A stretch of DNA of 64,000 nt from Chloroflexota bacterium (lineage in GTDB: Bacteria; Chloroflexota; Anaerolineae; Aggregatilineales; Phototrophicaceae): assembly GCA_009841405.1 (NCBI GenBank), contig VXLV01000032.1:1-64000 (forward strand). The letters are read 5' to 3'. The position numbers were made by a program, and so were the translations under genes. This document shows positions 1 through 64,000 of this stretch, in pieces (within the stretch, counting starts at the first letter, position 1; every line of letters starts with the position of its first letter). The notes under the pieces were generated by a model that saw only the letters and a program-made list of their open reading frames with translations, searched no databases and was not told where the DNA came from.

Positions 1-88
1 GGGGTGCGTTGTCGAATTATTGGCGCGTTTGGCCTTTGGCTAGATTATTCCGCCAAAAAATTCCGGCCTAAACCAAACGGCGGGCCGC

Positions 89-122
89 GGGGGGGGGGGG
101 GCCATTCCCCCCCCCCCCCCCC
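89..122. other. G13-CCATT-C16 homopolymer inverted repeat near the window/contig edge, probable assembly or sequencing artefact
   Basis: Direct read: run of G at 89-101, CCATT-type spacer, run of C at 107-122. Confidence 0.7.
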
Positions 123-296
123 GTCGACAGCATACGCGCTAGGGGCGGAAGGCTTGAAAGTGTGGATGGTATCATGATACGTTCTCGCTGGGTTTGCCAG
201 TTTATGCGCCAAGTATAGATGATGTGACTCATAAACGCAAGATTGTTGCCTGCAAGGATAGGCGCTGTTGTGGCTGGCGGACTTTGGATGGGGATG

Positions 297-381
297 CGGG
301 CGAGCGAATGGCTCGCCCGTACGGCGTCGTGTTATGGGGCGAAGCGGTTGATGGGCGACTCAAAGGGTCGCCCCTACGAGT
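297..381. repeat. REP-like palindromic units (gggcgagc..gctcgccc and gggcgac..gtcgccc)
   Basis: Two short hairpins ending in 'cgcccgtac'/'cgcccctac'; a related copy lies at about 8943-8975. Confidence 0.6.
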
Positions 382-484
382 TTCGACGGTGATGGCGACT
401 CTGTGGTGAATTATCCTTGAGCGACGCGGCGAGAATGCGTATCATGCGCTCTGTTTTGGAGTTGCCGGGCGGACGCGCTGTTTC

Positions 485-1408
485 GTGATTGAGCTGATCC
501 ACATCTTCATCGACAACTTGCTGCCGGTGCTGGCGATTGCGGGCGTAGGCTTGTATTTGCGGCGGCGCTTTGACGTCAGCCCGGTGATGACATCGCGCAT
601 GATGTTCCACGTCTTTTCACCGGCGCTGGCATTCAACGCGCTGTATACGCGCGATATCAGCGGCGGGGATTTCTTGCGCATGTACGGCGGCACGGTGGCG
701 CTGGCGCTGACGGTGGCGTGCATCGCTTTCCTGGCGCTGCGCTGGGGGAAGCTCAAAGCGAATGAGCGTGCGGCGGCGCTGGTCGCGACCTTTGTCTTCA
801 ACGGCGGCAACTTCGGCATCTCGATCGTCAGCTTCGCCTTTGGCGCCGAGGCGCTGAGTTACGCGGTCATCGCCTACGTGGCGGGCTCGACCACGGCCTA
901 TACGCTGGGCGTTTATATTTCGTCCAAGGGCAAGGCGTCCATGCTGCAATCGCTGCGCAGCATTTTGCGCACGCCGTCGGTTTACGCGCTGGCGCTGGCC
1001 TTCGGGCTCAAGGCGCTGGGCATCAACGAGCTGCCGCCGGCGCTGAGCCGCACATCGCAGCTGCTGGCGGATGCTTCTATCCCGCTGATGCTGGTGCTTC
1101 TGGGCTTGCAGCTGGGCGGGCTGGGCAAGCCGAGCGGCTGGAAGTTGGTCTTTTCCGCCAGCGCGATTCGCCTGCTGCTGGCGCCGCTGCTGGCGGTGTT
1201 CTTCGCTTCGCTATTTGGCCTGGAAGGCGGGGCGCGCTTTGCCTTCATATTGCAGGCGGGCATGCCGACCGCGGTGATGACCATCGTGCTGGCTCACGAA
1301 TTCGGCACGGACCAGGATTTGGCGCTCAACCTGATCATGGCTACGACTTTGATCAGCCCGATCACGCTGTCGCTGCTGATCTACCTGCTGCAGCATGGGC
1401 TTATCTGA
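485..1408 (+). CDS. AEC (auxin efflux carrier) family permease
   Basis: Multi-TM ORF with AEC-like N-terminus 'IFIDNLLPVLAIAGVGLYLRRRF..VSPV' and 'AGMPTAVMTIVLAHEFGTD'; GTG start. Confidence 0.8.
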   Translation: MIELIHIFIDNLLPVLAIAGVGLYLRRRFDVSPVMTSRMMFHVFSPALAFNALYTRDISGGDFLRMYGGTVALALTVACIAFLALRWGKLKANERAAALVATFVFNGGNFGISIVSFAFGAEALSYAVIAYVAGSTTAYTLGVYISSKGKASMLQSLRSILRTPSVYALALAFGLKALGINELPPALSRTSQLLADASIPLMLVLLGLQLGGLGKPSGWKLVFSASAIRLLLAPLLAVFFASLFGLEGGARFAFILQAGMPTAVMTIVLAHEFGTDQDLALNLIMATTLISPITLSLLIYLLQHGLI

Positions 1409-1503
1409 AGCGGCCGGGCGCGGCCAAGTATAGCAGAGCTATCACTTTCCGGGCTTGCCGCAGGCTACTATAATCGCGTGGGCGGAAGCGGCGAGGAGTC
1501 CCA

Positions 1504-2598
1504 TTGCCAAGCCACAAACTTGTTGAAGCGGTCCCGCTGGGCCGGCCATCCAGACAGCTGCGCATCCTGCGCGTGGGCTGGCACGATACGCGCGCGCTGA
1601 TTCGCGAATTTCGGCGTCCCTTGCTGATCTTCCTGCTCGCGGTATTCGTCGGCGGCTACATATACATGAAGCTCAACAACGACTTCTCGGACAATACGCC
1701 GCTGGACTATGTCGACATGCCGTATATCATGCTGGCGCTGATGGTGCTGGAAGCCTCGATAGAAGTGCCGGACGAGCCGTACTTGATCATATTTTGGTAC
1801 ATTCAGCCGCTGTTGGCGGTGTATATCGTGGGGCGGGGCGCGGCAGATTTCCTGCGGCTCTTCATCAACCGCGAGGAAAGGCGCAGCGCCTGGGAGGCAG
1901 CGGTGGCATCTACATTCAAGCGGCACATAATCGTGGTCGGCATCGGCCACACGGGCATGCGGATCGCGCGTGAGCTGACGCAGATGGGCTTTGAGGTGGT
2001 GGCGGTCGACCTGGGCGTTAGCAAGGAAGCGCATGAAGCTTTGCACGATATTGACGTGCCCTTGATCGCCGGCGACGGGCGGCAGGCGCAAGCGCTGGAG
2101 GCGGCCGGGCTCAGCCGGGCGACGGCGGTGGTGGTCGCTACATCGGACGATCACGCCAATCTTGAAGTCACGATGCGCGTGCGCGATATGAATCCGGATG
2201 TGCGCGTGGTGACGCGTATGTGGGATCGTCAGCTGGCGCAGCAGATCGAGCGCTTCTTCCAGGTTGAGGTTTTGAGCGCGTCCGATTTGGCGGCGCCGGC
2301 CTTCGCGGGCGCGGCGGTTGGCGCGGAGATTACGCAGAACTTGCATATCGCGGGCATGGAATACAGCATGATCCGCCTGGTCGTCCGTGATGGCTCCTTC
2401 ATGGACGGGCAGGCTGTGGGCGCGATCCAGAACCGCGAGGGCGTGGATATCGTCCTGTTGCACCAGGGGGAGGGCCATTCGCCCGATGTTCACCCCGGCG
2501 GCGAGGTTGTGGTGCGGGCCGGCGATACGCTGGTGCTCTTCGCCCACCATGACCGCATCACCGAGATCCTCGGACGCAACGAGAGCGGGGGCCGCTAG
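1504..2598 (+). CDS. K+ channel-like membrane protein with TrkA-N (RCK) and TrkA-C domains
   Basis: Two N-terminal TM segments followed by the Rossmann motif 'HIIVVGIGHTGMRIARELTQMGFEVVAVD'; TTG start after GAGGAG. Confidence 0.8.
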   Translation: MPSHKLVEAVPLGRPSRQLRILRVGWHDTRALIREFRRPLLIFLLAVFVGGYIYMKLNNDFSDNTPLDYVDMPYIMLALMVLEASIEVPDEPYLIIFWYIQPLLAVYIVGRGAADFLRLFINREERRSAWEAAVASTFKRHIIVVGIGHTGMRIARELTQMGFEVVAVDLGVSKEAHEALHDIDVPLIAGDGRQAQALEAAGLSRATAVVVATSDDHANLEVTMRVRDMNPDVRVVTRMWDRQLAQQIERFFQVEVLSASDLAAPAFAGAAVGAEITQNLHIAGMEYSMIRLVVRDGSFMDGQAVGAIQNREGVDIVLLHQGEGHSPDVHPGGEVVVRAGDTLVLFAHHDRITEILGRNESGGR

Positions 2599-2653
2599 CA
2601 CTTCGGCGGAAGTGAACGCAATCGAATTGTGTACGTGTCGTCTCAAGAAGCTA

Positions 2654-2832
2654 AGCATTTACCACTGAGGAAAGAGAGGATACACAGAGGGCGCAGAGGA
2701 TTTTGAATTGCTTTGTTCCTGCCGCAGCAAAGGCAGCCATCTATGAAATGTAATGTTCGCCGGCATATGATCACTAGATTGCTTTACTCGGTGTCCTCTG
2801 TGTATCCTCTGTGCTCTCTGTGGTGAGCATTT
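2654..2832. repeat. Imperfect inverted repeat of the CACAGAG-type intergenic element
   Basis: gaggatacacagagg (2676-2690) is perfectly inverted at 2795-2809 (cctctgtgtatcctc), with longer imperfect arms. Confidence 0.7.
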
Positions 2833-2859
2833 GCTTGACTCACTTAGACTTACAGAGAT

Positions 2860-5800
2860 TCATCTGCGCCGGGGAAAGCGCGTCAGGATGGTGATCGGCT
2901 CCGGCACCTTGATGCGTTCGCTGAGCGACAGTCGTCCCAGGTTGGTGGTTTTGGCGCGGGCGGCGCCGGCGTAAAGCGCGAGTTGCGCGCCCACTTTGCG
3001 GAAGCCAATTTCCATCAGCGCCTGCCCGACCTGGTAGCCTTCCGAGTCGATATTGCAGCTGGTGACCTTGCCGACGACGCGTCCGCGCGGGCTGACGATC
3101 GGGTCGCCGTAATGCGCCGGGCGCGCGCCGCGATTGTCCATGCGGAAGCGGCTGACCTGGAATTTGCGCCCCGCTTCGTTCGCGATGAAGGCGGCCTTGC
3201 CGATGAAGAAAGGTTTGTAGAGTTTCACGTAAGCGCCAAAGCCCGCTTCGGCGGGATTCATGTTGAGCTCGCCAGCCAGCTCCTGGCCGTATAGCGGCAG
3301 TCCCGCTTCGGTGCGCAGGCTGTCGCGGGCGGCCAAGCCGCAGGGCGTGGCGCCGGCGTCAAGCAGCGCCTGGAAGAGCGCCGCCGCTTGATCGGGATGC
3401 GCGAAGAGCTCGTAGGCGACGCGTTCCCCGGTATAGCCGGTGCGCGAGACGATGAGGTCGAAGCCGCCAAGCGCAACCTGCGTCACGCCCGCCCAACTCA
3501 GCCGCTTGACGCGCGCTTTGTCCTCAGCGCTGCCATCCAGGGCGAGCAAGCAGTCGCGGCTCTTCGGGCCCTGGAGCGCGATATCGACGCGCTGTTCAGC
3601 GCCAGATTGGCGCAGGCGCAAATCGCGCAACTGGAAGCGGTCCGTGCCGGAGAGACGCCGTCCCGGCTGGCGCTTATCGATCATCGCCTCGCCCTTGATG
3701 AGAGCCTGCAGCCACTGCCAATTCTTGTCGTTGTTGGAGGCGTTGACGACCAGCAAGAAGCGCTCCTGCGCCAGCCGGTAAATCATCAGGTCATCAAGCG
3801 GGATGCCGTCGACGTCAAGCAAGAAGGAGTAATGCGAGCTGCCGACCTTCAGGCGCTTGACATCGTTGGTCGTCGCCTGGTCGAGGAAGTCAGCGGCCCC
3901 GCGTCCCTGGATGTCGAATACGCCCATGTGCGCGACGTCAAAGATGCCGGCGCCGCTGCGGACGGCGCTGTGCTCGTCGCTGACCGAGCGATACCAGAGC
4001 GGCATGTCGTAGCCGGCGAAGGGCGCCATCTTCGCGCCCAGTTCCAGGTGCAGCGCATGCAAGGGCGTCTCCCGCAGCATGTCAACCGCCGCGATTGCGG
4101 GCTCGAATTGGGGCAGGTCCGCGGCTGGCGTAAGCGGATACAACGCGCCGCTCATGCCGATGCTATAGGTCTTGTCGGAGTAACCCGCGCTTTCGGCAAG
4201 CATTTCCGGTTCGCCTTCGCCGAGGATGCGCACGGTAACGGGACCTGGCGCCTTGGCGTGCGCGTCCGCGTCATCGAACAGGATGAAACCGTCACTGAGC
4301 GCGCGCAGCCAGGCGACAGCGCGATCGGCCCAGCCGGCCAAGGTCAGGTGGAACTCGCTCGCGGAGCGCCGCTCGACGCTGCCGCTGGCCATTGCGGCGC
4401 CGTCTTTTTCCAGTACGCGGGTCGGCTGGCGCTCGCCGTCGTTTAGCGCGGCGACATCGCTGGACAGGGCGATCTGCAAGAAGTCCGCGGGGGCATTTCC
4501 GCTCACGCTGATATCGAGGCAGCGCTCGGCAGCGTCCGCATCCAGCTGGTAGAAGTGAGGATAGTCGTCGACCGCGGCGTCGGTGTCAATGCCGAGTTGG
4601 GCGGATAGGGCGCGGGAGCGGCGTTGCGCATGTTGCAGAACATCAAAGTCGACTTTGGCCCGCGCCAGGGGGCGCACGCGGCCGGTCAGGCTGAAGGGCG
4701 TGCAGGCTTTCAGAACGTCCGCGATGATATCGCCGAGCGCGCCGATTTGGCTTTCGCTGATGCCGCGCTGCGTGAGCCAGGTAGCGCCAAGCCGGATGCC
4801 GCTGGGGCGCAGCGCCGATGTATCGCCGGGGATCGTTTGCCGATTGACGACGATGCCGGCCAGATCGAGGATGCGCGCGGCCATGTCGCCGCTCAAGGGC
4901 GTGCCGTCGGCGCCGACAATCGACTTGCAATCGAGCAGCAGCAGATGCGTGTTCGTTCCGCCGTAGGGCACGCGGAAGCCGCGCTCGGCCAGTTTGGCGG
5001 CGAGCGCTTCGGCATTGACTAGAGTCTGCGCTTGCAAGTCGCGAAATTGCTCAGTCGCGGCCAGGCGCAGCGCGACCGCCAGACCCGCCATCGCGTTGAT
5101 GTGCGGTCCGCCTTGTTCGCCAGGGAAGACGGCGCGGTCCAGCTTGCGCGCCAGGTCGCGCCGGTGTGTGATGAGCACGGCGCCGCGCGGTCCGTTCAGC
5201 GTTTTGTGGCTGGTGAAGCTGACGACATCAGCGATGCCGACCGGGTTGGGGTAGACGCCGGCGGCGATCAGCCCGGCGACGTGGGCGACATCAGCCAGCA
5301 GGCAAGCGCCGACCGCGTCGGCGATTTTGCGATATGCGTCCCAGTCGGCGGCGTAGGGATAACTGCTGTAGCCGCCGATAATCAGGCGCGGCTTATGCTC
5401 CAGCGCCAGTTGCATCATCTGCTCGTAGTCGAGTTTTTCGCTATCGGGGTTGATGCCGTAGCTGACGATTTTGTAGTTGAGGCCGCTGCGGTTGACCGGG
5501 CTGCCGTGGGTCAGGTGGCCGCCCATGATCAGGTCCATGCCCATGACCGTGTCGCCGACATCAAGCAGGGCGGAGTACACGGCATTGTTGGCGGGCGCGC
5601 CCGAAAGCGGCTGGACGTTGACGTAGAGATCGTCAGCGCGGTAGCCGTTGCCCTGGAAGAGCTTGGCCGCGCGCCGCCGCGCCAGCGATTCCAGAATGTT
5701 GGCGTACTCCGTGCCCTTGTAATAGCGTTGATCGGCATTGCGGCGGAATTCCGGCAGTCGGTGGTCGTAATCAAGAATCTGCGCTTGTGTCATCCGGCGC

Positions 5801-6003
5801 GAGTTATCCAGCGGATAGCCCTCCGCGTAGAGGTTGTGGAAAGGCGAGGCGAGGGCATTGCGCACGGCCGCTGGCACGGTACTTTCTGACGGGATTAGAA
5901 TGAGCTTGTCTTGCTGGCGGGCGGTCTCGTGGCGGATGAGCTCGGCCACTTCAGGATCAAGCGCGTCAATGCAGTCGCGGAAGAGGAAATCGGTATTGGT
6001 CAT
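2860..6003 (-). CDS. glyA-gcvT: Fusion protein: serine hydroxymethyltransferase (N-term) + uncharacterised linker domain + glycine cleavage T-protein/aminomethyltransferase (C-term)
   Basis: SHMT PLP-lysine region 'VSFTSHKTLNGPRGAV'; GcvT 'ETPLHALHLELGAKMAPFAGYDMPLWY', 'TTNDVKRL', 'SRTGYTGE'; single uninterrupted 1047-aa ORF. Confidence 0.92.
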   Translation of the reverse strand: MTNTDFLFRDCIDALDPEVAELIRHETARQQDKLILIPSESTVPAAVRNALASPFHNLYAEGYPLDNSRRMTQAQILDYDHRLPEFRRNADQRYYKGTEYANILESLARRRAAKLFQGNGYRADDLYVNVQPLSGAPANNAVYSALLDVGDTVMGMDLIMGGHLTHGSPVNRSGLNYKIVSYGINPDSEKLDYEQMMQLALEHKPRLIIGGYSSYPYAADWDAYRKIADAVGACLLADVAHVAGLIAAGVYPNPVGIADVVSFTSHKTLNGPRGAVLITHRRDLARKLDRAVFPGEQGGPHINAMAGLAVALRLAATEQFRDLQAQTLVNAEALAAKLAERGFRVPYGGTNTHLLLLDCKSIVGADGTPLSGDMAARILDLAGIVVNRQTIPGDTSALRPSGIRLGATWLTQRGISESQIGALGDIIADVLKACTPFSLTGRVRPLARAKVDFDVLQHAQRRSRALSAQLGIDTDAAVDDYPHFYQLDADAAERCLDISVSGNAPADFLQIALSSDVAALNDGERQPTRVLEKDGAAMASGSVERRSASEFHLTLAGWADRAVAWLRALSDGFILFDDADAHAKAPGPVTVRILGEGEPEMLAESAGYSDKTYSIGMSGALYPLTPAADLPQFEPAIAAVDMLRETPLHALHLELGAKMAPFAGYDMPLWYRSVSDEHSAVRSGAGIFDVAHMGVFDIQGRGAADFLDQATTNDVKRLKVGSSHYSFLLDVDGIPLDDLMIYRLAQERFLLVVNASNNDKNWQWLQALIKGEAMIDKRQPGRRLSGTDRFQLRDLRLRQSGAEQRVDIALQGPKSRDCLLALDGSAEDKARVKRLSWAGVTQVALGGFDLIVSRTGYTGERVAYELFAHPDQAAALFQALLDAGATPCGLAARDSLRTEAGLPLYGQELAGELNMNPAEAGFGAYVKLYKPFFIGKAAFIANEAGRKFQVSRFRMDNRGARPAHYGDPIVSPRGRVVGKVTSCNIDSEGYQVGQALMEIGFRKVGAQLALYAGAARAKTTNLGRLSLSERIKVPEPITILTRFPRRR

Positions 6004-6078
6004 GCGGATGGCGGTCTCATTGGTTCAATGGGCGATAGTTAAGTATATCGAAATCAAGACGCTAATTCTATGCGGCGT

Positions 6079-7326
6079 TTAGCGCCAGGACCGCAGCAAA
6101 GCCTGTCGCCGCGAGAAGTCGCAACTGCCGTCTCGGACGCACTCGAAAATCTCCTGCGCCACGAATGCGCCGACTGCGCTGCTTAGCGCCGGGCCGTAGT
6201 GCCCGGTTTCGCCCCATAGATGCCATTCAACCAGTTCCGGGCCCAGGGCCGTTTCCGTCGCGCGGTAGTAGTTCCTCTCCGCAATGAGCTGCAAGAATTC
6301 ATGAAATGGGGACTGGAGACCGGCATGGTAGGATCTAAGCAAACTGCGCTTCGGCAGATGAACGGCCAGAAAATGCGCGCCGGTTGCGGCGACATCGGCG
6401 GCCATTGCGTCGACAATGGCGATGCCCAGGATTACGCGCTCGCTTTCTCGGCTGAAGTCTTCCGGCTCGCCTGCGCGTTGGCGCCAGGCGTCGTAGAGCA
6501 AGACCAGCAGTCGGCTATCGCTCCACCATTTGTCGAGAATTCGGCGCCTGTCATAATAGAACTCGTACTTGGCCAGCGGGTGGTTTTCGAAATCACGATA
6601 TATGTTCATCAGCGATTCAGGCGGTACTACGGGCTGGTTTATCAATTCTAGTTCGCCGTCCGTCAGAATGAAGCGCGGTTTCGCCAGCGGAATGCCGGTG
6701 TTTGCATTGGTAAGGACGCGAAACAAATTGACATTTCGATGGAGGTTCTCTGACTGAACGCCGAAAATGACAATGTCCGGCGAGTAAGCCCGGGCGTTGT
6801 GCTGCCAGCGCAGATACGATTGCCCCATGCCGAAAGCCTCAACGCCGAAGTTCAAAACTTCCGCTGGCAGTCCCGATTCATTCAGCATCCGCTCGAGCTG
6901 CAATCCCCAGCTGTCTTCATCGGAAACGTCCACATCGGCAACGAAGGAATCGCCAATCAAGGCGATGCGCAGGACATCGGAGGCAAGGCTCGTGTCATAG
7001 TCCTGCAGCGCTCGCATGCCTGCCGTTTGCGTCGTAAATCTGCCATTCATCAGGACTGAATGCGCTCGGTAGCGCCAGCCAAGCGCCTCGTCGTAAATGA
7101 GTTTTGCGCTGTCGCCGTGATCAAGATAACGTTGAAGCGATGCCTCGACGTGGGCGAGGTTGATGTGGCCCGGTCGCAGCCGATAGCCCGCGAGCAGACC
7201 GTCGCCGTCGCGGTCGCCAAATGCGCGAAGTCCCAATTCAATTGCGATCACAGTTGCGAGGAATGAACAGAGAATAATTGACGCGGATGCAGCAAGGCGT
7301 CTTCGCCGGGAGGTCGCGGGAGTCAT
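6079..7326 (-). CDS. SGNH/GDSL hydrolase family protein, membrane-anchored
   Basis: N-terminal TM; 'LRIALIGDSFVADVDVSDEDSWGLQLERML' = GDSx block. Confidence 0.75.
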   Translation of the reverse strand: MTPATSRRRRLAASASIILCSFLATVIAIELGLRAFGDRDGDGLLAGYRLRPGHINLAHVEASLQRYLDHGDSAKLIYDEALGWRYRAHSVLMNGRFTTQTAGMRALQDYDTSLASDVLRIALIGDSFVADVDVSDEDSWGLQLERMLNESGLPAEVLNFGVEAFGMGQSYLRWQHNARAYSPDIVIFGVQSENLHRNVNLFRVLTNANTGIPLAKPRFILTDGELELINQPVVPPESLMNIYRDFENHPLAKYEFYYDRRRILDKWWSDSRLLVLLYDAWRQRAGEPEDFSRESERVILGIAIVDAMAADVAATGAHFLAVHLPKRSLLRSYHAGLQSPFHEFLQLIAERNYYRATETALGPELVEWHLWGETGHYGPALSSAVGAFVAQEIFECVRDGSCDFSRRQALLRSWR

Positions 7327-7490
7327 TGGGGATCCTGATCATGCGCTCAGCGTCTGCGACGACAATACTATCACAGTGAAGCGGCTGAATCTACGATTGC
7401 GAAATCGAGTCCAAGTTTGGCGACGTCAGCGCAATATCCCGCTTAAGTTGTCAGAGCGCGGCTGATTGCAGGTTTCCTCACAGTTGCGCG

Positions 7491-8744
7491 TCAGTCATCG
7501 GAGAGTTCGTCGTCGAATGTGAACGCCGCCTGATCGTCGAAGCGAGCGGTGGCGCAAGCGCCGCTCTGCAGGCAGGCCAGGACTTCCCGCGCGACCGTCT
7601 CGGCCAGCAGCGCGTGTAATTCCGGTCCGTAGTGCTTGGTGGCGCTAAAGAATTCGTCGTTGGCGTGGTCGGGATGCAAGCTGTCTTCGAAAGGGATGTA
7701 GTTGTAAGTTTCGCGGCTGTACTCGAGCAGGAATTGGAAAGGCGCCGCGATACCATTGTAGCGCCAAACCAGATGCGCTTGCAGGGGCAGGTGCAGCACG
7801 ATAAAGGCAGCGTCGGATTGCTGGACATCGCGGGCAAAGGCGTCGACGATCGCTTTGCCGAGCTGCCCGCCTTCGCTGTCGCTGCCGTAGACGTTTGGGC
7901 TCGTGCTGTCGTCTTGTTTCAGCGCTTCATAGAGCAAGCTGGCGAGCCTGCTCCCGGCCCACCAGTTGGCGGCGACATAGCGGCTGCGGTAGTAGTGCTC
8001 GTGGGCTGCCAGGGGTTGCGCGGCGAAGTTCTCAAAGGCGGCGATTAGCTGCTGAGGCGGCATTGTGGGCGAGTTCAACAGGTGCAGCCCGTCGGCGGCG
8101 AGCGCGAAACGGGGTTTGGAAAAGGGCGGGCCGTTAATGTTCATCAATTGACGGAAGACGTTGAGATTGCGTTTGAGGTTGTCCGGCTGCAAGCCGAATA
8201 TCACGAGGTCGGGCGCGAAGGTTTTGCCCTGATGCAGCCAGCGCAGATAGGCTTGGTCCATGCCATAAGCGCCGGCGCCGAAGTTCAACACTTCCGCGCG
8301 GACGCCGGCGGCAGCCAATACCCGTTCAAGCAGGTAGCTCCAGGTCTCATCATCGCTGACGTCATCGCCGGCGGTGAAGGAATCGCCAAAGAGCGCAATG
8401 CGCAGGTGATCCGGCGGCGGCGATTGACTGTATTCGCGCCGCGCGCGGATGCCGACGCCATTCACGGTGAAGTCGCCGTACTGCCGAATGGCATGCGGCC
8501 GGTAGGTCCAGCCGAGGCGCTCGTCATAGATGACGGTCGACCATTCCTCCAGATCCAGGTAGTCCTGGACGGGAGCGCGTAGTTTTTCCAGCGGCAAGAC
8601 ATAAGGTTCCAGGGTGAAGCCCAGGAATGAGAACTGGCCGTCAGCGTCGGTATGCCCGGCAATGCGGATGAAAGCTTCCAGCACGCCGAGCGTGAGCAAA
8701 ATGGCGGCGCAGGCGATGAGCAGATTCGTGGCGATTCTACGCAG
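7491..8744 (-). CDS. SGNH/GDSL hydrolase family protein, paralogue of the 6079-7326 gene
   Basis: 'LRIALFGDSFTAGDDVSDDETWSYLLERVL' closely matches the neighbour; ORF track starts at 8699, but an in-frame CTG at 8744 follows AGGAG. Confidence 0.72.
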   Translation of the reverse strand: MRRIATNLLIACAAILLTLGVLEAFIRIAGHTDADGQFSFLGFTLEPYVLPLEKLRAPVQDYLDLEEWSTVIYDERLGWTYRPHAIRQYGDFTVNGVGIRARREYSQSPPPDHLRIALFGDSFTAGDDVSDDETWSYLLERVLAAAGVRAEVLNFGAGAYGMDQAYLRWLHQGKTFAPDLVIFGLQPDNLKRNLNVFRQLMNINGPPFSKPRFALAADGLHLLNSPTMPPQQLIAAFENFAAQPLAAHEHYYRSRYVAANWWAGSRLASLLYEALKQDDSTSPNVYGSDSEGGQLGKAIVDAFARDVQQSDAAFIVLHLPLQAHLVWRYNGIAAPFQFLLEYSRETYNYIPFEDSLHPDHANDEFFSATKHYGPELHALLAETVAREVLACLQSGACATARFDDQAAFTFDDELSDD

Positions 8745-8942
8745 CGTATTCTCCTTCTAAGCCAGGGTGGACCATTTGGGCGGTTCGCTGCTTCAATCCG
8801 GCCTATTAATATTATCCCAATGTCGCTATTGGCGCAGGTTGGGGCGTGCCATTGGATGAGGAGACGCGCAGGAGAATCAAACACAGAGATCGAAAGAGTA
8901 AACGCAACCAAATCGCGCGATCGTGGCCGAAAAACTGCGAGA

Positions 8943-8976
8943 TTGGCGGGCGAGCCAATGGCTCGCCCCTACTCGC
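8943..8976. repeat. REP-like palindrome ggcgagccaatggctcgcccctac
   Basis: gggcgagcc/ggctcgccc hairpin, same family as 297-381. Confidence 0.6.
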
Positions 8977-9058
8977 GCTAGGTTCCGACAAGACGGCCCG
9001 ACGTTCGTGATACCAGGAATGAGGCGGAGGTTATCGCTGCCCGGGTCAAACTGCGGCT

Positions 9059-9087
9059 TTGACAATCCGCTTGCGCGCCTATAAAAT
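9059..9087 (+). promoter_or_regulatory. Sigma-70-type promoter TTGACA-N17-TAAAAT for the EF-G-like gene
   Basis: Direct read, consensus -35 and near-consensus -10 with 17-nt spacing. Confidence 0.6.
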
Positions 9088-9166
9088 CCTCGCCAGAGTC
9101 GGCTCCATTTGAGTCGGATTTTGTACGCGCGCCCATGGCAGGCGCTGATTGGGAGGCGACCCCCAC

Positions 9167-11233
9167 GTGAAAGAATATCAGACGGAGAACATCAGAAACG
9201 TCGCGCTAGTCGGGCATCAAGGTTGTGGCAAGACCTCGCTGGTGGAAGCGCTGCTGTACAGCACGGGCGCCACCACCCGGATGGGACATATATCGGAAAG
9301 CAATATGGTCTCGGATTGGGACGATGAGGAACGCGAGCGCGGCTTGTCGCTCTCCACATCTTTGATGCCGCTGGAGTTTAACGATGTCAAGATCAACATC
9401 ATGGACACGCCGGGCTTCACCGATTTTCAAGGGGAGCTGCGGAACGCGATTTTGGTTGCCGACTCGGTAGTGGTGGTGGTGGACGCGGTGTCGGGCGTTG
9501 AGGTCGGCACTGAGCTGGCTTGGGAATACGCCCGCGCCAGCGAGCAGCCGGTGATCGTTGTGATCAACAAGATGGATCGCGAAAACGCCAATTATGAGCA
9601 AGTGCTGGAGCAGTTGCAGAGCCAGTTTGAAGATTACAAGTTCATACCGGTGATGCTGCCCATCGGCGCTGAGACCGGCTTCGAAGGCGTGGGAAATGCG
9701 CTGACGCAAAAGGCGTATTACGCCGAGGGGTCGACGCCGGCCGACTTGCCGTCTGAGTACGCGGACGCGCTCGAAGAAGCGAATATGGAGCTGATGGAGG
9801 CGGCGGCGGAAGCGGACGACGAGTTGCTGGAGAAGTATTTCGAAGAGGAGACCTTGTCATTTGACGAGATCCGCCAGGGCATGCGCCTGGCGTCACGCTC
9901 GCCGGAGCTCAAGACGGTTCCGGTGTTCGCGGCGTCGGCTACCGAGAATATCGGCACGGTTCCCTTGATGGAAGCGCTTGTGGCTTACGCGTCGTCGCCG
10001 GCCGAGCGCCGGATCAACATCATGCGCGGCGATGACGCGGATGTCTTGCAGCCGCCGCAAAGCGATGATGGCCCGCTGGCCGCGTATGTGTTCAAAACGC
10101 TGAACGATCGTTACGTCGGCACCTTGAATTACTTCCGCATATTTTCGGGGACGATCTCGAGCGACGGGCGCAACCTCAACGGCAACAGTGGCGCGGAAGA
10201 ACGCTTCAATTCGCTCTTCGTCATGCGCGGCAAGGAGCAGATGCCGGTTGACAGGTTGCACGCCGGCGATATCGGCGTGGTCGCCAAATTGACCAATACC
10301 AAGACCGGCGATACCTTTGTCGATTCGGACGCCAGTATCCGCGTCGCCAAGCCGGACTTTCCCGCGCCGCTGTACATGCTGGCGGTTCGCCCGCGCGCGC
10401 AGGCAGACAGCGCGAAGATGGGCCCGACGCTCAGCAGTCTGTGCGACTCGGATCCGACGTTGCGCTGGCGGCAAGACGGCGATACGCGCCAGACGGTGCT
10501 GGAAGGCATGGGGCAGATTCACCTCGAAGTGACGCTGAAGCGGGCGGAGTCTTTGGGCGTGAATATCGACACCGACATGCCCAGGGTGCCGTATCGGGAG
10601 ACGATCACGAGCAATGCCGAATCGAGCTACACGCACAAGAAGCAGACGGGCGGCGCCGGGCAATATGGCCGCGTGGACCTAAAAGTTGAACCGACGCCGG
10701 AAGGTTTCGAATTCGAGTCGAGCGTTTTCGGCGGGGCGATTTCGCAGCAATTTGTCGCCTCGACCGAGAAGGGGATTCGCGCCGTTTTACCCGATGGCGT
10801 GATCGCCGGATATCCGGTGGAGCGGGTGAGAGTCAATGTATTTGACGGCAAGGAGCACCCGGTGGATTCGAAAGACATCGCCTTTCAGATTGCCGGGCGC
10901 GAGGCGTTTCGCGCGGCATTCCGCAAAGCCAAGCCGGTCTTGCTTGAACCGATCATGGATGTGAAGATCACCGTGCCTGAGACCATGATGGGCGATGTCA
11001 TGAGCGACTTGAATACGCGCCGGGGTCGCGTGCAGGGCATGGATACCATCGGTTTCAAGAGCGTCGTGACGGCGGAAGTGCCTCTGGCAGAGATGCTGCG
11101 TTACGGCAACGACTTGCGTTCCATGAGCGGCGGGCGCGGGATATACACGATGGACTTCAACCGCTACGACCGCGTGCCCAGCTATGTGCAGGACGAGATC
11201 ATCGCTGAGGTCGAGGCGGCGGCGGCGCAGTAG
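9167..11233 (+). CDS. Elongation factor G-like translational GTPase (EF-G II-like)
   Basis: P-loop 'GHQGCGKTS', 'DTPGFTDF', 'NKMD'; switch I 'ERGLSLSTS' instead of canonical 'RGITI'; GTG start after GGGAGG. Confidence 0.88.
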   Translation: MKEYQTENIRNVALVGHQGCGKTSLVEALLYSTGATTRMGHISESNMVSDWDDEERERGLSLSTSLMPLEFNDVKINIMDTPGFTDFQGELRNAILVADSVVVVVDAVSGVEVGTELAWEYARASEQPVIVVINKMDRENANYEQVLEQLQSQFEDYKFIPVMLPIGAETGFEGVGNALTQKAYYAEGSTPADLPSEYADALEEANMELMEAAAEADDELLEKYFEEETLSFDEIRQGMRLASRSPELKTVPVFAASATENIGTVPLMEALVAYASSPAERRINIMRGDDADVLQPPQSDDGPLAAYVFKTLNDRYVGTLNYFRIFSGTISSDGRNLNGNSGAEERFNSLFVMRGKEQMPVDRLHAGDIGVVAKLTNTKTGDTFVDSDASIRVAKPDFPAPLYMLAVRPRAQADSAKMGPTLSSLCDSDPTLRWRQDGDTRQTVLEGMGQIHLEVTLKRAESLGVNIDTDMPRVPYRETITSNAESSYTHKKQTGGAGQYGRVDLKVEPTPEGFEFESSVFGGAISQQFVASTEKGIRAVLPDGVIAGYPVERVRVNVFDGKEHPVDSKDIAFQIAGREAFRAAFRKAKPVLLEPIMDVKITVPETMMGDVMSDLNTRRGRVQGMDTIGFKSVVTAEVPLAEMLRYGNDLRSMSGGRGIYTMDFNRYDRVPSYVQDEIIAEVEAAAAQ

Positions 11234-11244
11234 GCGTCAACAGA

Positions 11245-11271
11245 AAAGGCGAGGTCACGCGCCTCGCCTTT
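11245..11271. terminator. Bidirectional-type terminator hairpin between EF-G-like and ftsH
   Basis: aaaggcgagg-tcacgcg-cctcgccttt perfect 10-bp stem in the convergent intergenic gap. Confidence 0.7.
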
Positions 11272-11308
11272 ACTTGCCTCATACTGAATCGGCAGAGCGC
11301 TTCAGCGC

Positions 11309-13327
11309 CTACTCTTCCGCCTCTACCGGTTCCTGCGCATCCGAGCCATTCTGCGCGGCCGGCTCCGGCTCGCGCAGGTGCTTGGCCACCGATTTGGGCA
11401 CGAATTCGTCGGTGTCGTCTTCCAGGCCCAGGATGCGTAAGATCTCCTCACGCTCGACGGTTTCTTTGGAGAGCAGCGCTTCCGCCAGTTTGTCGAGTTC
11501 ATCGCGGTGGTCATCCAGCAGGTCGCGCGTTTCCTGGTAGGCGACGTCGATAATGCGCTTGATTTCGGCATCGAGTTTTGAGGCGGTGTCGTCGCTGTAA
11601 TCGCGGCCGCTGGCGATGGCGTAGCCGAGGAAGGGCTGCTCGCCATCGTCGCCGTAATTGACCATGCCGACTGAGTCGCTCATGCCGAACATCTTGACCA
11701 TGCGGCGGGCGATTTGCGTCACTTGCTGAATGTCGTTGGCGGCGCCGGTAGTGACGTCATCGAAGACGATTTCTTCGGCGATGCGGCCGGCCAGGCCGAC
11801 GCGCACGTAGGCTTCCAACTGTTTGCGCGACTGGTGCAGCGAGTCGTCCTTGGGCATGTAGAAAGCCACGCCCAGCGCGCGCCCGCGGGGAATGATCGTC
11901 GTTTTGAGCAGGGCCATGGCGTCGGGTATCAGGAACGAAACCAGCGCGTGCCCGGCTTCGTGATAAGCCGTGATGCGGCGGTCTTTTTCATTGGACAGCG
12001 GCGGCCGCTTGGTGCCCAGTCGTATGCGCTCGTAGGCGGTGGTGAAGTCGGACATGGTGATCAGTCGCCGGTCGTAGCGGGCCGCGTGCATAGCGGCTTC
12101 ATTGGCCAGGTTGGCGATGTCGGCGCCGGAAAAGCCGATGGTCGCGCGGGCCAAGGATTCCAGTTCAACGTTGTTCGCCAGAGGCTTATTCTTGGTATGA
12201 ATCTTGAGGATCTCGTGGCGTCCCTTGACATCGGGCAGGTCGACGGTGATTTGGCGGTCGAAGCGGCCCGGGCGCAGCAGGGCCGGGTCCAGCACGTCGG
12301 GGCGGTTGGTGGCGGCGATCATGACGATATTGGTGTCGTTGTCGAAGCCGTCCATTTCGGAGAGCAGTTGGTTCAGGGTTTGCTCGCGCTCGTCGTGCCC
12401 GCCGCCCAAGCCGGTGCCGCGGCGGCGGCCGACGGCGTCGATCTCGTCAACGAATATGATGGCGGGCGCATTTTCTTTGGCGCGCTTGAAGAGGTCGCGC
12501 ACGCGGGAGGCGCCGACGCCGACGAACATCTCAACGAATTCCGAGGCGGCGATGCTGAAGAAGGCGACGTTGGCTTCGCCGGCGACGGCGCGCGCCATCA
12601 GCGTTTTGCCGGTGCCGGGCGGGCCGATCAGCAAGACGCCGCGCGGCACCTTGGCGCCGACTTTAACGTACTTCTCGGGCTGCTTGAGAAAGTCTACGAC
12701 TTCCGTCAGCTCGAGCTTGGCAGCGTCTTGCCCGGCGACGTCGTCGAATCGTATCGCCGGCATCTCGGGGGTTTTCTCGCGCGCCTGGGATTGGCCGAAG
12801 GAGAAGATACCGTTCATCTGCCCTTGCGCGCGCCGGCCCATCCAAACGAAGAAGCCGATAATGAGCACGAGGGGCAGGAAATTCAAAATGATGGATAGCC
12901 AGGGCGAGGTGCTGCTGTATTCCTGGTTGACCGGCGCGATGCCGTTCTGCAGGCGCAGGCGCTCGATTTCGGGCCCGGCGAAAATCGGGATCTGCGCCGA
13001 GAAGCGCCTTACGCTTTGCGTCCGGCCGGAGGGCGCGACGACTACGATGCTGCTTTTGAACTCGCCGACGACTGCGGTGGTATCCTTGTAGTCGAAGGCG
13101 GCGACATTGTTAAGCAGCAATTGCTCGTAAAAGTCGGAGTAGGCAATTTCCGGCGTTGAGGAGATGCCACCCAGGAGACCGGGCGAGGATATCAGCGCGA
13201 GCAGCATAACCAGCAGGAGCAGGCCCGGCGACACCCAACGGCGCCAATTTGGCGGCGGTTGTGGCGGACGGTTGCTATTGCCGCCGCTTTCGCTGTCCTC
13301 GTTATTGTTGTTGTCCCAGAATTGCAT
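11309..13327 (-). CDS. ftsH: ATP-dependent zinc metalloprotease FtsH
   Basis: '[18 protein letters not shown]', '[15 protein letters not shown]', HEAGH zinc motif, N-terminal TM. Confidence 0.96.
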
Positions 13328-13540
13328 GGAGTGATAGTACTCGCAAAATGTGGATTGTATAGACTGATTATAGCGTATCCGCGGGGCGAACTGTGCAAGT
13401 ATTGTCTTAGAAACGCGCTCGGGGCGCGATGCGGTAATGACGATATCGCGTTGGGCGGATGTCCGTTATGCTAGGCGGGCGAGCGCGCGACGAGACGCTG
13501 ACTGCCAGGCCGCGCGCGTAGAGCTAGAGCGAGGCGTGAG

Positions 13541-15610
<2,070 letters not shown>

Positions 15611-15630
15611 CGGGGAGTCGGCGGCCGGGA

Positions 15631-16086
15631 ATGGAGAATGAGCGGCAGAGCGGGCAAGCGTACTTCGGGACGGTGCTGCAGACAGTAGTGGGGCAGGCTT
15701 TCGCGGCGGCGGGTTATCAGCGCGAGCGGTCGCCGCTGCAAATGGCCGGCGGGCGCTTTCGCTACGTCAGAGAGTTTGCCGGCGGCGGGCGCGGCATCAT
15801 CGATTTTCAAGTGCTGGTCTACAGCGATACGATGTGGTCGAGCGGCGCGCCGTCGTGTTTCCGCGTAGAATTGACGCGCGCGTCCGAGCGGGATGGCGCG
15901 GTCGTTCGCAGCTTGAGCCGGCTGGTGGTGGAAGACTTCGGCGTCAAGATTTTGCCGGCGGCGGACCACTGGTGGAGTTATCGCGATACAGACTCGCTGG
16001 GCAAAGCCTTGGCCGAGGCCGGCCATTTGATCGTCGGCTACGGCTTGCCTTGGCTAATAGGCGAGCTGAGCCCGCCGGGAGACTAG
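15631..16086 (+). CDS. Hypothetical protein
   Basis: 151-aa ORF between collinear genes; no family recognised. Confidence 0.55.
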   Translation: MENERQSGQAYFGTVLQTVVGQAFAAAGYQRERSPLQMAGGRFRYVREFAGGGRGIIDFQVLVYSDTMWSSGAPSCFRVELTRASERDGAVVRSLSRLVVEDFGVKILPAADHWWSYRDTDSLGKALAEAGHLIVGYGLPWLIGELSPPGD

Positions 16087-16162
16087 CGGGCGCGCTTGCT
16101 TGACAAGCCGAGTTCGGATTCGTAACATGACGCCACTTGACTCATCCGGCGGATTCATCCCT

Positions 16163-18634
16163 ATGCCGCTTTTCCGCGCGTTGGCGCTGACACTGTGTTT
16201 GCTCGCGAGCGCTTGCAATATCCGCAGCGCGGACAGCACGCTGCCCACGCCGAACGAAGACAATATCATATATGTCACCGCCACGCCGCTGCCGGCGACG
16301 GCGCAGTCCCTACCGACTCATACCGCAACATTTCCGCCGACGCCGACGCCGGCGCCGACAGCGACGCCGACTGTACAGCCGGCGCTGCTGCTTGCGCAGG
16401 GCGAGCGGCTTGTACTGAACGGATATTTGGAAGACGCGGCCGCGGTCTATCGGACGCTCTTGAATTACGGCAGCGCCATCACGCCGCAAGAACGGGCGCA
16501 AGCGGCCTTTCGCCTGGGGCAAGTCACGCTGCGGGCCGGGTTCTTTGAGCAGGCGGCCGATGCGCTCACCACCCTGGTCACGGACTTTCCCGAGAGCGCG
16601 CAGATAGCGCAGGCTTATTTCTTGCGCGGCGACGCTCGAATCGGTTTGTCGCAATGGGGGGCGGCGATCGCCGACCTGCAGCAGTACCTCGCGCTGCGCC
16701 CCGGCTTGATCGACAGTTACGTCTTTGAGCGCATCGCCGATGCGCAGATCGCGCTCGGGCAGACCGAGGCGGCGCTGCAAAATTACGAGCGCGCCATCGG
16801 CGCCAAGCGATCGAAGGTACCGCTGCTGGTGCTGCGGGAAAAGCTGGCGCAGATTTACATCAAGCTCCAACGTTACAGCGATGCCATCGCGCAGTATGAC
16901 GCGGTCCTGGCGGTGGCGCGCAACGCGCCGTACCGCGCCAACATCTCCTTCAGCGCGGCGCAGGCGGCGCTGGCCGGCGGAGATCTGGCCGCTGGCGTCG
17001 AGCGCTTGCGGGCGATATTCGAGAATTACGCTGGCACGGCGACCGCCTGGAAGGCCCTGGATTTGCTGAGCCAGCAGGGCGTTTCGTACGATGGATTGCA
17101 GCGGGGCCGGGCCGCTTTCAGCGCCGGGGACTATCAAGCCGCGATCGACGCCTTCAACGAATACACCACGACGCATCAGCTGGCGGCGATACCGGCGGAG
17201 TTGTTCCTGACGCTGGGGCGGGCTTACCGGCAGATTGGCAATTCGGAGGCCGCGACCGTGGCTTTCCAGACGATAATCGACCAGTATCCGCAAGACCCGC
17301 TCTTTGGCGAGGCGCTGCTGGAGCGGGGGCGGACCCGTTTCCTCGCCGGCGACAGCCCGGCCGCGATTCAGATTTACCTCGCCATCGCGGATACCTATCC
17401 GCTGTTTGAGCATACGGCCGGCGTCGCCCTTTGGCGCGCGGCCTACCTGTACGGCACCAACGGCCAGACGGCGCGCTCGCGCGAGATGTTCACGCGCCTG
17501 GCGGACAGCTATCCCGACCATGAATTCACCATCAACGGACTGTTCAACGCCGCCTCCGCAGCTGTGAGAGACGAGGAATGGGCGGTCGCCGAGAATCTAT
17601 ACGCGCGCGTCGCCAGTTTAGGCGGCGGGGATGATCAGGCGGCCGCCTACTTATGGATGGGCCGGATTGGGCTGCTGCGCGGCGATGCGGAGCTGGCCGG
17701 GCAGGCCTTCGATTTGGCGATTGCGGCGGCGCCGGACAGTTATTTCGCGGCGCGTTCGGGCGACTTCCGCCTCGGCATTCAGCCCTTCGACCCGCCGCCC
17801 GCCTGGCGATTCGCCTTTGACGAAGCGGCCGAGTTGTCGGCGGCCGAACAGTGGCTGCGGGAGGCCTTCGCCGTTGAAGAGCAAGGCGCGCTTTGGCGCT
17901 TGACGGCCAGTTTGAACGACGATCCGCGCATGATCCGCGGACGAGAATTGTATGCCGTCAGCGCTTTTGACGAAGCTTTCATCGAGTTTGAAGAATTGGT
18001 CGATCAAGCGCGCGACGATGGCAAGGCGTTGGACAGCTATCGGCTGGCGATATACCTGCGCGGCCTAGGCGTTTATCGGGAGAGCATTATTGCCGCGGCC
18101 GATGTCATCATCGCGTCGGGCCGGGGCACGCTTGGGGCGCCGCCCTTCCTGGCTCGGATGCGCTTTCCGGCATATTATATTGATGTCATCCAGCCGTTGG
18201 CGGCCGCGCGCGGCATCGACCCGGCGCTGATGCTGTCGCTGATCCGCCAGGAGAGCTTGTTCAACACCTTCGCCACGGCCGGCGCTGGCGAAAAGGGGAT
18301 GATGCAAGTAATCCCGTCGACGGCGCAGTATATCGCCGAGCAACTGAACTGGCCCGATTACCAGCACAGCGACCTGTTTCGCCCCTATGCGGGCGTGGCA
18401 TTTGGCGCCTTCTACATTGACGAACAGTTGGACCGCTTCAACCAGAACGCGATTGCGGCGCTGGCCGCCTATAATGCGGGGCCGGGACGGGCATACGACT
18501 GGAACGCGCTTGCCGGCGGCGACCCCGATCTGTTCATGACGGCGATTACCATTGACACTACCCGGCATTACGTGCAATTCATCTATCGGAACTACAACAT
18601 TTATCGAGCGCTTTACGGCCGCGATGAGGCGTAG
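16163..18634 (+). CDS. Lipoprotein with TPR repeats and C-terminal SLT lytic transglycosylase domain
   Basis: Lipobox-like 'CLLASAC'; TPR-like repeats; SLT motif 'LSLIRQESLFNTFATAGAGEKGMMQVIPSTA' and 'AAYNAGPGRA'; start chosen at MPLFRAL (ORF opens at 16100). Confidence 0.85.
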   Translation: MPLFRALALTLCLLASACNIRSADSTLPTPNEDNIIYVTATPLPATAQSLPTHTATFPPTPTPAPTATPTVQPALLLAQGERLVLNGYLEDAAAVYRTLLNYGSAITPQERAQAAFRLGQVTLRAGFFEQAADALTTLVTDFPESAQIAQAYFLRGDARIGLSQWGAAIADLQQYLALRPGLIDSYVFERIADAQIALGQTEAALQNYERAIGAKRSKVPLLVLREKLAQIYIKLQRYSDAIAQYDAVLAVARNAPYRANISFSAAQAALAGGDLAAGVERLRAIFENYAGTATAWKALDLLSQQGVSYDGLQRGRAAFSAGDYQAAIDAFNEYTTTHQLAAIPAELFLTLGRAYRQIGNSEAATVAFQTIIDQYPQDPLFGEALLERGRTRFLAGDSPAAIQIYLAIADTYPLFEHTAGVALWRAAYLYGTNGQTARSREMFTRLADSYPDHEFTINGLFNAASAAVRDEEWAVAENLYARVASLGGGDDQAAAYLWMGRIGLLRGDAELAGQAFDLAIAAAPDSYFAARSGDFRLGIQPFDPPPAWRFAFDEAAELSAAEQWLREAFAVEEQGALWRLTASLNDDPRMIRGRELYAVSAFDEAFIEFEELVDQARDDGKALDSYRLAIYLRGLGVYRESIIAAADVIIASGRGTLGAPPFLARMRFPAYYIDVIQPLAAARGIDPALMLSLIRQESLFNTFATAGAGEKGMMQVIPSTAQYIAEQLNWPDYQHSDLFRPYAGVAFGAFYIDEQLDRFNQNAIAALAAYNAGPGRAYDWNALAGGDPDLFMTAITIDTTRHYVQFIYRNYNIYRALYGRDEA

Positions 18635-18652
18635 CCAGGCCGCAATTTCCGT

Positions 18653-18680
18653 TACCGCGACGAGATTTCTTCGTATAATG
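18653..18680 (+). promoter_or_regulatory. Promoter-like TTACCG-N16-TATAAT upstream of the glycosyltransferase
   Basis: Direct read. Confidence 0.4.
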
Positions 18681-18829
18681 ATTCAGACAGCGGGGTGGCG
18701 TGTGGCGCGTGCGGCTAGTCCCACGCCCGGGCCGGCGCCCGCAGCCTGCCAATGCCGGCTGATCTGATTAACCAGAAACTTCTAGTATGTTACACTTGTC
18801 GGTAGCAGCCAAAAGCGCGGGGCGGCGTC

Positions 18830-20158
18830 ATGCAAGCGCATCGTCTGTTAGAGAATCTGCAAGCGCAGCAGCACAAGAGCCCGGATGAATTCTTCGGCCT
18901 GCCCAGCGTGCTGGCGCCGCAGCGCGCCGACGCTGCCTTTGCGTCGGTGAAGAAAGTCGCGGTGCTGACGGAGTCTTTCCTGCCCAAGGTCGACGGCGTG
19001 GTCAAGACCTCGTATCTGACGATTCGCTACTTGCAAGAGACCGGGCGGGAAGTTCTGGTATTCGCGCCGGATATCGCCGTTGATCAAGTCGGTGATTCTC
19101 AAGTGATTCCTTTGCCGTCGATCAGCTTGCCGCAAGCGCCGGAGACGCGCATGGCGCTGCCGAATCCGGTTGTGGCGCGGCATATCGAGGAGTTTGAGCC
19201 GGACTTGATTCACTTGTTCAGTCCAGCCGCCATGTCCGTGAACGGCATGGCTGTCGGCCGGCATCTAAATTTGCCGGTGATCGCGAATTACCAGACGGAT
19301 TTGCCGGGCTATACCGAACATTATGGTTTTCGCATGCTGTCTGGTCCGGTGAATCGCTGGCTGCGCTATATCCATAATGGCTGCCACCTGACGTTGGCGC
19401 CGACGCGCACCATTATTGGCGAGTTGCGCGCCGCCGGTTATCGCCGCGTGCGTCACTGGGGGCGGGGCGTGAATACGGAGCGCTTTAATCCTCGCCATGC
19501 CCGGCCGGCGATGCGCCAGCGCTTGCTTAACGGGCGGGATCCGGGGTCGTTGCTTTGCGTCTTTGTCGGGCGTCTGGCCAATGAGAAGCGGATAGAACTG
19601 TTGCTGGAGGCGGCGCGGTTGCCCGGCGTCGCCTTGACCATCGTCGGCGACGGCGCCTTGCGCGAACAGCTTGAGCAAGTCTTCGCCGAGACGGACGCGC
19701 ATTTTACCGGTTACTTGTTTGGCGACGAGCTGGCGCAAGCCTACGCCAGCGCCGATGTCTTTGTTTTCCCGGGCGAGTACGAGACTTTTGGCCAGGTCAT
19801 CCAGGAAGCGATGGCGTCGGGGCTGCCATCGGTGGTCGTGAACGCCGGCGGCGCGCCCGATGTGGTGGAGGACGGGGTTAGCGGGATTGTGGTGGAACCG
19901 GCCGCGCAGGCATTCGTCGAGGTTATAGAGCGCCTGCGCGATCATCCGGAGGCGCGGCGGCAAATGAGCCGTGACGCGCGCAATGCCGCCGAGGAGCGGC
20001 CCTGGTCGGCCTTGATGGCGCAGCTCGAGGGCTACTACGAAGAAGCGTATAAGATGAATCAACGCTTCACGCGCTTGTTCGGCTTTACGAATTATCATCG
20101 GCCGCTGTCAATTCCGGCCCGGCTGGCGCGCCGGCCGCGGGTTGGCATACTTTCCTGA
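18830..20158 (+). CDS. Glycosyltransferase family 4 (GT-B; mannosyltransferase/SqdX-like)
   Basis: 'VAVLTESFLPKVDGVVKTSYLTIRYLQETGREVLVFAPD', 'FPGEYETFGQVIQEAMASGLPSVV' (EX7E). Confidence 0.9.
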   Translation: MQAHRLLENLQAQQHKSPDEFFGLPSVLAPQRADAAFASVKKVAVLTESFLPKVDGVVKTSYLTIRYLQETGREVLVFAPDIAVDQVGDSQVIPLPSISLPQAPETRMALPNPVVARHIEEFEPDLIHLFSPAAMSVNGMAVGRHLNLPVIANYQTDLPGYTEHYGFRMLSGPVNRWLRYIHNGCHLTLAPTRTIIGELRAAGYRRVRHWGRGVNTERFNPRHARPAMRQRLLNGRDPGSLLCVFVGRLANEKRIELLLEAARLPGVALTIVGDGALREQLEQVFAETDAHFTGYLFGDELAQAYASADVFVFPGEYETFGQVIQEAMASGLPSVVVNAGGAPDVVEDGVSGIVVEPAAQAFVEVIERLRDHPEARRQMSRDARNAAEERPWSALMAQLEGYYEEAYKMNQRFTRLFGFTNYHRPLSIPARLARRPRVGILS

Positions 20159-20292
20159 GGAAATCGCGGGTTAGCGCGCGTATAGATTTCTTGCAGATTA
20201 GCCCGCGCCGCGGCCCTATGGCGGCGACTTGCGGCGGCTGCGAGTATGCAAGCGGCGCGCGGCGCCGAGAGACACCAGACTTTGAGGACACT

Positions 20293-20670
20293 ATGCCTAA
20301 GCAAACCAAGCGACGCACGCTGGCGCTGATATCTCATGACGGCAAGAAGGCCGACATGGTCGGGTTCGTCAAGGATCATCGAGAGCTGCTGGCCGAATTT
20401 GACTTGGTCGGCACAAATACCACCGGCCAGCTCATCACGGAGAAGACCGGTCTGCCGGTAAAGCGGATGCTTTCGGGGCCTTATGGCGGCGATGCGCAGA
20501 TCGCGGCCATGGTGGCGGAAGGGAAAATCAGCGCGGTTTTCTTCTTTGTCGACCCACTGGGCAAGCATCCGCACGATCCGGATATTCAGAGTTTGCTGCG
20601 GATTTGCAACGTGCGCAATGTGCCGCTTGCGACCAATATCGCATCGGCTGTGCTGCTAATCAACGCCTGA
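20293..20670 (+). CDS. mgsA: Methylglyoxal synthase
   Basis: 'LALISHDGKKADMVGFV..H', 'GTNTTGQLI', 'GPYGGDAQIAAMVAEGKI', 'FFVDPLGKHPHDPDIQSLLRICNVRNVPLATN'. Confidence 0.95.
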   Translation: MPKQTKRRTLALISHDGKKADMVGFVKDHRELLAEFDLVGTNTTGQLITEKTGLPVKRMLSGPYGGDAQIAAMVAEGKISAVFFFVDPLGKHPHDPDIQSLLRICNVRNVPLATNIASAVLLINA

Positions 20671-20788
20671 GACATTACGTTCTTACGCGTTTCTTGCTTT
20701 TGCCGTCGCCAATCAGGCTTCATAATGGATAGCGCGCTTTGACCGTCGCTCGGCGCATGGCGGGCAGAATCGGCGGTCCGGCGCATAC

Positions 20789-21424
20789 ATGCTCCTGGTA
20801 TGGGGAATGTCCGTGACGGAAAACGACCGCATTGTTGTCGATTGGGTCATCAAAGCCAGGCTGGGCGATCAGGAGGCGTTCGCCGAGTTGGTCCATCTTT
20901 ATCATGACCCGGTTTACAACTTCTGCTATCGGATGCTGGGCGAGAGCGGCGAGGCGGAAGACGCCTCTCAGGAGACATTCCTGCGCGTGCACCGCAACTT
21001 GCACCGCTACGATATTAAGCGCTCGTTCAAGACCTGGCTGCTGTCCATCGCGTCCAATCACTGTATTGATCGCCTTCGCAAGCGGCGCGTGCAATACGTC
21101 TCGCTGGATGACGAGCCGACGGCGGCAGCGCTGGCGTTGAGCAGCAGCGACCCCACGCCGGAGCAGGCCGCCCTCAAACTGGAGCTGAAAGACGCAATCC
21201 AAAAGCTGCTGCTGCAGTTGGACGAACATTACCGCCTGGCGGTGATCTATCGCTACTGGTACGAATATTCTTACGCGGAGATCGCGCAAGCGATGAATAC
21301 GACCGAGAGCGCGATCAAGAGCCGACTGCACCGCGCGCGGAAAAAATTGGCGGATTTGCTTGACGACGCCGCGCTCGAAGGAATCGACAGCAGGCTGGCC
21401 GACCCCGGCGCGAAAGGAACCTGA
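20789..21424 (+). CDS. RNA polymerase sigma factor, ECF (sigma-70) family
   Basis: Region 2 'GDQEAFAELVHLYHDPVYNFCYRMLGESGEAEDASQETFLRV'; region 4 'YAEIAQAMNTTESAIKSRLHRARKKL'. Confidence 0.9.
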   Translation: MLLVWGMSVTENDRIVVDWVIKARLGDQEAFAELVHLYHDPVYNFCYRMLGESGEAEDASQETFLRVHRNLHRYDIKRSFKTWLLSIASNHCIDRLRKRRVQYVSLDDEPTAAALALSSSDPTPEQAALKLELKDAIQKLLLQLDEHYRLAVIYRYWYEYSYAEIAQAMNTTESAIKSRLHRARKKLADLLDDAALEGIDSRLADPGAKGT

Positions 21425-21425
21425 G

Positions 21426-21986
21426 ATGTCCGACGAGCGGAGCCTGCCTCAGCAGGATATGATGCAAGACGCGCTGGATGGGCAGCTTTCCGAAGAAATG
21501 GCGGGCAAGCTGGTGGAGATATTGCGGCGGGACGAAACGGCCGCGGAAGAATACAGCCGCTTGCAGCGCGTCGATGCCTTGCTGCGGCGCGCGCCGCAGA
21601 AGCGGGCGCCGGCGCGTCTCGCGGCGACAATCATGGCGCGGGTGGCGGCGACCATGCAGGCGGAGGCGGAGAAATCAGGCTTGTCGCCGGAAATGCAGCG
21701 CGTCATGATGCTGAGCATTTCGGCGGCGATGATGGCGATGATGCCGATGATGGAAGCGGCATCCTGGCTGGTGCTGAACGCCCGGCGCGATCCTGAATTG
21801 CTCAGCGATGTCATGGTCGAGACGATCGGCTGGATGTCGCTGGTGACCAATGCGCTGATCCAACTGCTGGAGGATGCCGAAGACCTGGCGCGCACAGACC
21901 CGGAGGTCGCGGCGGCGACGCTCGCGCTGACGCCATATATGCTTTCGACGATACTGGATTACCTCGACGAGCTGGAACTGCAATAG
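21426..21986 (+). CDS. Putative anti-sigma factor-like partner protein
   Basis: Starts 2 nt after the sigma gene; short helical N-terminus; no HxxxCxxC zinc motif. Confidence 0.5.
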   Translation: MSDERSLPQQDMMQDALDGQLSEEMAGKLVEILRRDETAAEEYSRLQRVDALLRRAPQKRAPARLAATIMARVAATMQAEAEKSGLSPEMQRVMMLSISAAMMAMMPMMEAASWLVLNARRDPELLSDVMVETIGWMSLVTNALIQLLEDAEDLARTDPEVAAATLALTPYMLSTILDYLDELELQ

Positions 21987-22050
21987 AGGGCGACGCTGCG
22001 CCGGCGTATGCTGCCGGCTGTACTATCATGGCGGCGCGCCCGGTCAAATC

Positions 22051-22080
22051 GAAAAGAGGCGCTATTGTCTAGCGCCTCCG
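22051..22080 (-). terminator. Intrinsic terminator of greA
   Basis: gaggcgcta-gacaa-tagcgcctc hairpin followed by TTTTC on the minus strand. Confidence 0.75.
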
Positions 22081-22104
22081 CCATTCGGACTGAGGAACTT
22101 GAAG

Positions 22105-22593
22105 CTAGCTGCCTTCATCCGGGATCGTCTCGATTTTGCGCACTCGATAAGTGACCAGGCCGTCAGGCACTTCCACTTTGACGCGGTCGCCAACTTGTTT
22201 GCCGAGCAAGGCTTTGCCCACCGGTGAATCCAGCGAAACGCCGCGCCGCCCATGCGTGATCTCCTCATGATCGAGCAAGTCCATGGTGAACTCTTCCTTT
22301 TCCGATGCGTCGTAGACGGTCACGCGGTTGCCCGGCGTGATGGTGTCAGGGTCTTCGCCGGCGTCGATGATTTCCGCGCGCGCCAGGACATTCTGCAGAT
22401 GTGAAACGCGTTCGTCCAGCCGCTCCTTCGATACCATCGCATCAAAGAAGACCGCCTCTTCACCCTGGTCGTCTTCGCGGGCTTCGGCGAGCATCTCGGC
22501 AACTTTGCTGTTTTCTTCGTTTGTTAGCACGTTGAGTTCGCGCTGCAGCTTCTGGAAGCCTAGCCGCGTCAACAGAATGCGTCTTTCCGCCAT
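22105..22593 (-). CDS. greA: Transcription elongation factor GreA
   Basis: 'MAERRILLTRLGFQKLQRELNVL..' coiled coil and 'ITHGRRGVSLDSPVGKALLGKQVGDRVKVEVPDG'; start trimmed from the ORF track. Confidence 0.92.
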   Translation of the reverse strand: MAERRILLTRLGFQKLQRELNVLTNEENSKVAEMLAEAREDDQGEEAVFFDAMVSKERLDERVSHLQNVLARAEIIDAGEDPDTITPGNRVTVYDASEKEEFTMDLLDHEEITHGRRGVSLDSPVGKALLGKQVGDRVKVEVPDGLVTYRVRKIETIPDEGS

Positions 22594-22867
22594 GTTATGT
22601 TCCTTTCGTGTAGCAATCACCAGGTTATACGGCGACTCTAGCCAAGAGTTCTGTCTGCCTCTCATTGGACGCAACACCAAACAAAGCACACGAAACGCCC
22701 TGCCCACGGGGCGGGACGCGCCATGTCCTTCGCTTGTCTGCTTATACACCAATTATACGGCATTATCCTCTGAAAATCAAATCCGCGGCTTCAGCGCGCG
22801 GTTTGGCGGTATGCTCAGAAGCTTGGCGCGTTCGCCATTCGCATTGGCTTACAGGCTGCCCGCGGCC

Positions 22868-23848
22868 TCAACCCCGCTGATAAACTTCCGGGTTAACGCA
22901 GGTAGGCAGCGGCTGGCCTTGCAAGCCGGCGATCAGATTGTCCACCGCCATCTCAGCCATTTTGGCGCGGGTGGCGACACTGGCGCTGGCGATATGCGGC
23001 ACGATAAGGCAGTTGTCGAGCGTGAGCAGCGGGTCGTCAAGCGGAACGGGCTCGGGATCCGTGACATCCAGGCCGGCGGCCAGGATCTCGCCGTCGCGAA
23101 GCGCGGCGTAGAGCGCGCGCGGATCGACGACGCTGCCGCGCGCGGTGTTGATAAGGATGGCGGTCGGTTTCATCAGATTCAGTTCTCGCTGGCTGATCAG
23201 ATGGCGCGTTTCGTCGGTTAAGGGGACGTGCAGGCTTACGAAGTCGCTATTGCACAGCAATTCGTCCAGGGTCGCTTTTTCGCCGCCAAGGCGCCTGATT
23301 TCGTCGGCGCTCTCCAAACTATTGACCAGCACGCGCATGTTGAAGCCTTGGGCGCGGCGCATGACAGCCGCCCCGATGCGCCCGCAGCCGATGATGCCCA
23401 GGGTCGCGCCGAAGATGTCTTGGCCGGACAGGACAGTGGGGTGCCAGGTTAGCCACTTGCCGTCATGGATATATTGCCGCGCTTCGGGAATACGCCGCGC
23501 TGTCGCCATCAGCAGCGCGAAGGCGAAGTCGGCCGTGGTTTCGTTGAGGACGCCCGGCGTATTGCCGATGGGGATGCCGCGCTGGCTGGCGGCGGCGATG
23601 TCGATATTGTCGTAGCCCACGGCCAGATTGCTGATCACTTTGATCTGGGGCGCGGCGTCCATAAGCGGCGCGTCAATGCGGTCCGTGAGCAAACAGAGCA
23701 AGCCGTCGAGCTCGCCGATTTTGTCCAGGATTACGTCATAGTCGGGCGGCCGGAATTCCCCCCAGACTTCCGCTTCGCAGTGATTGGCGAGGCGCTCCAA
23801 TGCTGCTGCTGGCAATTCACGCGTGACGAATACTTTGTCTCGGCCCAT
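22868..23848 (-). CDS. D-isomer-specific 2-hydroxyacid dehydrogenase (glyoxylate/hydroxypyruvate reductase-like)
   Basis: '[22 protein letters not shown]', '[10 protein letters not shown]', '[10 protein letters not shown]'. Confidence 0.9.
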
Positions 23849-23959
23849 ATTCCGTCTCCCGATGCAGAATTCCGCGCGAGATTATAGCGCAAATAGGCGA
23901 GCAGTCGCCAAGGGCGCAATGGTTGGGACAGCACGGCCAATACTGGAAGATTGGCGCGC

Positions 23960-24820
23960 TTATGGCAGGCAGGGCAAAGTGATCTTTAGCAGCGTGCCCT
24001 TGCCGGGTTTGCTGCCCATTTGCAGGCTGCCGCCGCAGCCTTCGATATGTTTTCGGGCGAGATACAGGCCCAGACCCAGGCCCGGATCGGCGTCGCGCGC
24101 TTGCCAGAAGGGTTCAATCGACACATCGGAAGTGGCGCGGAAGCCGCGGCCCCGGTCCAGGATGCCGATGTCGGTTTTGTAACCGAATTCTTGCACCTTG
24201 ATTCTGGCTTCCTGGACATTGGCGTGCAGGCGGATATTGCGCGCGATTTCGCCAAATGCGTGTGAGAGGTAGGCTTCGTCGCCGATGGCGCAGAAGCGCG
24301 CGTCAACCTCCGGCAGGATGACGTCGCGCAGAACAGAGCGCATTCTGTGGATGAGCACAGCGCCGTCGAATTCATCTTCGGCGTACTCCAGCATGTCGTG
24401 CCGAAGCATCGAATAATGCCAGATGTTGGTCATCGCGCCTTCGATCGAATGAAAGGCGTCGATGACGTGGGCAATCGTTGCTTGCTGCTCTTCGCCCAGT
24501 GGGCCGTCGAAACCGGTGGAGAGATTGTCGAGCGCCGCCCTTGCCGGGTCGCTCAGCGCGTTGAATCGTTCAAGCACCGCTGGGCGCGTGGCGGCGTTTT
24601 CAATGCCGAGGGAGGTAATGACGTCCATGACCAGGGTATGCAAGCCCCAGCAATAAGCGTGGACGCGCTTGCAGCACTCGCGTTGATCGCCGGTTGTCGC
24701 GCCGAACGCGCCCGACATCAGCGATTCCATCAGCGAGATGACATCGCTGACTGGGTCCAGCAGTTTGCTATAGGAGATGTTTGACACGTTCCGAGACTCG
24801 TAGGCTTGCCCAGTCTCCAT
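23960..24820 (-). CDS. Histidine-kinase-like ATPase domain protein
   Basis: HATPase_c 'DIGILDRGRGF..GLGLGLYLARKHIEGCGGSLQMGSKPGKGTLLKITLP'; no canonical HE/D-x-R/K-T-P H-box seen. Confidence 0.7.
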   Translation of the reverse strand: METGQAYESRNVSNISYSKLLDPVSDVISLMESLMSGAFGATTGDQRECCKRVHAYCWGLHTLVMDVITSLGIENAATRPAVLERFNALSDPARAALDNLSTGFDGPLGEEQQATIAHVIDAFHSIEGAMTNIWHYSMLRHDMLEYAEDEFDGAVLIHRMRSVLRDVILPEVDARFCAIGDEAYLSHAFGEIARNIRLHANVQEARIKVQEFGYKTDIGILDRGRGFRATSDVSIEPFWQARDADPGLGLGLYLARKHIEGCGGSLQMGSKPGKGTLLKITLPCLP

Positions 24821-24902
24821 TATAGCGCATCATTTCTCACAGCGGGGTGATTGACGGCTTACGGCAGTCTTAAAGGGCGGCGCGCATGCAAGCCGCCTAA
24901 CA

Positions 24903-24936
24903 GCAAAAAGCAGCCGGCGCGGGGCCCGCTGCTTTG
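24903..24936 (-). terminator. Intrinsic terminator of rplJ-rplL
   Basis: Minus strand aaagcagcgggccccgcgccggctgctttttgct. Confidence 0.7.
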
Positions 24937-24991
24937 GAATGCCTGGCTTGCGGCTCTCGATTCGGGGTCGAGAGCGGAGTAGCGCGCGAGG

Positions 24992-25381
24992 CTACTTGAG
25001 CTCGACGACGGCGCCGGCTTCTTCCAGCTTGGATTTGCCGTCTTCGGCCATATCTTTGCTGACTTCTTCGAGCACGGTCGCGGGCGCGGATTCGACCAGT
25101 TCTTTGGCTTCTTTCAGTCCGAGCGGGGTGATGCCGCGGATGGCTTTGATGACGTTGATCTTCTTGGGGCCGATTTCCTTCAGAATCAGATCGAATTCGG
25201 TCTGTTCCTCTTCCGGCTCGGCCTCGGCGCCGCCGGCGGCAGCACCGGGCGCCATCATCATCATGCCGCCGCCGACGGCCGCTTCGACGCCCCAAGCGTC
25301 TTCCAGCTTTTTCTTCAAGTCAGCGGCTTCCAGAATGGTCAAAGCGCTGAGTTCTTCTACCAGTTTGTCCAGGTCTGCCAT
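24992..25381 (-). CDS. rplL: 50S ribosomal protein L7/L12
   Basis: '[70 protein letters not shown]'. Confidence 0.97.
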
Positions 25382-25463
25382 TGTTGTTTCCTTTCCTCGG
25401 ATTGGTTCTTCTAACGATTGATTGCTTGATTGCGCGAAGTCGCGCTGGCGCTTGGCGCGCGGG

Positions 25464-26015
25464 TTACTCGGCGACGGGCGAGGCTTCTCCCTGCTCATCA
25501 AGATAAGCCTGCAGCACGTTGACGACGCCGCCGGTCGCTTGATGAATGGCGTTGACGATACCCTGGGCGGGCGCGACGACCATGCCGGCGAGTTGCGCGC
25601 GCAGTTCGTCGAGCGTCGGCAATTGCGAAACGGCTTCCACCTCCTGCGCGTCGAGGATATCGCCATTCATCATGCCGCCGGTAACTTGCATTTTTTCGTC
25701 GAATTCTTCGTCCTTGATATGCTTGAGCAAGGCTTTGGAGACGCCGGGCATATTGTCTCGCCCGAAGATATAGGCGACGGGCCCGGTAAGCAGATGCTCG
25801 GGAATTGCCCAGTCGGCGGTTTCGAGCGCCTTCTTGATCAGCGTATTCTTGGCGACGAGGTAGCGTCCGTTCTGCTCGCGCAGGGCGTTGCGCATTCCTT
25901 GGATTTGCGAGACGCTCAGTCCCTGCGTTTGGACGACGACGAACCCGTCGCTCTCGTTTAGGATCTCGACGTATTCGGCGACAAGTTCCTGTTTGCGTTC
26001 CTTTGATATGGGCAA
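25464..26015 (-). CDS. rplJ: 50S ribosomal protein L10
   Basis: '[63 protein letters not shown]'; TTG start preceded by GGAAAGGAG. Confidence 0.95.
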
Positions 26016-26074
26016 GCGCCGCTCCTTTCCCCGTAAGTCGCGCGTCCCCGCCGCGCGGGCTATCCGATTCGGCC

Positions 26075-26106
26075 AAAACAAACAAGCGACCCGTGCATGA
26101 GGTCGC
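26075..26106 (-). promoter_or_regulatory. Candidate leader attenuator of rplJ-rplL (hairpin + T-rich tract)
   Basis: Minus strand gcgacctcatgcacgggtcgc followed by ttgtttgtttt, 60-90 nt upstream of the rplJ start. Confidence 0.5.
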
Positions 26107-26333
26107 GTCAGGTTCCAATCGTGAGAATTGGAGAGAGCTTCAGCGCGCGCCTCGGCAGGAAATTAAGGGCGTCCGCCCGCCTGCTGTCTACGGATTGCGT
26201 CGTTATCGGGTTGGTACGCTGTCGGATTATAGAGCCTTTCAATAGCTGGTCAAGGTTGAGTTTCGGGTTTGACGCCGCCGCGCCGCTGCGCTACAACATG
26301 CCGAACGCAGGATTAGCAAGGACTGGGCTGACC

Positions 26334-27218
26334 ATGGAACTGGACCGCGACGCGCTGCAAAAGAAGGTGCATGAATTGTACGCCCGCGAACACGCTGAAC
26401 TGGGCGAGGCGGGCACGTTTGAGCATTTGGAGCGCGGACGAGCGTGGCGCCTGGCGGGGACATTGAGCGCGGGGGGTATTCTGATTTTTCCGCACGCGGG
26501 CGTGCATGATTGCGGCTGTCAGATTGCCGCTTGCGCGCAGGCCGCGCTGGATAGCGGCGCGGACAAGGTCGTCGTGCTCAGCGTGCTGCACGCCTTCACG
26601 GCCGAGATGGAAGCGGCGCGCGTGGCGGTAGCGGCCGGGGAAGACCCGGCGCAATTCGAGTACTGGGGGATTCAGGGGCCGGGCATAGATTGGCGGCGGG
26701 AGTGGACCGGCGATCATGCCTTGATCAGCTGGCGGCATTTCTGGCGGGCGGAGCTGCGGCGGCGCGGCATTGCACAAGAGCGAGGGCCGCAGGTATTCGA
26801 GCGCTATCCCTATCTGGCGGGCGGCCGCCCCGGCGATTTGCCCGGCATCGACGAGCTGGCGAGGCTGATGGAAGACGCGGTGGTCGTCAGCACTGCCGAT
26901 CCCTTTCATCATGGCATCGGTTACGGCGACGCGCCGGAGGACGCCTATAACCACGATGCGGTTGGCCTGGCGCACGCGCAAGGCATGATCGAGTCCGGCA
27001 TCCGCATCCTGGAGCGGGGCGATTACTGGGCCTATAACCAGCATTGCATCGAATCCAAGAGCGACGCCCGCGATACCGGGCAGGTGTTCCGCTACCTGCG
27101 CGGTCCAATGACCGGCGAGGTACTCGATATCAGCTATACCGATTCGTCAGAACTGTATGATCAGCCGCCGCCGACCTGGGTTGCCGGCGCTTTGATCGAG
27201 TGGAAACTGTCAAGCTAG
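26334..27218 (+). CDS. MEMO/AmmeMemoRadiSam protein B-like protein (LigB-superfamily-like)
   Basis: 'GGILIFPHAGVHDCGCQIAACAQAAL', 'VVLSVLHAF', 'VSTADPFHHGIGYG' arranged as in MEMO-like proteins; distant. Confidence 0.5.
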   Translation: MELDRDALQKKVHELYAREHAELGEAGTFEHLERGRAWRLAGTLSAGGILIFPHAGVHDCGCQIAACAQAALDSGADKVVVLSVLHAFTAEMEAARVAVAAGEDPAQFEYWGIQGPGIDWRREWTGDHALISWRHFWRAELRRRGIAQERGPQVFERYPYLAGGRPGDLPGIDELARLMEDAVVVSTADPFHHGIGYGDAPEDAYNHDAVGLAHAQGMIESGIRILERGDYWAYNQHCIESKSDARDTGQVFRYLRGPMTGEVLDISYTDSSELYDQPPPTWVAGALIEWKLSS

Positions 27219-27248
27219 GCCGTGGCCGGGCGCTTGGCGAATCTCGCG

Positions 27249-27908
27249 CTACTGCGGATCGCCGGCGTCGGCGTCGTTGAAGCGGCCTTCCGTTTCCTTC
27301 AGCGCGTCTTGCAGCTTCTGCTGCCGCAGGCTCTGCGTCAGATCGCCGCGGGTGCGCTCGAGAACGCCGCGCACGACATCCGTTTGCCGCCGGAGGCCGC
27401 GGGTCAGCGCATCGGGGAAGTCGAATGTCACCAGTTGGTCGTAGATGTCATCCATCGCCAGTAGCAGGCGCTCGGCTTCGTCGCTGTGCCCGTCCGTCCG
27501 CCGCATGATATCCAGAATAAACCGGCGCAGCTCAGTTGCTGCCTCGCCAAGGCCCTTGAGATAAGTCGCGCTTGCGATGCCTAGCTCCGCGGACGATGGA
27601 AGCGCTTCGCCCCGAATGATGGCCAGCGTGATGAAGGCCTCGGCCACTTCTTTCAGCGCGTCTTGTGTGTAGCCGGTGTGATACAGATCCGGAAAGTCTT
27701 GGACAACGGACTTCAATTCTTCCGCGCCGGCCTTCACCAACTGGAGTTTCTGGTTGGCCGTGTCCCAATCCCGCCGATGAATGGCGCGGATGCTTTCGGA
27801 GCAATGACGCACCAGCTGGCGCGAGCGCGCGATGGCTTGGTCGCGGGCGGCATTGCGTTCTTCCAGGTCGGCGCGAACCGCCTCACAGATTTGCTCCAGA
27901 TTATTCAT
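27249..27908 (-). CDS. Translin family protein (COG2178-like predicted RNA-binding protein)
   Basis: 'CSESIRAIHRRDWDTANQKLQLVKAG', 'DALKEVAEAFITLAIIRGEALPSSAELGIASATYLKGLGEAATELRRFILDIMR', 'MDDIYDQLVTFDFPDALTRGLRRQTDVVRGVLERTRGDLTQSL'. Confidence 0.82.
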   Translation of the reverse strand: MNNLEQICEAVRADLEERNAARDQAIARSRQLVRHCSESIRAIHRRDWDTANQKLQLVKAGAEELKSVVQDFPDLYHTGYTQDALKEVAEAFITLAIIRGEALPSSAELGIASATYLKGLGEAATELRRFILDIMRRTDGHSDEAERLLLAMDDIYDQLVTFDFPDALTRGLRRQTDVVRGVLERTRGDLTQSLRQQKLQDALKETEGRFNDADAGDPQ

Positions 27909-28227
27909 TGTCGTCGTCCGTCGGTTTGACCGAGCCGAAGAGTTGATCGGCCAAGGTTTGGCGAGCCGGCGTCTCAAGCTTGCCGTGGCTCGCTTCATAT
28001 TTGTTCATGTTTTCCTGCAGGGCGTTCAGAAACAGCTTGCTGTGGGTTGGGGTCATCATGACGCGCTTCTGCAAGCGGGCGCGGTCGTCGTTGGGCAAAA
28101 CCTGCAGGAAGTCAAATATCACTTCGTTTGACGTGTGCGTAATCATGACCATGTTGGCATAGATGGCGCTGGGGTCTTTGGGGAGCTCGATTTTGACTTT
28201 GCGTTTTGCTGGCTGATTCTCTGTCAT
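27901..28227 (-). CDS. DUF3467 domain protein
   Basis: 'IYANMVMITHTSNEVIFDFLQVLP...ARLQKRVMMTPTHSKLFLNALQENMNKYE'; overlaps the start of the translin gene by 8 bp. Confidence 0.8.
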   Translation of the reverse strand: MTENQPAKRKVKIELPKDPSAIYANMVMITHTSNEVIFDFLQVLPNDDRARLQKRVMMTPTHSKLFLNALQENMNKYEASHGKLETPARQTLADQLFGSVKPTDDDNE

Positions 28228-28390
28228 GGCGTCCTCGCGCGGGTATAACGAGACGCTGCCATTATAGCCGATGTTCGCGGCAGCCTCAGGGCTGATTCCG
28301 GATGCGGCCTCGCCAAGTCAGTCTCTTTCTCTCCGGCCGTTTCAGGTAAGCTATTATCTGCAGGAAAAACGGCAGACGGGGACAGACCTA

Positions 28391-28711
28391 ATGCCAACAT
28401 ACATTTATCGGATTCAGCCGGTGCGGCCCGCCATGTTAGCTGAGGGGCCGACTGAAGAGGAGGCGCGCGTCACTGCCGAGCATTTCGCGTACCTGAAGCA
28501 ACTGATGGCGGATGGCTCGCTGATCCTTGCCGGACGCACGCTGAACAGCGATTACTCGGCTTTTGGCATCGCCATTTTCGAGGCGCGCGACGATGAGCAC
28601 ATGCGTCAAATAACCGCGGCGGATCCCGGCGTGGCGAAGAAGCTTTTCCGCGCTGAGTGGCACCGGTATCGCATTGCGCTGCATGCGCCCGGCAACTACA
28701 ACGAGGGCTAG
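28391..28711 (+). CDS. YciI family protein
   Basis: 'YIYRIQPVRPAML..HFAYLKQLMADGSLILAGRTL..FGIAIFEA' pattern. Confidence 0.75.
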   Translation: MPTYIYRIQPVRPAMLAEGPTEEEARVTAEHFAYLKQLMADGSLILAGRTLNSDYSAFGIAIFEARDDEHMRQITAADPGVAKKLFRAEWHRYRIALHAPGNYNEG

Positions 28712-28714
28712 CTT

Positions 28715-29167
28715 GTGACGGACAATACGCCCCGGCATATCGTCGCCGCCAGCGCCCTGATTCGCAACGAGCAGGGTGAGATCGCGCTGGTCAGGACCGA
28801 GCGCCGCGGCTGGGAGTTGCCCGGCGGGCAGATCGAATTGGGCGAGTCGCTGACCGCGGGGCTGCAGCGCGAAATCGACGAGGAGTGCGGGCTTCAGGTT
28901 GAGCTGGGCCGGCTGGCGCAAGTGCGCAGCAATGTAAGTTCGTCCATCGTCATCTTCGTCTTTCAAGCCCGCTACCTCGGCGGGGAAATGCGACCGAGCG
29001 CGGAGACGCCCGAAGTGCGTTGGGCGAGCCCCGCCGAGGCGCTGGCGTTGATCACGCATCCTATCTTGAAACATAGCTTCCGCGAATTGCTGGAGAGAAA
29101 GGCGGGCGTCGCTTATCACGCCTACGAAAACAGGCCCTTCGCGCTGCTTGATACGCGCGCTTGCTAG
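28715..29167 (+). CDS. NUDIX hydrolase
   Basis: Nudix box 'GGQIELGESLTAGLQREIDEECGL'; GTG start. Confidence 0.9.
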   Translation: MTDNTPRHIVAASALIRNEQGEIALVRTERRGWELPGGQIELGESLTAGLQREIDEECGLQVELGRLAQVRSNVSSSIVIFVFQARYLGGEMRPSAETPEVRWASPAEALALITHPILKHSFRELLERKAGVAYHAYENRPFALLDTRAC

Positions 29168-29877
29168 CGAATCGGCTGTCGCGAAGGCAGCCCGGCGCTC
29201 CGCGGGAAGCGCTTGGGCGTCGGCCGGATTTTGTCGATGACGACGAGATAGCGCGGGTTATCCAGCGTCGGCAGTTGGATTTCTTCAATTGTGAAGAGCT
29301 CGCCGCCAAGCTGGTCGATGGCGTTGGCGGCCGCGTAGACGTCGTCATAAGCGTCTGCGCCGCGCATGGCAACTGTCTGGCCATCTGGGCGGGCCAGGGG
29401 CAGGGTGTATTCCATGAGGACGGGCATTTTAGCGACAGCGCGCGCCACGACGATATCATAGCGCTCGCGATGTTGGCTGCTGCGCCCGGCGTCTTCAGCC
29501 CGGGCGTGCAGCGCGCTCGTGTTCGCCAGCCCAAGGGAGTCGCTCGCGTGCTCTATGAAGCGCAGCTTTTTTCGGGTCGAGTCCAGCAATGCGACGCGCA
29601 GTTTTGGAAACGCGATGGCCAGCGGCAGGCCGGGAAAGCCGGCGCCGGCGCCTACGTCAATGAGCCGCAGCCCGTCGACGCGCGGCATGACTTGCGCCAC
29701 GGTAAGCGAATCGAGGTAATGCTTGACGGCGATCGCGGAGGGATCGGTGATGCCGGTCAGATTCATCCGCTGGTTCCAGTCCAGCAGTAATTCTGTCAGC
29801 GCGTCAAACTGCCGGAGTTGGCGATCCGACAACTCAATGCCCAACAGCGCCTTGGCTTGAGCGCGCAGCAGGGACAA
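29164..29877 (-). CDS. rsmG: 16S rRNA (guanine527-N7)-methyltransferase RsmG/GidB
   Basis: 'WNQRMNLTGITDPSAIAVKHYLDSLTV', 'LIDVGAGAGFPGLPLAI'. Confidence 0.94.
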   Translation of the reverse strand: MSLLRAQAKALLGIELSDRQLRQFDALTELLLDWNQRMNLTGITDPSAIAVKHYLDSLTVAQVMPRVDGLRLIDVGAGAGFPGLPLAIAFPKLRVALLDSTRKKLRFIEHASDSLGLANTSALHARAEDAGRSSQHRERYDIVVARAVAKMPVLMEYTLPLARPDGQTVAMRGADAYDDVYAAANAIDQLGGELFTIEEIQLPTLDNPRYLVVIDKIRPTPKRFPRSAGLPSRQPIR

Positions 29878-29891
29878 TTGATTCGGCCGGG

Positions 29892-30935
29892 CTAATACTG
29901 CGGGAAGCCGGGATAGGTCTTCAGTGGCATGGCCGGCTGTTCATGCAGGACCTCGACGCCGTAGGGATTCGTTTGAATGGTGAAGCGGCAGCGGCTGCCC
30001 AGGCGATCGTTCGCGGTGCCGGGTCCGAAGTCCTCGTAGCCGTCGCTGATCGCCTCCGACCAGCCGACAGCGAAGCCGATGTCGTAAGTGCCGGGCTCAA
30101 ACTTGTCGCCGAAGTTAGCCGTGTAGAAGACCCACCAGTCGCCGCTGCCCGGGATTCGCTTGACTTCGCTGGTCTCAGCCGGAATGGGGAGCGAATTGAG
30201 GGTAACAATATATTGCGCCTTGTTGATGTGATCATGCACTTGATCGGCAGTCTGGGCGTACCAGGACCAGAAAATACGAATCTCGTCCGTATCGTACAAG
30301 ATGCCGGGGTCGGCGCCGTCGACGTCGACGCATTCGGCGAAGATGAGCCCGGGGTCGGCGGTGCGTCCTGGCGGGAGGACTGGCCTGGCACGCGCGCCAA
30401 TCTGCACAATCGGCTGGATCGGCTGCGAGTACACCGGGTTCAGCAGCGTGCCGTTTGGCGTGAAGACGCCGGACGTTGAGACCAGTCGCGGCAAATCTGC
30501 GACATCGTCGCCTTCGACCAGGTTGCTTCCCGGTTCCTCACAGGCGGTCAGAACGTCGTCGGACGGCTCCTGAAACAGCGTGCTTCCCGGGTCGTTTTCG
30601 CGAGCGATGCGGATGACGACGCTTATGGGCGTGTCAAGCGCGCGCGTCGCGCCGTCGAGCCAATAAATCACCTGGCTGACGGAATAATCGCCGTGGACGC
30701 TGATGCGGCGCAAACCGGTAATCACATTGCCCAAGCCGCCCAATTGGTCAAAGGCCTGGTAGTATAAGTCGTAGCCGGTTTCCATGACGCCGCTGAAGTC
30801 AATCACCATGCGGTCTTCACAGGCGCTGTAAAACCAGTTGACCGTCGAGGTGTATTGGGTTTCGTCCTGCGCCTGCGCGCCAAAAACCGCAATGATGGCG
30901 AGCAGCGCAAAAACAATAGATTTCGCTAAACGCAT
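29892..30935 (-). CDS. Hypothetical secreted protein
   Basis: Signal peptide 'MRLAKSIVFALLAIIAVFGAQAQ'; no family recognised. Confidence 0.65.
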   Translation of the reverse strand: MRLAKSIVFALLAIIAVFGAQAQDETQYTSTVNWFYSACEDRMVIDFSGVMETGYDLYYQAFDQLGGLGNVITGLRRISVHGDYSVSQVIYWLDGATRALDTPISVVIRIARENDPGSTLFQEPSDDVLTACEEPGSNLVEGDDVADLPRLVSTSGVFTPNGTLLNPVYSQPIQPIVQIGARARPVLPPGRTADPGLIFAECVDVDGADPGILYDTDEIRIFWSWYAQTADQVHDHINKAQYIVTLNSLPIPAETSEVKRIPGSGDWWVFYTANFGDKFEPGTYDIGFAVGWSEAISDGYEDFGPGTANDRLGSRCRFTIQTNPYGVEVLHEQPAMPLKTYPGFPQY

Positions 30936-31100
30936 GAGATCTCATTCCTGTCTGAACCGGTCTGCCGCCATCATTCTACCGCATTTGCCCGGAAAGCTCA
31001 GCCCTGTATCGCGCGCGGGGCAACTGGACATTATTATGTATAGCATACTTCGCTTACAATTAGACGGGAAATCAGCCGCAAGCGGGAAGGCAACCTCAAG

Positions 31101-32183
31101 GTGAGCAAGCATACGATCTGCATACTGCAAGGCGATGAGACGGGTCAGGAGCTGCTGGAGCAAGCGCTGCGCGTACTAGATCCGAGCGTCATTCGCATGC
31201 ATGACCTGGCCTTTGAGACATTCGACCTGTCGCTGGATAACCGGCGGCGGACGAAGAACGGGGTCGTTCACGACGCGGCGGCGCGCATTCTGGAGACTGG
31301 GCTGGGCGTCAAGGCGGCGACAATCACGCCCGGCGATGCGGATGACGTCGGCAGCCCGAACGCGCTGCTGCGCGATCTGGTGCACGGCAGCGTGATTCTG
31401 CGCACGGGCCGGCGGATACCGTCGGTGCTGCCGCTGGCCGGCGTGCATTCGCCGATTGCGGTGGTGCGCATGGCAGTGGAAGGCGCGTACATGGCCGAAG
31501 AGTGGCGCGAGGGCGAGGGGCTGGACGAAGTGGCGTACAACAAGCGCCATATCAGCCGGCGAACGTGTCGCGCGGTGGCGGAGTTCACCTTTCGATATGC
31601 CGAGGAGCACGCGGCAACAGTCTTCGGCGGGCCGAAGTACACGGTGAGCCCGGTCTATGAAGGGCTGTTCAAAGAGGAGTTGGACCGGGCGGCGAGCCTG
31701 CACCCGAGGGTGCGCTACAACCCGCAGCTGATTGACGCGACTTACGCGCTGCTGCTGGAGACTCATGGCGAAGCGCTGGTGATCCCGGCGCTGAACCGCG
31801 ACGGCGACTCGCTCAGCGATCTGGTGATCAAGATGTTTGGCACCATCGCCGGCGCCGAGTCCGTTATCATCGGATTCGACGACGACTTCAAAGTCAAGGT
31901 GGCTGTGACCGAGGCGCCGCATGGCACCGCGCCGAGCCTAAGCGGCAAGAATATCGCCAATCCGATGGCGATGATCCTGGCTTGTGCGGCGCTGCTGCGT
32001 TACATTGACAGCCGGGATGCGGCGCTCGCCAGCCGCGCGTTGTACGAATCGACGTTGGAATCGGTCTACAACGGCATCAAGACGCCCGACCTGGGCGGGC
32101 AAGCCAGCACGTCCGAGTTCGTGGACGAAGTCATTCGCGAGGCGCGGGGCAAACTTGAGGTTTGGGACGCGCTTGGGGACTGA
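31101..32183 (+). CDS. Isocitrate/isopropylmalate dehydrogenase family protein
   Basis: 'ILQGDETGQELLEQAL', 'TEAPHGTAPSLSGKNIANPMAMILACAALLRYI'. Confidence 0.85.
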   Translation: MSKHTICILQGDETGQELLEQALRVLDPSVIRMHDLAFETFDLSLDNRRRTKNGVVHDAAARILETGLGVKAATITPGDADDVGSPNALLRDLVHGSVILRTGRRIPSVLPLAGVHSPIAVVRMAVEGAYMAEEWREGEGLDEVAYNKRHISRRTCRAVAEFTFRYAEEHAATVFGGPKYTVSPVYEGLFKEELDRAASLHPRVRYNPQLIDATYALLLETHGEALVIPALNRDGDSLSDLVIKMFGTIAGAESVIIGFDDDFKVKVAVTEAPHGTAPSLSGKNIANPMAMILACAALLRYIDSRDAALASRALYESTLESVYNGIKTPDLGGQASTSEFVDEVIREARGKLEVWDALGD

Positions 32184-32199
32184 GCGCAAGGGGCCGGGA

Positions 32200-32670
32200 T
32201 TGGACGAGTTGCTCAACCGCGATGTGGCGGAATTATGGTCGGTGCTGTTTGATATCGTCACCGACGGCGAGAAGCGTTTGGCCAGCCATTTTGAAGCGCA
32301 TCAGCTGACGCCGCCGCAATTCTACGTGCTGAAGACCCTGTCGGAGAACGACGGCGAATGCCGCATCGGCGATATCGCCCGCGATCATCATTTGACCAGC
32401 GCGACGATGACCGGCCTGGTCAAGCGCCTGGAGGGCATGGATCCGCCATTGGTGACGCGCCGGCGCAATCCCCGGGACGGACGGTCGGTTGATGTTTTCC
32501 TCACGCCCGATGGCGCGGCGCGCTTTGTGGCGGTTCAGCGCGCGCTGATGGATCAGCTGCGGGCGGTCTTCGCGCTACTGCCGGAAGCGGAACGGCGCGA
32601 CATCATCGGCAAAGTGCGCTTGTACTTCAGCGTGTTCTCGCAGCGATTCCCTCTGCACAGGATGAGCTAG
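32200..32670 (+). CDS. MarR family transcriptional regulator
   Basis: wHTH 'LTPPQFYVLKTLSENDGECRIGDIARDHHLTSATMTGLVKRLE..PPLVTRRRNPRDGRSVDVFLTPDG'; TTG start inferred. Confidence 0.85.
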   Translation: MDELLNRDVAELWSVLFDIVTDGEKRLASHFEAHQLTPPQFYVLKTLSENDGECRIGDIARDHHLTSATMTGLVKRLEGMDPPLVTRRRNPRDGRSVDVFLTPDGAARFVAVQRALMDQLRAVFALLPEAERRDIIGKVRLYFSVFSQRFPLHRMS

Positions 32671-34676
32671 GCCATCGCATATCGGTCAAACCACGCGACC
32701 ATCTCGGTCAGGCGGCTGACGCGATGGCCGGGTTCGCCGCTGCGCGAGAGTTCGTGCCCTTCGCGCGGATAGCGCAGCATCTTGACCGGCGTGTCCGTGG
32801 CGCGCCGCACCCAGGCGAATAGCTGCTCGGCCTGCTCGATCGGCACGCGGAAGTCGTTTTCGGAATGGATCAAGAGCAGGGGCGTCGTGATGCGCGCGGC
32901 GTACTTCAGGGGCGAATTGTCCCAGTAGACGTCGTGGTCGTCCCAGGGCTCGGCGTCGAATTCGTTGGACATCAGCAGCGGCACATCGGAAGTGCCATAG
33001 AAGCTCGAGATATTGTAGACGCCGCGCTGCGAGACGGCGGCTTTGAATCGGTCGCTGTGGCCGATGATCCAGGCGGTCATGTAGCCGCCGTAGGAGCCGC
33101 CGGTGATCGCCATGCGTTCGCCGTCAGCGAAGCCCAATTCGAGAACGGCGTCCACACCGGCCATGATATCGTCCATGGCGACGGGTCCCCAGGCCGCGTG
33201 CAGCCTGCGCTCGAAGGCCTCGCCATAGCCGCCGCTGCCGTGCGGATTGCAGTAGAAGACGGCATAACCGCGGGCGGCGTGAAATTGCCATTCGTGCCAC
33301 ATGGTCTTGGTCGAGAAGCCCCAGGCGGCGTGGGGGCCTCCGTGGATATTCAGCGCCAGCGGCGCCTTGTCGCCTTCTTGATGGCCGACGGGCAGGATAT
33401 ACCAGCCTTGAACCGCGCCGTTTGGCGAGTCGTAGCGCAGCTCGCGCGCTTCTTGCACGATGACTTCGTCCAGCAATTCGTGATTGAAGTTCGTGGCTTC
33501 TTTGAATTCGCCGTTGGCGAGGACATAGAGTTCCTGCGGGTTTCCGGGCGTCGAAACCGTCATGGCTAGCGCGCCGCTGCGGCCGCCGTCGATTTGCTCG
33601 ATTTCATAGACGCCTTCGTGTGCCGGCAGCAGCTCATCGTTTTCTGGATCGTAGCGCCAGGGCAGGACCTTGCCTTCGCTTTCCAGCGTCAGTGCGAGTT
33701 CGCCCTCCGGCGACCAGGCGTAGTCGATAGTCTCGCGGTCGATATAGGCGTTGACGATGCGCGTTTCCGAGCCGTCGGCGGCAAGGACGAGCAGACGGCT
33801 TGGCATGTCGGTGACGCCGATGGGGCTGCGCTCGCAAGCGATCCACTTGCCGTCCGGCGATGGCTTTGGCGCGTAGACGCTGAATGCGCCGTTTGTCAGG
33901 GCGGCTTCGGCGCCGGTTTCCGCGTCCAGCCGGAAGATGTTGAGGGCGCGCCAGGGCTCGTCGCCCAGCGGCGTCACGGTACGGGAGGTGTAGATCGACG
34001 CGCCGTCGGGCGACCAGCGCGGCGCGGCGTGGTCAGCGTCGATCGCGGTGAGGCGTCTGGGTTTGCTCTCGCTGGATTCGGCTGTGTCGGCCACATACAC
34101 CTGATCGTAGCGCTCGTTGACGTAGGCTGTGCCCTGCCGATAGGGGATGCGCCACATTGGGCGGGGGTCCCAGTGATTGCGCTCGTCTTCCGCTTGGCGC
34201 TCCTTTCGCTGTTTGGCTTCCAGCTTGTCCGCGGGCTCGGGATCGCCGTTGTCAGCCTCGGCCTCGCGTTCGCCGCGGCGCAGCGGCGCCAGGAAGGCGA
34301 TGCGGACGCCGTCGGGCGACCAGTCGGGGCTGTGCGCGCCGTTTTTCATGCTGGTGAGCGCGCGCGCTTCGCCGCCCGGCGCGGCGGTGGGCAGCAGGTA
34401 GACTTGCGGCTTGTCACTGCGCGCGGAGACAAAGGCCAGCTGCGAACCGTCTGGAGACCAGCGTGGTTGGGAGTCTTTTTCGCCGCGCGTCAACTGCTGG
34501 AGCGTGCCGTCCGCCAGCGAGTAGAGCCAGATATTGCGCTTGTAGGACTTTTCCAGCGGGTCGGGCGAAACTTTGACGAAGGCGACTGCGTTGCCGTCGG
34601 GGCTGAACTGCGGGTCTTGCACGTAGTGAATGCGGTTGAGGTCCTCGGCGGTGATGGGTCGTTTGCTGTCGGTCAT
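32667..34676 (-). CDS. S9 family peptidase (prolyl oligopeptidase/acylaminoacyl peptidase-like)
   Basis: WD40-like PD40 repeats 'QPRWSPDGSQLAFVS'; catalytic 'GGSYGGYMTAWIIGH'; start MTDSKRP (or 34682). Confidence 0.92.
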   Translation of the reverse strand: MTDSKRPITAEDLNRIHYVQDPQFSPDGNAVAFVKVSPDPLEKSYKRNIWLYSLADGTLQQLTRGEKDSQPRWSPDGSQLAFVSARSDKPQVYLLPTAAPGGEARALTSMKNGAHSPDWSPDGVRIAFLAPLRRGEREAEADNGDPEPADKLEAKQRKERQAEDERNHWDPRPMWRIPYRQGTAYVNERYDQVYVADTAESSESKPRRLTAIDADHAAPRWSPDGASIYTSRTVTPLGDEPWRALNIFRLDAETGAEAALTNGAFSVYAPKPSPDGKWIACERSPIGVTDMPSRLLVLAADGSETRIVNAYIDRETIDYAWSPEGELALTLESEGKVLPWRYDPENDELLPAHEGVYEIEQIDGGRSGALAMTVSTPGNPQELYVLANGEFKEATNFNHELLDEVIVQEARELRYDSPNGAVQGWYILPVGHQEGDKAPLALNIHGGPHAAWGFSTKTMWHEWQFHAARGYAVFYCNPHGSGGYGEAFERRLHAAWGPVAMDDIMAGVDAVLELGFADGERMAITGGSYGGYMTAWIIGHSDRFKAAVSQRGVYNISSFYGTSDVPLLMSNEFDAEPWDDHDVYWDNSPLKYAARITTPLLLIHSENDFRVPIEQAEQLFAWVRRATDTPVKMLRYPREGHELSRSGEPGHRVSRLTEMVAWFDRYAMA

Positions 34677-34689
34677 TGGCATATCCTCG

Positions 34690-35289
34690 TTAGCGATTGG
34701 CGAGCAAATGGAGTCCCGATTGCAGCAGCGCGGCGAAGCGCGCTTCCCGCGCCAGTTCGGCGATGGGTTGCGGGGGCGGCGGCGCCTCGGGCATGGGGCG
34801 CAGCTCCAGTTGCCACCAGCCGGTATGGCGCCAGTTTCCCGCTTTGAAGCCGACATTTTCAAAGACGCCGATCTTGCGAAATCCGGCCGCTTCGTGGGCG
34901 CGGATGCTGGCTTCATTGGGCAAGGCGATCACGCCGACAGCGTTGCAGTAGCCCTGGGCGCGCAATACGGCGATCAGCGAGCGATACAGCGCGCGCGAAA
35001 CGCCGCGCCGCTGAAAGTCGGGGTGGACGTAAACGGTGGTTTCGGTCGTCCACTGGTAGGCTCGGCGAGCGCGAAAAACGCTGGCGTAAGCGTAGCCGGC
35101 CAGCCGTCCGTCGATTTCGCAGACCAGCCAGGGATATTGCGCCCGGGTTTGGCGAATGCGCGCCGCGATCTCCGCGACATCGGGAACCGAGAGTTCAAAA
35201 GAGATATGCGTTTCGCGGACGATCGGGGCGTAGATCTGATGGATGGCCGCGGCGTCGGCGGTTGTGGCCAAGCGAATGTCGGCGTTCAT
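34690..35289 (-). CDS. GNAT N-acetyltransferase (phosphinothricin acetyltransferase-like)
   Basis: 'IYAPIVRETHISFELSVPD', 'VYVHPDFQRRGVSRALYRSLI', 'GFKAGNWRHTGWWQLEL'. Confidence 0.88.
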   Translation of the reverse strand: MNADIRLATTADAAAIHQIYAPIVRETHISFELSVPDVAEIAARIRQTRAQYPWLVCEIDGRLAGYAYASVFRARRAYQWTTETTVYVHPDFQRRGVSRALYRSLIAVLRAQGYCNAVGVIALPNEASIRAHEAAGFRKIGVFENVGFKAGNWRHTGWWQLELRPMPEAPPPPQPIAELAREARFAALLQSGLHLLANR

Positions 35290-35450
35290 TGCGCTTCGCT
35301 CGGCGCGCCGGACGGGGAGTCCTCGTTCGCGAGAAGCCGGACTTCGGCGGCGATTTCATCAGCGCGAAGCAGCAAGCCGGCGTCGAAGTCGGTCACGCGT
35401 CGGGCGCGCCGGCGCGGGTTATCCGGCTGGATGATGGGCAGAGCTGTCAT
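35286..35450 (-). CDS. Small hypothetical protein (54 aa) overlapping the GNAT start (ATGA)
   Basis: Hand-translated: MTALPIIQPDNPRRRARRVTDFDAGLLLRADEIAAEVRLLANEDSPSGAPSEAQ*; ATGA overlap with the downstream gene; below the ORF-track cutoff. Confidence 0.4.
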   Translation of the reverse strand: MTALPIIQPDNPRRRARRVTDFDAGLLLRADEIAAEVRLLANEDSPSGAPSEAQ

Positions 35451-35778
35451 CTGGTCATCTCGCTTCGGTCACGCCGCGGTGACCGGCGCCACCGGCAATG
35501 AATCCGAATTCCGGCCGCGCGCAAGCGCAACAAGCCGGCTGTCAATTGCGTATCCGGGTCAGGCGCCGCTTCTCTCGGACGGCGGGGATTGTGCCGCATT
35601 TTACAATAGATTTACACTGCGATTATGCATTGGTGACAACTCGACGCCACATTGACGCCAAGTGGGGAATTTGCCTTGGCGCGCTCATGCGGGACACTGG
35701 CGCGCTAGCCGGCTTTGGCGGAAAACTGGGGGCGGAAGGCTACAACTTACAGCCCGGCAGGTGAGGAGGCAACCAGGA

Positions 35779-36474
35779 TTGTCACGGACCAAGACTGACA
35801 CCATTCTCATCGTGGACGATGAGCAGCGCATCATTGATCTCGCCAGGATGTACCTGGAGCCCGATGGTTTCCACGTGACCAGCGCGACCAGCGGCACGGC
35901 GGCCAGACGCATGATCTTGCGCGACAAGCCGAGCCTGGTGGTCCTAGACCTGATGTTGCCGGGCATGGACGGGCTTGAGGTGTGTCGACGCGTTCGCGAA
36001 GAGTCGGACGTCCCCATAATCATGTTGACGGCGCGCAGCGAAGATATTGACAAGATCGTCGGGCTGGAGTTGGGCGCGGACGATTACATGACCAAGCCAT
36101 TCAATCCGCGCGAGCTGCTGGCGCGCATACGGGCGATCCTGCGCCGCGCCGACCGCGCCGATGCCGCGGAAGACGCGCCCGAGCCGATCCAAATCGGCAA
36201 CCTGCTGATCGACCCGCAGCGGCGCCGAGTCGAGGTAGACGGCGCTGTGGTAGACTTGCGCATGAAAGAGTTTGATCTCCTTCAGGTCCTGGCTGAGAAC
36301 AAGGGTGTGGTCTTCAGCCGCGACAGGCTGCTTAATGTGGTTTGGGGCTACGACTTTGGCGGTCAGACGCGTACGGTGGATGTGCACGTTGCCCACCTGC
36401 GCCACAAGCTGAAGGGCATGGATCTGGCGATAGAGACGGTCTGGGGAGTGGGATACCGACTGGATGAGCCGTAG
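35779..36474 (+). CDS. OmpR/PhoB-type response regulator
   Basis: REC 'ILIVDDEQRI', 'VVLDLMLPGMDGLEV', 'GADDYMTKPFNPREL'; wHTH C-term; TTG start after GAGGAGG. Confidence 0.94.
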   Translation: MSRTKTDTILIVDDEQRIIDLARMYLEPDGFHVTSATSGTAARRMILRDKPSLVVLDLMLPGMDGLEVCRRVREESDVPIIMLTARSEDIDKIVGLELGADDYMTKPFNPRELLARIRAILRRADRADAAEDAPEPIQIGNLLIDPQRRRVEVDGAVVDLRMKEFDLLQVLAENKGVVFSRDRLLNVVWGYDFGGQTRTVDVHVAHLRHKLKGMDLAIETVWGVGYRLDEP

Positions 36475-37984
36475 ACTGCCGCGCGTCGCCTTTAACTTGC
36501 GGCTGCGCCTTCTGACATCTTATTTGTTGATGCTGACGGTAACGCTGGGCGTGATCGCGCTGGCGCTTTTTGTCTTGATCGGCAATCGCGCCGCGCCGCC
36601 AGAGCCGACCTTCGCGCGGTTGGCCGCCTTGACGCAGGGGCTGAATTACATTGACTTTGTCGCTGACATTCCGGTGGACAGGGATTCGCCGTTTCTGCAA
36701 GAACGGGTGCATGAGTTGCTGGAAGTGTTTGCGCGGACGCGCAACGTGCGCGCGATGCAGATTCGCGTGACCGCCGATGGCACGCGCGTCGTATACGACA
36801 GTTCGGGCACGTATAGTGCCGGCGACGCGCTCCAACTCCAGCGTGACTCGTACAAGAATCGCCAGTTGGCGAAAGTGCTGTCGCGTGGCAGCGAGCAAAT
36901 CTTCGGCCGCTTCCGTGATCCGGGCGGCGGCGAATGGCTGTACTGCGGCGTGATGTTCGGGCGACCCGGCCATTTGGATCGTCATGCCCACGACGATTTG
37001 TGGCTGCTTGCGGAGCCGAGCCCGAAGGTAAGCTTACAGGAGACGCTGGCGGTATTCGGCAATGCCCTGGCGCCGCCACTGCTTCAGGCCGGAGTCGTGG
37101 GCATCTTGTTCGCTCTGCTGCTGGCGGCGCTGATCAGCCGGACTATCGCCCAGCCCTTGCAGCGCTTGGCCGGGGCCGCAACCGATGTGGCGGGCGGGGA
37201 TTACGCTGTAATCGTGCCGGTCAGCGGGCCGGCGGAAGTGCGGACGCTGGCGGAGTCATTTAATCGGATGACCACCGAGGTGCTGGCGGCAAACACCGCG
37301 CAACGCGATTTCCTTGGCAATGTCTCGCACGATTTGAAGACGCCGCTGACGTCGATTCAGGGCTATGCGCAGGCCATCATGGATGGCGCGGCCGACCAAC
37401 CGGCGGAAGCGGCACGGATCATCTTTGAGGAGGCGAGCCGGCTCAATCGCATGGTGGTCGAGTTGACTGACCTCGAGCGCTTGCAAGCGGGCAAGCTGTC
37501 GATGAAAAGTGATACGCTGCGCATGGAGCGGCTGAGCGAGGCGGTGGTGCAGCGCCTGGCAGTGGTGGCGGAGCAGAAGGATATCGCACTGGATGCGTCC
37601 GCCGCACCGACGCCCGCGGTGATCGGCGACGGCGACCGCCTGGCGCAAGTGCTGGTGAACTTGATCAGCAACGCCTTGAAGTACACGCCGCCCGGCGGGG
37701 CTGTGCATGTGGCGACGGAAGCGGCGGATGACGGCGTTTCGGTCTCGATTCGGGACAATGGCATCGGCATCGCGCGGGATGATCTTGCGCGCGTCTTTGA
37801 GCGCTTTTATCAAGTGGACAAGGCGCGTGGTCCACAGCGCGGGACTGGCTTGGGCCTGGCGATCGCGAGGGAGATTGTCGAGGCGCACGGCGGCCGCATC
37901 ACAGTCGAGAGTCGCGGGCGGGGGCAGGGCGCTGTGTTTCGCGTGTGGCTGCCGCGGGCGCGGGTCGGCGCATATCGCCGTTAA
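36464..37984 (+). CDS. Membrane sensor histidine kinase (HAMP-HisKA-HATPase)
   Basis: 'FLGNVSHDLKTPLTSIQGYAQAI', 'NALKYTPPGG', 'GTGLGLAIAREIVEAHGG'; overlaps the RR stop by 11 bp. Confidence 0.94.
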   Translation: MSRRLPRVAFNLRLRLLTSYLLMLTVTLGVIALALFVLIGNRAAPPEPTFARLAALTQGLNYIDFVADIPVDRDSPFLQERVHELLEVFARTRNVRAMQIRVTADGTRVVYDSSGTYSAGDALQLQRDSYKNRQLAKVLSRGSEQIFGRFRDPGGGEWLYCGVMFGRPGHLDRHAHDDLWLLAEPSPKVSLQETLAVFGNALAPPLLQAGVVGILFALLLAALISRTIAQPLQRLAGAATDVAGGDYAVIVPVSGPAEVRTLAESFNRMTTEVLAANTAQRDFLGNVSHDLKTPLTSIQGYAQAIMDGAADQPAEAARIIFEEASRLNRMVVELTDLERLQAGKLSMKSDTLRMERLSEAVVQRLAVVAEQKDIALDASAAPTPAVIGDGDRLAQVLVNLISNALKYTPPGGAVHVATEAADDGVSVSIRDNGIGIARDDLARVFERFYQVDKARGPQRGTGLGLAIAREIVEAHGGRITVESRGRGQGAVFRVWLPRARVGAYRR

Positions 37985-38013
37985 CATGTACTGCGTAAGC
38001 GGGTTGCGATAGC

Positions 38014-39063
38014 CTAACTGAGCGTGTCATCGCTGGCCGGGTCATAAGCCAGCGCCGGCAGCGCCAGCGTCACGCGGACTTGATTGCCGCGCTGGAAATA
38101 TCTGTCCACGTTGGCGCGCGCGACCAGTTCGACGCCGTCCGCCAGCGCCAGGCCCAGCCGCTGATAGTGCCCGTAGAATTCGCGCCAGCGCACGACAGCC
38201 GGCGTGCCGCGGTCGTTGAACTCGACGGCGAGCGCTTCGGGGCGAATCATCAGTTGCACCGGTCCCGTTTTGGGATGGAAGAGTTTGACTTCGCCCAGTC
38301 GGCTGTTGGCGGTCATCCCGTGCGCTTCGGCCGGCAGGAAGTTGGCTTCGCCGATAAACTTCGCCACCTGGACGGTCGCCGGGCGGTTGTAGATGGCGTG
38401 CGGCGTCGCCACCTGGACAAGCCTGCCGTCGAATATGACGGCGATTTCATCGGACAGGCTCAGCGCTTCTTGCTGATCGTGCGTGACGAATACGGCGGTG
38501 GTTTCCGTTGAACGCAGGATATTGCGCACGTCGGCGCGTACCTGCGCGCGCAGGCCGGTATCGAGATTGGAAAAAGGCTCATCCAGCAGCAGAATGTCGG
38601 GCTCGGGCGCCAGCGCGCGCGCCAATGCCACGCGCTGCTGCTGGCCGCCGGACAGTTCGTGGGGCATGCGCTCCGCGAATTGCGACAAGCCAACCAGAGA
38701 AAGCAATTGCTTCACGCGGCGCTGGCTGTCGGCGCGGGCGCCGCGCAGGCCGAAGGCGATGTTCCCCGCCACGTCCACGTGCGGGAAAAGCGCGAAGTCT
38801 TGAAACACCATGCCGACCTTGCGCCGCTCGGGCGGTGTGAAGCGGGTATCGTCGGCGACGATACGGTTGCTGATTTGGATGCGGCCGCTGGTGGGTCGCT
38901 CGAAGCCGGCGAGCAGGCGCAGTGTTGTGGTCTTGCCGCCACCGCTTGGGCCCAACAATGTCAAGAATTCGCTGGGCCGCACGCGAAGGGTGATATCGTT
39001 CACGGCCGGCGACTGGCCGTTGAAGCGCTTCGTCAAATGATCCGCTTGCAGCGAGTATTCCAT
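38014..39063 (-). CDS. fbpC: ABC transporter ATP-binding protein, Fe3+ type (FbpC-like)
   Basis: Walker A 'GPSGGGKTT', 'LSGGQQQRVALARALAPEPDILLLDEPFSNLD'; TOBE-like C-term. Confidence 0.88.
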   Translation of the reverse strand: MEYSLQADHLTKRFNGQSPAVNDITLRVRPSEFLTLLGPSGGGKTTTLRLLAGFERPTSGRIQISNRIVADDTRFTPPERRKVGMVFQDFALFPHVDVAGNIAFGLRGARADSQRRVKQLLSLVGLSQFAERMPHELSGGQQQRVALARALAPEPDILLLDEPFSNLDTGLRAQVRADVRNILRSTETTAVFVTHDQQEALSLSDEIAVIFDGRLVQVATPHAIYNRPATVQVAKFIGEANFLPAEAHGMTANSRLGEVKLFHPKTGPVQLMIRPEALAVEFNDRGTPAVVRWREFYGHYQRLGLALADGVELVARANVDRYFQRGNQVRVTLALPALAYDPASDDTLS

Positions 39064-39157
39064 TATCTCAGCCGTGCGCGTCGTCTATCGACAGTCCCAA
39101 GCATAGTCGAAATGTGAGATGCATAAAGGGGAAAACGCGCGTACAAACGGCGCGCGA

Positions 39158-40792
39158 TTATGGTGCGACCCTTTCCTGGCGCAGGATGACAAATAGCACG
39201 GTCGCTGACACCAGGATCAGCGCCAGGCCGGGCAGCGCGATGGATGACAGGAAGGCTTCGTCGTAGGCGCTCCAGATGCGCGTGGCGAAAGTGCGGAAGC
39301 CGATGGGGCGCAGAATCAGGGTGATCGGCAGCTCCTTCATGACATTCAGAAAGACCAGCGCCAGGCCGGCCAAAATGCCGGCGCGCGCCAGCGGCACGGT
39401 GATGCGCAGCAGCGCTTCGCGGGCGGTCAAGCCCAGGCTGCGCGCCGATTCTTCAAAGCGGGGATTGATCTGTTCCAAGGCGCTTTCGGTCGCGCCGATG
39501 CTGTAGGGCAGGAAGCGAATGGCGTAACCGAGAACCAGCAGGGGCAGGGTTTGGTACAAGCTGAGCATGTGCTGGGAGGCGAAGAACACCAGGGCCAGGG
39601 CGATGACGATCCCGGGCAGGACGTTGCCGGCGTACGCGAGCTTGACCAGCCAGCGGTCGAAGCGGGAGGCCGCCCGCACAGCCAGCAGCGCCAGCGGCAG
39701 CGCGGCGGCGGTTACCACCAGCGCCGAGACTGCGCTGACGCCGACTGTATTCCGAATCAGCAGTTCAAGCGAAACGTGGATCGGGTCGGTGAGCGTATGG
39801 CCGGCCAGCCACTTGAAGAGGACGAGCAGCGGGACAGCCACGCCCATCAAAATCACTGCCGCGCAGAACAGCGTTGCCGGCAGCTTGAATTTGCCCAATC
39901 GCACAGTCTGAAGTTCGCGCGAGGCGCCCGTGCCGATACGAAAGTGCCTGCCATTAGTGTGCAGGCGCGACTGCAGCGCTAGCAAGAGCATTGTCATTGA
40001 AATCAGAAGCAGGCCCAGAACTGACGCTTTATCCATGCGGAAGGATTCGGTTTGGATGAAGATGGCGCGCGTGAAGGCGTTGAAGTGCATGACGGCGACC
40101 GCGCCAAAATCGCTCAAAGTGTAGAGCGCGGTCATCAGCATGCCGGTTGAAAGCGCGGGCCGCAGTTGCGGCAGCGTAATCTGACGGAAGACCTGCCGGC
40201 GATTCAAGCCCAGGCTATGGCCCGCCTCCTCCAGGCTGCGGTCAGTGTGAAGCAAGGCCGCGCGAACGGGCAGCACGACGTAGGGAAATGTGACAAAGGC
40301 GAGCGTCAGCGTTGCGCCAACAAAGCCTTTGATGCTAGGCAGGCGGTCGACGCCGAAGGGTTCCAGCGCTGACTGCAAGATGCCCTTCGGGCCAAAGGCT
40401 TCGCTATAGGTCACTGCGGTCAAATATGACGGGATGACCATTGCCGCCAGCCCCAGCACGAGGAAAAGCCGCCGGGCAGGCAAGTCGCAGCGGCTGGTCA
40501 GCCAGGCAAAGGGGATCCCGATTAGCGTCGCCAGCAGGGTTGTCGTCAACATCAAGCCTACGCTGTTGCCGACGATGCGGATGGTGCGCGTCCTGAGCAA
40601 GTAGTCGATGCCCTCTTGCCCGGCGCCAACCGCGCCGATGACCAGGTACGCTACTGGAATCATGACGCTGGCAACGACCAACAGGCTAATTCCCTGTACG
40701 AGTTGGCGATTGCCGATGTGCCAGCGCGCCGGCAGTTGACGCCGCTGGCCGCCGCCGCGAAATCTGGTTGGTAAGATGCTCGATAGCTGCAT
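39158..40792 (-). CDS. fbpB: Iron ABC transporter permease (FbpB-like, duplicated permease domain)
   Basis: Two inner-membrane permease EAA-like segments ('EEAGHSLGLNRRQVFRQITLPQLRPAL', 'EESARSLGLTAREALLRITVPLARAGI'). Confidence 0.88.
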   Translation of the reverse strand: MQLSSILPTRFRGGGQRRQLPARWHIGNRQLVQGISLLVVASVMIPVAYLVIGAVGAGQEGIDYLLRTRTIRIVGNSVGLMLTTTLLATLIGIPFAWLTSRCDLPARRLFLVLGLAAMVIPSYLTAVTYSEAFGPKGILQSALEPFGVDRLPSIKGFVGATLTLAFVTFPYVVLPVRAALLHTDRSLEEAGHSLGLNRRQVFRQITLPQLRPALSTGMLMTALYTLSDFGAVAVMHFNAFTRAIFIQTESFRMDKASVLGLLLISMTMLLLALQSRLHTNGRHFRIGTGASRELQTVRLGKFKLPATLFCAAVILMGVAVPLLVLFKWLAGHTLTDPIHVSLELLIRNTVGVSAVSALVVTAAALPLALLAVRAASRFDRWLVKLAYAGNVLPGIVIALALVFFASQHMLSLYQTLPLLVLGYAIRFLPYSIGATESALEQINPRFEESARSLGLTAREALLRITVPLARAGILAGLALVFLNVMKELPITLILRPIGFRTFATRIWSAYDEAFLSSIALPGLALILVSATVLFVILRQERVAP

Positions 40793-40860
40793 GGAATCCC
40801 TGGCGAATCAACCGGGCGAGGACAGACCCCGCCCATTTTCTGCCAACTCTTGCGCCGGAC

Positions 40861-41880
40861 CTAGTCCAGCGCGCCGCTGTTTTCGATCATTTCCAGCGTA
40901 CCCTGCAGGTCATCAAGATCCGACAGGTCGATTTCCGGCGCTTCGATATCGACGAGCGCGGGCAAGTCGACGCTCGGCTCGACAGTTTCCACCAGCGGAT
41001 ACTCGTAAGTTGTTTCGGCGAAATACGCCTGGGCGGCGTCGCTCAACAGATAATCGACCAATTGCAGTGCGAGATCCTGCTGGTCGCTGCTCTGCAGGAT
41101 TGCGGCGCCGGCGACGTTGATCAGCGAGCCGACATCGCTGCCGGGGAAGAAATGCAGCGTCGCGGTGATCGTGGGATCTTCGGCCAGGAAGCGATACAGA
41201 TAATAGTGATTGACCAGGCCGACCGCGATTTCGCCATTGATGACGGCTTGCACGATCGGCGTGTTCTTGGGATAGGCCTGCACATCGTTGGCGATCATGG
41301 CGGCTAGCCAGTCTTCGGCGTCGCAATCGCCGAGCAAAACGCGCATGGCCGTGACACTGGCGACGAAGGAAGCATTGGTCGGCGCCCAGCCAACCAACCC
41401 GCGCCAAGTCTCGTCCGTCAATTCCAGTATGGATTCAGGCAACTCGAGCCCCATCTCGTTGAGCATTTCCGGATTGTAGACCAGGACGCGCGCGCGACCG
41501 CTCAAGCCGACCCAGAGGCCGTCGGGCGAAACAAAAGCGGCGTCGACAACGCGGTTCAGGGTGGCGTCGGGCAGACGCTGCAGCATGTCCGCCGCCGCCA
41601 AGGCGCCCAGGGCGCCGCCATCCTGCGCGATGAATACATCGGCCGGACTATTATCGCCCTCGGTCAGGATCTGGTTGGCGACCGCGCTCGTGCCGCCGTA
41701 GAGGATTTCGACAGCGACGCCGGTTTCCTCGCTGAATTGCGCCAGGATGGGACCGATCAGGCTCTCGCTGCGGCCTGAGTAGATAGTAAGGACCTGTTCG
41801 TCATCGGCGAATGCCGGCGCGCCGACTAGCGCGACAAGCAGGATGACCAGGCTAAACAGGATAAAACGTTGTGTGGACAT
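40861..41880 (-). CDS. fbpA: Iron ABC transporter substrate-binding protein (FbpA-like)
   Basis: Signal peptide then 'LTIYSGRSESLIGPILAQFSEETGVAVEILYGGTSAVANQILTEGDNSPADVFIAQDGGALGAL'. Confidence 0.9.
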   Translation of the reverse strand: MSTQRFILFSLVILLVALVGAPAFADDEQVLTIYSGRSESLIGPILAQFSEETGVAVEILYGGTSAVANQILTEGDNSPADVFIAQDGGALGALAAADMLQRLPDATLNRVVDAAFVSPDGLWVGLSGRARVLVYNPEMLNEMGLELPESILELTDETWRGLVGWAPTNASFVASVTAMRVLLGDCDAEDWLAAMIANDVQAYPKNTPIVQAVINGEIAVGLVNHYYLYRFLAEDPTITATLHFFPGSDVGSLINVAGAAILQSSDQQDLALQLVDYLLSDAAQAYFAETTYEYPLVETVEPSVDLPALVDIEAPEIDLSDLDDLQGTLEMIENSGALD

Positions 41881-41903
41881 AAGGCGCGCTCCTTGCGTTT
41901 GCT

Positions 41904-41925
41904 GCAAATCCACGTTAGGATTTGC
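41904..41925. promoter_or_regulatory. Palindromic candidate operator GCAAATCC-acgtta-GGATTTGC upstream of fbpA
   Basis: Perfect 8-bp dyad 24 nt upstream of the fbpA start codon. Confidence 0.45.
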
Positions 41926-41936
41926 ATAGATAGACG

Positions 41937-41991
41937 AAGGTCAAGCGGGATTGTGAACAGGTGACGAAGCCCTTTCATCCCGCCTGACCTT
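41937..41991. promoter_or_regulatory. Long stem-loop (aaggtcaagcgggat...atcccgcctgacctt) in the fbpA / E2-operon divergent intergenic region
   Basis: 14/15-bp inverted repeat, 25-nt loop. Confidence 0.5.
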
Positions 41992-42269
41992 CCTGTTTTA
42001 TCAGAGACTGTTCGGGCCTGTCCACGCCGTTGGTAAAGTCTAAACTGTCGTCCGCGCCGAGCGAGATTTCATCGCCATTATGCGCGACAATTAATTGCGG
42101 AAGCCGCGCGACTTACACTGGGTTAAACCTGGAGTTGCATGCCGCCATATTGGATTTGCGGGCGCTGCTGATTTATTGGCGGCGCGTTGCTGAACCTAGA
42201 CAAGAATTGAGTAAAACAATAGAGTTGATGCGACCCGGATGGAATTGACCGCAGTTCGGAGAGCGAGCG

Positions 42270-42746
42270 ATGTCGAATTGGTGGGGAACGCGCAAAAACG
42301 TCTCGGCCCGCCTGGTATGGGAAGTCGAGGCGATGAAAGCGGCCTTTGGCAATACCTTTAAGTTGGTCGTGCCTCCCTTTGGCGGTTTGCTCTATTGGCA
42401 GGGCATTGTCGAAATTAACATGAGCATCCTGGATTCGCCGCGACACAGCCTGAAACTCGTTTATCCCAAGGAGTATCCCAATCGGCCCGCCGAAGCCTAT
42501 TGCGTCAAGCCGCGGATTTACAGCGAAAAGCACCAGTACGAAGATGGCCAGCTATGCTTGTTCAATCCAAAGGACGGCGAACAATACGGCTGGAACCCGT
42601 CAAAATCGACCGCGGTGACCGTAGGCGGCTGGGCGATACAATGGCTCTACGCCTATTACACCTGGCGCTCCACCGGCAACTGGCCCGGAATTGAAGAACG
42701 CATCAAAGCGAGCACGCCCTTGCCCCGCCGCCACCGGAGACGTTAA
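42270..42746 (+). CDS. Prokaryotic E2-like (UBC-fold) protein with candidate catalytic Cys
   Basis: 'SLKLVYPKEYPNRPAEAYCVKPRIYSEKHQYEDGQLCLFNPKDGEQYGWNPSKSTAVTVGGWAIQWLYAY': H...G-x-LCLF...W pattern of bacterial E2-like families; Cys codon at 42555-42557. Confidence 0.72.
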   Translation: MSNWWGTRKNVSARLVWEVEAMKAAFGNTFKLVVPPFGGLLYWQGIVEINMSILDSPRHSLKLVYPKEYPNRPAEAYCVKPRIYSEKHQYEDGQLCLFNPKDGEQYGWNPSKSTAVTVGGWAIQWLYAYYTWRSTGNWPGIEERIKASTPLPRRHRRR

Positions 42747-42748
42747 AC

Positions 42749-44020
42749 ATGTGGACAGCGGATGAACCGGAATTCATCAGGCTGGTGCAAGCCGAGGTCG
42801 TACATATCAGGAATCGCTTGCGAGGGATGGCGATGATTTCACGCGGGATCGTACCGAACTTGGTCTTGTCGCAGCGGGCGGTTGAGCGCATGCTGTCGGC
42901 GGCCAGCCAATTCATGGCGGATGAGACCGGCGAAGCCATGGTGGGATTTGTCATTGAAGATGACACGCCGGAAGGGCTGCCGACAATCTATGTGCTGGAC
43001 ACGATATCGCCGGACGAAACCGCGGTGCGCCGCTCGCATACGTTTCAGCAGGGCGACGCGCTGCAAGACGAAATCATCTGGTGGCTGCAGGAGAATTGGC
43101 ACTTTCACCGCGAGCGCCATCGCGGCAGCGAAGCGCTGCAAGACCGTTTCGATGTTCCCTTGCGGTATCTGGGCGATTGGCACAAGCAACCCGGTTCCAT
43201 GATCCAGCCCAGCCACGGCGACCACATGACGGCGCTGACCTGGCTCGACGATGAGGACCTCGGCATGGACTCGCTGCTGGTTCCGATTGTCACGGTGGGA
43301 CATGCGCCCATCATTGGCGAATCAGACCTGGCGGTAAACTATATCACGGTACCGATGGACAATGGCACGGATATGCGGGTGGATTGGTGGTATATCCACC
43401 GCGATGTGCGCAAATTCCAGCCGGTGCATCCGGTGGTCGTGCCCGCCGAGCAACTGCCGTCGATGATGAAATACGGCTGGCACGTGGTGCTGGCCGATAG
43501 ACTGACCGACGAGACTTTCGCGCTGGCGGATGATGGCCTGCTGGTGCGCACGCTCTTTTACGAATGCGATGGCGAGGTGCCGCTGGAATTCTGCTTCATC
43601 ACCATCAGGCAAGGCGCTTCTTCTTTTCTCTTGTTCGTCACGCAACACGATTATCCTCACAGCGCGCCGCAAGCCTATCACGCGCCTTACGTCGCCGGTG
43701 TTGATCTGATGGATCCGGTCGCCAGTTTTCAGCTTCTCTGGGAGGTGGCCGAGCCAATTGCGGACCCGGCGGATTGGGATTGGTCCAGCGACAAAGGGCT
43801 CCTCGACTACCTCATCGCGATTGAAGTTGAGATGGGCTTGCGCCAGCCGCCGATACAGATCATTCCTGTGATAGATTTCGCCGACGCGGCATTGGACGCA
43901 GCTGACGGCGGGTTGGCTGGGGCGTCTGATTCTGCTGATGCCGATGACGGACGAGTCAAAAGCCGGCGACACGACGACGAAGAACTGCGTACGAATACCG
44001 AGGCGCAAGAGCATGACTGA
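42749..44020 (+). CDS. JAB/MPN (JAMM-like) deubiquitinase-family protein with extra C-terminal domain
   Basis: 'ETGEAMVGFVIED' + 'YLGDWHKQPGSMIQPSHGDHMTAL' in JAMM spacing (H-x-Q-P variant); C-terminal ~150 aa UBC/RWD-like pattern. Confidence 0.75.
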   Translation: MWTADEPEFIRLVQAEVVHIRNRLRGMAMISRGIVPNLVLSQRAVERMLSAASQFMADETGEAMVGFVIEDDTPEGLPTIYVLDTISPDETAVRRSHTFQQGDALQDEIIWWLQENWHFHRERHRGSEALQDRFDVPLRYLGDWHKQPGSMIQPSHGDHMTALTWLDDEDLGMDSLLVPIVTVGHAPIIGESDLAVNYITVPMDNGTDMRVDWWYIHRDVRKFQPVHPVVVPAEQLPSMMKYGWHVVLADRLTDETFALADDGLLVRTLFYECDGEVPLEFCFITIRQGASSFLLFVTQHDYPHSAPQAYHAPYVAGVDLMDPVASFQLLWEVAEPIADPADWDWSSDKGLLDYLIAIEVEMGLRQPPIQIIPVIDFADAALDAADGGLAGASDSADADDGRVKSRRHDDEELRTNTEAQEHD

Positions 44021-44939
44021 ACTATGGGAACGCGTGGAGCGGCTGATCGGGGCAGAGAATCTGGGGCGCCTCTCGGAAAAGAAAGTGGCGGTCGTGGGTC
44101 TGGGCTCGGGCGGTGGCTTTGTAGCGCTCGGCCTGGCGATGAGCGGCGTCGGCGCCTTCGTCCTGGTGGACAGCGATGTTCTGGAAGCGGGCAACGTGAC
44201 CAGGCATGTCTGCGACCTGCGCGATGTCGGCCGGAACAAAGCCAAGGCCGTCGCCGACCTGATCATGAATCGCAACCCCGAGGCGCTTGTCGAAACCCGT
44301 GACGGCGCGATAGAAGACCACTGGGATTGCCTGGACGATGTTGACATCCTGGTCGCGGCGGTGGATGGCGAACAGGTGAAGTTTTCCATCAACGAGCAGT
44401 GCCTGGAAAGACGCCTGAGCGCGTCCTACGCCGGGGTGTACGAACGCGGCGAAGGCGGCGACCATGTCATTATCCGTCCTTATGACGGCCCTTGCTACGC
44501 CTGCTGGTCGGAAGCGACGCGGGATGGCGTCAAGGTGGCGATGAGCCCGGGCGGCGAACTGGACTACGGCATGATCGGCGAAACGGGCACGCTGGAAGCG
44601 GAGCCGGGGCTTTGGGTCAATGTCACCAAGGTGGCGGGCATTCAGACGGATCTCATTATCAATGAACTGCTGCGCGGCGCCGACGCGCACGAAGAGATGC
44701 CGGCCAATACGCTTATCGTAACCAACACTTACATGGACATTTTCGAGGGGCAAGAAAATGATCCCCATAGCGGGGTCTGGATAGACATCGGGCGCGACGC
44801 GGATTGTCTCGTCTGCGGGGAACGGCTGAAGCAGGGCGTTAGCCTGCTGGTCGAGGGCGACGAGGGCAGCATTTCGCTGGCTGATCTGGCGGCATCCGGC
44901 TTGACGACCGATATCGAATTCGAAGACGAGGACGGCTAG
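44013..44939 (+). CDS. ThiF/E1-like adenylyltransferase with two CxxC zinc motifs
   Basis: 'KVAVVGLGSGGGFVALGLAMSGVGAFVLVDSDVLEAGNVTRHVCDLRDVGRNKAKAV', 'CYAC'...'CLVC'; overlaps the JAB stop by 8 bp. Confidence 0.9.
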   Translation: MTELWERVERLIGAENLGRLSEKKVAVVGLGSGGGFVALGLAMSGVGAFVLVDSDVLEAGNVTRHVCDLRDVGRNKAKAVADLIMNRNPEALVETRDGAIEDHWDCLDDVDILVAAVDGEQVKFSINEQCLERRLSASYAGVYERGEGGDHVIIRPYDGPCYACWSEATRDGVKVAMSPGGELDYGMIGETGTLEAEPGLWVNVTKVAGIQTDLIINELLRGADAHEEMPANTLIVTNTYMDIFEGQENDPHSGVWIDIGRDADCLVCGERLKQGVSLLVEGDEGSISLADLAASGLTTDIEFEDEDG

Positions 44940-45487
44940 ATCGCGTCCAACCTTCGCCGCCAACCGGCGACAATCTCTTGGAGCGCCTGACGATAGGCCA
45001 GGCGCTGTGTTTCCTCGAATGGGCACTGATTCAGCAGACGGTCTTCAGCGCCGGGCGGGCCGCCGGCGTCGTCGTAATACAGTCGGAAGTTGTTCTGGAT
45101 TGCCACGCGGTAGACGCTGGCGTCGTAGACCGGCGCGCGATAGGGCAGGCGACGCTCGGCAATGCTTAGCAGGATTCTATCCTGATCGTAATGCGCCCAG
45201 ACGCCCAGCAGCACCAGGCTTTGATAGCAGTGGTAACCCTTGTGATGATACCAGACGACCGCCCCGGACCAGGCTGGGCCGCGCAACGATTTGGGCCCAT
45301 AGCAGAGCGCGCCCCGGTACTCCGCGCGCGCCAGCGGCGCCAGCGCGTCGAAGGCGTTGATGCGGTCGAGAGCGCGATCGTGGGGCGTCTGCGGCAGCAG
45401 TTCGCGCCGTCGGTTGCCGAAGGGGCGCGCGTCGGCGATCTTCCGCAGGATGTCGTCGTAGCGTTCGTCGTCTCGGTCAGCGGTCAT
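44936..45487 (-). CDS. Hypothetical protein
   Basis: 183-aa ORF from MTADRDDERYDDI..; converges on the E1 stop with 4-bp overlap; no family recognised. Confidence 0.6.
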   Translation of the reverse strand: MTADRDDERYDDILRKIADARPFGNRRRELLPQTPHDRALDRINAFDALAPLARAEYRGALCYGPKSLRGPAWSGAVVWYHHKGYHCYQSLVLLGVWAHYDQDRILLSIAERRLPYRAPVYDASVYRVAIQNNFRLYYDDAGGPPGAEDRLLNQCPFEETQRLAYRQALQEIVAGWRRRLDAI

Positions 45488-45540
45488 GGTCGCCAGTGTA
45501 AGACTTGATATGTACTGTCGAAAAGCGCGCGCATTTCTGC

Positions 45541-45605
45541 CCCCTCCCCCCAGCCCCCTTCTCGCCATCTCTATGGCGAGCATCCCATAAAGAGGGAGGG
45601 GGAGC
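45541..45605. repeat. Cruciform-like intergenic element (ctcgccat-ctct-atggcgag flanked by C-rich / G-rich arms)
   Basis: Perfect 8-bp inner stem at 45561-45580; cccctcccccc / gggaggggga outer arms. Confidence 0.6.
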
Positions 45606-45727
45606 GTCGCCGTGTGCGAAATAGGAAAATACTTGTGATTTTGTCCCATTTCGGTAACGAGCCACGCAGGAAAATCCCGCATTTTTGGGCCAATCGCGCA
45701 ATACCAGTCGAGCCCCGCGTAAGAGAC

Positions 45728-46555
45728 TTAGACGGCTGACAGAAACTCGCGCAGTTTGGATTCAAACAGCGCGGGATGCTCCATGTTGGGCAGGTGCCCG
45801 GCGTTGGGCAGGACGAGTTTGCGCGCTTGCGGCAGGCGCTGGGCCATGTAATCGGCGGCTTCATGCAGGTGAGGCAAGTCGTTTTCGCCGACGACAAGCA
45901 AAGCCGGCATCGTGAGTTCATGCAGGCGCCGGGCGGCGGGAACGTCGACTGGCTTGCGTACATGTTCGCCAATGCCGCTCAGTTCATGCGCCGTCACCTG
46001 GCGCGCTATCGCGTAAGCTTTAGCGCGGATTGCCGGGTCGACATCGGCGCGCGAACGTCCGACGCCGTCAAACCAGATTTGCATATCCAACTCGGCAACT
46101 TCGTCGATGTCGCGCCGTGCGAAGGCGGCTTCAGACTGCGCGATCAAGTCGTCCGGCCAGGCGGCGTCGCTCTGAAATCCGGCCGGGTCGCTGCCCACGA
46201 GGATCAGCGCGGCGACGCGATCCGGCTGCGCCAGGGCGAAGTCAATCGCCAGGCCGCCGCCCATCGAACAGCCCATCAGGATGATTGGCGCCAGTACATG
46301 CAGCGCCTCGAGCAGGCCTTGGAGGTCGTCCTGAATATTGAATTCGCCGGGCGCGGGCAGGCTGCGGCCGTAGCCGCGCATATCGTAGCGCAGTGTGCGG
46401 TAGCTGTCAGCGAGGGAAGCGAATTCATGCTCCCACATGCGGCTGTCGGCGATGCCGGCGTGCAGCATGATCAGCGGCGTTCCGGCGCCGGCGCGCTCAT
46501 AATAGAGCCGTGCGCCGTTGACCTCGAGCAAGCCTGTTTCTTTATCCATTGCCAT
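45728..46555 (-). CDS. Alpha/beta hydrolase
   Basis: 'LIMLHAGIADSRMWEHEFASLADSYRTLRYDMRGYGRS', 'GCSMGGGLAIDFAL', C-terminal 'LPNAGHLPNMEHP'. Confidence 0.92.
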   Translation of the reverse strand: MAMDKETGLLEVNGARLYYERAGAGTPLIMLHAGIADSRMWEHEFASLADSYRTLRYDMRGYGRSLPAPGEFNIQDDLQGLLEALHVLAPIILMGCSMGGGLAIDFALAQPDRVAALILVGSDPAGFQSDAAWPDDLIAQSEAAFARRDIDEVAELDMQIWFDGVGRSRADVDPAIRAKAYAIARQVTAHELSGIGEHVRKPVDVPAARRLHELTMPALLVVGENDLPHLHEAADYMAQRLPQARKLVLPNAGHLPNMEHPALFESKLREFLSAV

Positions 46556-46691
46556 TGTCGCTAGTTGCTTTCTGTCGTCTACTCGCCAAATGAAATGTTA
46601 CGATTCAGACCGCGAACTCGTAGTCGGCTGCATGAACTATAACCTTTGATGTCGACTATTTTAACTCCATAATAGAGCAGGTGGGAAACCA

Positions 46692-48014
46692 TTGATCACC
46701 GTACGCGTTCGCGAGAAATTCGAGATGCAAGTGATTACTTCAAAGCTCAGTACGAAGTTTAGTGATGTCGTCAATCCTTATGGCGGGCACGGAACCATAA
46801 ATGGCGATCAGACTGATTTTGAAATAGGGCAAAGAAGTGACGGTTCTATAGTATTGTGTTGTGACCGGCGTCTGAACTGGAGCGACAACTGCCTCGTGGC
46901 CGGTGTGACATGTGATCGTCAGAAGATACATGCTCAAGGCTTTGTAAAGACTGTAATGGGTGCGTATTCCGACTACGCGTTCAAAAGAGAGCATCGCGAT
47001 TACTTCTATAGATCAGTATACGAATTCGGATTGAGCGTTGGTGAGAGCGACTGGTCAAGAGTACACACTTTGGTATTCGATATTACAAATCTCGTTTTCT
47101 TAGGAAATTCCAATAGTAGCGGAGGTTTCTGGCCATTTGGCGATACGTTGAAAGTGGAATTGGAGGGTATTGAACTAACATTCAAAAAGCTTCCTGATTA
47201 CGAGATGGTAGTTGATAGACTGAACGACGAGGGCGGGACAGCCACTACTTGTCAACTTGAGATTGAGATAGGCAGTCACAACGAGCATGACGTAACTCGC
47301 GTAGTCAGAAACGCCTGCAGTTTGTTGAGCCTTGCGAGAGGCATACAGATCAACTGGATAACATGCAGGCACTTTGATGATGCGGGTAACAATTTTTTTA
47401 CTCTGCATCGGAGTACTGTAACGTCAAGTTTTCAAGACTTTGAGGTAATTGAATCAACGCATTTGGACGCTACCGAACGATTTCTAATTGACACTTATCC
47501 CACATTTTCCGCACAGAATACACAGTACAAATATAGTCAATTTGCTCATGTTCTAGTTGACATTCAATCGGCTGGATTTCTTGAAACGCGGTGCCTAGCA
47601 CTATATACAGCTGTTGAGACTTTGTCTCGAAAAGTAAACAACCGAAAGTCCATAAATGGCAAAAGAGTCACGTTGAAGAAGAGATTATACGATTTCATGG
47701 TACATCATCAGGTACCAGTTTTCGTTTGTTCCAATGGAAAGTGCTTGGACAAAAGTGCTAAATGCATGGAGAACTGCGATATTGGCTTTTATGTGAAGTG
47801 CAGAAACAAACTGGTTCACCAGTCGGAATTCTATTCAGGAAATCCAAAGAACGAATACAAAAGGAATATTAATTTGTTTCACAAAATGCTATTGAGGGCG
47901 TTGAATTACAACTATAAGTATATAAACTGGCATGACGGTTGGAATATGAAGGGCCAATCCTCCGAAGATTTATCCAAAGGGCCGTTCATGCTCAGTAATC
48001 CACAGACATTTTGA
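46692..48014 (+). CDS. HEPN-like domain protein (candidate Rx4H RNase, defence-associated), low-GC, probably horizontally acquired
   Basis: C-terminal 'GFYVKCRNKLVHQSEF' (R-N-K-L-V-H = Rx4H) after a Cys-rich 'CSNGKCLDKSAKCMENC' segment; AT-rich codon usage; TTG start or ATG at 46725. Confidence 0.6.
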   Translation: MITVRVREKFEMQVITSKLSTKFSDVVNPYGGHGTINGDQTDFEIGQRSDGSIVLCCDRRLNWSDNCLVAGVTCDRQKIHAQGFVKTVMGAYSDYAFKREHRDYFYRSVYEFGLSVGESDWSRVHTLVFDITNLVFLGNSNSSGGFWPFGDTLKVELEGIELTFKKLPDYEMVVDRLNDEGGTATTCQLEIEIGSHNEHDVTRVVRNACSLLSLARGIQINWITCRHFDDAGNNFFTLHRSTVTSSFQDFEVIESTHLDATERFLIDTYPTFSAQNTQYKYSQFAHVLVDIQSAGFLETRCLALYTAVETLSRKVNNRKSINGKRVTLKKRLYDFMVHHQVPVFVCSNGKCLDKSAKCMENCDIGFYVKCRNKLVHQSEFYSGNPKNEYKRNINLFHKMLLRALNYNYKYINWHDGWNMKGQSSEDLSKGPFMLSNPQTF

Positions 48015-48017
48015 GTC

Positions 48018-49025
48018 TCACTCCAGCGCTACCCGGGCCAATTCGACGCCATCGCGCAGGACTTTCTCGTAGACGTTGTAGCGCTGATAGACACGCATGC
48101 CGACGCGCTCGTACAGGGCGACGGCGTTGGTCAGGCTCTGTCCGTCGACATCAAGATGCACCAGACGCGTGCCGCGATCCCAGAAGGCGGCGAAACTGTG
48201 CTGCAGCATCGCGGATGCCAGCCCGCGCCGACGATGGCTGCGACGGACGCCGACGGTATCTACGTAGCCGGCCTCGGGATCGCGGAAGTCTTGCGTCAGC
48301 CCGAGCAGGCAGCCGACCACCTCGCCGGTAGCTTCGTCCACCGGGAAGATCACCAGCTCCGGCGCAAAGTAGGGGTCGTTGTCCAGCCAGTGGCGGAATA
48401 CCTCCAGGTCTCGCTCGAAGGACTCTTCAATGAAGCCGAAGTGGTCGGAGAAGGCATCGCGCACGACATCGACCAGCAGCGGCAGGTCGGTCTCATGGCA
48501 ATAGGCGCGCGTGACGATGCCCTTGGGATAGGGCGGTGGGCTCGGCCTCTCCTTCATCTCAATTTCCATATCGTAGAAGCTGCGGCGGACGGAGAAGCCG
48601 GCCGCTTGCAGGGCGCGCTCGGCAAATGCGTAGCCCTGGCGCGCGCCGGTTTGCAGGCTGACGCGCGCATCGGGCGGGCAGCGGGGGATGAGCTCGGCGG
48701 CTCTGGCGTCGGCCCAGCCCAGCAGCTTGCGTTCCAGCTCGCGCGTGTGATACGCGGGATGCACGCCCCAATGAAGGCCGGGGCGCACGGGCTTTTCGGC
48801 TGTCGCCCAGAAGGTGGCGTAGCCCGCCAGCAGTCCATCGCGGTCAAAGTAAGCGATGGACGAATCGGCGATGTTGAAGCCCGGCTCTTGCCACTCGAGC
48901 CGCACTATCTCGGGCCCGATTCGATCTTTCACGCCGATGAAAGCGGCGATGGCGTTTTCGGTATCGACATAGCGCTCGATATCATCCATTGCGAGCGGGC
49001 GAGATATAAATCCGGCAGCGGTCAT
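48018..49025 (-). CDS. Tandem-domain GNAT N-acetyltransferase
   Basis: C-terminal GNAT 'VDTVGVRRSHRRRGLASAMLQHSFAAFWDRGTRLVHLDVDGQSLTNAVALYERVGM'. Confidence 0.88.
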   Translation of the reverse strand: MTAAGFISRPLAMDDIERYVDTENAIAAFIGVKDRIGPEIVRLEWQEPGFNIADSSIAYFDRDGLLAGYATFWATAEKPVRPGLHWGVHPAYHTRELERKLLGWADARAAELIPRCPPDARVSLQTGARQGYAFAERALQAAGFSVRRSFYDMEIEMKERPSPPPYPKGIVTRAYCHETDLPLLVDVVRDAFSDHFGFIEESFERDLEVFRHWLDNDPYFAPELVIFPVDEATGEVVGCLLGLTQDFRDPEAGYVDTVGVRRSHRRRGLASAMLQHSFAAFWDRGTRLVHLDVDGQSLTNAVALYERVGMRVYQRYNVYEKVLRDGVELARVALE

Positions 49026-49145
49026 ACGATTTCCGGTCGAGTGCTTAAATCATTAGCGATTATGGCGCCTGCGCGACGCGATATCGGCTAGTACAGCGAG
49101 GTTGCGGAAGCGCCGCCGGCGGATTATAGGGAGAAAAAGTCTTGC

Positions 49146-49174
49146 TTAACAGTGTTTGTCTTTTAGGGTATGAT
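49146..49174 (+). promoter_or_regulatory. Promoter-like TTAACA-N17-TATGAT
   Basis: Direct read, 38 nt upstream of the 49212 ATG. Confidence 0.5.
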
Positions 49175-49211
49175 GGCGGCGCTTTGACGGCGCGCCTGGA
49201 GCGGGAGTTGA

Positions 49212-50330
49212 ATGAACAGAACGACCAAGACTCTAACCTATATCATCGGCATCATCATGACGATTGCGATGGTCGGCAGCTTGATCCTGCCCATGCTGTC
49301 GAGCAACATCGGCCAGGCTGAAATCGATGCGGAAGCCGGCCGTCCGACGCCTTTGCCGGCGCCGACTTTTCCGCCGCCGCCGGATACCGCTGCCATCAGC
49401 TTTGATCGCAAGTATCTCCACAATTCAGGTTTGTTCACTTTGGGCGCGCCAACGGGCTGGAGCGCGACCGCCGGCAGCAATACGGCGGATGAGTTGCGCG
49501 CCAGCTTGACCAACGCCGAGCTGCTCAGCGTCATCGAAGCGCGTATCAGCAAGAATCACGCCGGCATAGCCGATAGCGAAGCGCTGAGCGCCTTTCTCGA
49601 CAAGACCTGGCTGGGCCAGACCTGGAGCGGCTATTCGCGCTGGGACGAGACGAGCCGCAAAATCACCGCTGACGGCATCGTTCAGATCGACTTCAATCTG
49701 TCGCGCGGGCGGTCGCACATGATCGCGCGGCAGGAGTCGTGGCTGGCAGGCGGCGACATCTATAGCGTTCGCGTGGTCATGGCGGAGAATGCGCCGCAGG
49801 AGCTCAAGTACATATTGCGGGGCGTCATCAACAGCATCGAACGCTTGCCGATTTACGCGGAGGCGCCTTTCGGATGGGCGGCCTACTTTGACAACCTTGA
49901 CAAGCACATTGTCCGCTATCCCTCCAATTGGGCGCTGACTGACGCGGCCGAGGGCCGGCCGGCGACAATCGTCGGCGATGGCGCGTCGCTGGTCGTGTCG
50001 ACCGTTGACGTTGCGGTCAAGAGCGAAGACGATGCGTTGGACTGGATACAGGGCTGGCGCAGCGGCGCGGAGGCGCGGACGGTAGAAGCGGTCGAGGTCG
50101 ATGGCAATGCCGGCTACAAAGTTTCGTATGATCTGACCACACTTGACGGCGAGACCGAAAGCGGCCTCGCGATTATGCTCAACGGCGCTGACAATCGGCT
50201 GCACGTGGCGAACCTCCGCCTAAGCAACTTCAACGAAGATCTGCTGACGGTAGATCCGAGCGAGTTTCCCGTGCTTGATGCGATCGATTCGTTCCGGCTT
50301 GTGCCGGACTTGCAGGTCGAGCTTCAGTAA
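49212..50330 (+). CDS. Membrane-anchored hypothetical protein with two similar extracellular PsbP/Mog1-like segments
   Basis: N-terminal TM, Pro-rich linker, then two segments of the type '(F/I)xLxxPxxWxxT'. Confidence 0.55.
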   Translation: MNRTTKTLTYIIGIIMTIAMVGSLILPMLSSNIGQAEIDAEAGRPTPLPAPTFPPPPDTAAISFDRKYLHNSGLFTLGAPTGWSATAGSNTADELRASLTNAELLSVIEARISKNHAGIADSEALSAFLDKTWLGQTWSGYSRWDETSRKITADGIVQIDFNLSRGRSHMIARQESWLAGGDIYSVRVVMAENAPQELKYILRGVINSIERLPIYAEAPFGWAAYFDNLDKHIVRYPSNWALTDAAEGRPATIVGDGASLVVSTVDVAVKSEDDALDWIQGWRSGAEARTVEAVEVDGNAGYKVSYDLTTLDGETESGLAIMLNGADNRLHVANLRLSNFNEDLLTVDPSEFPVLDAIDSFRLVPDLQVELQ

Positions 50331-50398
50331 GACGCCGGCGATTGCGCGGCGGCGCAGTGGGCGCGCCGTCGCTTCCAGCCATCATTGGGACAACTGTG

Positions 50399-51169
50399 AT
50401 GGGACAGCCCGAAGAAATCGCTCCCAATCTGTGGACATACGAGGCGGCTGCCGCGGGTATGTCGGTGCGGGGCGCGGTCGTTGTCGGGGAGCGCCAGGCG
50501 GTTGTTTGGGATACGTTGGCGCACCCGCGCGACATCAGGCCGCTGGCGGCCATTCTGGGCGAAAAGCCCTTTCATGTGGTTTACAGCCATGCGGATTGGG
50601 ATCACTGCTGGGGTACATCCGGCTTTATGCGACCGCCGCTGAACATAATCGGCCACGAAGCATGCCGGCGCCGCTTTGATGAAGACGTGCCGCAGACCCT
50701 GAGCGGGATGCAGATCGCCGACCCTATCGAGTGGGACGCGGTGCGTCTGGCCCCGCCAAATATGACCTTCAATTTACGCATGTACCTCGACCTCGGCGGC
50801 GTCACGCTTGCGCTGCATCATTTGCCCGGGCACACCAGCGACAGCATCGTGGGCTGGATCCCGGAGTGGGGCGTCTTGCTGGGCGGCGACGCCATTGAAA
50901 CGCCCTTGCCGGTGGTCAATTGCGGCGCGCGGCTGGGCGGCTGGCTGGCGGCCTTGCGGGGCTGGGCGAGCAGGCCGGAACTCAAGCGGTCGATTCCGGC
51001 CCACGGCTCTATGACCCGGCGGAAGGCATTGGATGATACGATCGCCTATTTGTCCGCGTTGAGCGGCGATCAAGACTTCGGGCTGCCGAATCGACTGACG
51101 AAGTTTTACCGCGAGACGCATCGCAAGAATCTGCAGCAGGTCGCCGCGACGCTTAACCGCAATGAGTGA
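50399..51169 (+). CDS. MBL-fold metallo-hydrolase
   Basis: 'VVYSHADWDHCWGTSGF' (HxDxDH-type), 'HHLPGHTSDSIVGWIPEWGVLLGGDAI'. Confidence 0.9.
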   Translation: MGQPEEIAPNLWTYEAAAAGMSVRGAVVVGERQAVVWDTLAHPRDIRPLAAILGEKPFHVVYSHADWDHCWGTSGFMRPPLNIIGHEACRRRFDEDVPQTLSGMQIADPIEWDAVRLAPPNMTFNLRMYLDLGGVTLALHHLPGHTSDSIVGWIPEWGVLLGGDAIETPLPVVNCGARLGGWLAALRGWASRPELKRSIPAHGSMTRRKALDDTIAYLSALSGDQDFGLPNRLTKFYRETHRKNLQQVAATLNRNE

Positions 51170-51680
51170 CGCGCTGCCGGATGTCTTGCAGGACGATCTT
51201 GTGCTTGTATTCTGCGGCACAGCGGCCAGTACGGCATCAGCGCGCGCGGGCGCTTACTACGCCAAGAGCTCGAACGCGTTCTGGCGCGCCTTGCAGGAGA
51301 CCGGCATCACCCCGCGGCGATTCGCGCCGAGCGAATTCCCGCGCTTGCTTGAGTTGCGGATCGGGTTGACGGATGTGGCCAAGCGCGCGTCCGGCAGCGA
51401 CAGCAGCTTGCGCCGGGACGACTTCCGTCCGGATTGCCTCAGCCGGAAAATCCGGCGGTATCGGCCGCAGATTGTGGCATTTACCAGCAAGGCGGCCTGG
51501 CGCGCCTGGCGGCGATTGTCCGCTGCTGACCCAGTGTCATACGGCTGGCAGGTTTGTCGGCTGGGCGCGACCGGATTCGTCGTGCTGCCGTCACCGTCTG
51601 GCGCCGCTCGCGCTTATTGGGACATATCGCACTGGCAGGCCCTAGCTGACGAATATCAGCGCCGCGTGAGAAAGGGTTAG
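51162..51680 (+). CDS. mug: Mismatch-specific (G/U, G/T) DNA glycosylase, MUG/TDG family
   Basis: 'LVFCGTAASTASARAGAYYAKSSNAFWRALQETGITPR'; 'VLPSPSGAAR'. Confidence 0.85.
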   Translation: MSDALPDVLQDDLVLVFCGTAASTASARAGAYYAKSSNAFWRALQETGITPRRFAPSEFPRLLELRIGLTDVAKRASGSDSSLRRDDFRPDCLSRKIRRYRPQIVAFTSKAAWRAWRRLSAADPVSYGWQVCRLGATGFVVLPSPSGAARAYWDISHWQALADEYQRRVRKG

Positions 51681-51687
51681 GCACAAG

Positions 51688-52119
51688 ATGCGCGTTTACC
51701 GCAACGAGAAATTGCGGGCGCTCGGCATTGAATTCAGGGCGCCGCGCGCTGGCGACGCCGGCTACGATCTTTGCGCGATTGGCGCGCGCCGCGTAGAGTC
51801 GGGGCAGCGCGCGCTGGTCGATACCGGCCTGCACCTGGAAATTCCGCCCGGCTACGTCGGCTTGGTCAAGGACCGGTCCAGCGTTGCCTCGGCGGGCATT
51901 CATACCTTGGCCGGCGTCATCGACAGCGCCTATCGCGGCGAGCTCAAGATATTGATCGCGAATCTTGGCGACAGTCCGTATCAGATTCGCGAAGGCCAGA
52001 AGATCGCGCAGTTGCTTATCCAGCCGGTTTTTAACGAGGCGGTTAACTTTGTCGATTCGCTGGCGGATCTGACGAGCTCGGAGCGCGGCGCTGGCGGATT
52101 CGGCTCGACCGGCGAGTGA
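51688..52119 (+). CDS. dut: dUTP diphosphatase
   Basis: 'RAGDAGYDL', 'VKDRSSVASAGIHTLAGVIDSAYRGELKILIANLG', 'GAGGFGSTGE'. Confidence 0.95.
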   Translation: MRVYRNEKLRALGIEFRAPRAGDAGYDLCAIGARRVESGQRALVDTGLHLEIPPGYVGLVKDRSSVASAGIHTLAGVIDSAYRGELKILIANLGDSPYQIREGQKIAQLLIQPVFNEAVNFVDSLADLTSSERGAGGFGSTGE

Positions 52120-52140
52120 TGTCCAGCCGTCGCGCGACTG

Positions 52141-52878
52141 CTAATCCGTTGATTCGCGCTCGTCAGCGACCAGAACTTGCCCGCTGAGCGACTTGGCGGC
52201 ATCGGAGCACAGGAACAGCGCCGTCTCAGCGACATTTCCGGTCGGGGGAGCGGGGAGAATGAGCCCGCGAGTGTCTTCGGCAAGCGGACTTTTGTCGCTT
52301 CGATCACGCCCAACAGCTATGGCGTTGACGCGAATGCCCGGCGCCAGTTCGCGGGCGGCTTGCTGCGTCATAGCGAGCACGGCTGCCTGTCCGACTACAT
52401 AGCCGATGCCGGAGGGTGCTGTCGCTCCCAGCCCGTCGGCTGCAACCAGGTTGATCATCACGCCGCCGCCCTCGTCGGCCATGACGCGCCCGGCCAACTG
52501 CATGCAGAAGAAAACGCCGGTGATATTCACTTCAAGCTGACGGCGCCAGTTCCATTCGTCGATGCTCAGCATCGCTTCGGGATGAAAGATACGCGTGGCG
52601 TTCACCAGGATATGCAGCTTGCCAAAGGCGTCGCGGGTCTGCTCGATCATGTTGGCGGCTTGGAAGCGGTTGGAGATGTCGGCCTGCAGCGCTATCGCTA
52701 TGCCGCCGCGCTCGTGGATTTGCTCGCGGGCGCGTTCGGCGCGTTCAATGTTGATGTCGCTGAGCGCGACGGCGGCGCCGCTGGCAGCGAGAGCCAGCGC
52801 GATTGCGCGCCCGTGGCCGGCGCCGGCGCCGGTGACCAGGGCGCTGCGAGCGCTAAGATCGACGCGTTGATCGGGCAC
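52141..52878 (-). CDS. SDR family oxidoreductase
   Basis: 'SALVTGAGAGHGRAIALALAASGAAVALSDIN', 'VNATRIF', YxxxK variant 'GIGYVVGQAAV'. Confidence 0.85.
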   Translation of the reverse strand: MPDQRVDLSARSALVTGAGAGHGRAIALALAASGAAVALSDINIERAERAREQIHERGGIAIALQADISNRFQAANMIEQTRDAFGKLHILVNATRIFHPEAMLSIDEWNWRRQLEVNITGVFFCMQLAGRVMADEGGGVMINLVAADGLGATAPSGIGYVVGQAAVLAMTQQAARELAPGIRVNAIAVGRDRSDKSPLAEDTRGLILPAPPTGNVAETALFLCSDAAKSLSGQVLVADERESTD

Positions 52879-52907
52879 GAAGAATCTACTGCTGCGCGCT
52901 GCGACCG

Positions 52908-53375
52908 CTAAAAGGGAATATCGTCAACTGAAGCCGGCTGATCCGGATAGTTGGAGGCGCGGTCGCTCTGCTGCGCCGGGCCGCGATGCCCGCCGCGCTG
53001 GCCGCCGCCCCAGTTGCCGCTCTGTTGACCGCCGCCGCCGCCGTCGCGGCCACCGAGGAATCGTACGTCCCGCGCGGTCAAATCCAATGAAGCCGCCGCC
53101 TCGCCGTTATTGTTGACGTATCCACGGGCTTGCACATTGCCGATGACCATGACCTGCCGACCGCGGGACAGGTAGGTATTGCAGGTCTCGGCTTGCGGGC
53201 CCCAGACCGCGACGCGATACCAGGTGGTCTTTTCCCGCTGCTCTTCTGACTGGCGATCGCGCCAGCGTTCAGAGACCGCTACGCTGAAGTTGCAGACGGC
53301 GCGCCCGCTCTGCAGATAGCGAAGTTCGGGATCGCCGCCCAGATTGCCTACGATTATAGTCTGATGCCATGACAT
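52908..53375 (-). CDS. ssb: Single-stranded DNA-binding protein
   Basis: 'QTIIVGNLGGDPELRYLQSGRAVCNFSVAV', Gly-rich tail ending 'SVDDIPF'. Confidence 0.95.
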   Translation of the reverse strand: MSWHQTIIVGNLGGDPELRYLQSGRAVCNFSVAVSERWRDRQSEEQREKTTWYRVAVWGPQAETCNTYLSRGRQVMVIGNVQARGYVNNNGEAAASLDLTARDVRFLGGRDGGGGGQQSGNWGGGQRGGHRGPAQQSDRASNYPDQPASVDDIPF

Positions 53376-53401
53376 AACTTGATGCTCCCGTAATCTGTAC
53401 T

Positions 53402-54859
53402 CTAGTCTCGCATTTCTGTGAGTTTTTCGCTGAGAATCTGGCGCACGACTTTGGGGTCGCCTTTGCCGCGCAATTCGCCCATGATGCGCCCGAAGATCGC
53501 GTTGACCACCTTGTCATTGCCGTCGAGGTAGCGCTGGACCATATCGTCATTGGCGCGCAGGACCTTGTCAACGGCGTCGGCGATCAGCGCCGTGTCGGAT
53601 ACCTGCGCCAGACCCTCGTCATCTACAATTGTACGCGCGTCTTTGCCCGATTCCCACATTGCAGGAAGCACGCGTTTGCGAGCAGTCGACTGGTTGATGG
53701 TCCCGTCCTGGACCAGCGCCAGCAATTCGGCGAATCCGGCTGCGGTAACGGGAATCGTGGCGATGGCTTCGCGCTCGATTTCTTTGGCGTTCATCAGCCG
53801 GAACAGGTCGCCGGTGATCCAGTTGGCGGCCGACTTTGCCTCCGCCCCCGCCGCGATCATCGCCTGGAAATAGTCGGCGACCGCGCGCTCGGCGGTCAGT
53901 ACGCCGGCATCGTAGTCGCTCAAGCCCAGGTCCTCGACGTAGCGCTGTTGCAGTTGATCGGGCAGGGCGGGCAGCCCGGCTCTGATTTCGTCGACCCAGG
54001 CGCGGCTCACTTCCACGATGGGCAAGTCCGGCTCGGGGAAGTAGCGGTACTCATCCGCGCGTTCCTTGTAGCGCTGAATGGTTATGCGTTGCGCCGCTTC
54101 GTCCCAACCGAGGGTCGCCGGCTTGACCGTCTCGCCATTTTCATAGAGCTTGATTTGGCGCCTTACCTCGTAGTCAATCGCCTTGACCATATTGCGGATG
54201 CTGTTCAAGTTCTTGATCTCGGTGCGCTCGCGCAGTTCGCTGTCGCTTGAATGCAATACGCTTACATTCGCCTCGAAGCGCAGAATGCCTTTGGACATAT
54301 CGCCGCTGTTGACATTCAAATAGCGGAGAATCGACCGAAGCTTTCGCGCGTATCGCGCGGCTTCTTCGGAGCTGAACAGGTCAGGCTCCGACACGATTTC
54401 GAGCAGCGGAACGCCGGCGCGATTGTAATCGACCAGGCTGCCGCCCATGACGTGGCTGAGCTTGCCGGTATCCTCTTCCATGTGGGCGCGGCGCACGCGA
54501 ATTTGCTTTTTCGCGCCGTTCTCCGCGTCAATCGTGACGAAGCCGTTAATCGCCAGCGGGCGGTCGTACTGGCTGATTTGGTAGCCCTTGGGCAAGTCGG
54601 GATAGAAGTAATTCTTGCGCGCGAACTGATTGATCGGCGGGATATCGCAATTGAGCGCCAAGCCCACCATGATGCCGTATTCCATCGCCTGCATGTTGAT
54701 GACCGGCAGGGTACCGGGCATGCCCAGCGACAGCGGGTCAACCGCCGAGTTCGGCTCGGCTTCGACGCTATCAACCACCGGGCAGGGGCTGAACATCTTG
54801 CTGGCTGTTTCCAGCTCGGCGTGGACCTCCAGACCGATGACGGTTTTCCATTCGCTCAT
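53402..54859 (-). CDS. gatB: Asp-tRNA(Asn)/Glu-tRNA(Gln) amidotransferase subunit B
   Basis: 'VIGLEVHAELETASKMFSPCPV', 'FARKNYFYPDLPKGYQISQYD', 'RAGVPLLEIVSEPD'. Confidence 0.97.
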   Translation of the reverse strand: MSEWKTVIGLEVHAELETASKMFSPCPVVDSVEAEPNSAVDPLSLGMPGTLPVINMQAMEYGIMVGLALNCDIPPINQFARKNYFYPDLPKGYQISQYDRPLAINGFVTIDAENGAKKQIRVRRAHMEEDTGKLSHVMGGSLVDYNRAGVPLLEIVSEPDLFSSEEAARYARKLRSILRYLNVNSGDMSKGILRFEANVSVLHSSDSELRERTEIKNLNSIRNMVKAIDYEVRRQIKLYENGETVKPATLGWDEAAQRITIQRYKERADEYRYFPEPDLPIVEVSRAWVDEIRAGLPALPDQLQQRYVEDLGLSDYDAGVLTAERAVADYFQAMIAAGAEAKSAANWITGDLFRLMNAKEIEREAIATIPVTAAGFAELLALVQDGTINQSTARKRVLPAMWESGKDARTIVDDEGLAQVSDTALIADAVDKVLRANDDMVQRYLDGNDKVVNAIFGRIMGELRGKGDPKVVRQILSEKLTEMRD

Positions 54860-54949
54860 CGCGCATTCACCGCGCAGTTCGCTAGCATGAACAGTACTCT
54901 AGCACAAAAGTTCGTTAACGCAAGGGCTGGAATGACAGTAGATCGGGAC

Positions 54950-54979
54950 AAAGAAGACCTCGGCGAAAGCGCCGAGGTC
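54950..54979 (-). terminator. Intrinsic terminator of the aminotransferase gene
   Basis: Perfect 10-bp stem gacctcggcg-(c)ttt-cgccgaggtc followed by ttctttgt on the minus strand. Confidence 0.75.
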
Positions 54980-55008
54980 GATTTCGATACCGCTTGGCCA
55001 TTTGCGGA

Positions 55009-56202
55009 TTACGCCATTGCCGACGCGAGGGCCGGCTGCAGCAGGCCGCGTCGGTCCAGGAAGCGTTCGAGGCGATGCAGGGCCGCGCGGATATTGTCTT
55101 CGCTGGTGGCGTAGCTGGCGCGGACATAACCCCGGCCGCTTTCGCCGAAGGCGCTGCCCGGGATGAGCGCGAGCCGTTCTTCGCGCAGCAAGTCTTCGCA
55201 GAAGGCTTCATCATCCATACCGCTAATCGCGATGCTGGGAAAGGCGTAGAAGGCGCCGCGCGGCTCAAAGCAATGCAGGCCCAGTCGATTGAATCCATCC
55301 ACCAGCAGTCTGCGGCGGCTGTCGTATTCCTGCCGCATGCGCTCGACATCGTCTTCGCCGGCGCGGACCGCCTCGAGCGCGGCGGCTTGGCCCATCGTCG
55401 GCGCCGACATGATCAGGTACTGGTGGATCTTGTACATGGCTTCGGTAAAGGCTCGGGGCGCGGTAACGTATCCGATGCGCCAGCCGGTCATGGCGTAGGA
55501 CTTGCTCATGCCGCTCAAGACAATCGTGCGCTCGAACATATTGGGCAAGGTCGCGAAATTGATATGCTCAATGCCGTAGACCAGACGCTCGTAAATCTCG
55601 TCCGAGATGACGACCAGGTCGTGCTCCCGCGCGACTTCGGCCACTTGCAGCATGTGTTCCATCGTCAGCGCGGCGCCGGTGGGATTGCTGGGGTAGCTGA
55701 GCAAGATCGCTTTGGTCCGGGCTGTGATACGCGCCTCCAGGGCTGCGCCAGTGACCTGGAAGTCGTCTTCTACGGTCGTCGGCGCCATCACCGGCACGCC
55801 GCCGGCCGTCTCCACCAGGGCGGGATTGGCGACAAAACAAGGCTCGACGACCAGCACTTCGTCGCCCGGATCGAGCAGCACTTTGAGCGCCAGGTAGAGC
55901 GCCTCGCTGACGCCGACGGTCACCAGCACTTCCTCATCGGGCGAATAGCTGAGCCCGTATCTCGCGTTGATATGCGCTGCGATGGCCGCTCGCAGTTCGT
56001 AGGTCCCGGCGTTTGACGTATACCCTGTGTTACCATTGTGCAGACTTTGCACTCCGGCGTCGAGTATATGCGTGGGCGTGACGAAATTCGGCTCGCCAAT
56101 GCCCAGCGTCACCACATCGTCCATGGTGGCGGCGATATCGAAGTAACGCCGGATTCCGGACGGGCGTAAGTTCTGAACGCTTCGGGAAAGGTAGCGGCTC
56201 AT
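55009..56202 (-). CDS. Class I/II pyridoxal phosphate-dependent aminotransferase
   Basis: 'ISDEIYERLVYG', 'LSGMSKSYAMTGWRIGYV', 'SYPSNPTGA'. Confidence 0.93.
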   Translation of the reverse strand: MSRYLSRSVQNLRPSGIRRYFDIAATMDDVVTLGIGEPNFVTPTHILDAGVQSLHNGNTGYTSNAGTYELRAAIAAHINARYGLSYSPDEEVLVTVGVSEALYLALKVLLDPGDEVLVVEPCFVANPALVETAGGVPVMAPTTVEDDFQVTGAALEARITARTKAILLSYPSNPTGAALTMEHMLQVAEVAREHDLVVISDEIYERLVYGIEHINFATLPNMFERTIVLSGMSKSYAMTGWRIGYVTAPRAFTEAMYKIHQYLIMSAPTMGQAAALEAVRAGEDDVERMRQEYDSRRRLLVDGFNRLGLHCFEPRGAFYAFPSIAISGMDDEAFCEDLLREERLALIPGSAFGESGRGYVRASYATSEDNIRAALHRLERFLDRRGLLQPALASAMA

Positions 56203-56451
56203 GTAATGCGTCTCCTCCGATGTTTGAAGCTGCCTTCTTTATATCATTGAATTCTTGCGCGGTCATTGCGCAGCTGCCATAAAGTGTTGCGGGAGTTTTC
56301 CTACAATGTGTATGATAATATTAGAATGAGCTAGCGGCATAAGACTAACCTTAAAGCAGATTGTATGAAGGCTCAGTGTTAACTTAGTTCTCACTTATGA
56401 AAACTCATCATGCTGGTCATAAAGGGCCGGGGCGGCTGAGGAGGCGATATT

Positions 56452-57234
56452 ATGGCACTACCGAGCTTGTCGAATTGGGAAGCGACGCGCGATGCCTTGC
56501 ACCAGATCGCCCTAATCGTCGGCGCAGTTCGCGTTGCCTGCGTCGATCCACTGCCGAACGATCTGCACTTCAGCTTGGACCTGACCGACAGCGGATTCTC
56601 GACTTCGACCTTGTGCTGCGGCGGCGTGTTGGAATTCGACTTAACTTCGCGGGAGTTGAGATTCTCGCGTTGCGGCGCGGCGGTCTTCCAATTGAGCGCC
56701 CAGGGGCATACCCAGATCTCGTTAGCACGGGCGTTGGTCGCGATCTTCCAGGATAGCGGTTACTCGATTGCGCCGTCGATGAAGCGTATCACGGGTTCGA
56801 GCGCGCTGGAAATCGACGTAGCGCTCTCGAAGGATTACCTGCGCGCGCTAAACCGCATTTATAGCGCGCTGGCGCGGTTCCGAGCGCGACTGGGCGGCTT
56901 CATGACGCCGCTTGTGCTTTGGCCGCATCACTTCGATATGGGCTTTATCTGGTTTCCCGGCGGCGGATCCGACGAACACGCCGACCCACAGATCTCGTTC
57001 GGCTTCGCGCCTTTCAGCGACGGGCTGGAGCGCCCCTATATCTACGCTTATGCCTGGTCAAACGCGACCGGCTACGTTCAGGCGCCTGTGTCCGCGCCGG
57101 CGCGGACGATCAGCGCAGGCTATACCGGTCTCTACGCCGCGTATGACGACCTGCGGGACGTCGGCGATTTTGATTTGGCTGTCGAATCCATGCTGCTGCA
57201 ATTTCAGCGCCGGGCGTCTGCGCAGTTGCGGTAG
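56452..57234 (+). CDS. DUF5996-like hypothetical protein
   Basis: Overall composition and 'LWPHHFDMGFIWFPGGG', 'PYIYAYAWSN' motifs. Confidence 0.65.
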   Translation: MALPSLSNWEATRDALHQIALIVGAVRVACVDPLPNDLHFSLDLTDSGFSTSTLCCGGVLEFDLTSRELRFSRCGAAVFQLSAQGHTQISLARALVAIFQDSGYSIAPSMKRITGSSALEIDVALSKDYLRALNRIYSALARFRARLGGFMTPLVLWPHHFDMGFIWFPGGGSDEHADPQISFGFAPFSDGLERPYIYAYAWSNATGYVQAPVSAPARTISAGYTGLYAAYDDLRDVGDFDLAVESMLLQFQRRASAQLR

Positions 57235-57510
57235 CGCCGCTGCGGTTCAGTCTTTGGCGCTACGACTTTATGCCGGCAGCTGCGTATTATATGCAGGCAG
57301 GCGGGAGAAGCGATTGATATGCAAAGAGCCAGTAGCAGCGCGCGACTGAGCGGCCGGGGACCGATACATAGATTTTTGGCGCCGGGCGCCGAATTAAACT
57401 TGGCAAATACGGACACTTTCGTCTACACTATGAAATTGAAGGCGCAAGCGCCGCGGAGCCGAGTTCTTGCGTGGGCGATTTGCGATTCAGCGTCACGACA
57501 GAGGTAGGTC

Positions 57511-57768
57511 ATGAGCGACGAAAAAAGAAACCGCAACGAAGATTCGGATGAAAACCTGAACGGTCCGTCGGGCGAGGATATGGGCGATCGCCTGGAGCGC
57601 CTCGGCGGCGAGCCGGCGCCGGCCATAACGCCGGAAGAATTCGAGCGCTTGCAGAAAGCCGGACAGGTACATATCGATTCTCGTGGGCGCGTGCGCACGG
57701 CGCGGCGCAGCGGCGCTGAGGCCGGGGTATCGCTGCGCAAACGCCGGGCTTGGTACGGCGCGCGCTAA
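57511..57768 (+). CDS. Small hypothetical charged protein
   Basis: 85-aa ORF MSDEKRNRNEDSDENLNG... preceded by an AGAGGTAGGT-like RBS. Confidence 0.5.
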   Translation: MSDEKRNRNEDSDENLNGPSGEDMGDRLERLGGEPAPAITPEEFERLQKAGQVHIDSRGRVRTARRSGAEAGVSLRKRRAWYGAR

Positions 57769-57885
57769 GGCAAGCGGCCGGGCGCGTTGAATCCTCGGAG
57801 TATCGCCAGGCTTTTGCATAGCTGCATCTAAGGCATCGCATGCGCGGCAGCAACGCGCGCGACTTCAGTAGCCTGGACACGAATC

Positions 57886-58551
57886 ATGGCAGGACTGATC
57901 AACTTTGATCACGTCAGCGCGGGGCTAGCGCTGGCGGATTTCGATTCGGCCGCAGCCCGAGAACAGATGGCGCCGGTACCGCGCGGCTGGCAGCAGCGCG
58001 ATACGCCGCCGACGCCGGCGGCCGTCATGATTGTGATCTTCGCCGATGGGCGGGGACGCCTCAACCTGGTGCTGACCTTGCGCAACGCGGCGCTGCGCGG
58101 GCACAGCGGGCAGGTGAGCTTTCCCGGCGGGCGTCAAGACCCGGAAGACGCCAGCCTCGCCGCGACGGCCCGGCGCGAGACCATCGAGGAGATCGGCATC
58201 CCGGGCGACGACCTGCAGATCCTGGGCGAGTTGCCGTGCCTTTACATCCCGGCATCTCACTTTGAGGTAAGGCCCATCGTGGCGCGTTTCGACGGTTTGC
58301 CGACCTTCGCGCCCAACCCGGCCGAAGTCGCCGATGTATTTTGTTTCGGACTTGATGAGCTGCTTCAGCCGGCGTACAAACGCGTTGAGCGGCGACAGAT
58401 TCGCGGCGTCGACGTTCGCGTGCCTTATTATGCGGTGCGGGAGCATAAAGTCTGGGGCGCGACCGCGATCATGCTGAGCGAATTCGAAGGCCGTTTGCGG
58501 CGTGTCCTGCCGCAGCAGGCGCTGCACGCCATAGCGGCGGCGAAGTTGTAG
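57886..58551 (+). CDS. NUDIX CoA pyrophosphatase
   Basis: 'RGHSGQVSFPGGRQDPEDASLAATARRETIEEIGI'. Confidence 0.93.
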   Translation: MAGLINFDHVSAGLALADFDSAAAREQMAPVPRGWQQRDTPPTPAAVMIVIFADGRGRLNLVLTLRNAALRGHSGQVSFPGGRQDPEDASLAATARRETIEEIGIPGDDLQILGELPCLYIPASHFEVRPIVARFDGLPTFAPNPAEVADVFCFGLDELLQPAYKRVERRQIRGVDVRVPYYAVREHKVWGATAIMLSEFEGRLRRVLPQQALHAIAAAKL

Positions 58552-59396
58552 TGGACTGGTTCACGGCCGCGGTTGCATCGGCTATTGGCTTGTCCGCGCA
58601 AGCGCTGGTATTCCAACGGCTTCAGAAACACTACCCGATCAACACATTTATGACTTGGGCCTGGCTTGGCGCCACGGTGACGTTGGCGGTCTTGTTCTTG
58701 CGCCCGGCGCATTTTGACGCGATCGCCCGCAACATCGTCCCCTTGGTTTTGTCCGGCATTAGCAGTATGGCGGGGAATTACGCCTATAACCGGGCGATCC
58801 GACTGCAAGGCAATATCGGTTATGTTGAAGCAATAATGTCATGGCGCCTGCTCATCACCTACATTTACTCGCTGCTCTTGCTTGACGCAATGTTTGAGCC
58901 CTTGCGCCTGGCGGGCATGGTATTGATAATCTCTGGCGTACTGGCGGTGTCGGGCGCCTGGCGCCTCAGCGCGAAAGAGGTCCGATTTGCCTGGCTGAGC
59001 TGGTCGCTGCTGGGTGGCTTGGCATTTGCGCTGGTATCTATATTCGCGCGCTTCGCCAACGATGACGGCGTCAGCGGCGAAGTATCGTTGATTGTAGTTC
59101 TGCTGGTCGCCGGCATCAGCTTCCTATTCGCCGCTATCGGGGAAAAGTCGTCGCTGAGGGTTAAGCTCGAGCACAGCCATTTGATAGCTGCGGTCATCTT
59201 CTGCGCCGTCCTGGGCAATGCCACGCTGTTTATTGCCTATGCCAAGTCGCCGAACCTGGCCTATGCCATTGCCATAGACAACTCGCGAATCATCATTTTG
59301 TTCCTGGCAGGCTTGGCAATGTTCAGTCAATCCTGGAGCATTGCCAAAGCCGCCGGCATCGTTTTGACCTTTGCCGGTATCTTGCTGCTGGCTTAG
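58551..59396 (+). CDS. DMT/EamA-like family transporter
   Basis: ~10 TM ORF, GTG start directly overlapping the preceding stop. Confidence 0.7.
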   Translation: MDWFTAAVASAIGLSAQALVFQRLQKHYPINTFMTWAWLGATVTLAVLFLRPAHFDAIARNIVPLVLSGISSMAGNYAYNRAIRLQGNIGYVEAIMSWRLLITYIYSLLLLDAMFEPLRLAGMVLIISGVLAVSGAWRLSAKEVRFAWLSWSLLGGLAFALVSIFARFANDDGVSGEVSLIVVLLVAGISFLFAAIGEKSSLRVKLEHSHLIAAVIFCAVLGNATLFIAYAKSPNLAYAIAIDNSRIIILFLAGLAMFSQSWSIAKAAGIVLTFAGILLLA

Positions 59397-59530
59397 ACAT
59401 CGCGACTGCCGCCATGCAGATATTGGGCAGCGAATTCGTTACTTGTGCGCAGAACGCTTAATTGCTATGCTTTACACGAGGTAGTGCCTGCTTTCGCTGA
59501 TTCAGCGCCGTCCGCCCGTTAACGGAAGAC

Positions 59531-60691
59531 ATGGATAGCATCCCCAGTTTCATACCATTGTTGGCGGTCACGACCGGCGCGACCGGCGCCGGGGAGTGGG
59601 GCGCGCTGATTTTCTACGTGGTCATCGCGCTTGGCGTGTCATTTTTGTGCTCGGTCTGGGAAGCGGCGATGCTGTCCACGCCGGTGTCGCATATCGAGCT
59701 ATTGGTGCAGCAGGGCAGCCGCGCCGGCTTCATTATGCAGGGCTTGCGGCAGAATGTCGAACATCCCATCTCGGCGATCCTTACGCTCAACACCATCGCG
59801 CATACGGTGGGCGCGGCCGGCGCCGGCGCGGAGGCCACCGCTATTTTCGGCAGCGAGTTTTTCGGTATCATATCGGCGGCGCTGACGCTGATGATTCTGG
59901 TTTTCTCCGAGATTATCCCCAAGACCCTTGGCGCCGTATACGCCAAAGCGCTGACGCCCTTCACCGCGTACTCGCTGCGCGTGCTGCTGGTCGCGCTGAA
60001 GCCGGCCGTCTTCCTGTCTGAATTCGTGACGCGCTCGATGCGGCCCAGCGAAGAAGCGCCGACGGTGACGCGCTCTGAATTGCAGGTGATGGCGCGCATC
60101 AGCGCCGAAGAAGGCGGCATTCAAGAACGCGAAAACCGGATCGTGGCCAACTTGCTGCAATTGGCGGACGTGCAGGTGGAAACGATTATGACGCCGCGCA
60201 CGGTGATGGTGACCTTGCAAGAAGATGATACGGTCGGCGACGTCATGCGCTCGCACGCGATTCTGCCATTTTCGCGCTTGCCGATTTACGGCGAATCGGC
60301 GGATGATATCAAAGGTTACGTGCTGCGTCACGAGCTATACATACGCGCAGCTGCCGGCGAGCACGAAGTCAAACTGCGCGAGATCGCGCGGCGGCTGGAA
60401 GTCGTGCCGGAGACGAATTCTGTCGCCGATGTGCTGGACGCATTCATCGCCAAGCAAGATCATATCTTCCTGGTGATCGACGAATACGGCGGCACAGCCG
60501 GCCTTATCACGATGGAAGACGCGGTTGAGACCCTGCTCGGCATCGAGATTCTGGATGAGTCAGACCCAGTCCCCGACCTGCGCGAATTGGCGCGCCGGCG
60601 TTACGAAAGTCAGCTCTTGCCGCAAGATGACAGCCTGCCGGAGGCGTCCGCGCCAGACCCGGATACGCCTGCGGCCGGCCGCGCCGAATGA
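59531..60691 (+). CDS. Hemolysin/CNNM-CBS (CorC-HlyC type) membrane protein
   Basis: 'LVFSEIIPKTLGAVYAKAL', 'QERENRIVANLLQLADVQVETIMTPRTVMVTL', CBS 'FLVIDEYGGTAGLITMEDAVETLLG'. Confidence 0.93.
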   Translation: MDSIPSFIPLLAVTTGATGAGEWGALIFYVVIALGVSFLCSVWEAAMLSTPVSHIELLVQQGSRAGFIMQGLRQNVEHPISAILTLNTIAHTVGAAGAGAEATAIFGSEFFGIISAALTLMILVFSEIIPKTLGAVYAKALTPFTAYSLRVLLVALKPAVFLSEFVTRSMRPSEEAPTVTRSELQVMARISAEEGGIQERENRIVANLLQLADVQVETIMTPRTVMVTLQEDDTVGDVMRSHAILPFSRLPIYGESADDIKGYVLRHELYIRAAAGEHEVKLREIARRLEVVPETNSVADVLDAFIAKQDHIFLVIDEYGGTAGLITMEDAVETLLGIEILDESDPVPDLRELARRRYESQLLPQDDSLPEASAPDPDTPAAGRAE

Positions 60692-61587
60692 CGGAACTGC
60701 GGCTGCCGCTGCCGGACTACGCCTACCGCTTTGACCTGCTGCTCGAATTTGCGCGTCGCATCGCCTATCCGGCGCGCATGGTCGTCCGCGGCGATGCGCT
60801 GTGGCGATTTACGGCGGGGCATCTTTTGTCCTATCGACAGTCCGCCGATGCCATTGCCATTCGCGGCGAAACGCTGTCTGCCGAGACCAAGCCTGGCGTC
60901 GAGGCTCGGTCTCGGCGCTGGCTTGGGTTGGACCGGGATCTCACGGCGTTTTATCGAATGTCGGCGCGCGACCCGTACTTGTGGCCAGTGGTTGAGCCGC
61001 TGGTTGGCTTGCCGATATTCTGCAGCGAGACGGTATTCGAGGCGTTGATCACGCTGATCATCGAGCAGCATATCGCCTGGAAATCCGCCCAGCGCTCTCA
61101 GCGCGAGTTGTTGCGGATCAGTGGCCGCACTCTGCTAGTTGGCGAGACGCCGGCATATGACTTCCCGGCGCCCGAGCGGCTGGCGCGGGCGTCGCGGGCC
61201 GAGCTCAAGCCCTTGAAGATTACTAACAAACGTATCGATCAGATTATCGCTGTTGCTGACGCTGTGGCTAGCGGCGAGCTGGACCTTGAAGGCATTCGCC
61301 AATTGCCGACGGCGGAGGCTTACGAGCGTCTGCTGGCCATTAAGGGCGTGGGGCATTGGACGGCGAGCAACGTCATCGGTCGCGCGCTGGGCCGTTACCC
61401 CTACATCAGTCACAATGATGTCGCGCTGCAGGCGGCCGCGCGCGAGTACTTTCATGGCGGGGCCGGGCCGAAAAGCGCCGCCCAGGTCTGCGAAACACTG
61501 GAACGATACGGCGAGTTCGCCGGGATGGCCGGGCATTTCACTTTGCTAAGATGGGTGTTGGATCGCTATTCGCCGCTGGATAGCTAA
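60688..61587 (+). CDS. DNA-3-methyladenine glycosylase 2 (AlkA)-like
   Basis: HhH 'RLLAIKGVGHWTASNVIGRALGRYPYISHNDVALQ'; overlaps the previous gene (ATGA). Confidence 0.88.
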   Translation: MTELRLPLPDYAYRFDLLLEFARRIAYPARMVVRGDALWRFTAGHLLSYRQSADAIAIRGETLSAETKPGVEARSRRWLGLDRDLTAFYRMSARDPYLWPVVEPLVGLPIFCSETVFEALITLIIEQHIAWKSAQRSQRELLRISGRTLLVGETPAYDFPAPERLARASRAELKPLKITNKRIDQIIAVADAVASGELDLEGIRQLPTAEAYERLLAIKGVGHWTASNVIGRALGRYPYISHNDVALQAAAREYFHGGAGPKSAAQVCETLERYGEFAGMAGHFTLLRWVLDRYSPLDS

Positions 61588-61602
61588 GGCCGTGGGCAGG
61601 GC

Positions 61603-62553
61603 TTAAGCGCCGAGTTCGTCGTAGAGCATGTCGGCGTTGAGCGATTGCAGCACCGTGTCTTCGCTCAAGAGGGTCAGCGAGGCCGCGGCGACGCCGAGCC
61701 GCATCGCCTCGTCTATCGGCACATCGTTGAGGATGCCAAAGATCACCGCGCCGGAGAAAGCGTCGCCCGCGCCCGAAGTGTCGACGACTTCGGTATGGAT
61801 CGCCCGCAGGTAGCCGCCGCCGCTGCTGTCGGCATAAGCCAGACCGCGCTCGCCCAGCGTCACTACGGCGATGTTCGCGCCCATATTGACCAACTGCTGC
61901 GCGGTTCCAATGGCGGATTCGCGCTCGGTCGCCGGTTCATCCAGGTTGCAGAGCGCGGCCGTCTCGCTGGCGTTGGGCACGATTAGATACAGATTCTCGA
62001 TGTAGTTGTTAAGTCGGCTGGCCAGCCGCGGCGAGGTCGGGTCGGCGCAGACGCGCACTTGATAGCGAGCCGCCAGTTCAAAGAGCGTATCGAGGGTCTC
62101 TTCGGAGAGCGTGGCGTCGACCACGATCAGCGCGGCATTCTCGAATAGCCATTCGTGCTCCATCAGATAATCGGAATCCAGGGCGTCCGCGATGCCCAGA
62201 TCATCAATGCGGGTGCTGCTGTCTTCGGAGTGATACAGCAGCACGGAAGAGGCCGTACTTGCGCCGCTGACCCGCAGAACATGGCTGCAGTCGATGCCGG
62301 CCAGGCTGGAATGCGTGATCAGGTGTTGGCCGATATCGTCGTCGGCGATGGCCGCTAGCAGGACGGTCTCGATATCAAGGCGCGCCAGATTCTCGGCGAT
62401 ATTCCTGGCGACGCCGCTGACGGATCGATGGATATGCCCGCTTTGTCGCAGGCCCGGCTGCAGGACTGCAATCGTGCGCACGCTGGTCTCGAGCACTGCC
62501 GAGCCAATTACCAGGACGTAGTCGCCCTCCATTTTCCCGCTCCTCTTGACCAA
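61603..62553 (-). CDS. PfkB family carbohydrate kinase
   Basis: 'GGYLRAIHTEVVDTSGAGDAFSGAVIFGIL'; N-terminal 'SGVARNIAENLARLDIETVLLAAIADDDIG'. Confidence 0.92.
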   Translation of the reverse strand: MVKRSGKMEGDYVLVIGSAVLETSVRTIAVLQPGLRQSGHIHRSVSGVARNIAENLARLDIETVLLAAIADDDIGQHLITHSSLAGIDCSHVLRVSGASTASSVLLYHSEDSSTRIDDLGIADALDSDYLMEHEWLFENAALIVVDATLSEETLDTLFELAARYQVRVCADPTSPRLASRLNNYIENLYLIVPNASETAALCNLDEPATERESAIGTAQQLVNMGANIAVVTLGERGLAYADSSGGGYLRAIHTEVVDTSGAGDAFSGAVIFGILNDVPIDEAMRLGVAAASLTLLSEDTVLQSLNADMLYDELGA

Positions 62554-63966
62554 CTAGCCGGCGGAACTCGAAGTGCTGCTGTCATCCGTTCTTCCCGCTT
62601 CCGGGGGCGGCGGCTGCGTGGGCTGGGCGTTGGTGTTGGCGGCGTCTTGCGGGGCCGGGGTTGGCACATCGACGCCCAGGGTAGCCGGATTCAGGTCCGC
62701 GCCGCCGATCACGTCGGCGTTAGGCGGGTCGGCCACGCAGCGCAAACCAACCCAGCGCTGGAAGCCCTTGGGATCTGCGGATTGCCGGTGCACGGTGCGG
62801 CTGAAGAACGGGACGCTATTCCAGGAGCCGCCGCGCAGGACTTTCTCCAGCCCGTTGACCGGCCCCTTGGGATTGACGGCGACTCCCCTGGCGGCCTGTT
62901 CTTCGTAATAGCGCTCGCCATACCAGTCGCTGACCCACTCGGCCACATTGCCGGCCATATCGTAGATGCCGTAGAAGCTGGCGCCGTTGGGATAACTGCC
63001 GACCGGGAAGGAGCCGGGCGGTGTATCCAGCGGGCGATTGGTCTTGGCCAGGGCATTATCCCAGCGATTGCCCCAAGGGTAGATTCGTCCGTCATCCGCG
63101 CGGGCGGCGCGCTCCCACTCGGCCTCGGTCGGCAGACGGCGGCCAACCGCTTCGCAGTAGGTCAGGGCGCCGTAGTAGGTCACGCCGTAGACCGGGTGCG
63201 GCCTTAATCCGGCGCCGATACTGTAGATGGCGCCGTCGAAAATGATGGGGGCGTCGGGGCTTTCATTCTGCGTCTGAATGCAGGGGAATCCCTTGCAGCC
63301 GTTCACATGGGTGTCGGGACCGCGAACATTGAGGAAGGCGACGTATTGGTCGAAGGTAACCTCGGTGATTTCCATCTGGAAGGAATCGACCGTGACCTCA
63401 TGCGCCGGGTAGGAATCGAAGGCGTAGCTCGCCTCGCAAGTGCCGCCGTCGCGCGTGCATTCATTCACCGCCTCCGCGACTTCGACCGGCGTCGTGCCCA
63501 TCGTGATTGTGCCGCCGGGAATGCTGACGGTAAGGCTGCGAATCAGAATCAATACTTCGGGCACGGTATCGGCCGGCGGCGGCGTTGGGCTGGCAGGGGA
63601 GACATCGGTGGGGATCAGCGTGGGCTGTACTTGCACGGACACAATTTCGTTGGAGGCCGCTTGAATGGGCGTGGGCTGGGCGACAGTTACCGCCTGGTTT
63701 TGCGGCGTGGCCGTCACCACAATGACCTGTGAGAATGGCGTTGGCGTGGGTTGATTCGGGTCTTCGGTGGGCGTCATCACCACATGCACGACAGTTGTGA
63801 AGACCTGCGGCGCGGGGGTCGGCAAGAGGTAGGCCGGTATCGTGCCTTCGAATAGTACGATGGCCATCGCGAGCACGCCGCAGAACAAGCCCGGGATAAA
63901 GCCGATTAGTCCCCATTGCCAGGCGGCGCTGCGATTGCGCCTGCCGCCAATCGGTCTATAGGACAT
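62554..63966 (-). CDS. Formylglycine-generating enzyme (SUMF1)-like domain protein with N-terminal TM anchor and Thr/Pro linker
   Basis: 'GRRLPTEAEWERAARADDGRIYPWGN', 'YDMAGNVAEWVSDWY', 'VLRGGSWNS'. Confidence 0.92.
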   Translation of the reverse strand: MSYRPIGGRRNRSAAWQWGLIGFIPGLFCGVLAMAIVLFEGTIPAYLLPTPAPQVFTTVVHVVMTPTEDPNQPTPTPFSQVIVVTATPQNQAVTVAQPTPIQAASNEIVSVQVQPTLIPTDVSPASPTPPPADTVPEVLILIRSLTVSIPGGTITMGTTPVEVAEAVNECTRDGGTCEASYAFDSYPAHEVTVDSFQMEITEVTFDQYVAFLNVRGPDTHVNGCKGFPCIQTQNESPDAPIIFDGAIYSIGAGLRPHPVYGVTYYGALTYCEAVGRRLPTEAEWERAARADDGRIYPWGNRWDNALAKTNRPLDTPPGSFPVGSYPNGASFYGIYDMAGNVAEWVSDWYGERYYEEQAARGVAVNPKGPVNGLEKVLRGGSWNSVPFFSRTVHRQSADPKGFQRWVGLRCVADPPNADVIGGADLNPATLGVDVPTPAPQDAANTNAQPTQPPPPEAGRTDDSSTSSSAG

Positions 63967-64000
63967 TAATCTCTCCTCGTTCGTCATACCGCGAACTGCG

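Follow-up and report, generated by a model that had tools for sequence, protein, structure and literature searches.

A probable core E1-E2-JAB operon in a Chloroflexota order, with a small predicted non-beta-grasp protein as candidate conjugation partner

Background

The bacterial operons encoding an E1, an E2 and a JAB peptidase that the literature describes occur sporadically, and several of them are defence systems. In CBASS, Cap2 is an E1-E2 enzyme which conjugates cGAS, a protein without the beta-grasp fold, via its C-terminal Gly/Ala, and the JAB protein Cap3 is its isopeptidase partner (PMC10097602). The four-gene Bil system (BilABCD), which resembles type 6d of Iyer 2006, comprises BilA, a two-domain beta-grasp Ubl with a C-terminal Gly, the E2 BilB, the deubiquitinase BilC and the E1 BilD; a sequence-only reading of the DNA studied here had given BilC as the E1 and BilD as the deubiquitinase, the reverse of the literature.

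Here we describe an operon with separate E2, JAB and E1 genes from a 64,000-nucleotide stretch of DNA (the window; positions 1 to 64,000 of contig VXLV01000032.1) of a Chloroflexota bacterium of the order Aggregatilineales. RING-type prokaryotic Ubl systems, reportedly described by Burroughs in 2011 as having an E1, an E2, a JAB and sometimes a YukD-like Ubl, resemble the module in that JAB, E1 and E2 are separate, and also in the small domain fused to the E2 N-terminus in two distant loci (L094 and L096). Unlike these systems and the FtsH-ternary systems, the module has no YukD-like Ubl and no EAD1 or caspase-like effector, and no RING gene was recognised among the operon's neighbours in the window. 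The 2011 set may overlap with Chloroflexia loci of the L007 type, and YukD-like proteins were found at L101 and L092. Passages of Kaur 2020 deal with the FtsH-ternary systems and mention a related Ubl system in a Thermofonsia lineage.

On its sequence features the module belongs with the prokaryotic E1-E2-JAB operons in general (type 6 of Iyer 2006), having an E2 with an active-site Cys and a ThiF-type E1 without rhodanese; as to the type 6 JAB and its metal site (E + HxH...D), the window protein has the JAB fold and its clade keeps E/H/S/D, with HxQ in most members. Like CBASS Cap2/Cap3 (types 6a-6b), it combines an E2 bearing an upstream His and a Cys, a ThiF-type E1 and a JAB isopeptidase homologue with no Ubl in the operon. 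It differs in that Cap2 is an E2-E1 fusion whose E1 has a Cys, whereas here E2, JAB and E1 are separate and the E1 has no catalytic Cys, and also in its HxQ JAMM site, in an extra RWD-like domain on the JAB, in being core rather than patchy and in having a small fourth protein in place of the cyclase. The Bil system shares with it four genes, with separate E1, E2 and JAB and a small partner, yet there is no Ubl beside the present operon and the fourth protein is a predicted helix-hairpin; the adenylation domain of BilD is inactive and the protein has Cys417, whereas this E1 is a single ThiF domain in which only the CxxC cysteines are invariant, and neither the CEHH motif of BilB nor the loss of the canonical upstream His in type 6d E2s holds for this E2. 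Type 6e operons (polyUbl, RWD, JAB-E1) are similar in that an inactive E2/RWD-like domain accompanies JAB and E1, but the present module has no polyUbl, its active E2 is present and the JAB itself carries the RWD-like domain as a fusion. The module thus falls outside Bil, CBASS and YukD-type systems as these are defined. The suggestion in the sequence-only reading of a hallmark E1-E2-JAB module of a distinct subtype is upheld to this extent, while its framing as a ubiquitin-like and defence-related system is not.

Gene arrangement and component proteins

The E2 (UBC-like) conjugating enzyme gene (42270..42746, + strand, 158 amino acids), the JAB/JAMM gene (42749..44020, +, 423 amino acids) and the gene for an E1-like adenylyltransferase of the ThiF/MoeB family (44013..44939, +, 308 amino acids) follow one another with a gap of 2 nt and an overlap of 8 bp respectively in the window ORFs. 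A longer E1 ORF beginning at 43938 was dropped and the start set at 44013, because the relatives begin at the equivalent position. The E2-JAB-E1 order is identical in nearly all of the approximately 39 family loci that were read out, apart from contig ends and G408, where E1 sits on a different contig. All three genes also keep this order in most of 80 named genome loci, and it was found again in almost all genera of the family, so the arrangement is not due to chance; E2 and E1 are separate genes in all loci read. The tight coupling on one strand and the unfused order that had been noted from the sequence are therefore both borne out, and the three genes are co-conserved in relatives.

The E2 is matched by PADLOC E2 models (to 3e-15), by human UBE2L3 in the PDB (to 5e-6) and, in a profile comparison, by the bacterial E2 structure 8hsb (3e-9), which supports the E2 relationship of the 42270 gene and its earlier description as an E2-like protein with an LCLF cysteine. 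Its Cys96 (codon 42555-42557) sits in GQLCLF with His88 upstream; both residues are invariant in our alignment (A1), and the Cys of the LCL motif is kept in 121/121 E2 homologues. The E2 itself also contains an RWY/WW-like motif.

The JAB protein consists of an N-terminal MPN domain, a predicted RWD/UBC-like C-terminal domain and an acidic disordered tail. Its assignment to the JAMM family is supported by the PADLOC JAB profile (3e-8) and by an AlphaFold2 model (pLDDT 85.6) for which the best PDB matches in Foldseek were BRCC36, Rpn11 and CSN5, but the motif is DWHKQP and not HxHP, the JAMM core (W144-H145-K146-Q147-P148...S155...D158, 43178..43222, +) having Gln at the position of the second His ligand. 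Of the 107 JABs of the clade, 97 have Gln here and 10 have His, while Glu59, His145, Ser155 and Asp158 are invariant in all 107. On the E1+E2 tree, which comes from a short search with several open forks and SH-aLRT as its only support measure, the H/Q label switches four times and the His-bearing L150 is nested in a well-supported Gln clade. Since the rest of the JAMM site is frozen, the simplest reading is that the Gln would still support the metal site, although HxQ could also represent a weakened or binding-only site; this natural H/Q variation is a ready system in which to ask whether a JAMM peptidase can work with Gln in place of His.

The C-terminal domain of the JAB (approximately residues 240-365, 43466..43843, +) has no catalytic Cys. 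In the model it consists by DSSP of a helix, four strands and two helices, and it carries a conserved YP...P motif with P303 present in 107/107. Pfam and PDB sequence searches with this domain gave no meaningful match, so that the RWD/UBC-like fold is a prediction taken from the model.

The E1 matches ThiF in Pfam (2e-28) and has two CxxC pairs, at residues 161-164 (44493-44504) and 265-268 (44805-44816), as the sequence-only reading had proposed. GxGSGG, R64, K76, D118 and both CxxC pairs are invariant in the alignment, and among 108 E1 sequences the invariant cysteines are limited to the four of the CxxC pairs. The window protein has no crossover-loop catalytic cysteine and none at the position aligned with Cys184 of ThiF. 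As judged from these alignments, the E1 is thus without the usual catalytic Cys.

A small fourth protein

Clustering of neighbours across the family loci exposed a small gene directly after the E1 gene, and an iterated profile located it in most loci; in most relatives it immediately follows E1, and in the window it lies 13 kb downstream (57511..57768, +, 85 amino acids). The N-terminus of the encoded protein is disordered and of low complexity; the conserved part reads RLERLGGEPAPxITPEEFARLQxAGQVHIDxRGRVR, followed near the C-terminus by GVSLRKRRAWY, in which KRRAWY is invariant. From RAWY to the C-terminus there are 0-16 residues (mostly 0-3); in 5 of 50 proteins nothing follows RAWY, and the tails of the others differ in sequence. 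The residue after RAWY is Gly/Ala in 29/45, where approximately 7 would be expected (binomial 4e-13, uncorrected for ancestry). There is no Gly-Gly at the C-terminus, and an internal LGG was not favoured as a processing site because it is LSG in 7/50 and most of the conserved part lies downstream of it. AlphaFold2 models the protein with low confidence (pLDDT 65.6) as a hairpin with two short helices, and a beta-grasp fold is not predicted.

The fourth protein is present in 135/154 genomes of the order, and across these 154 genomes it and the E1 are both present in 131, both absent in 16 and discordant in 7 (3 + 4), counts which are uncorrected for ancestry; three entire families account for 12 of the 16 double absences. 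The gene is also kept where it is unlinked from E1, at a distance of at least 11 kb in the genus g1, on other contigs in G443 and G453 and approximately 150 kb away in G541. In distant loci (Chloroploca L095/L007, Chloroflexales L093, Chloroheliaceae L091, and L089, L090, L092 and L101), a protein of 54-103 amino acids with a helix, a hairpin and a C-terminal KPxRWF is encoded directly upstream of E2, RWF being the exact C-terminus of five of these proteins. A small RWF/RWY element also forms the N-terminus of the E2 in Terriglobia (L094, 6845-7426) and Bathyarchaeota (L096, 6836-7402), each of these fused E2s sitting in an E2/E1/JAB cluster. The near and distant small proteins are matched modestly by profile comparison (E 6e-4, probability 28%), and so the case for their homology draws also on position, size and layout.

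It is likely, from this pattern, that the fourth protein belongs to the E1-E2-JAB module. The sequence-only reading had overlooked it, together with the missing catalytic Cys of the E1, the HxQ site and the RWD/UBC-like domain of the JAB. A 113-amino acid coiled-coil gene after E1 in L006 was also considered as a fourth component and was rejected, as it was not seen at the other loci.

Distribution and inheritance

The genomes sampled, which include Aggregatilineales and other Anaerolineae/Chloroflexota among the named relatives, are mostly MAGs, and the counts given are raw, with kinship ignored. E2 was present in 94/98 family genomes, in all 63 of those of good quality and in all 24 genera counted; E1 was present in 134/154 genomes of the order and absent from three of its families (f94, f95 and f97). 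Plasmid and phage collections had no E2 match, and in the wider phylum, at a cut-off of 1e-5, an E2 match was found in only 7 of 400 genomes, two of which (G080 and G120) have a CBASS-type E2 adjoining a nucleotidyltransferase. The E2s of the f2 and f31 genomes (L085-L087) are likewise CBASS-type in appearance, in an unrelated context, and were set aside. One family genome (L072; G437 contig C1) has a second, CBASS-type E2, so that defence-type E2s appear patchy beside the universal E2-JAB-E1 operon.

The presence of E2 in all good-quality family genomes and of E1 in most genomes of the order argues for an inherited core operon and not a patchy defence island. Core status is well supported, and by its sequences the module is very probably an E1-E2-JAB conjugation set and a core trait of the order. 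If a bacterial order does carry such an operon near-universally and by vertical descent, it would offer a rare example of ubiquitin-like conjugation serving normal bacterial physiology.

What the E1 may activate

Cap2 conjugates cGAS, which is not a beta-grasp protein, and by analogy the fourth protein is proposed here as the conjugated partner; we infer that it is the leading candidate for a non-beta-grasp protein which E1, E2 and JAB would activate, conjugate and release. The E1 would adenylate the C-terminus of this partner and, because it has no catalytic Cys, the acyl group would be handed from the adenylate directly to Cys96 of the E2, which would join the partner to target amines. The RWD-like domain of the JAB could act as a docking platform for the E2 step, and the JAMM site (Glu59, His145, Gln147, Asp158) could trim the residues after RAWY and/or take the tag off, so that CBASS Cap2/Cap3 logic would be put to housekeeping use. 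The conjugation chain is favoured by the invariant E2 Cys, the E1 adenylation residues and the JAMM Glu/His/Ser/Asp. In favour of conjugation of the fourth protein are its conservation with the module, the Gly/Ala after RAWY, the five distant versions with RWF at the very end and the precedent of cGAS, which ends in Gly/Ala; against it are the lack of a C-terminal Gly-Gly, the variable tails, the distant versions which end in Phe and the weak profile match between near and distant proteins. The E2 N-terminal fusions and the RWY/WW-like motif in E2 are also compatible with a role in docking or regulation. The probability that all of these steps hold and that the fourth protein is what becomes conjugated we put at roughly 0.4. 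That a core housekeeping cascade conjugates a small, largely disordered non-beta-grasp protein via an aromatic RAWY/RWF C-terminus, using a Cys-less E1 and a Gln-ligand JAMM, is a more tentative proposal; if true, a modifier unrelated to ubiquitin would nevertheless be handled by ubiquitin-type enzymes. The operon may in that way attach an unusual tag in everyday cell life rather than in virus defence.

It is possible, if somewhat less probable than the whole chain, that the conjugated species is instead an ordinary beta-grasp Ubl encoded elsewhere (a CysO-like/MoaD-type carrier or an undetected protein); the fourth protein would then act as an adaptor, as a cofactor of E2 or as an E3-like docking module, as its place beside E2 and its fusion to E2 in L094 and L096 would allow. 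The window genome (G000) does encode two ThiS-fold proteins, one of which has residues after its GG that would need trimming, but each has its own partners, the first being a MoaD-MoaE fusion and the second a carrier encoded beside its own MoeB-rhodanese E1 and canonical JAB. This second set (L170/L005, on contig C129 of G000) consists of the MoeB-rhodanese protein, the ThiS-like protein with residues past GG (SIAGGRGQRMEN) and a JAB with the canonical HSHP. No beta-grasp gene was found recurring beside the operon across the family loci, no YukD Ubl (PF08817) was found in G000, G457, G429, G496 or G514, and Pup (PF05639) is absent from G000. The YukD, Pup and ThiS families were consequently rejected as the missing modifier; a divergent beta-grasp Ubl beyond detection is possible. 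A PF00227 match (L171) is a single proteasome-like Ntn-hydrolase and not a 20S pair, with no link seen to the module. Since no beta-grasp Ubl is encoded alongside the module and a search elsewhere found none dedicated to it, the label "ubiquitin-like" that the operon had been given is not supported in its strict sense. With no Ubl in evidence and a small partner conserved, it can be asked sharply which protein the E1 activates.

Chemistry of the MccB or sulphur-transfer kind, in which the Cys-less E1 would only adenylate a small peptide or carrier and E2 and JAB would process the product with no protein tagging, we regard as improbable. Among PDB sequences the E1 is nearest to PaaA and MccB, its lack of a catalytic Cys would suit such a role, and sulphur-carrier E1-JAB sets are known (PMC1779556), but a conserved E2 with an active-site Cys has no role in the known pathways of this type and no sulphur or biosynthetic genes recur beside the operon. 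There is a similarly small chance that the fourth gene belongs to the core genome independently of the operon and only shares its synteny: 13 kb separate the two in the window genus, where the fourth gene adjoins a Nudix gene, and many core genes have the same phylogenetic pattern, yet a similar small protein stands beside or fused to E2 in Chloroflexia, Terriglobia and Bathyarchaeota loci whose neighbourhoods are otherwise different. An anti-phage module of the Bil or CBASS kind, beside which the operon had been framed, might be suggested by the defence role of related E1-E2-JAB operons and by the matches of E1, E2 and JAB to PADLOC profiles, but is very unlikely given that the operon is universal in good-quality family genomes and inherited across the order, that it has no cyclase, Ubl or effector and that other E2s in the phylum are rare.

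Genomic surroundings

Genes for an iron ABC transporter recur beside the operon in the family loci, as do PIMT-like, Nudix and PfkB-type genes, and no conserved neighbour of the CD-NTase or effector kind appears in the ORF lists of the window and the family loci, so the housekeeping neighbourhood with no CBASS cyclase that had been noted from the window is borne out. In the window an iron-type ABC transporter (ATPase, permease and binding protein; 38014-41913, - strand) is divergent and upstream of the operon, as in many other genera. Downstream of E1 in L040, L041, L067, L068 and L069 there is a PIMT-like methyltransferase with a C-terminal extension of approximately 200 amino acids, followed by Nudix and PfkB-type genes; in many relatives this run follows the fourth gene, and a link to protein damage is conceivable. 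The PIMT-like gene is near the operon in 18 loci, but was rejected as a member of the module, as it is beside neither the operon nor the fourth gene in the window.

Three Chloroflexia loci (L007, L084 and L093) have E2, JAB and E1 amid RWD/UBC-like-looking proteins, SPFH/Band 7 and repeat-rich proteins and a HerA-like ATPase, surroundings which may represent an elaborated, membrane-linked form of the same module. At the Chloroflexi locus L101 a gene for an HTH-STAND NTPase (7536-8933) lies between E2 and JAB, and a YukD-like TPR protein is also encoded there. In the window, a gene for a 440-amino acid protein (46692-48011, +) lies in an AT-rich island (GC 0.38-0.48 against approximately 0.62); the protein has no Pfam or PADLOC match, its RNKLVH motif recalls the RxxxxH of HEPN proteins, and the gene looks like a recent, possibly defence-related insertion.
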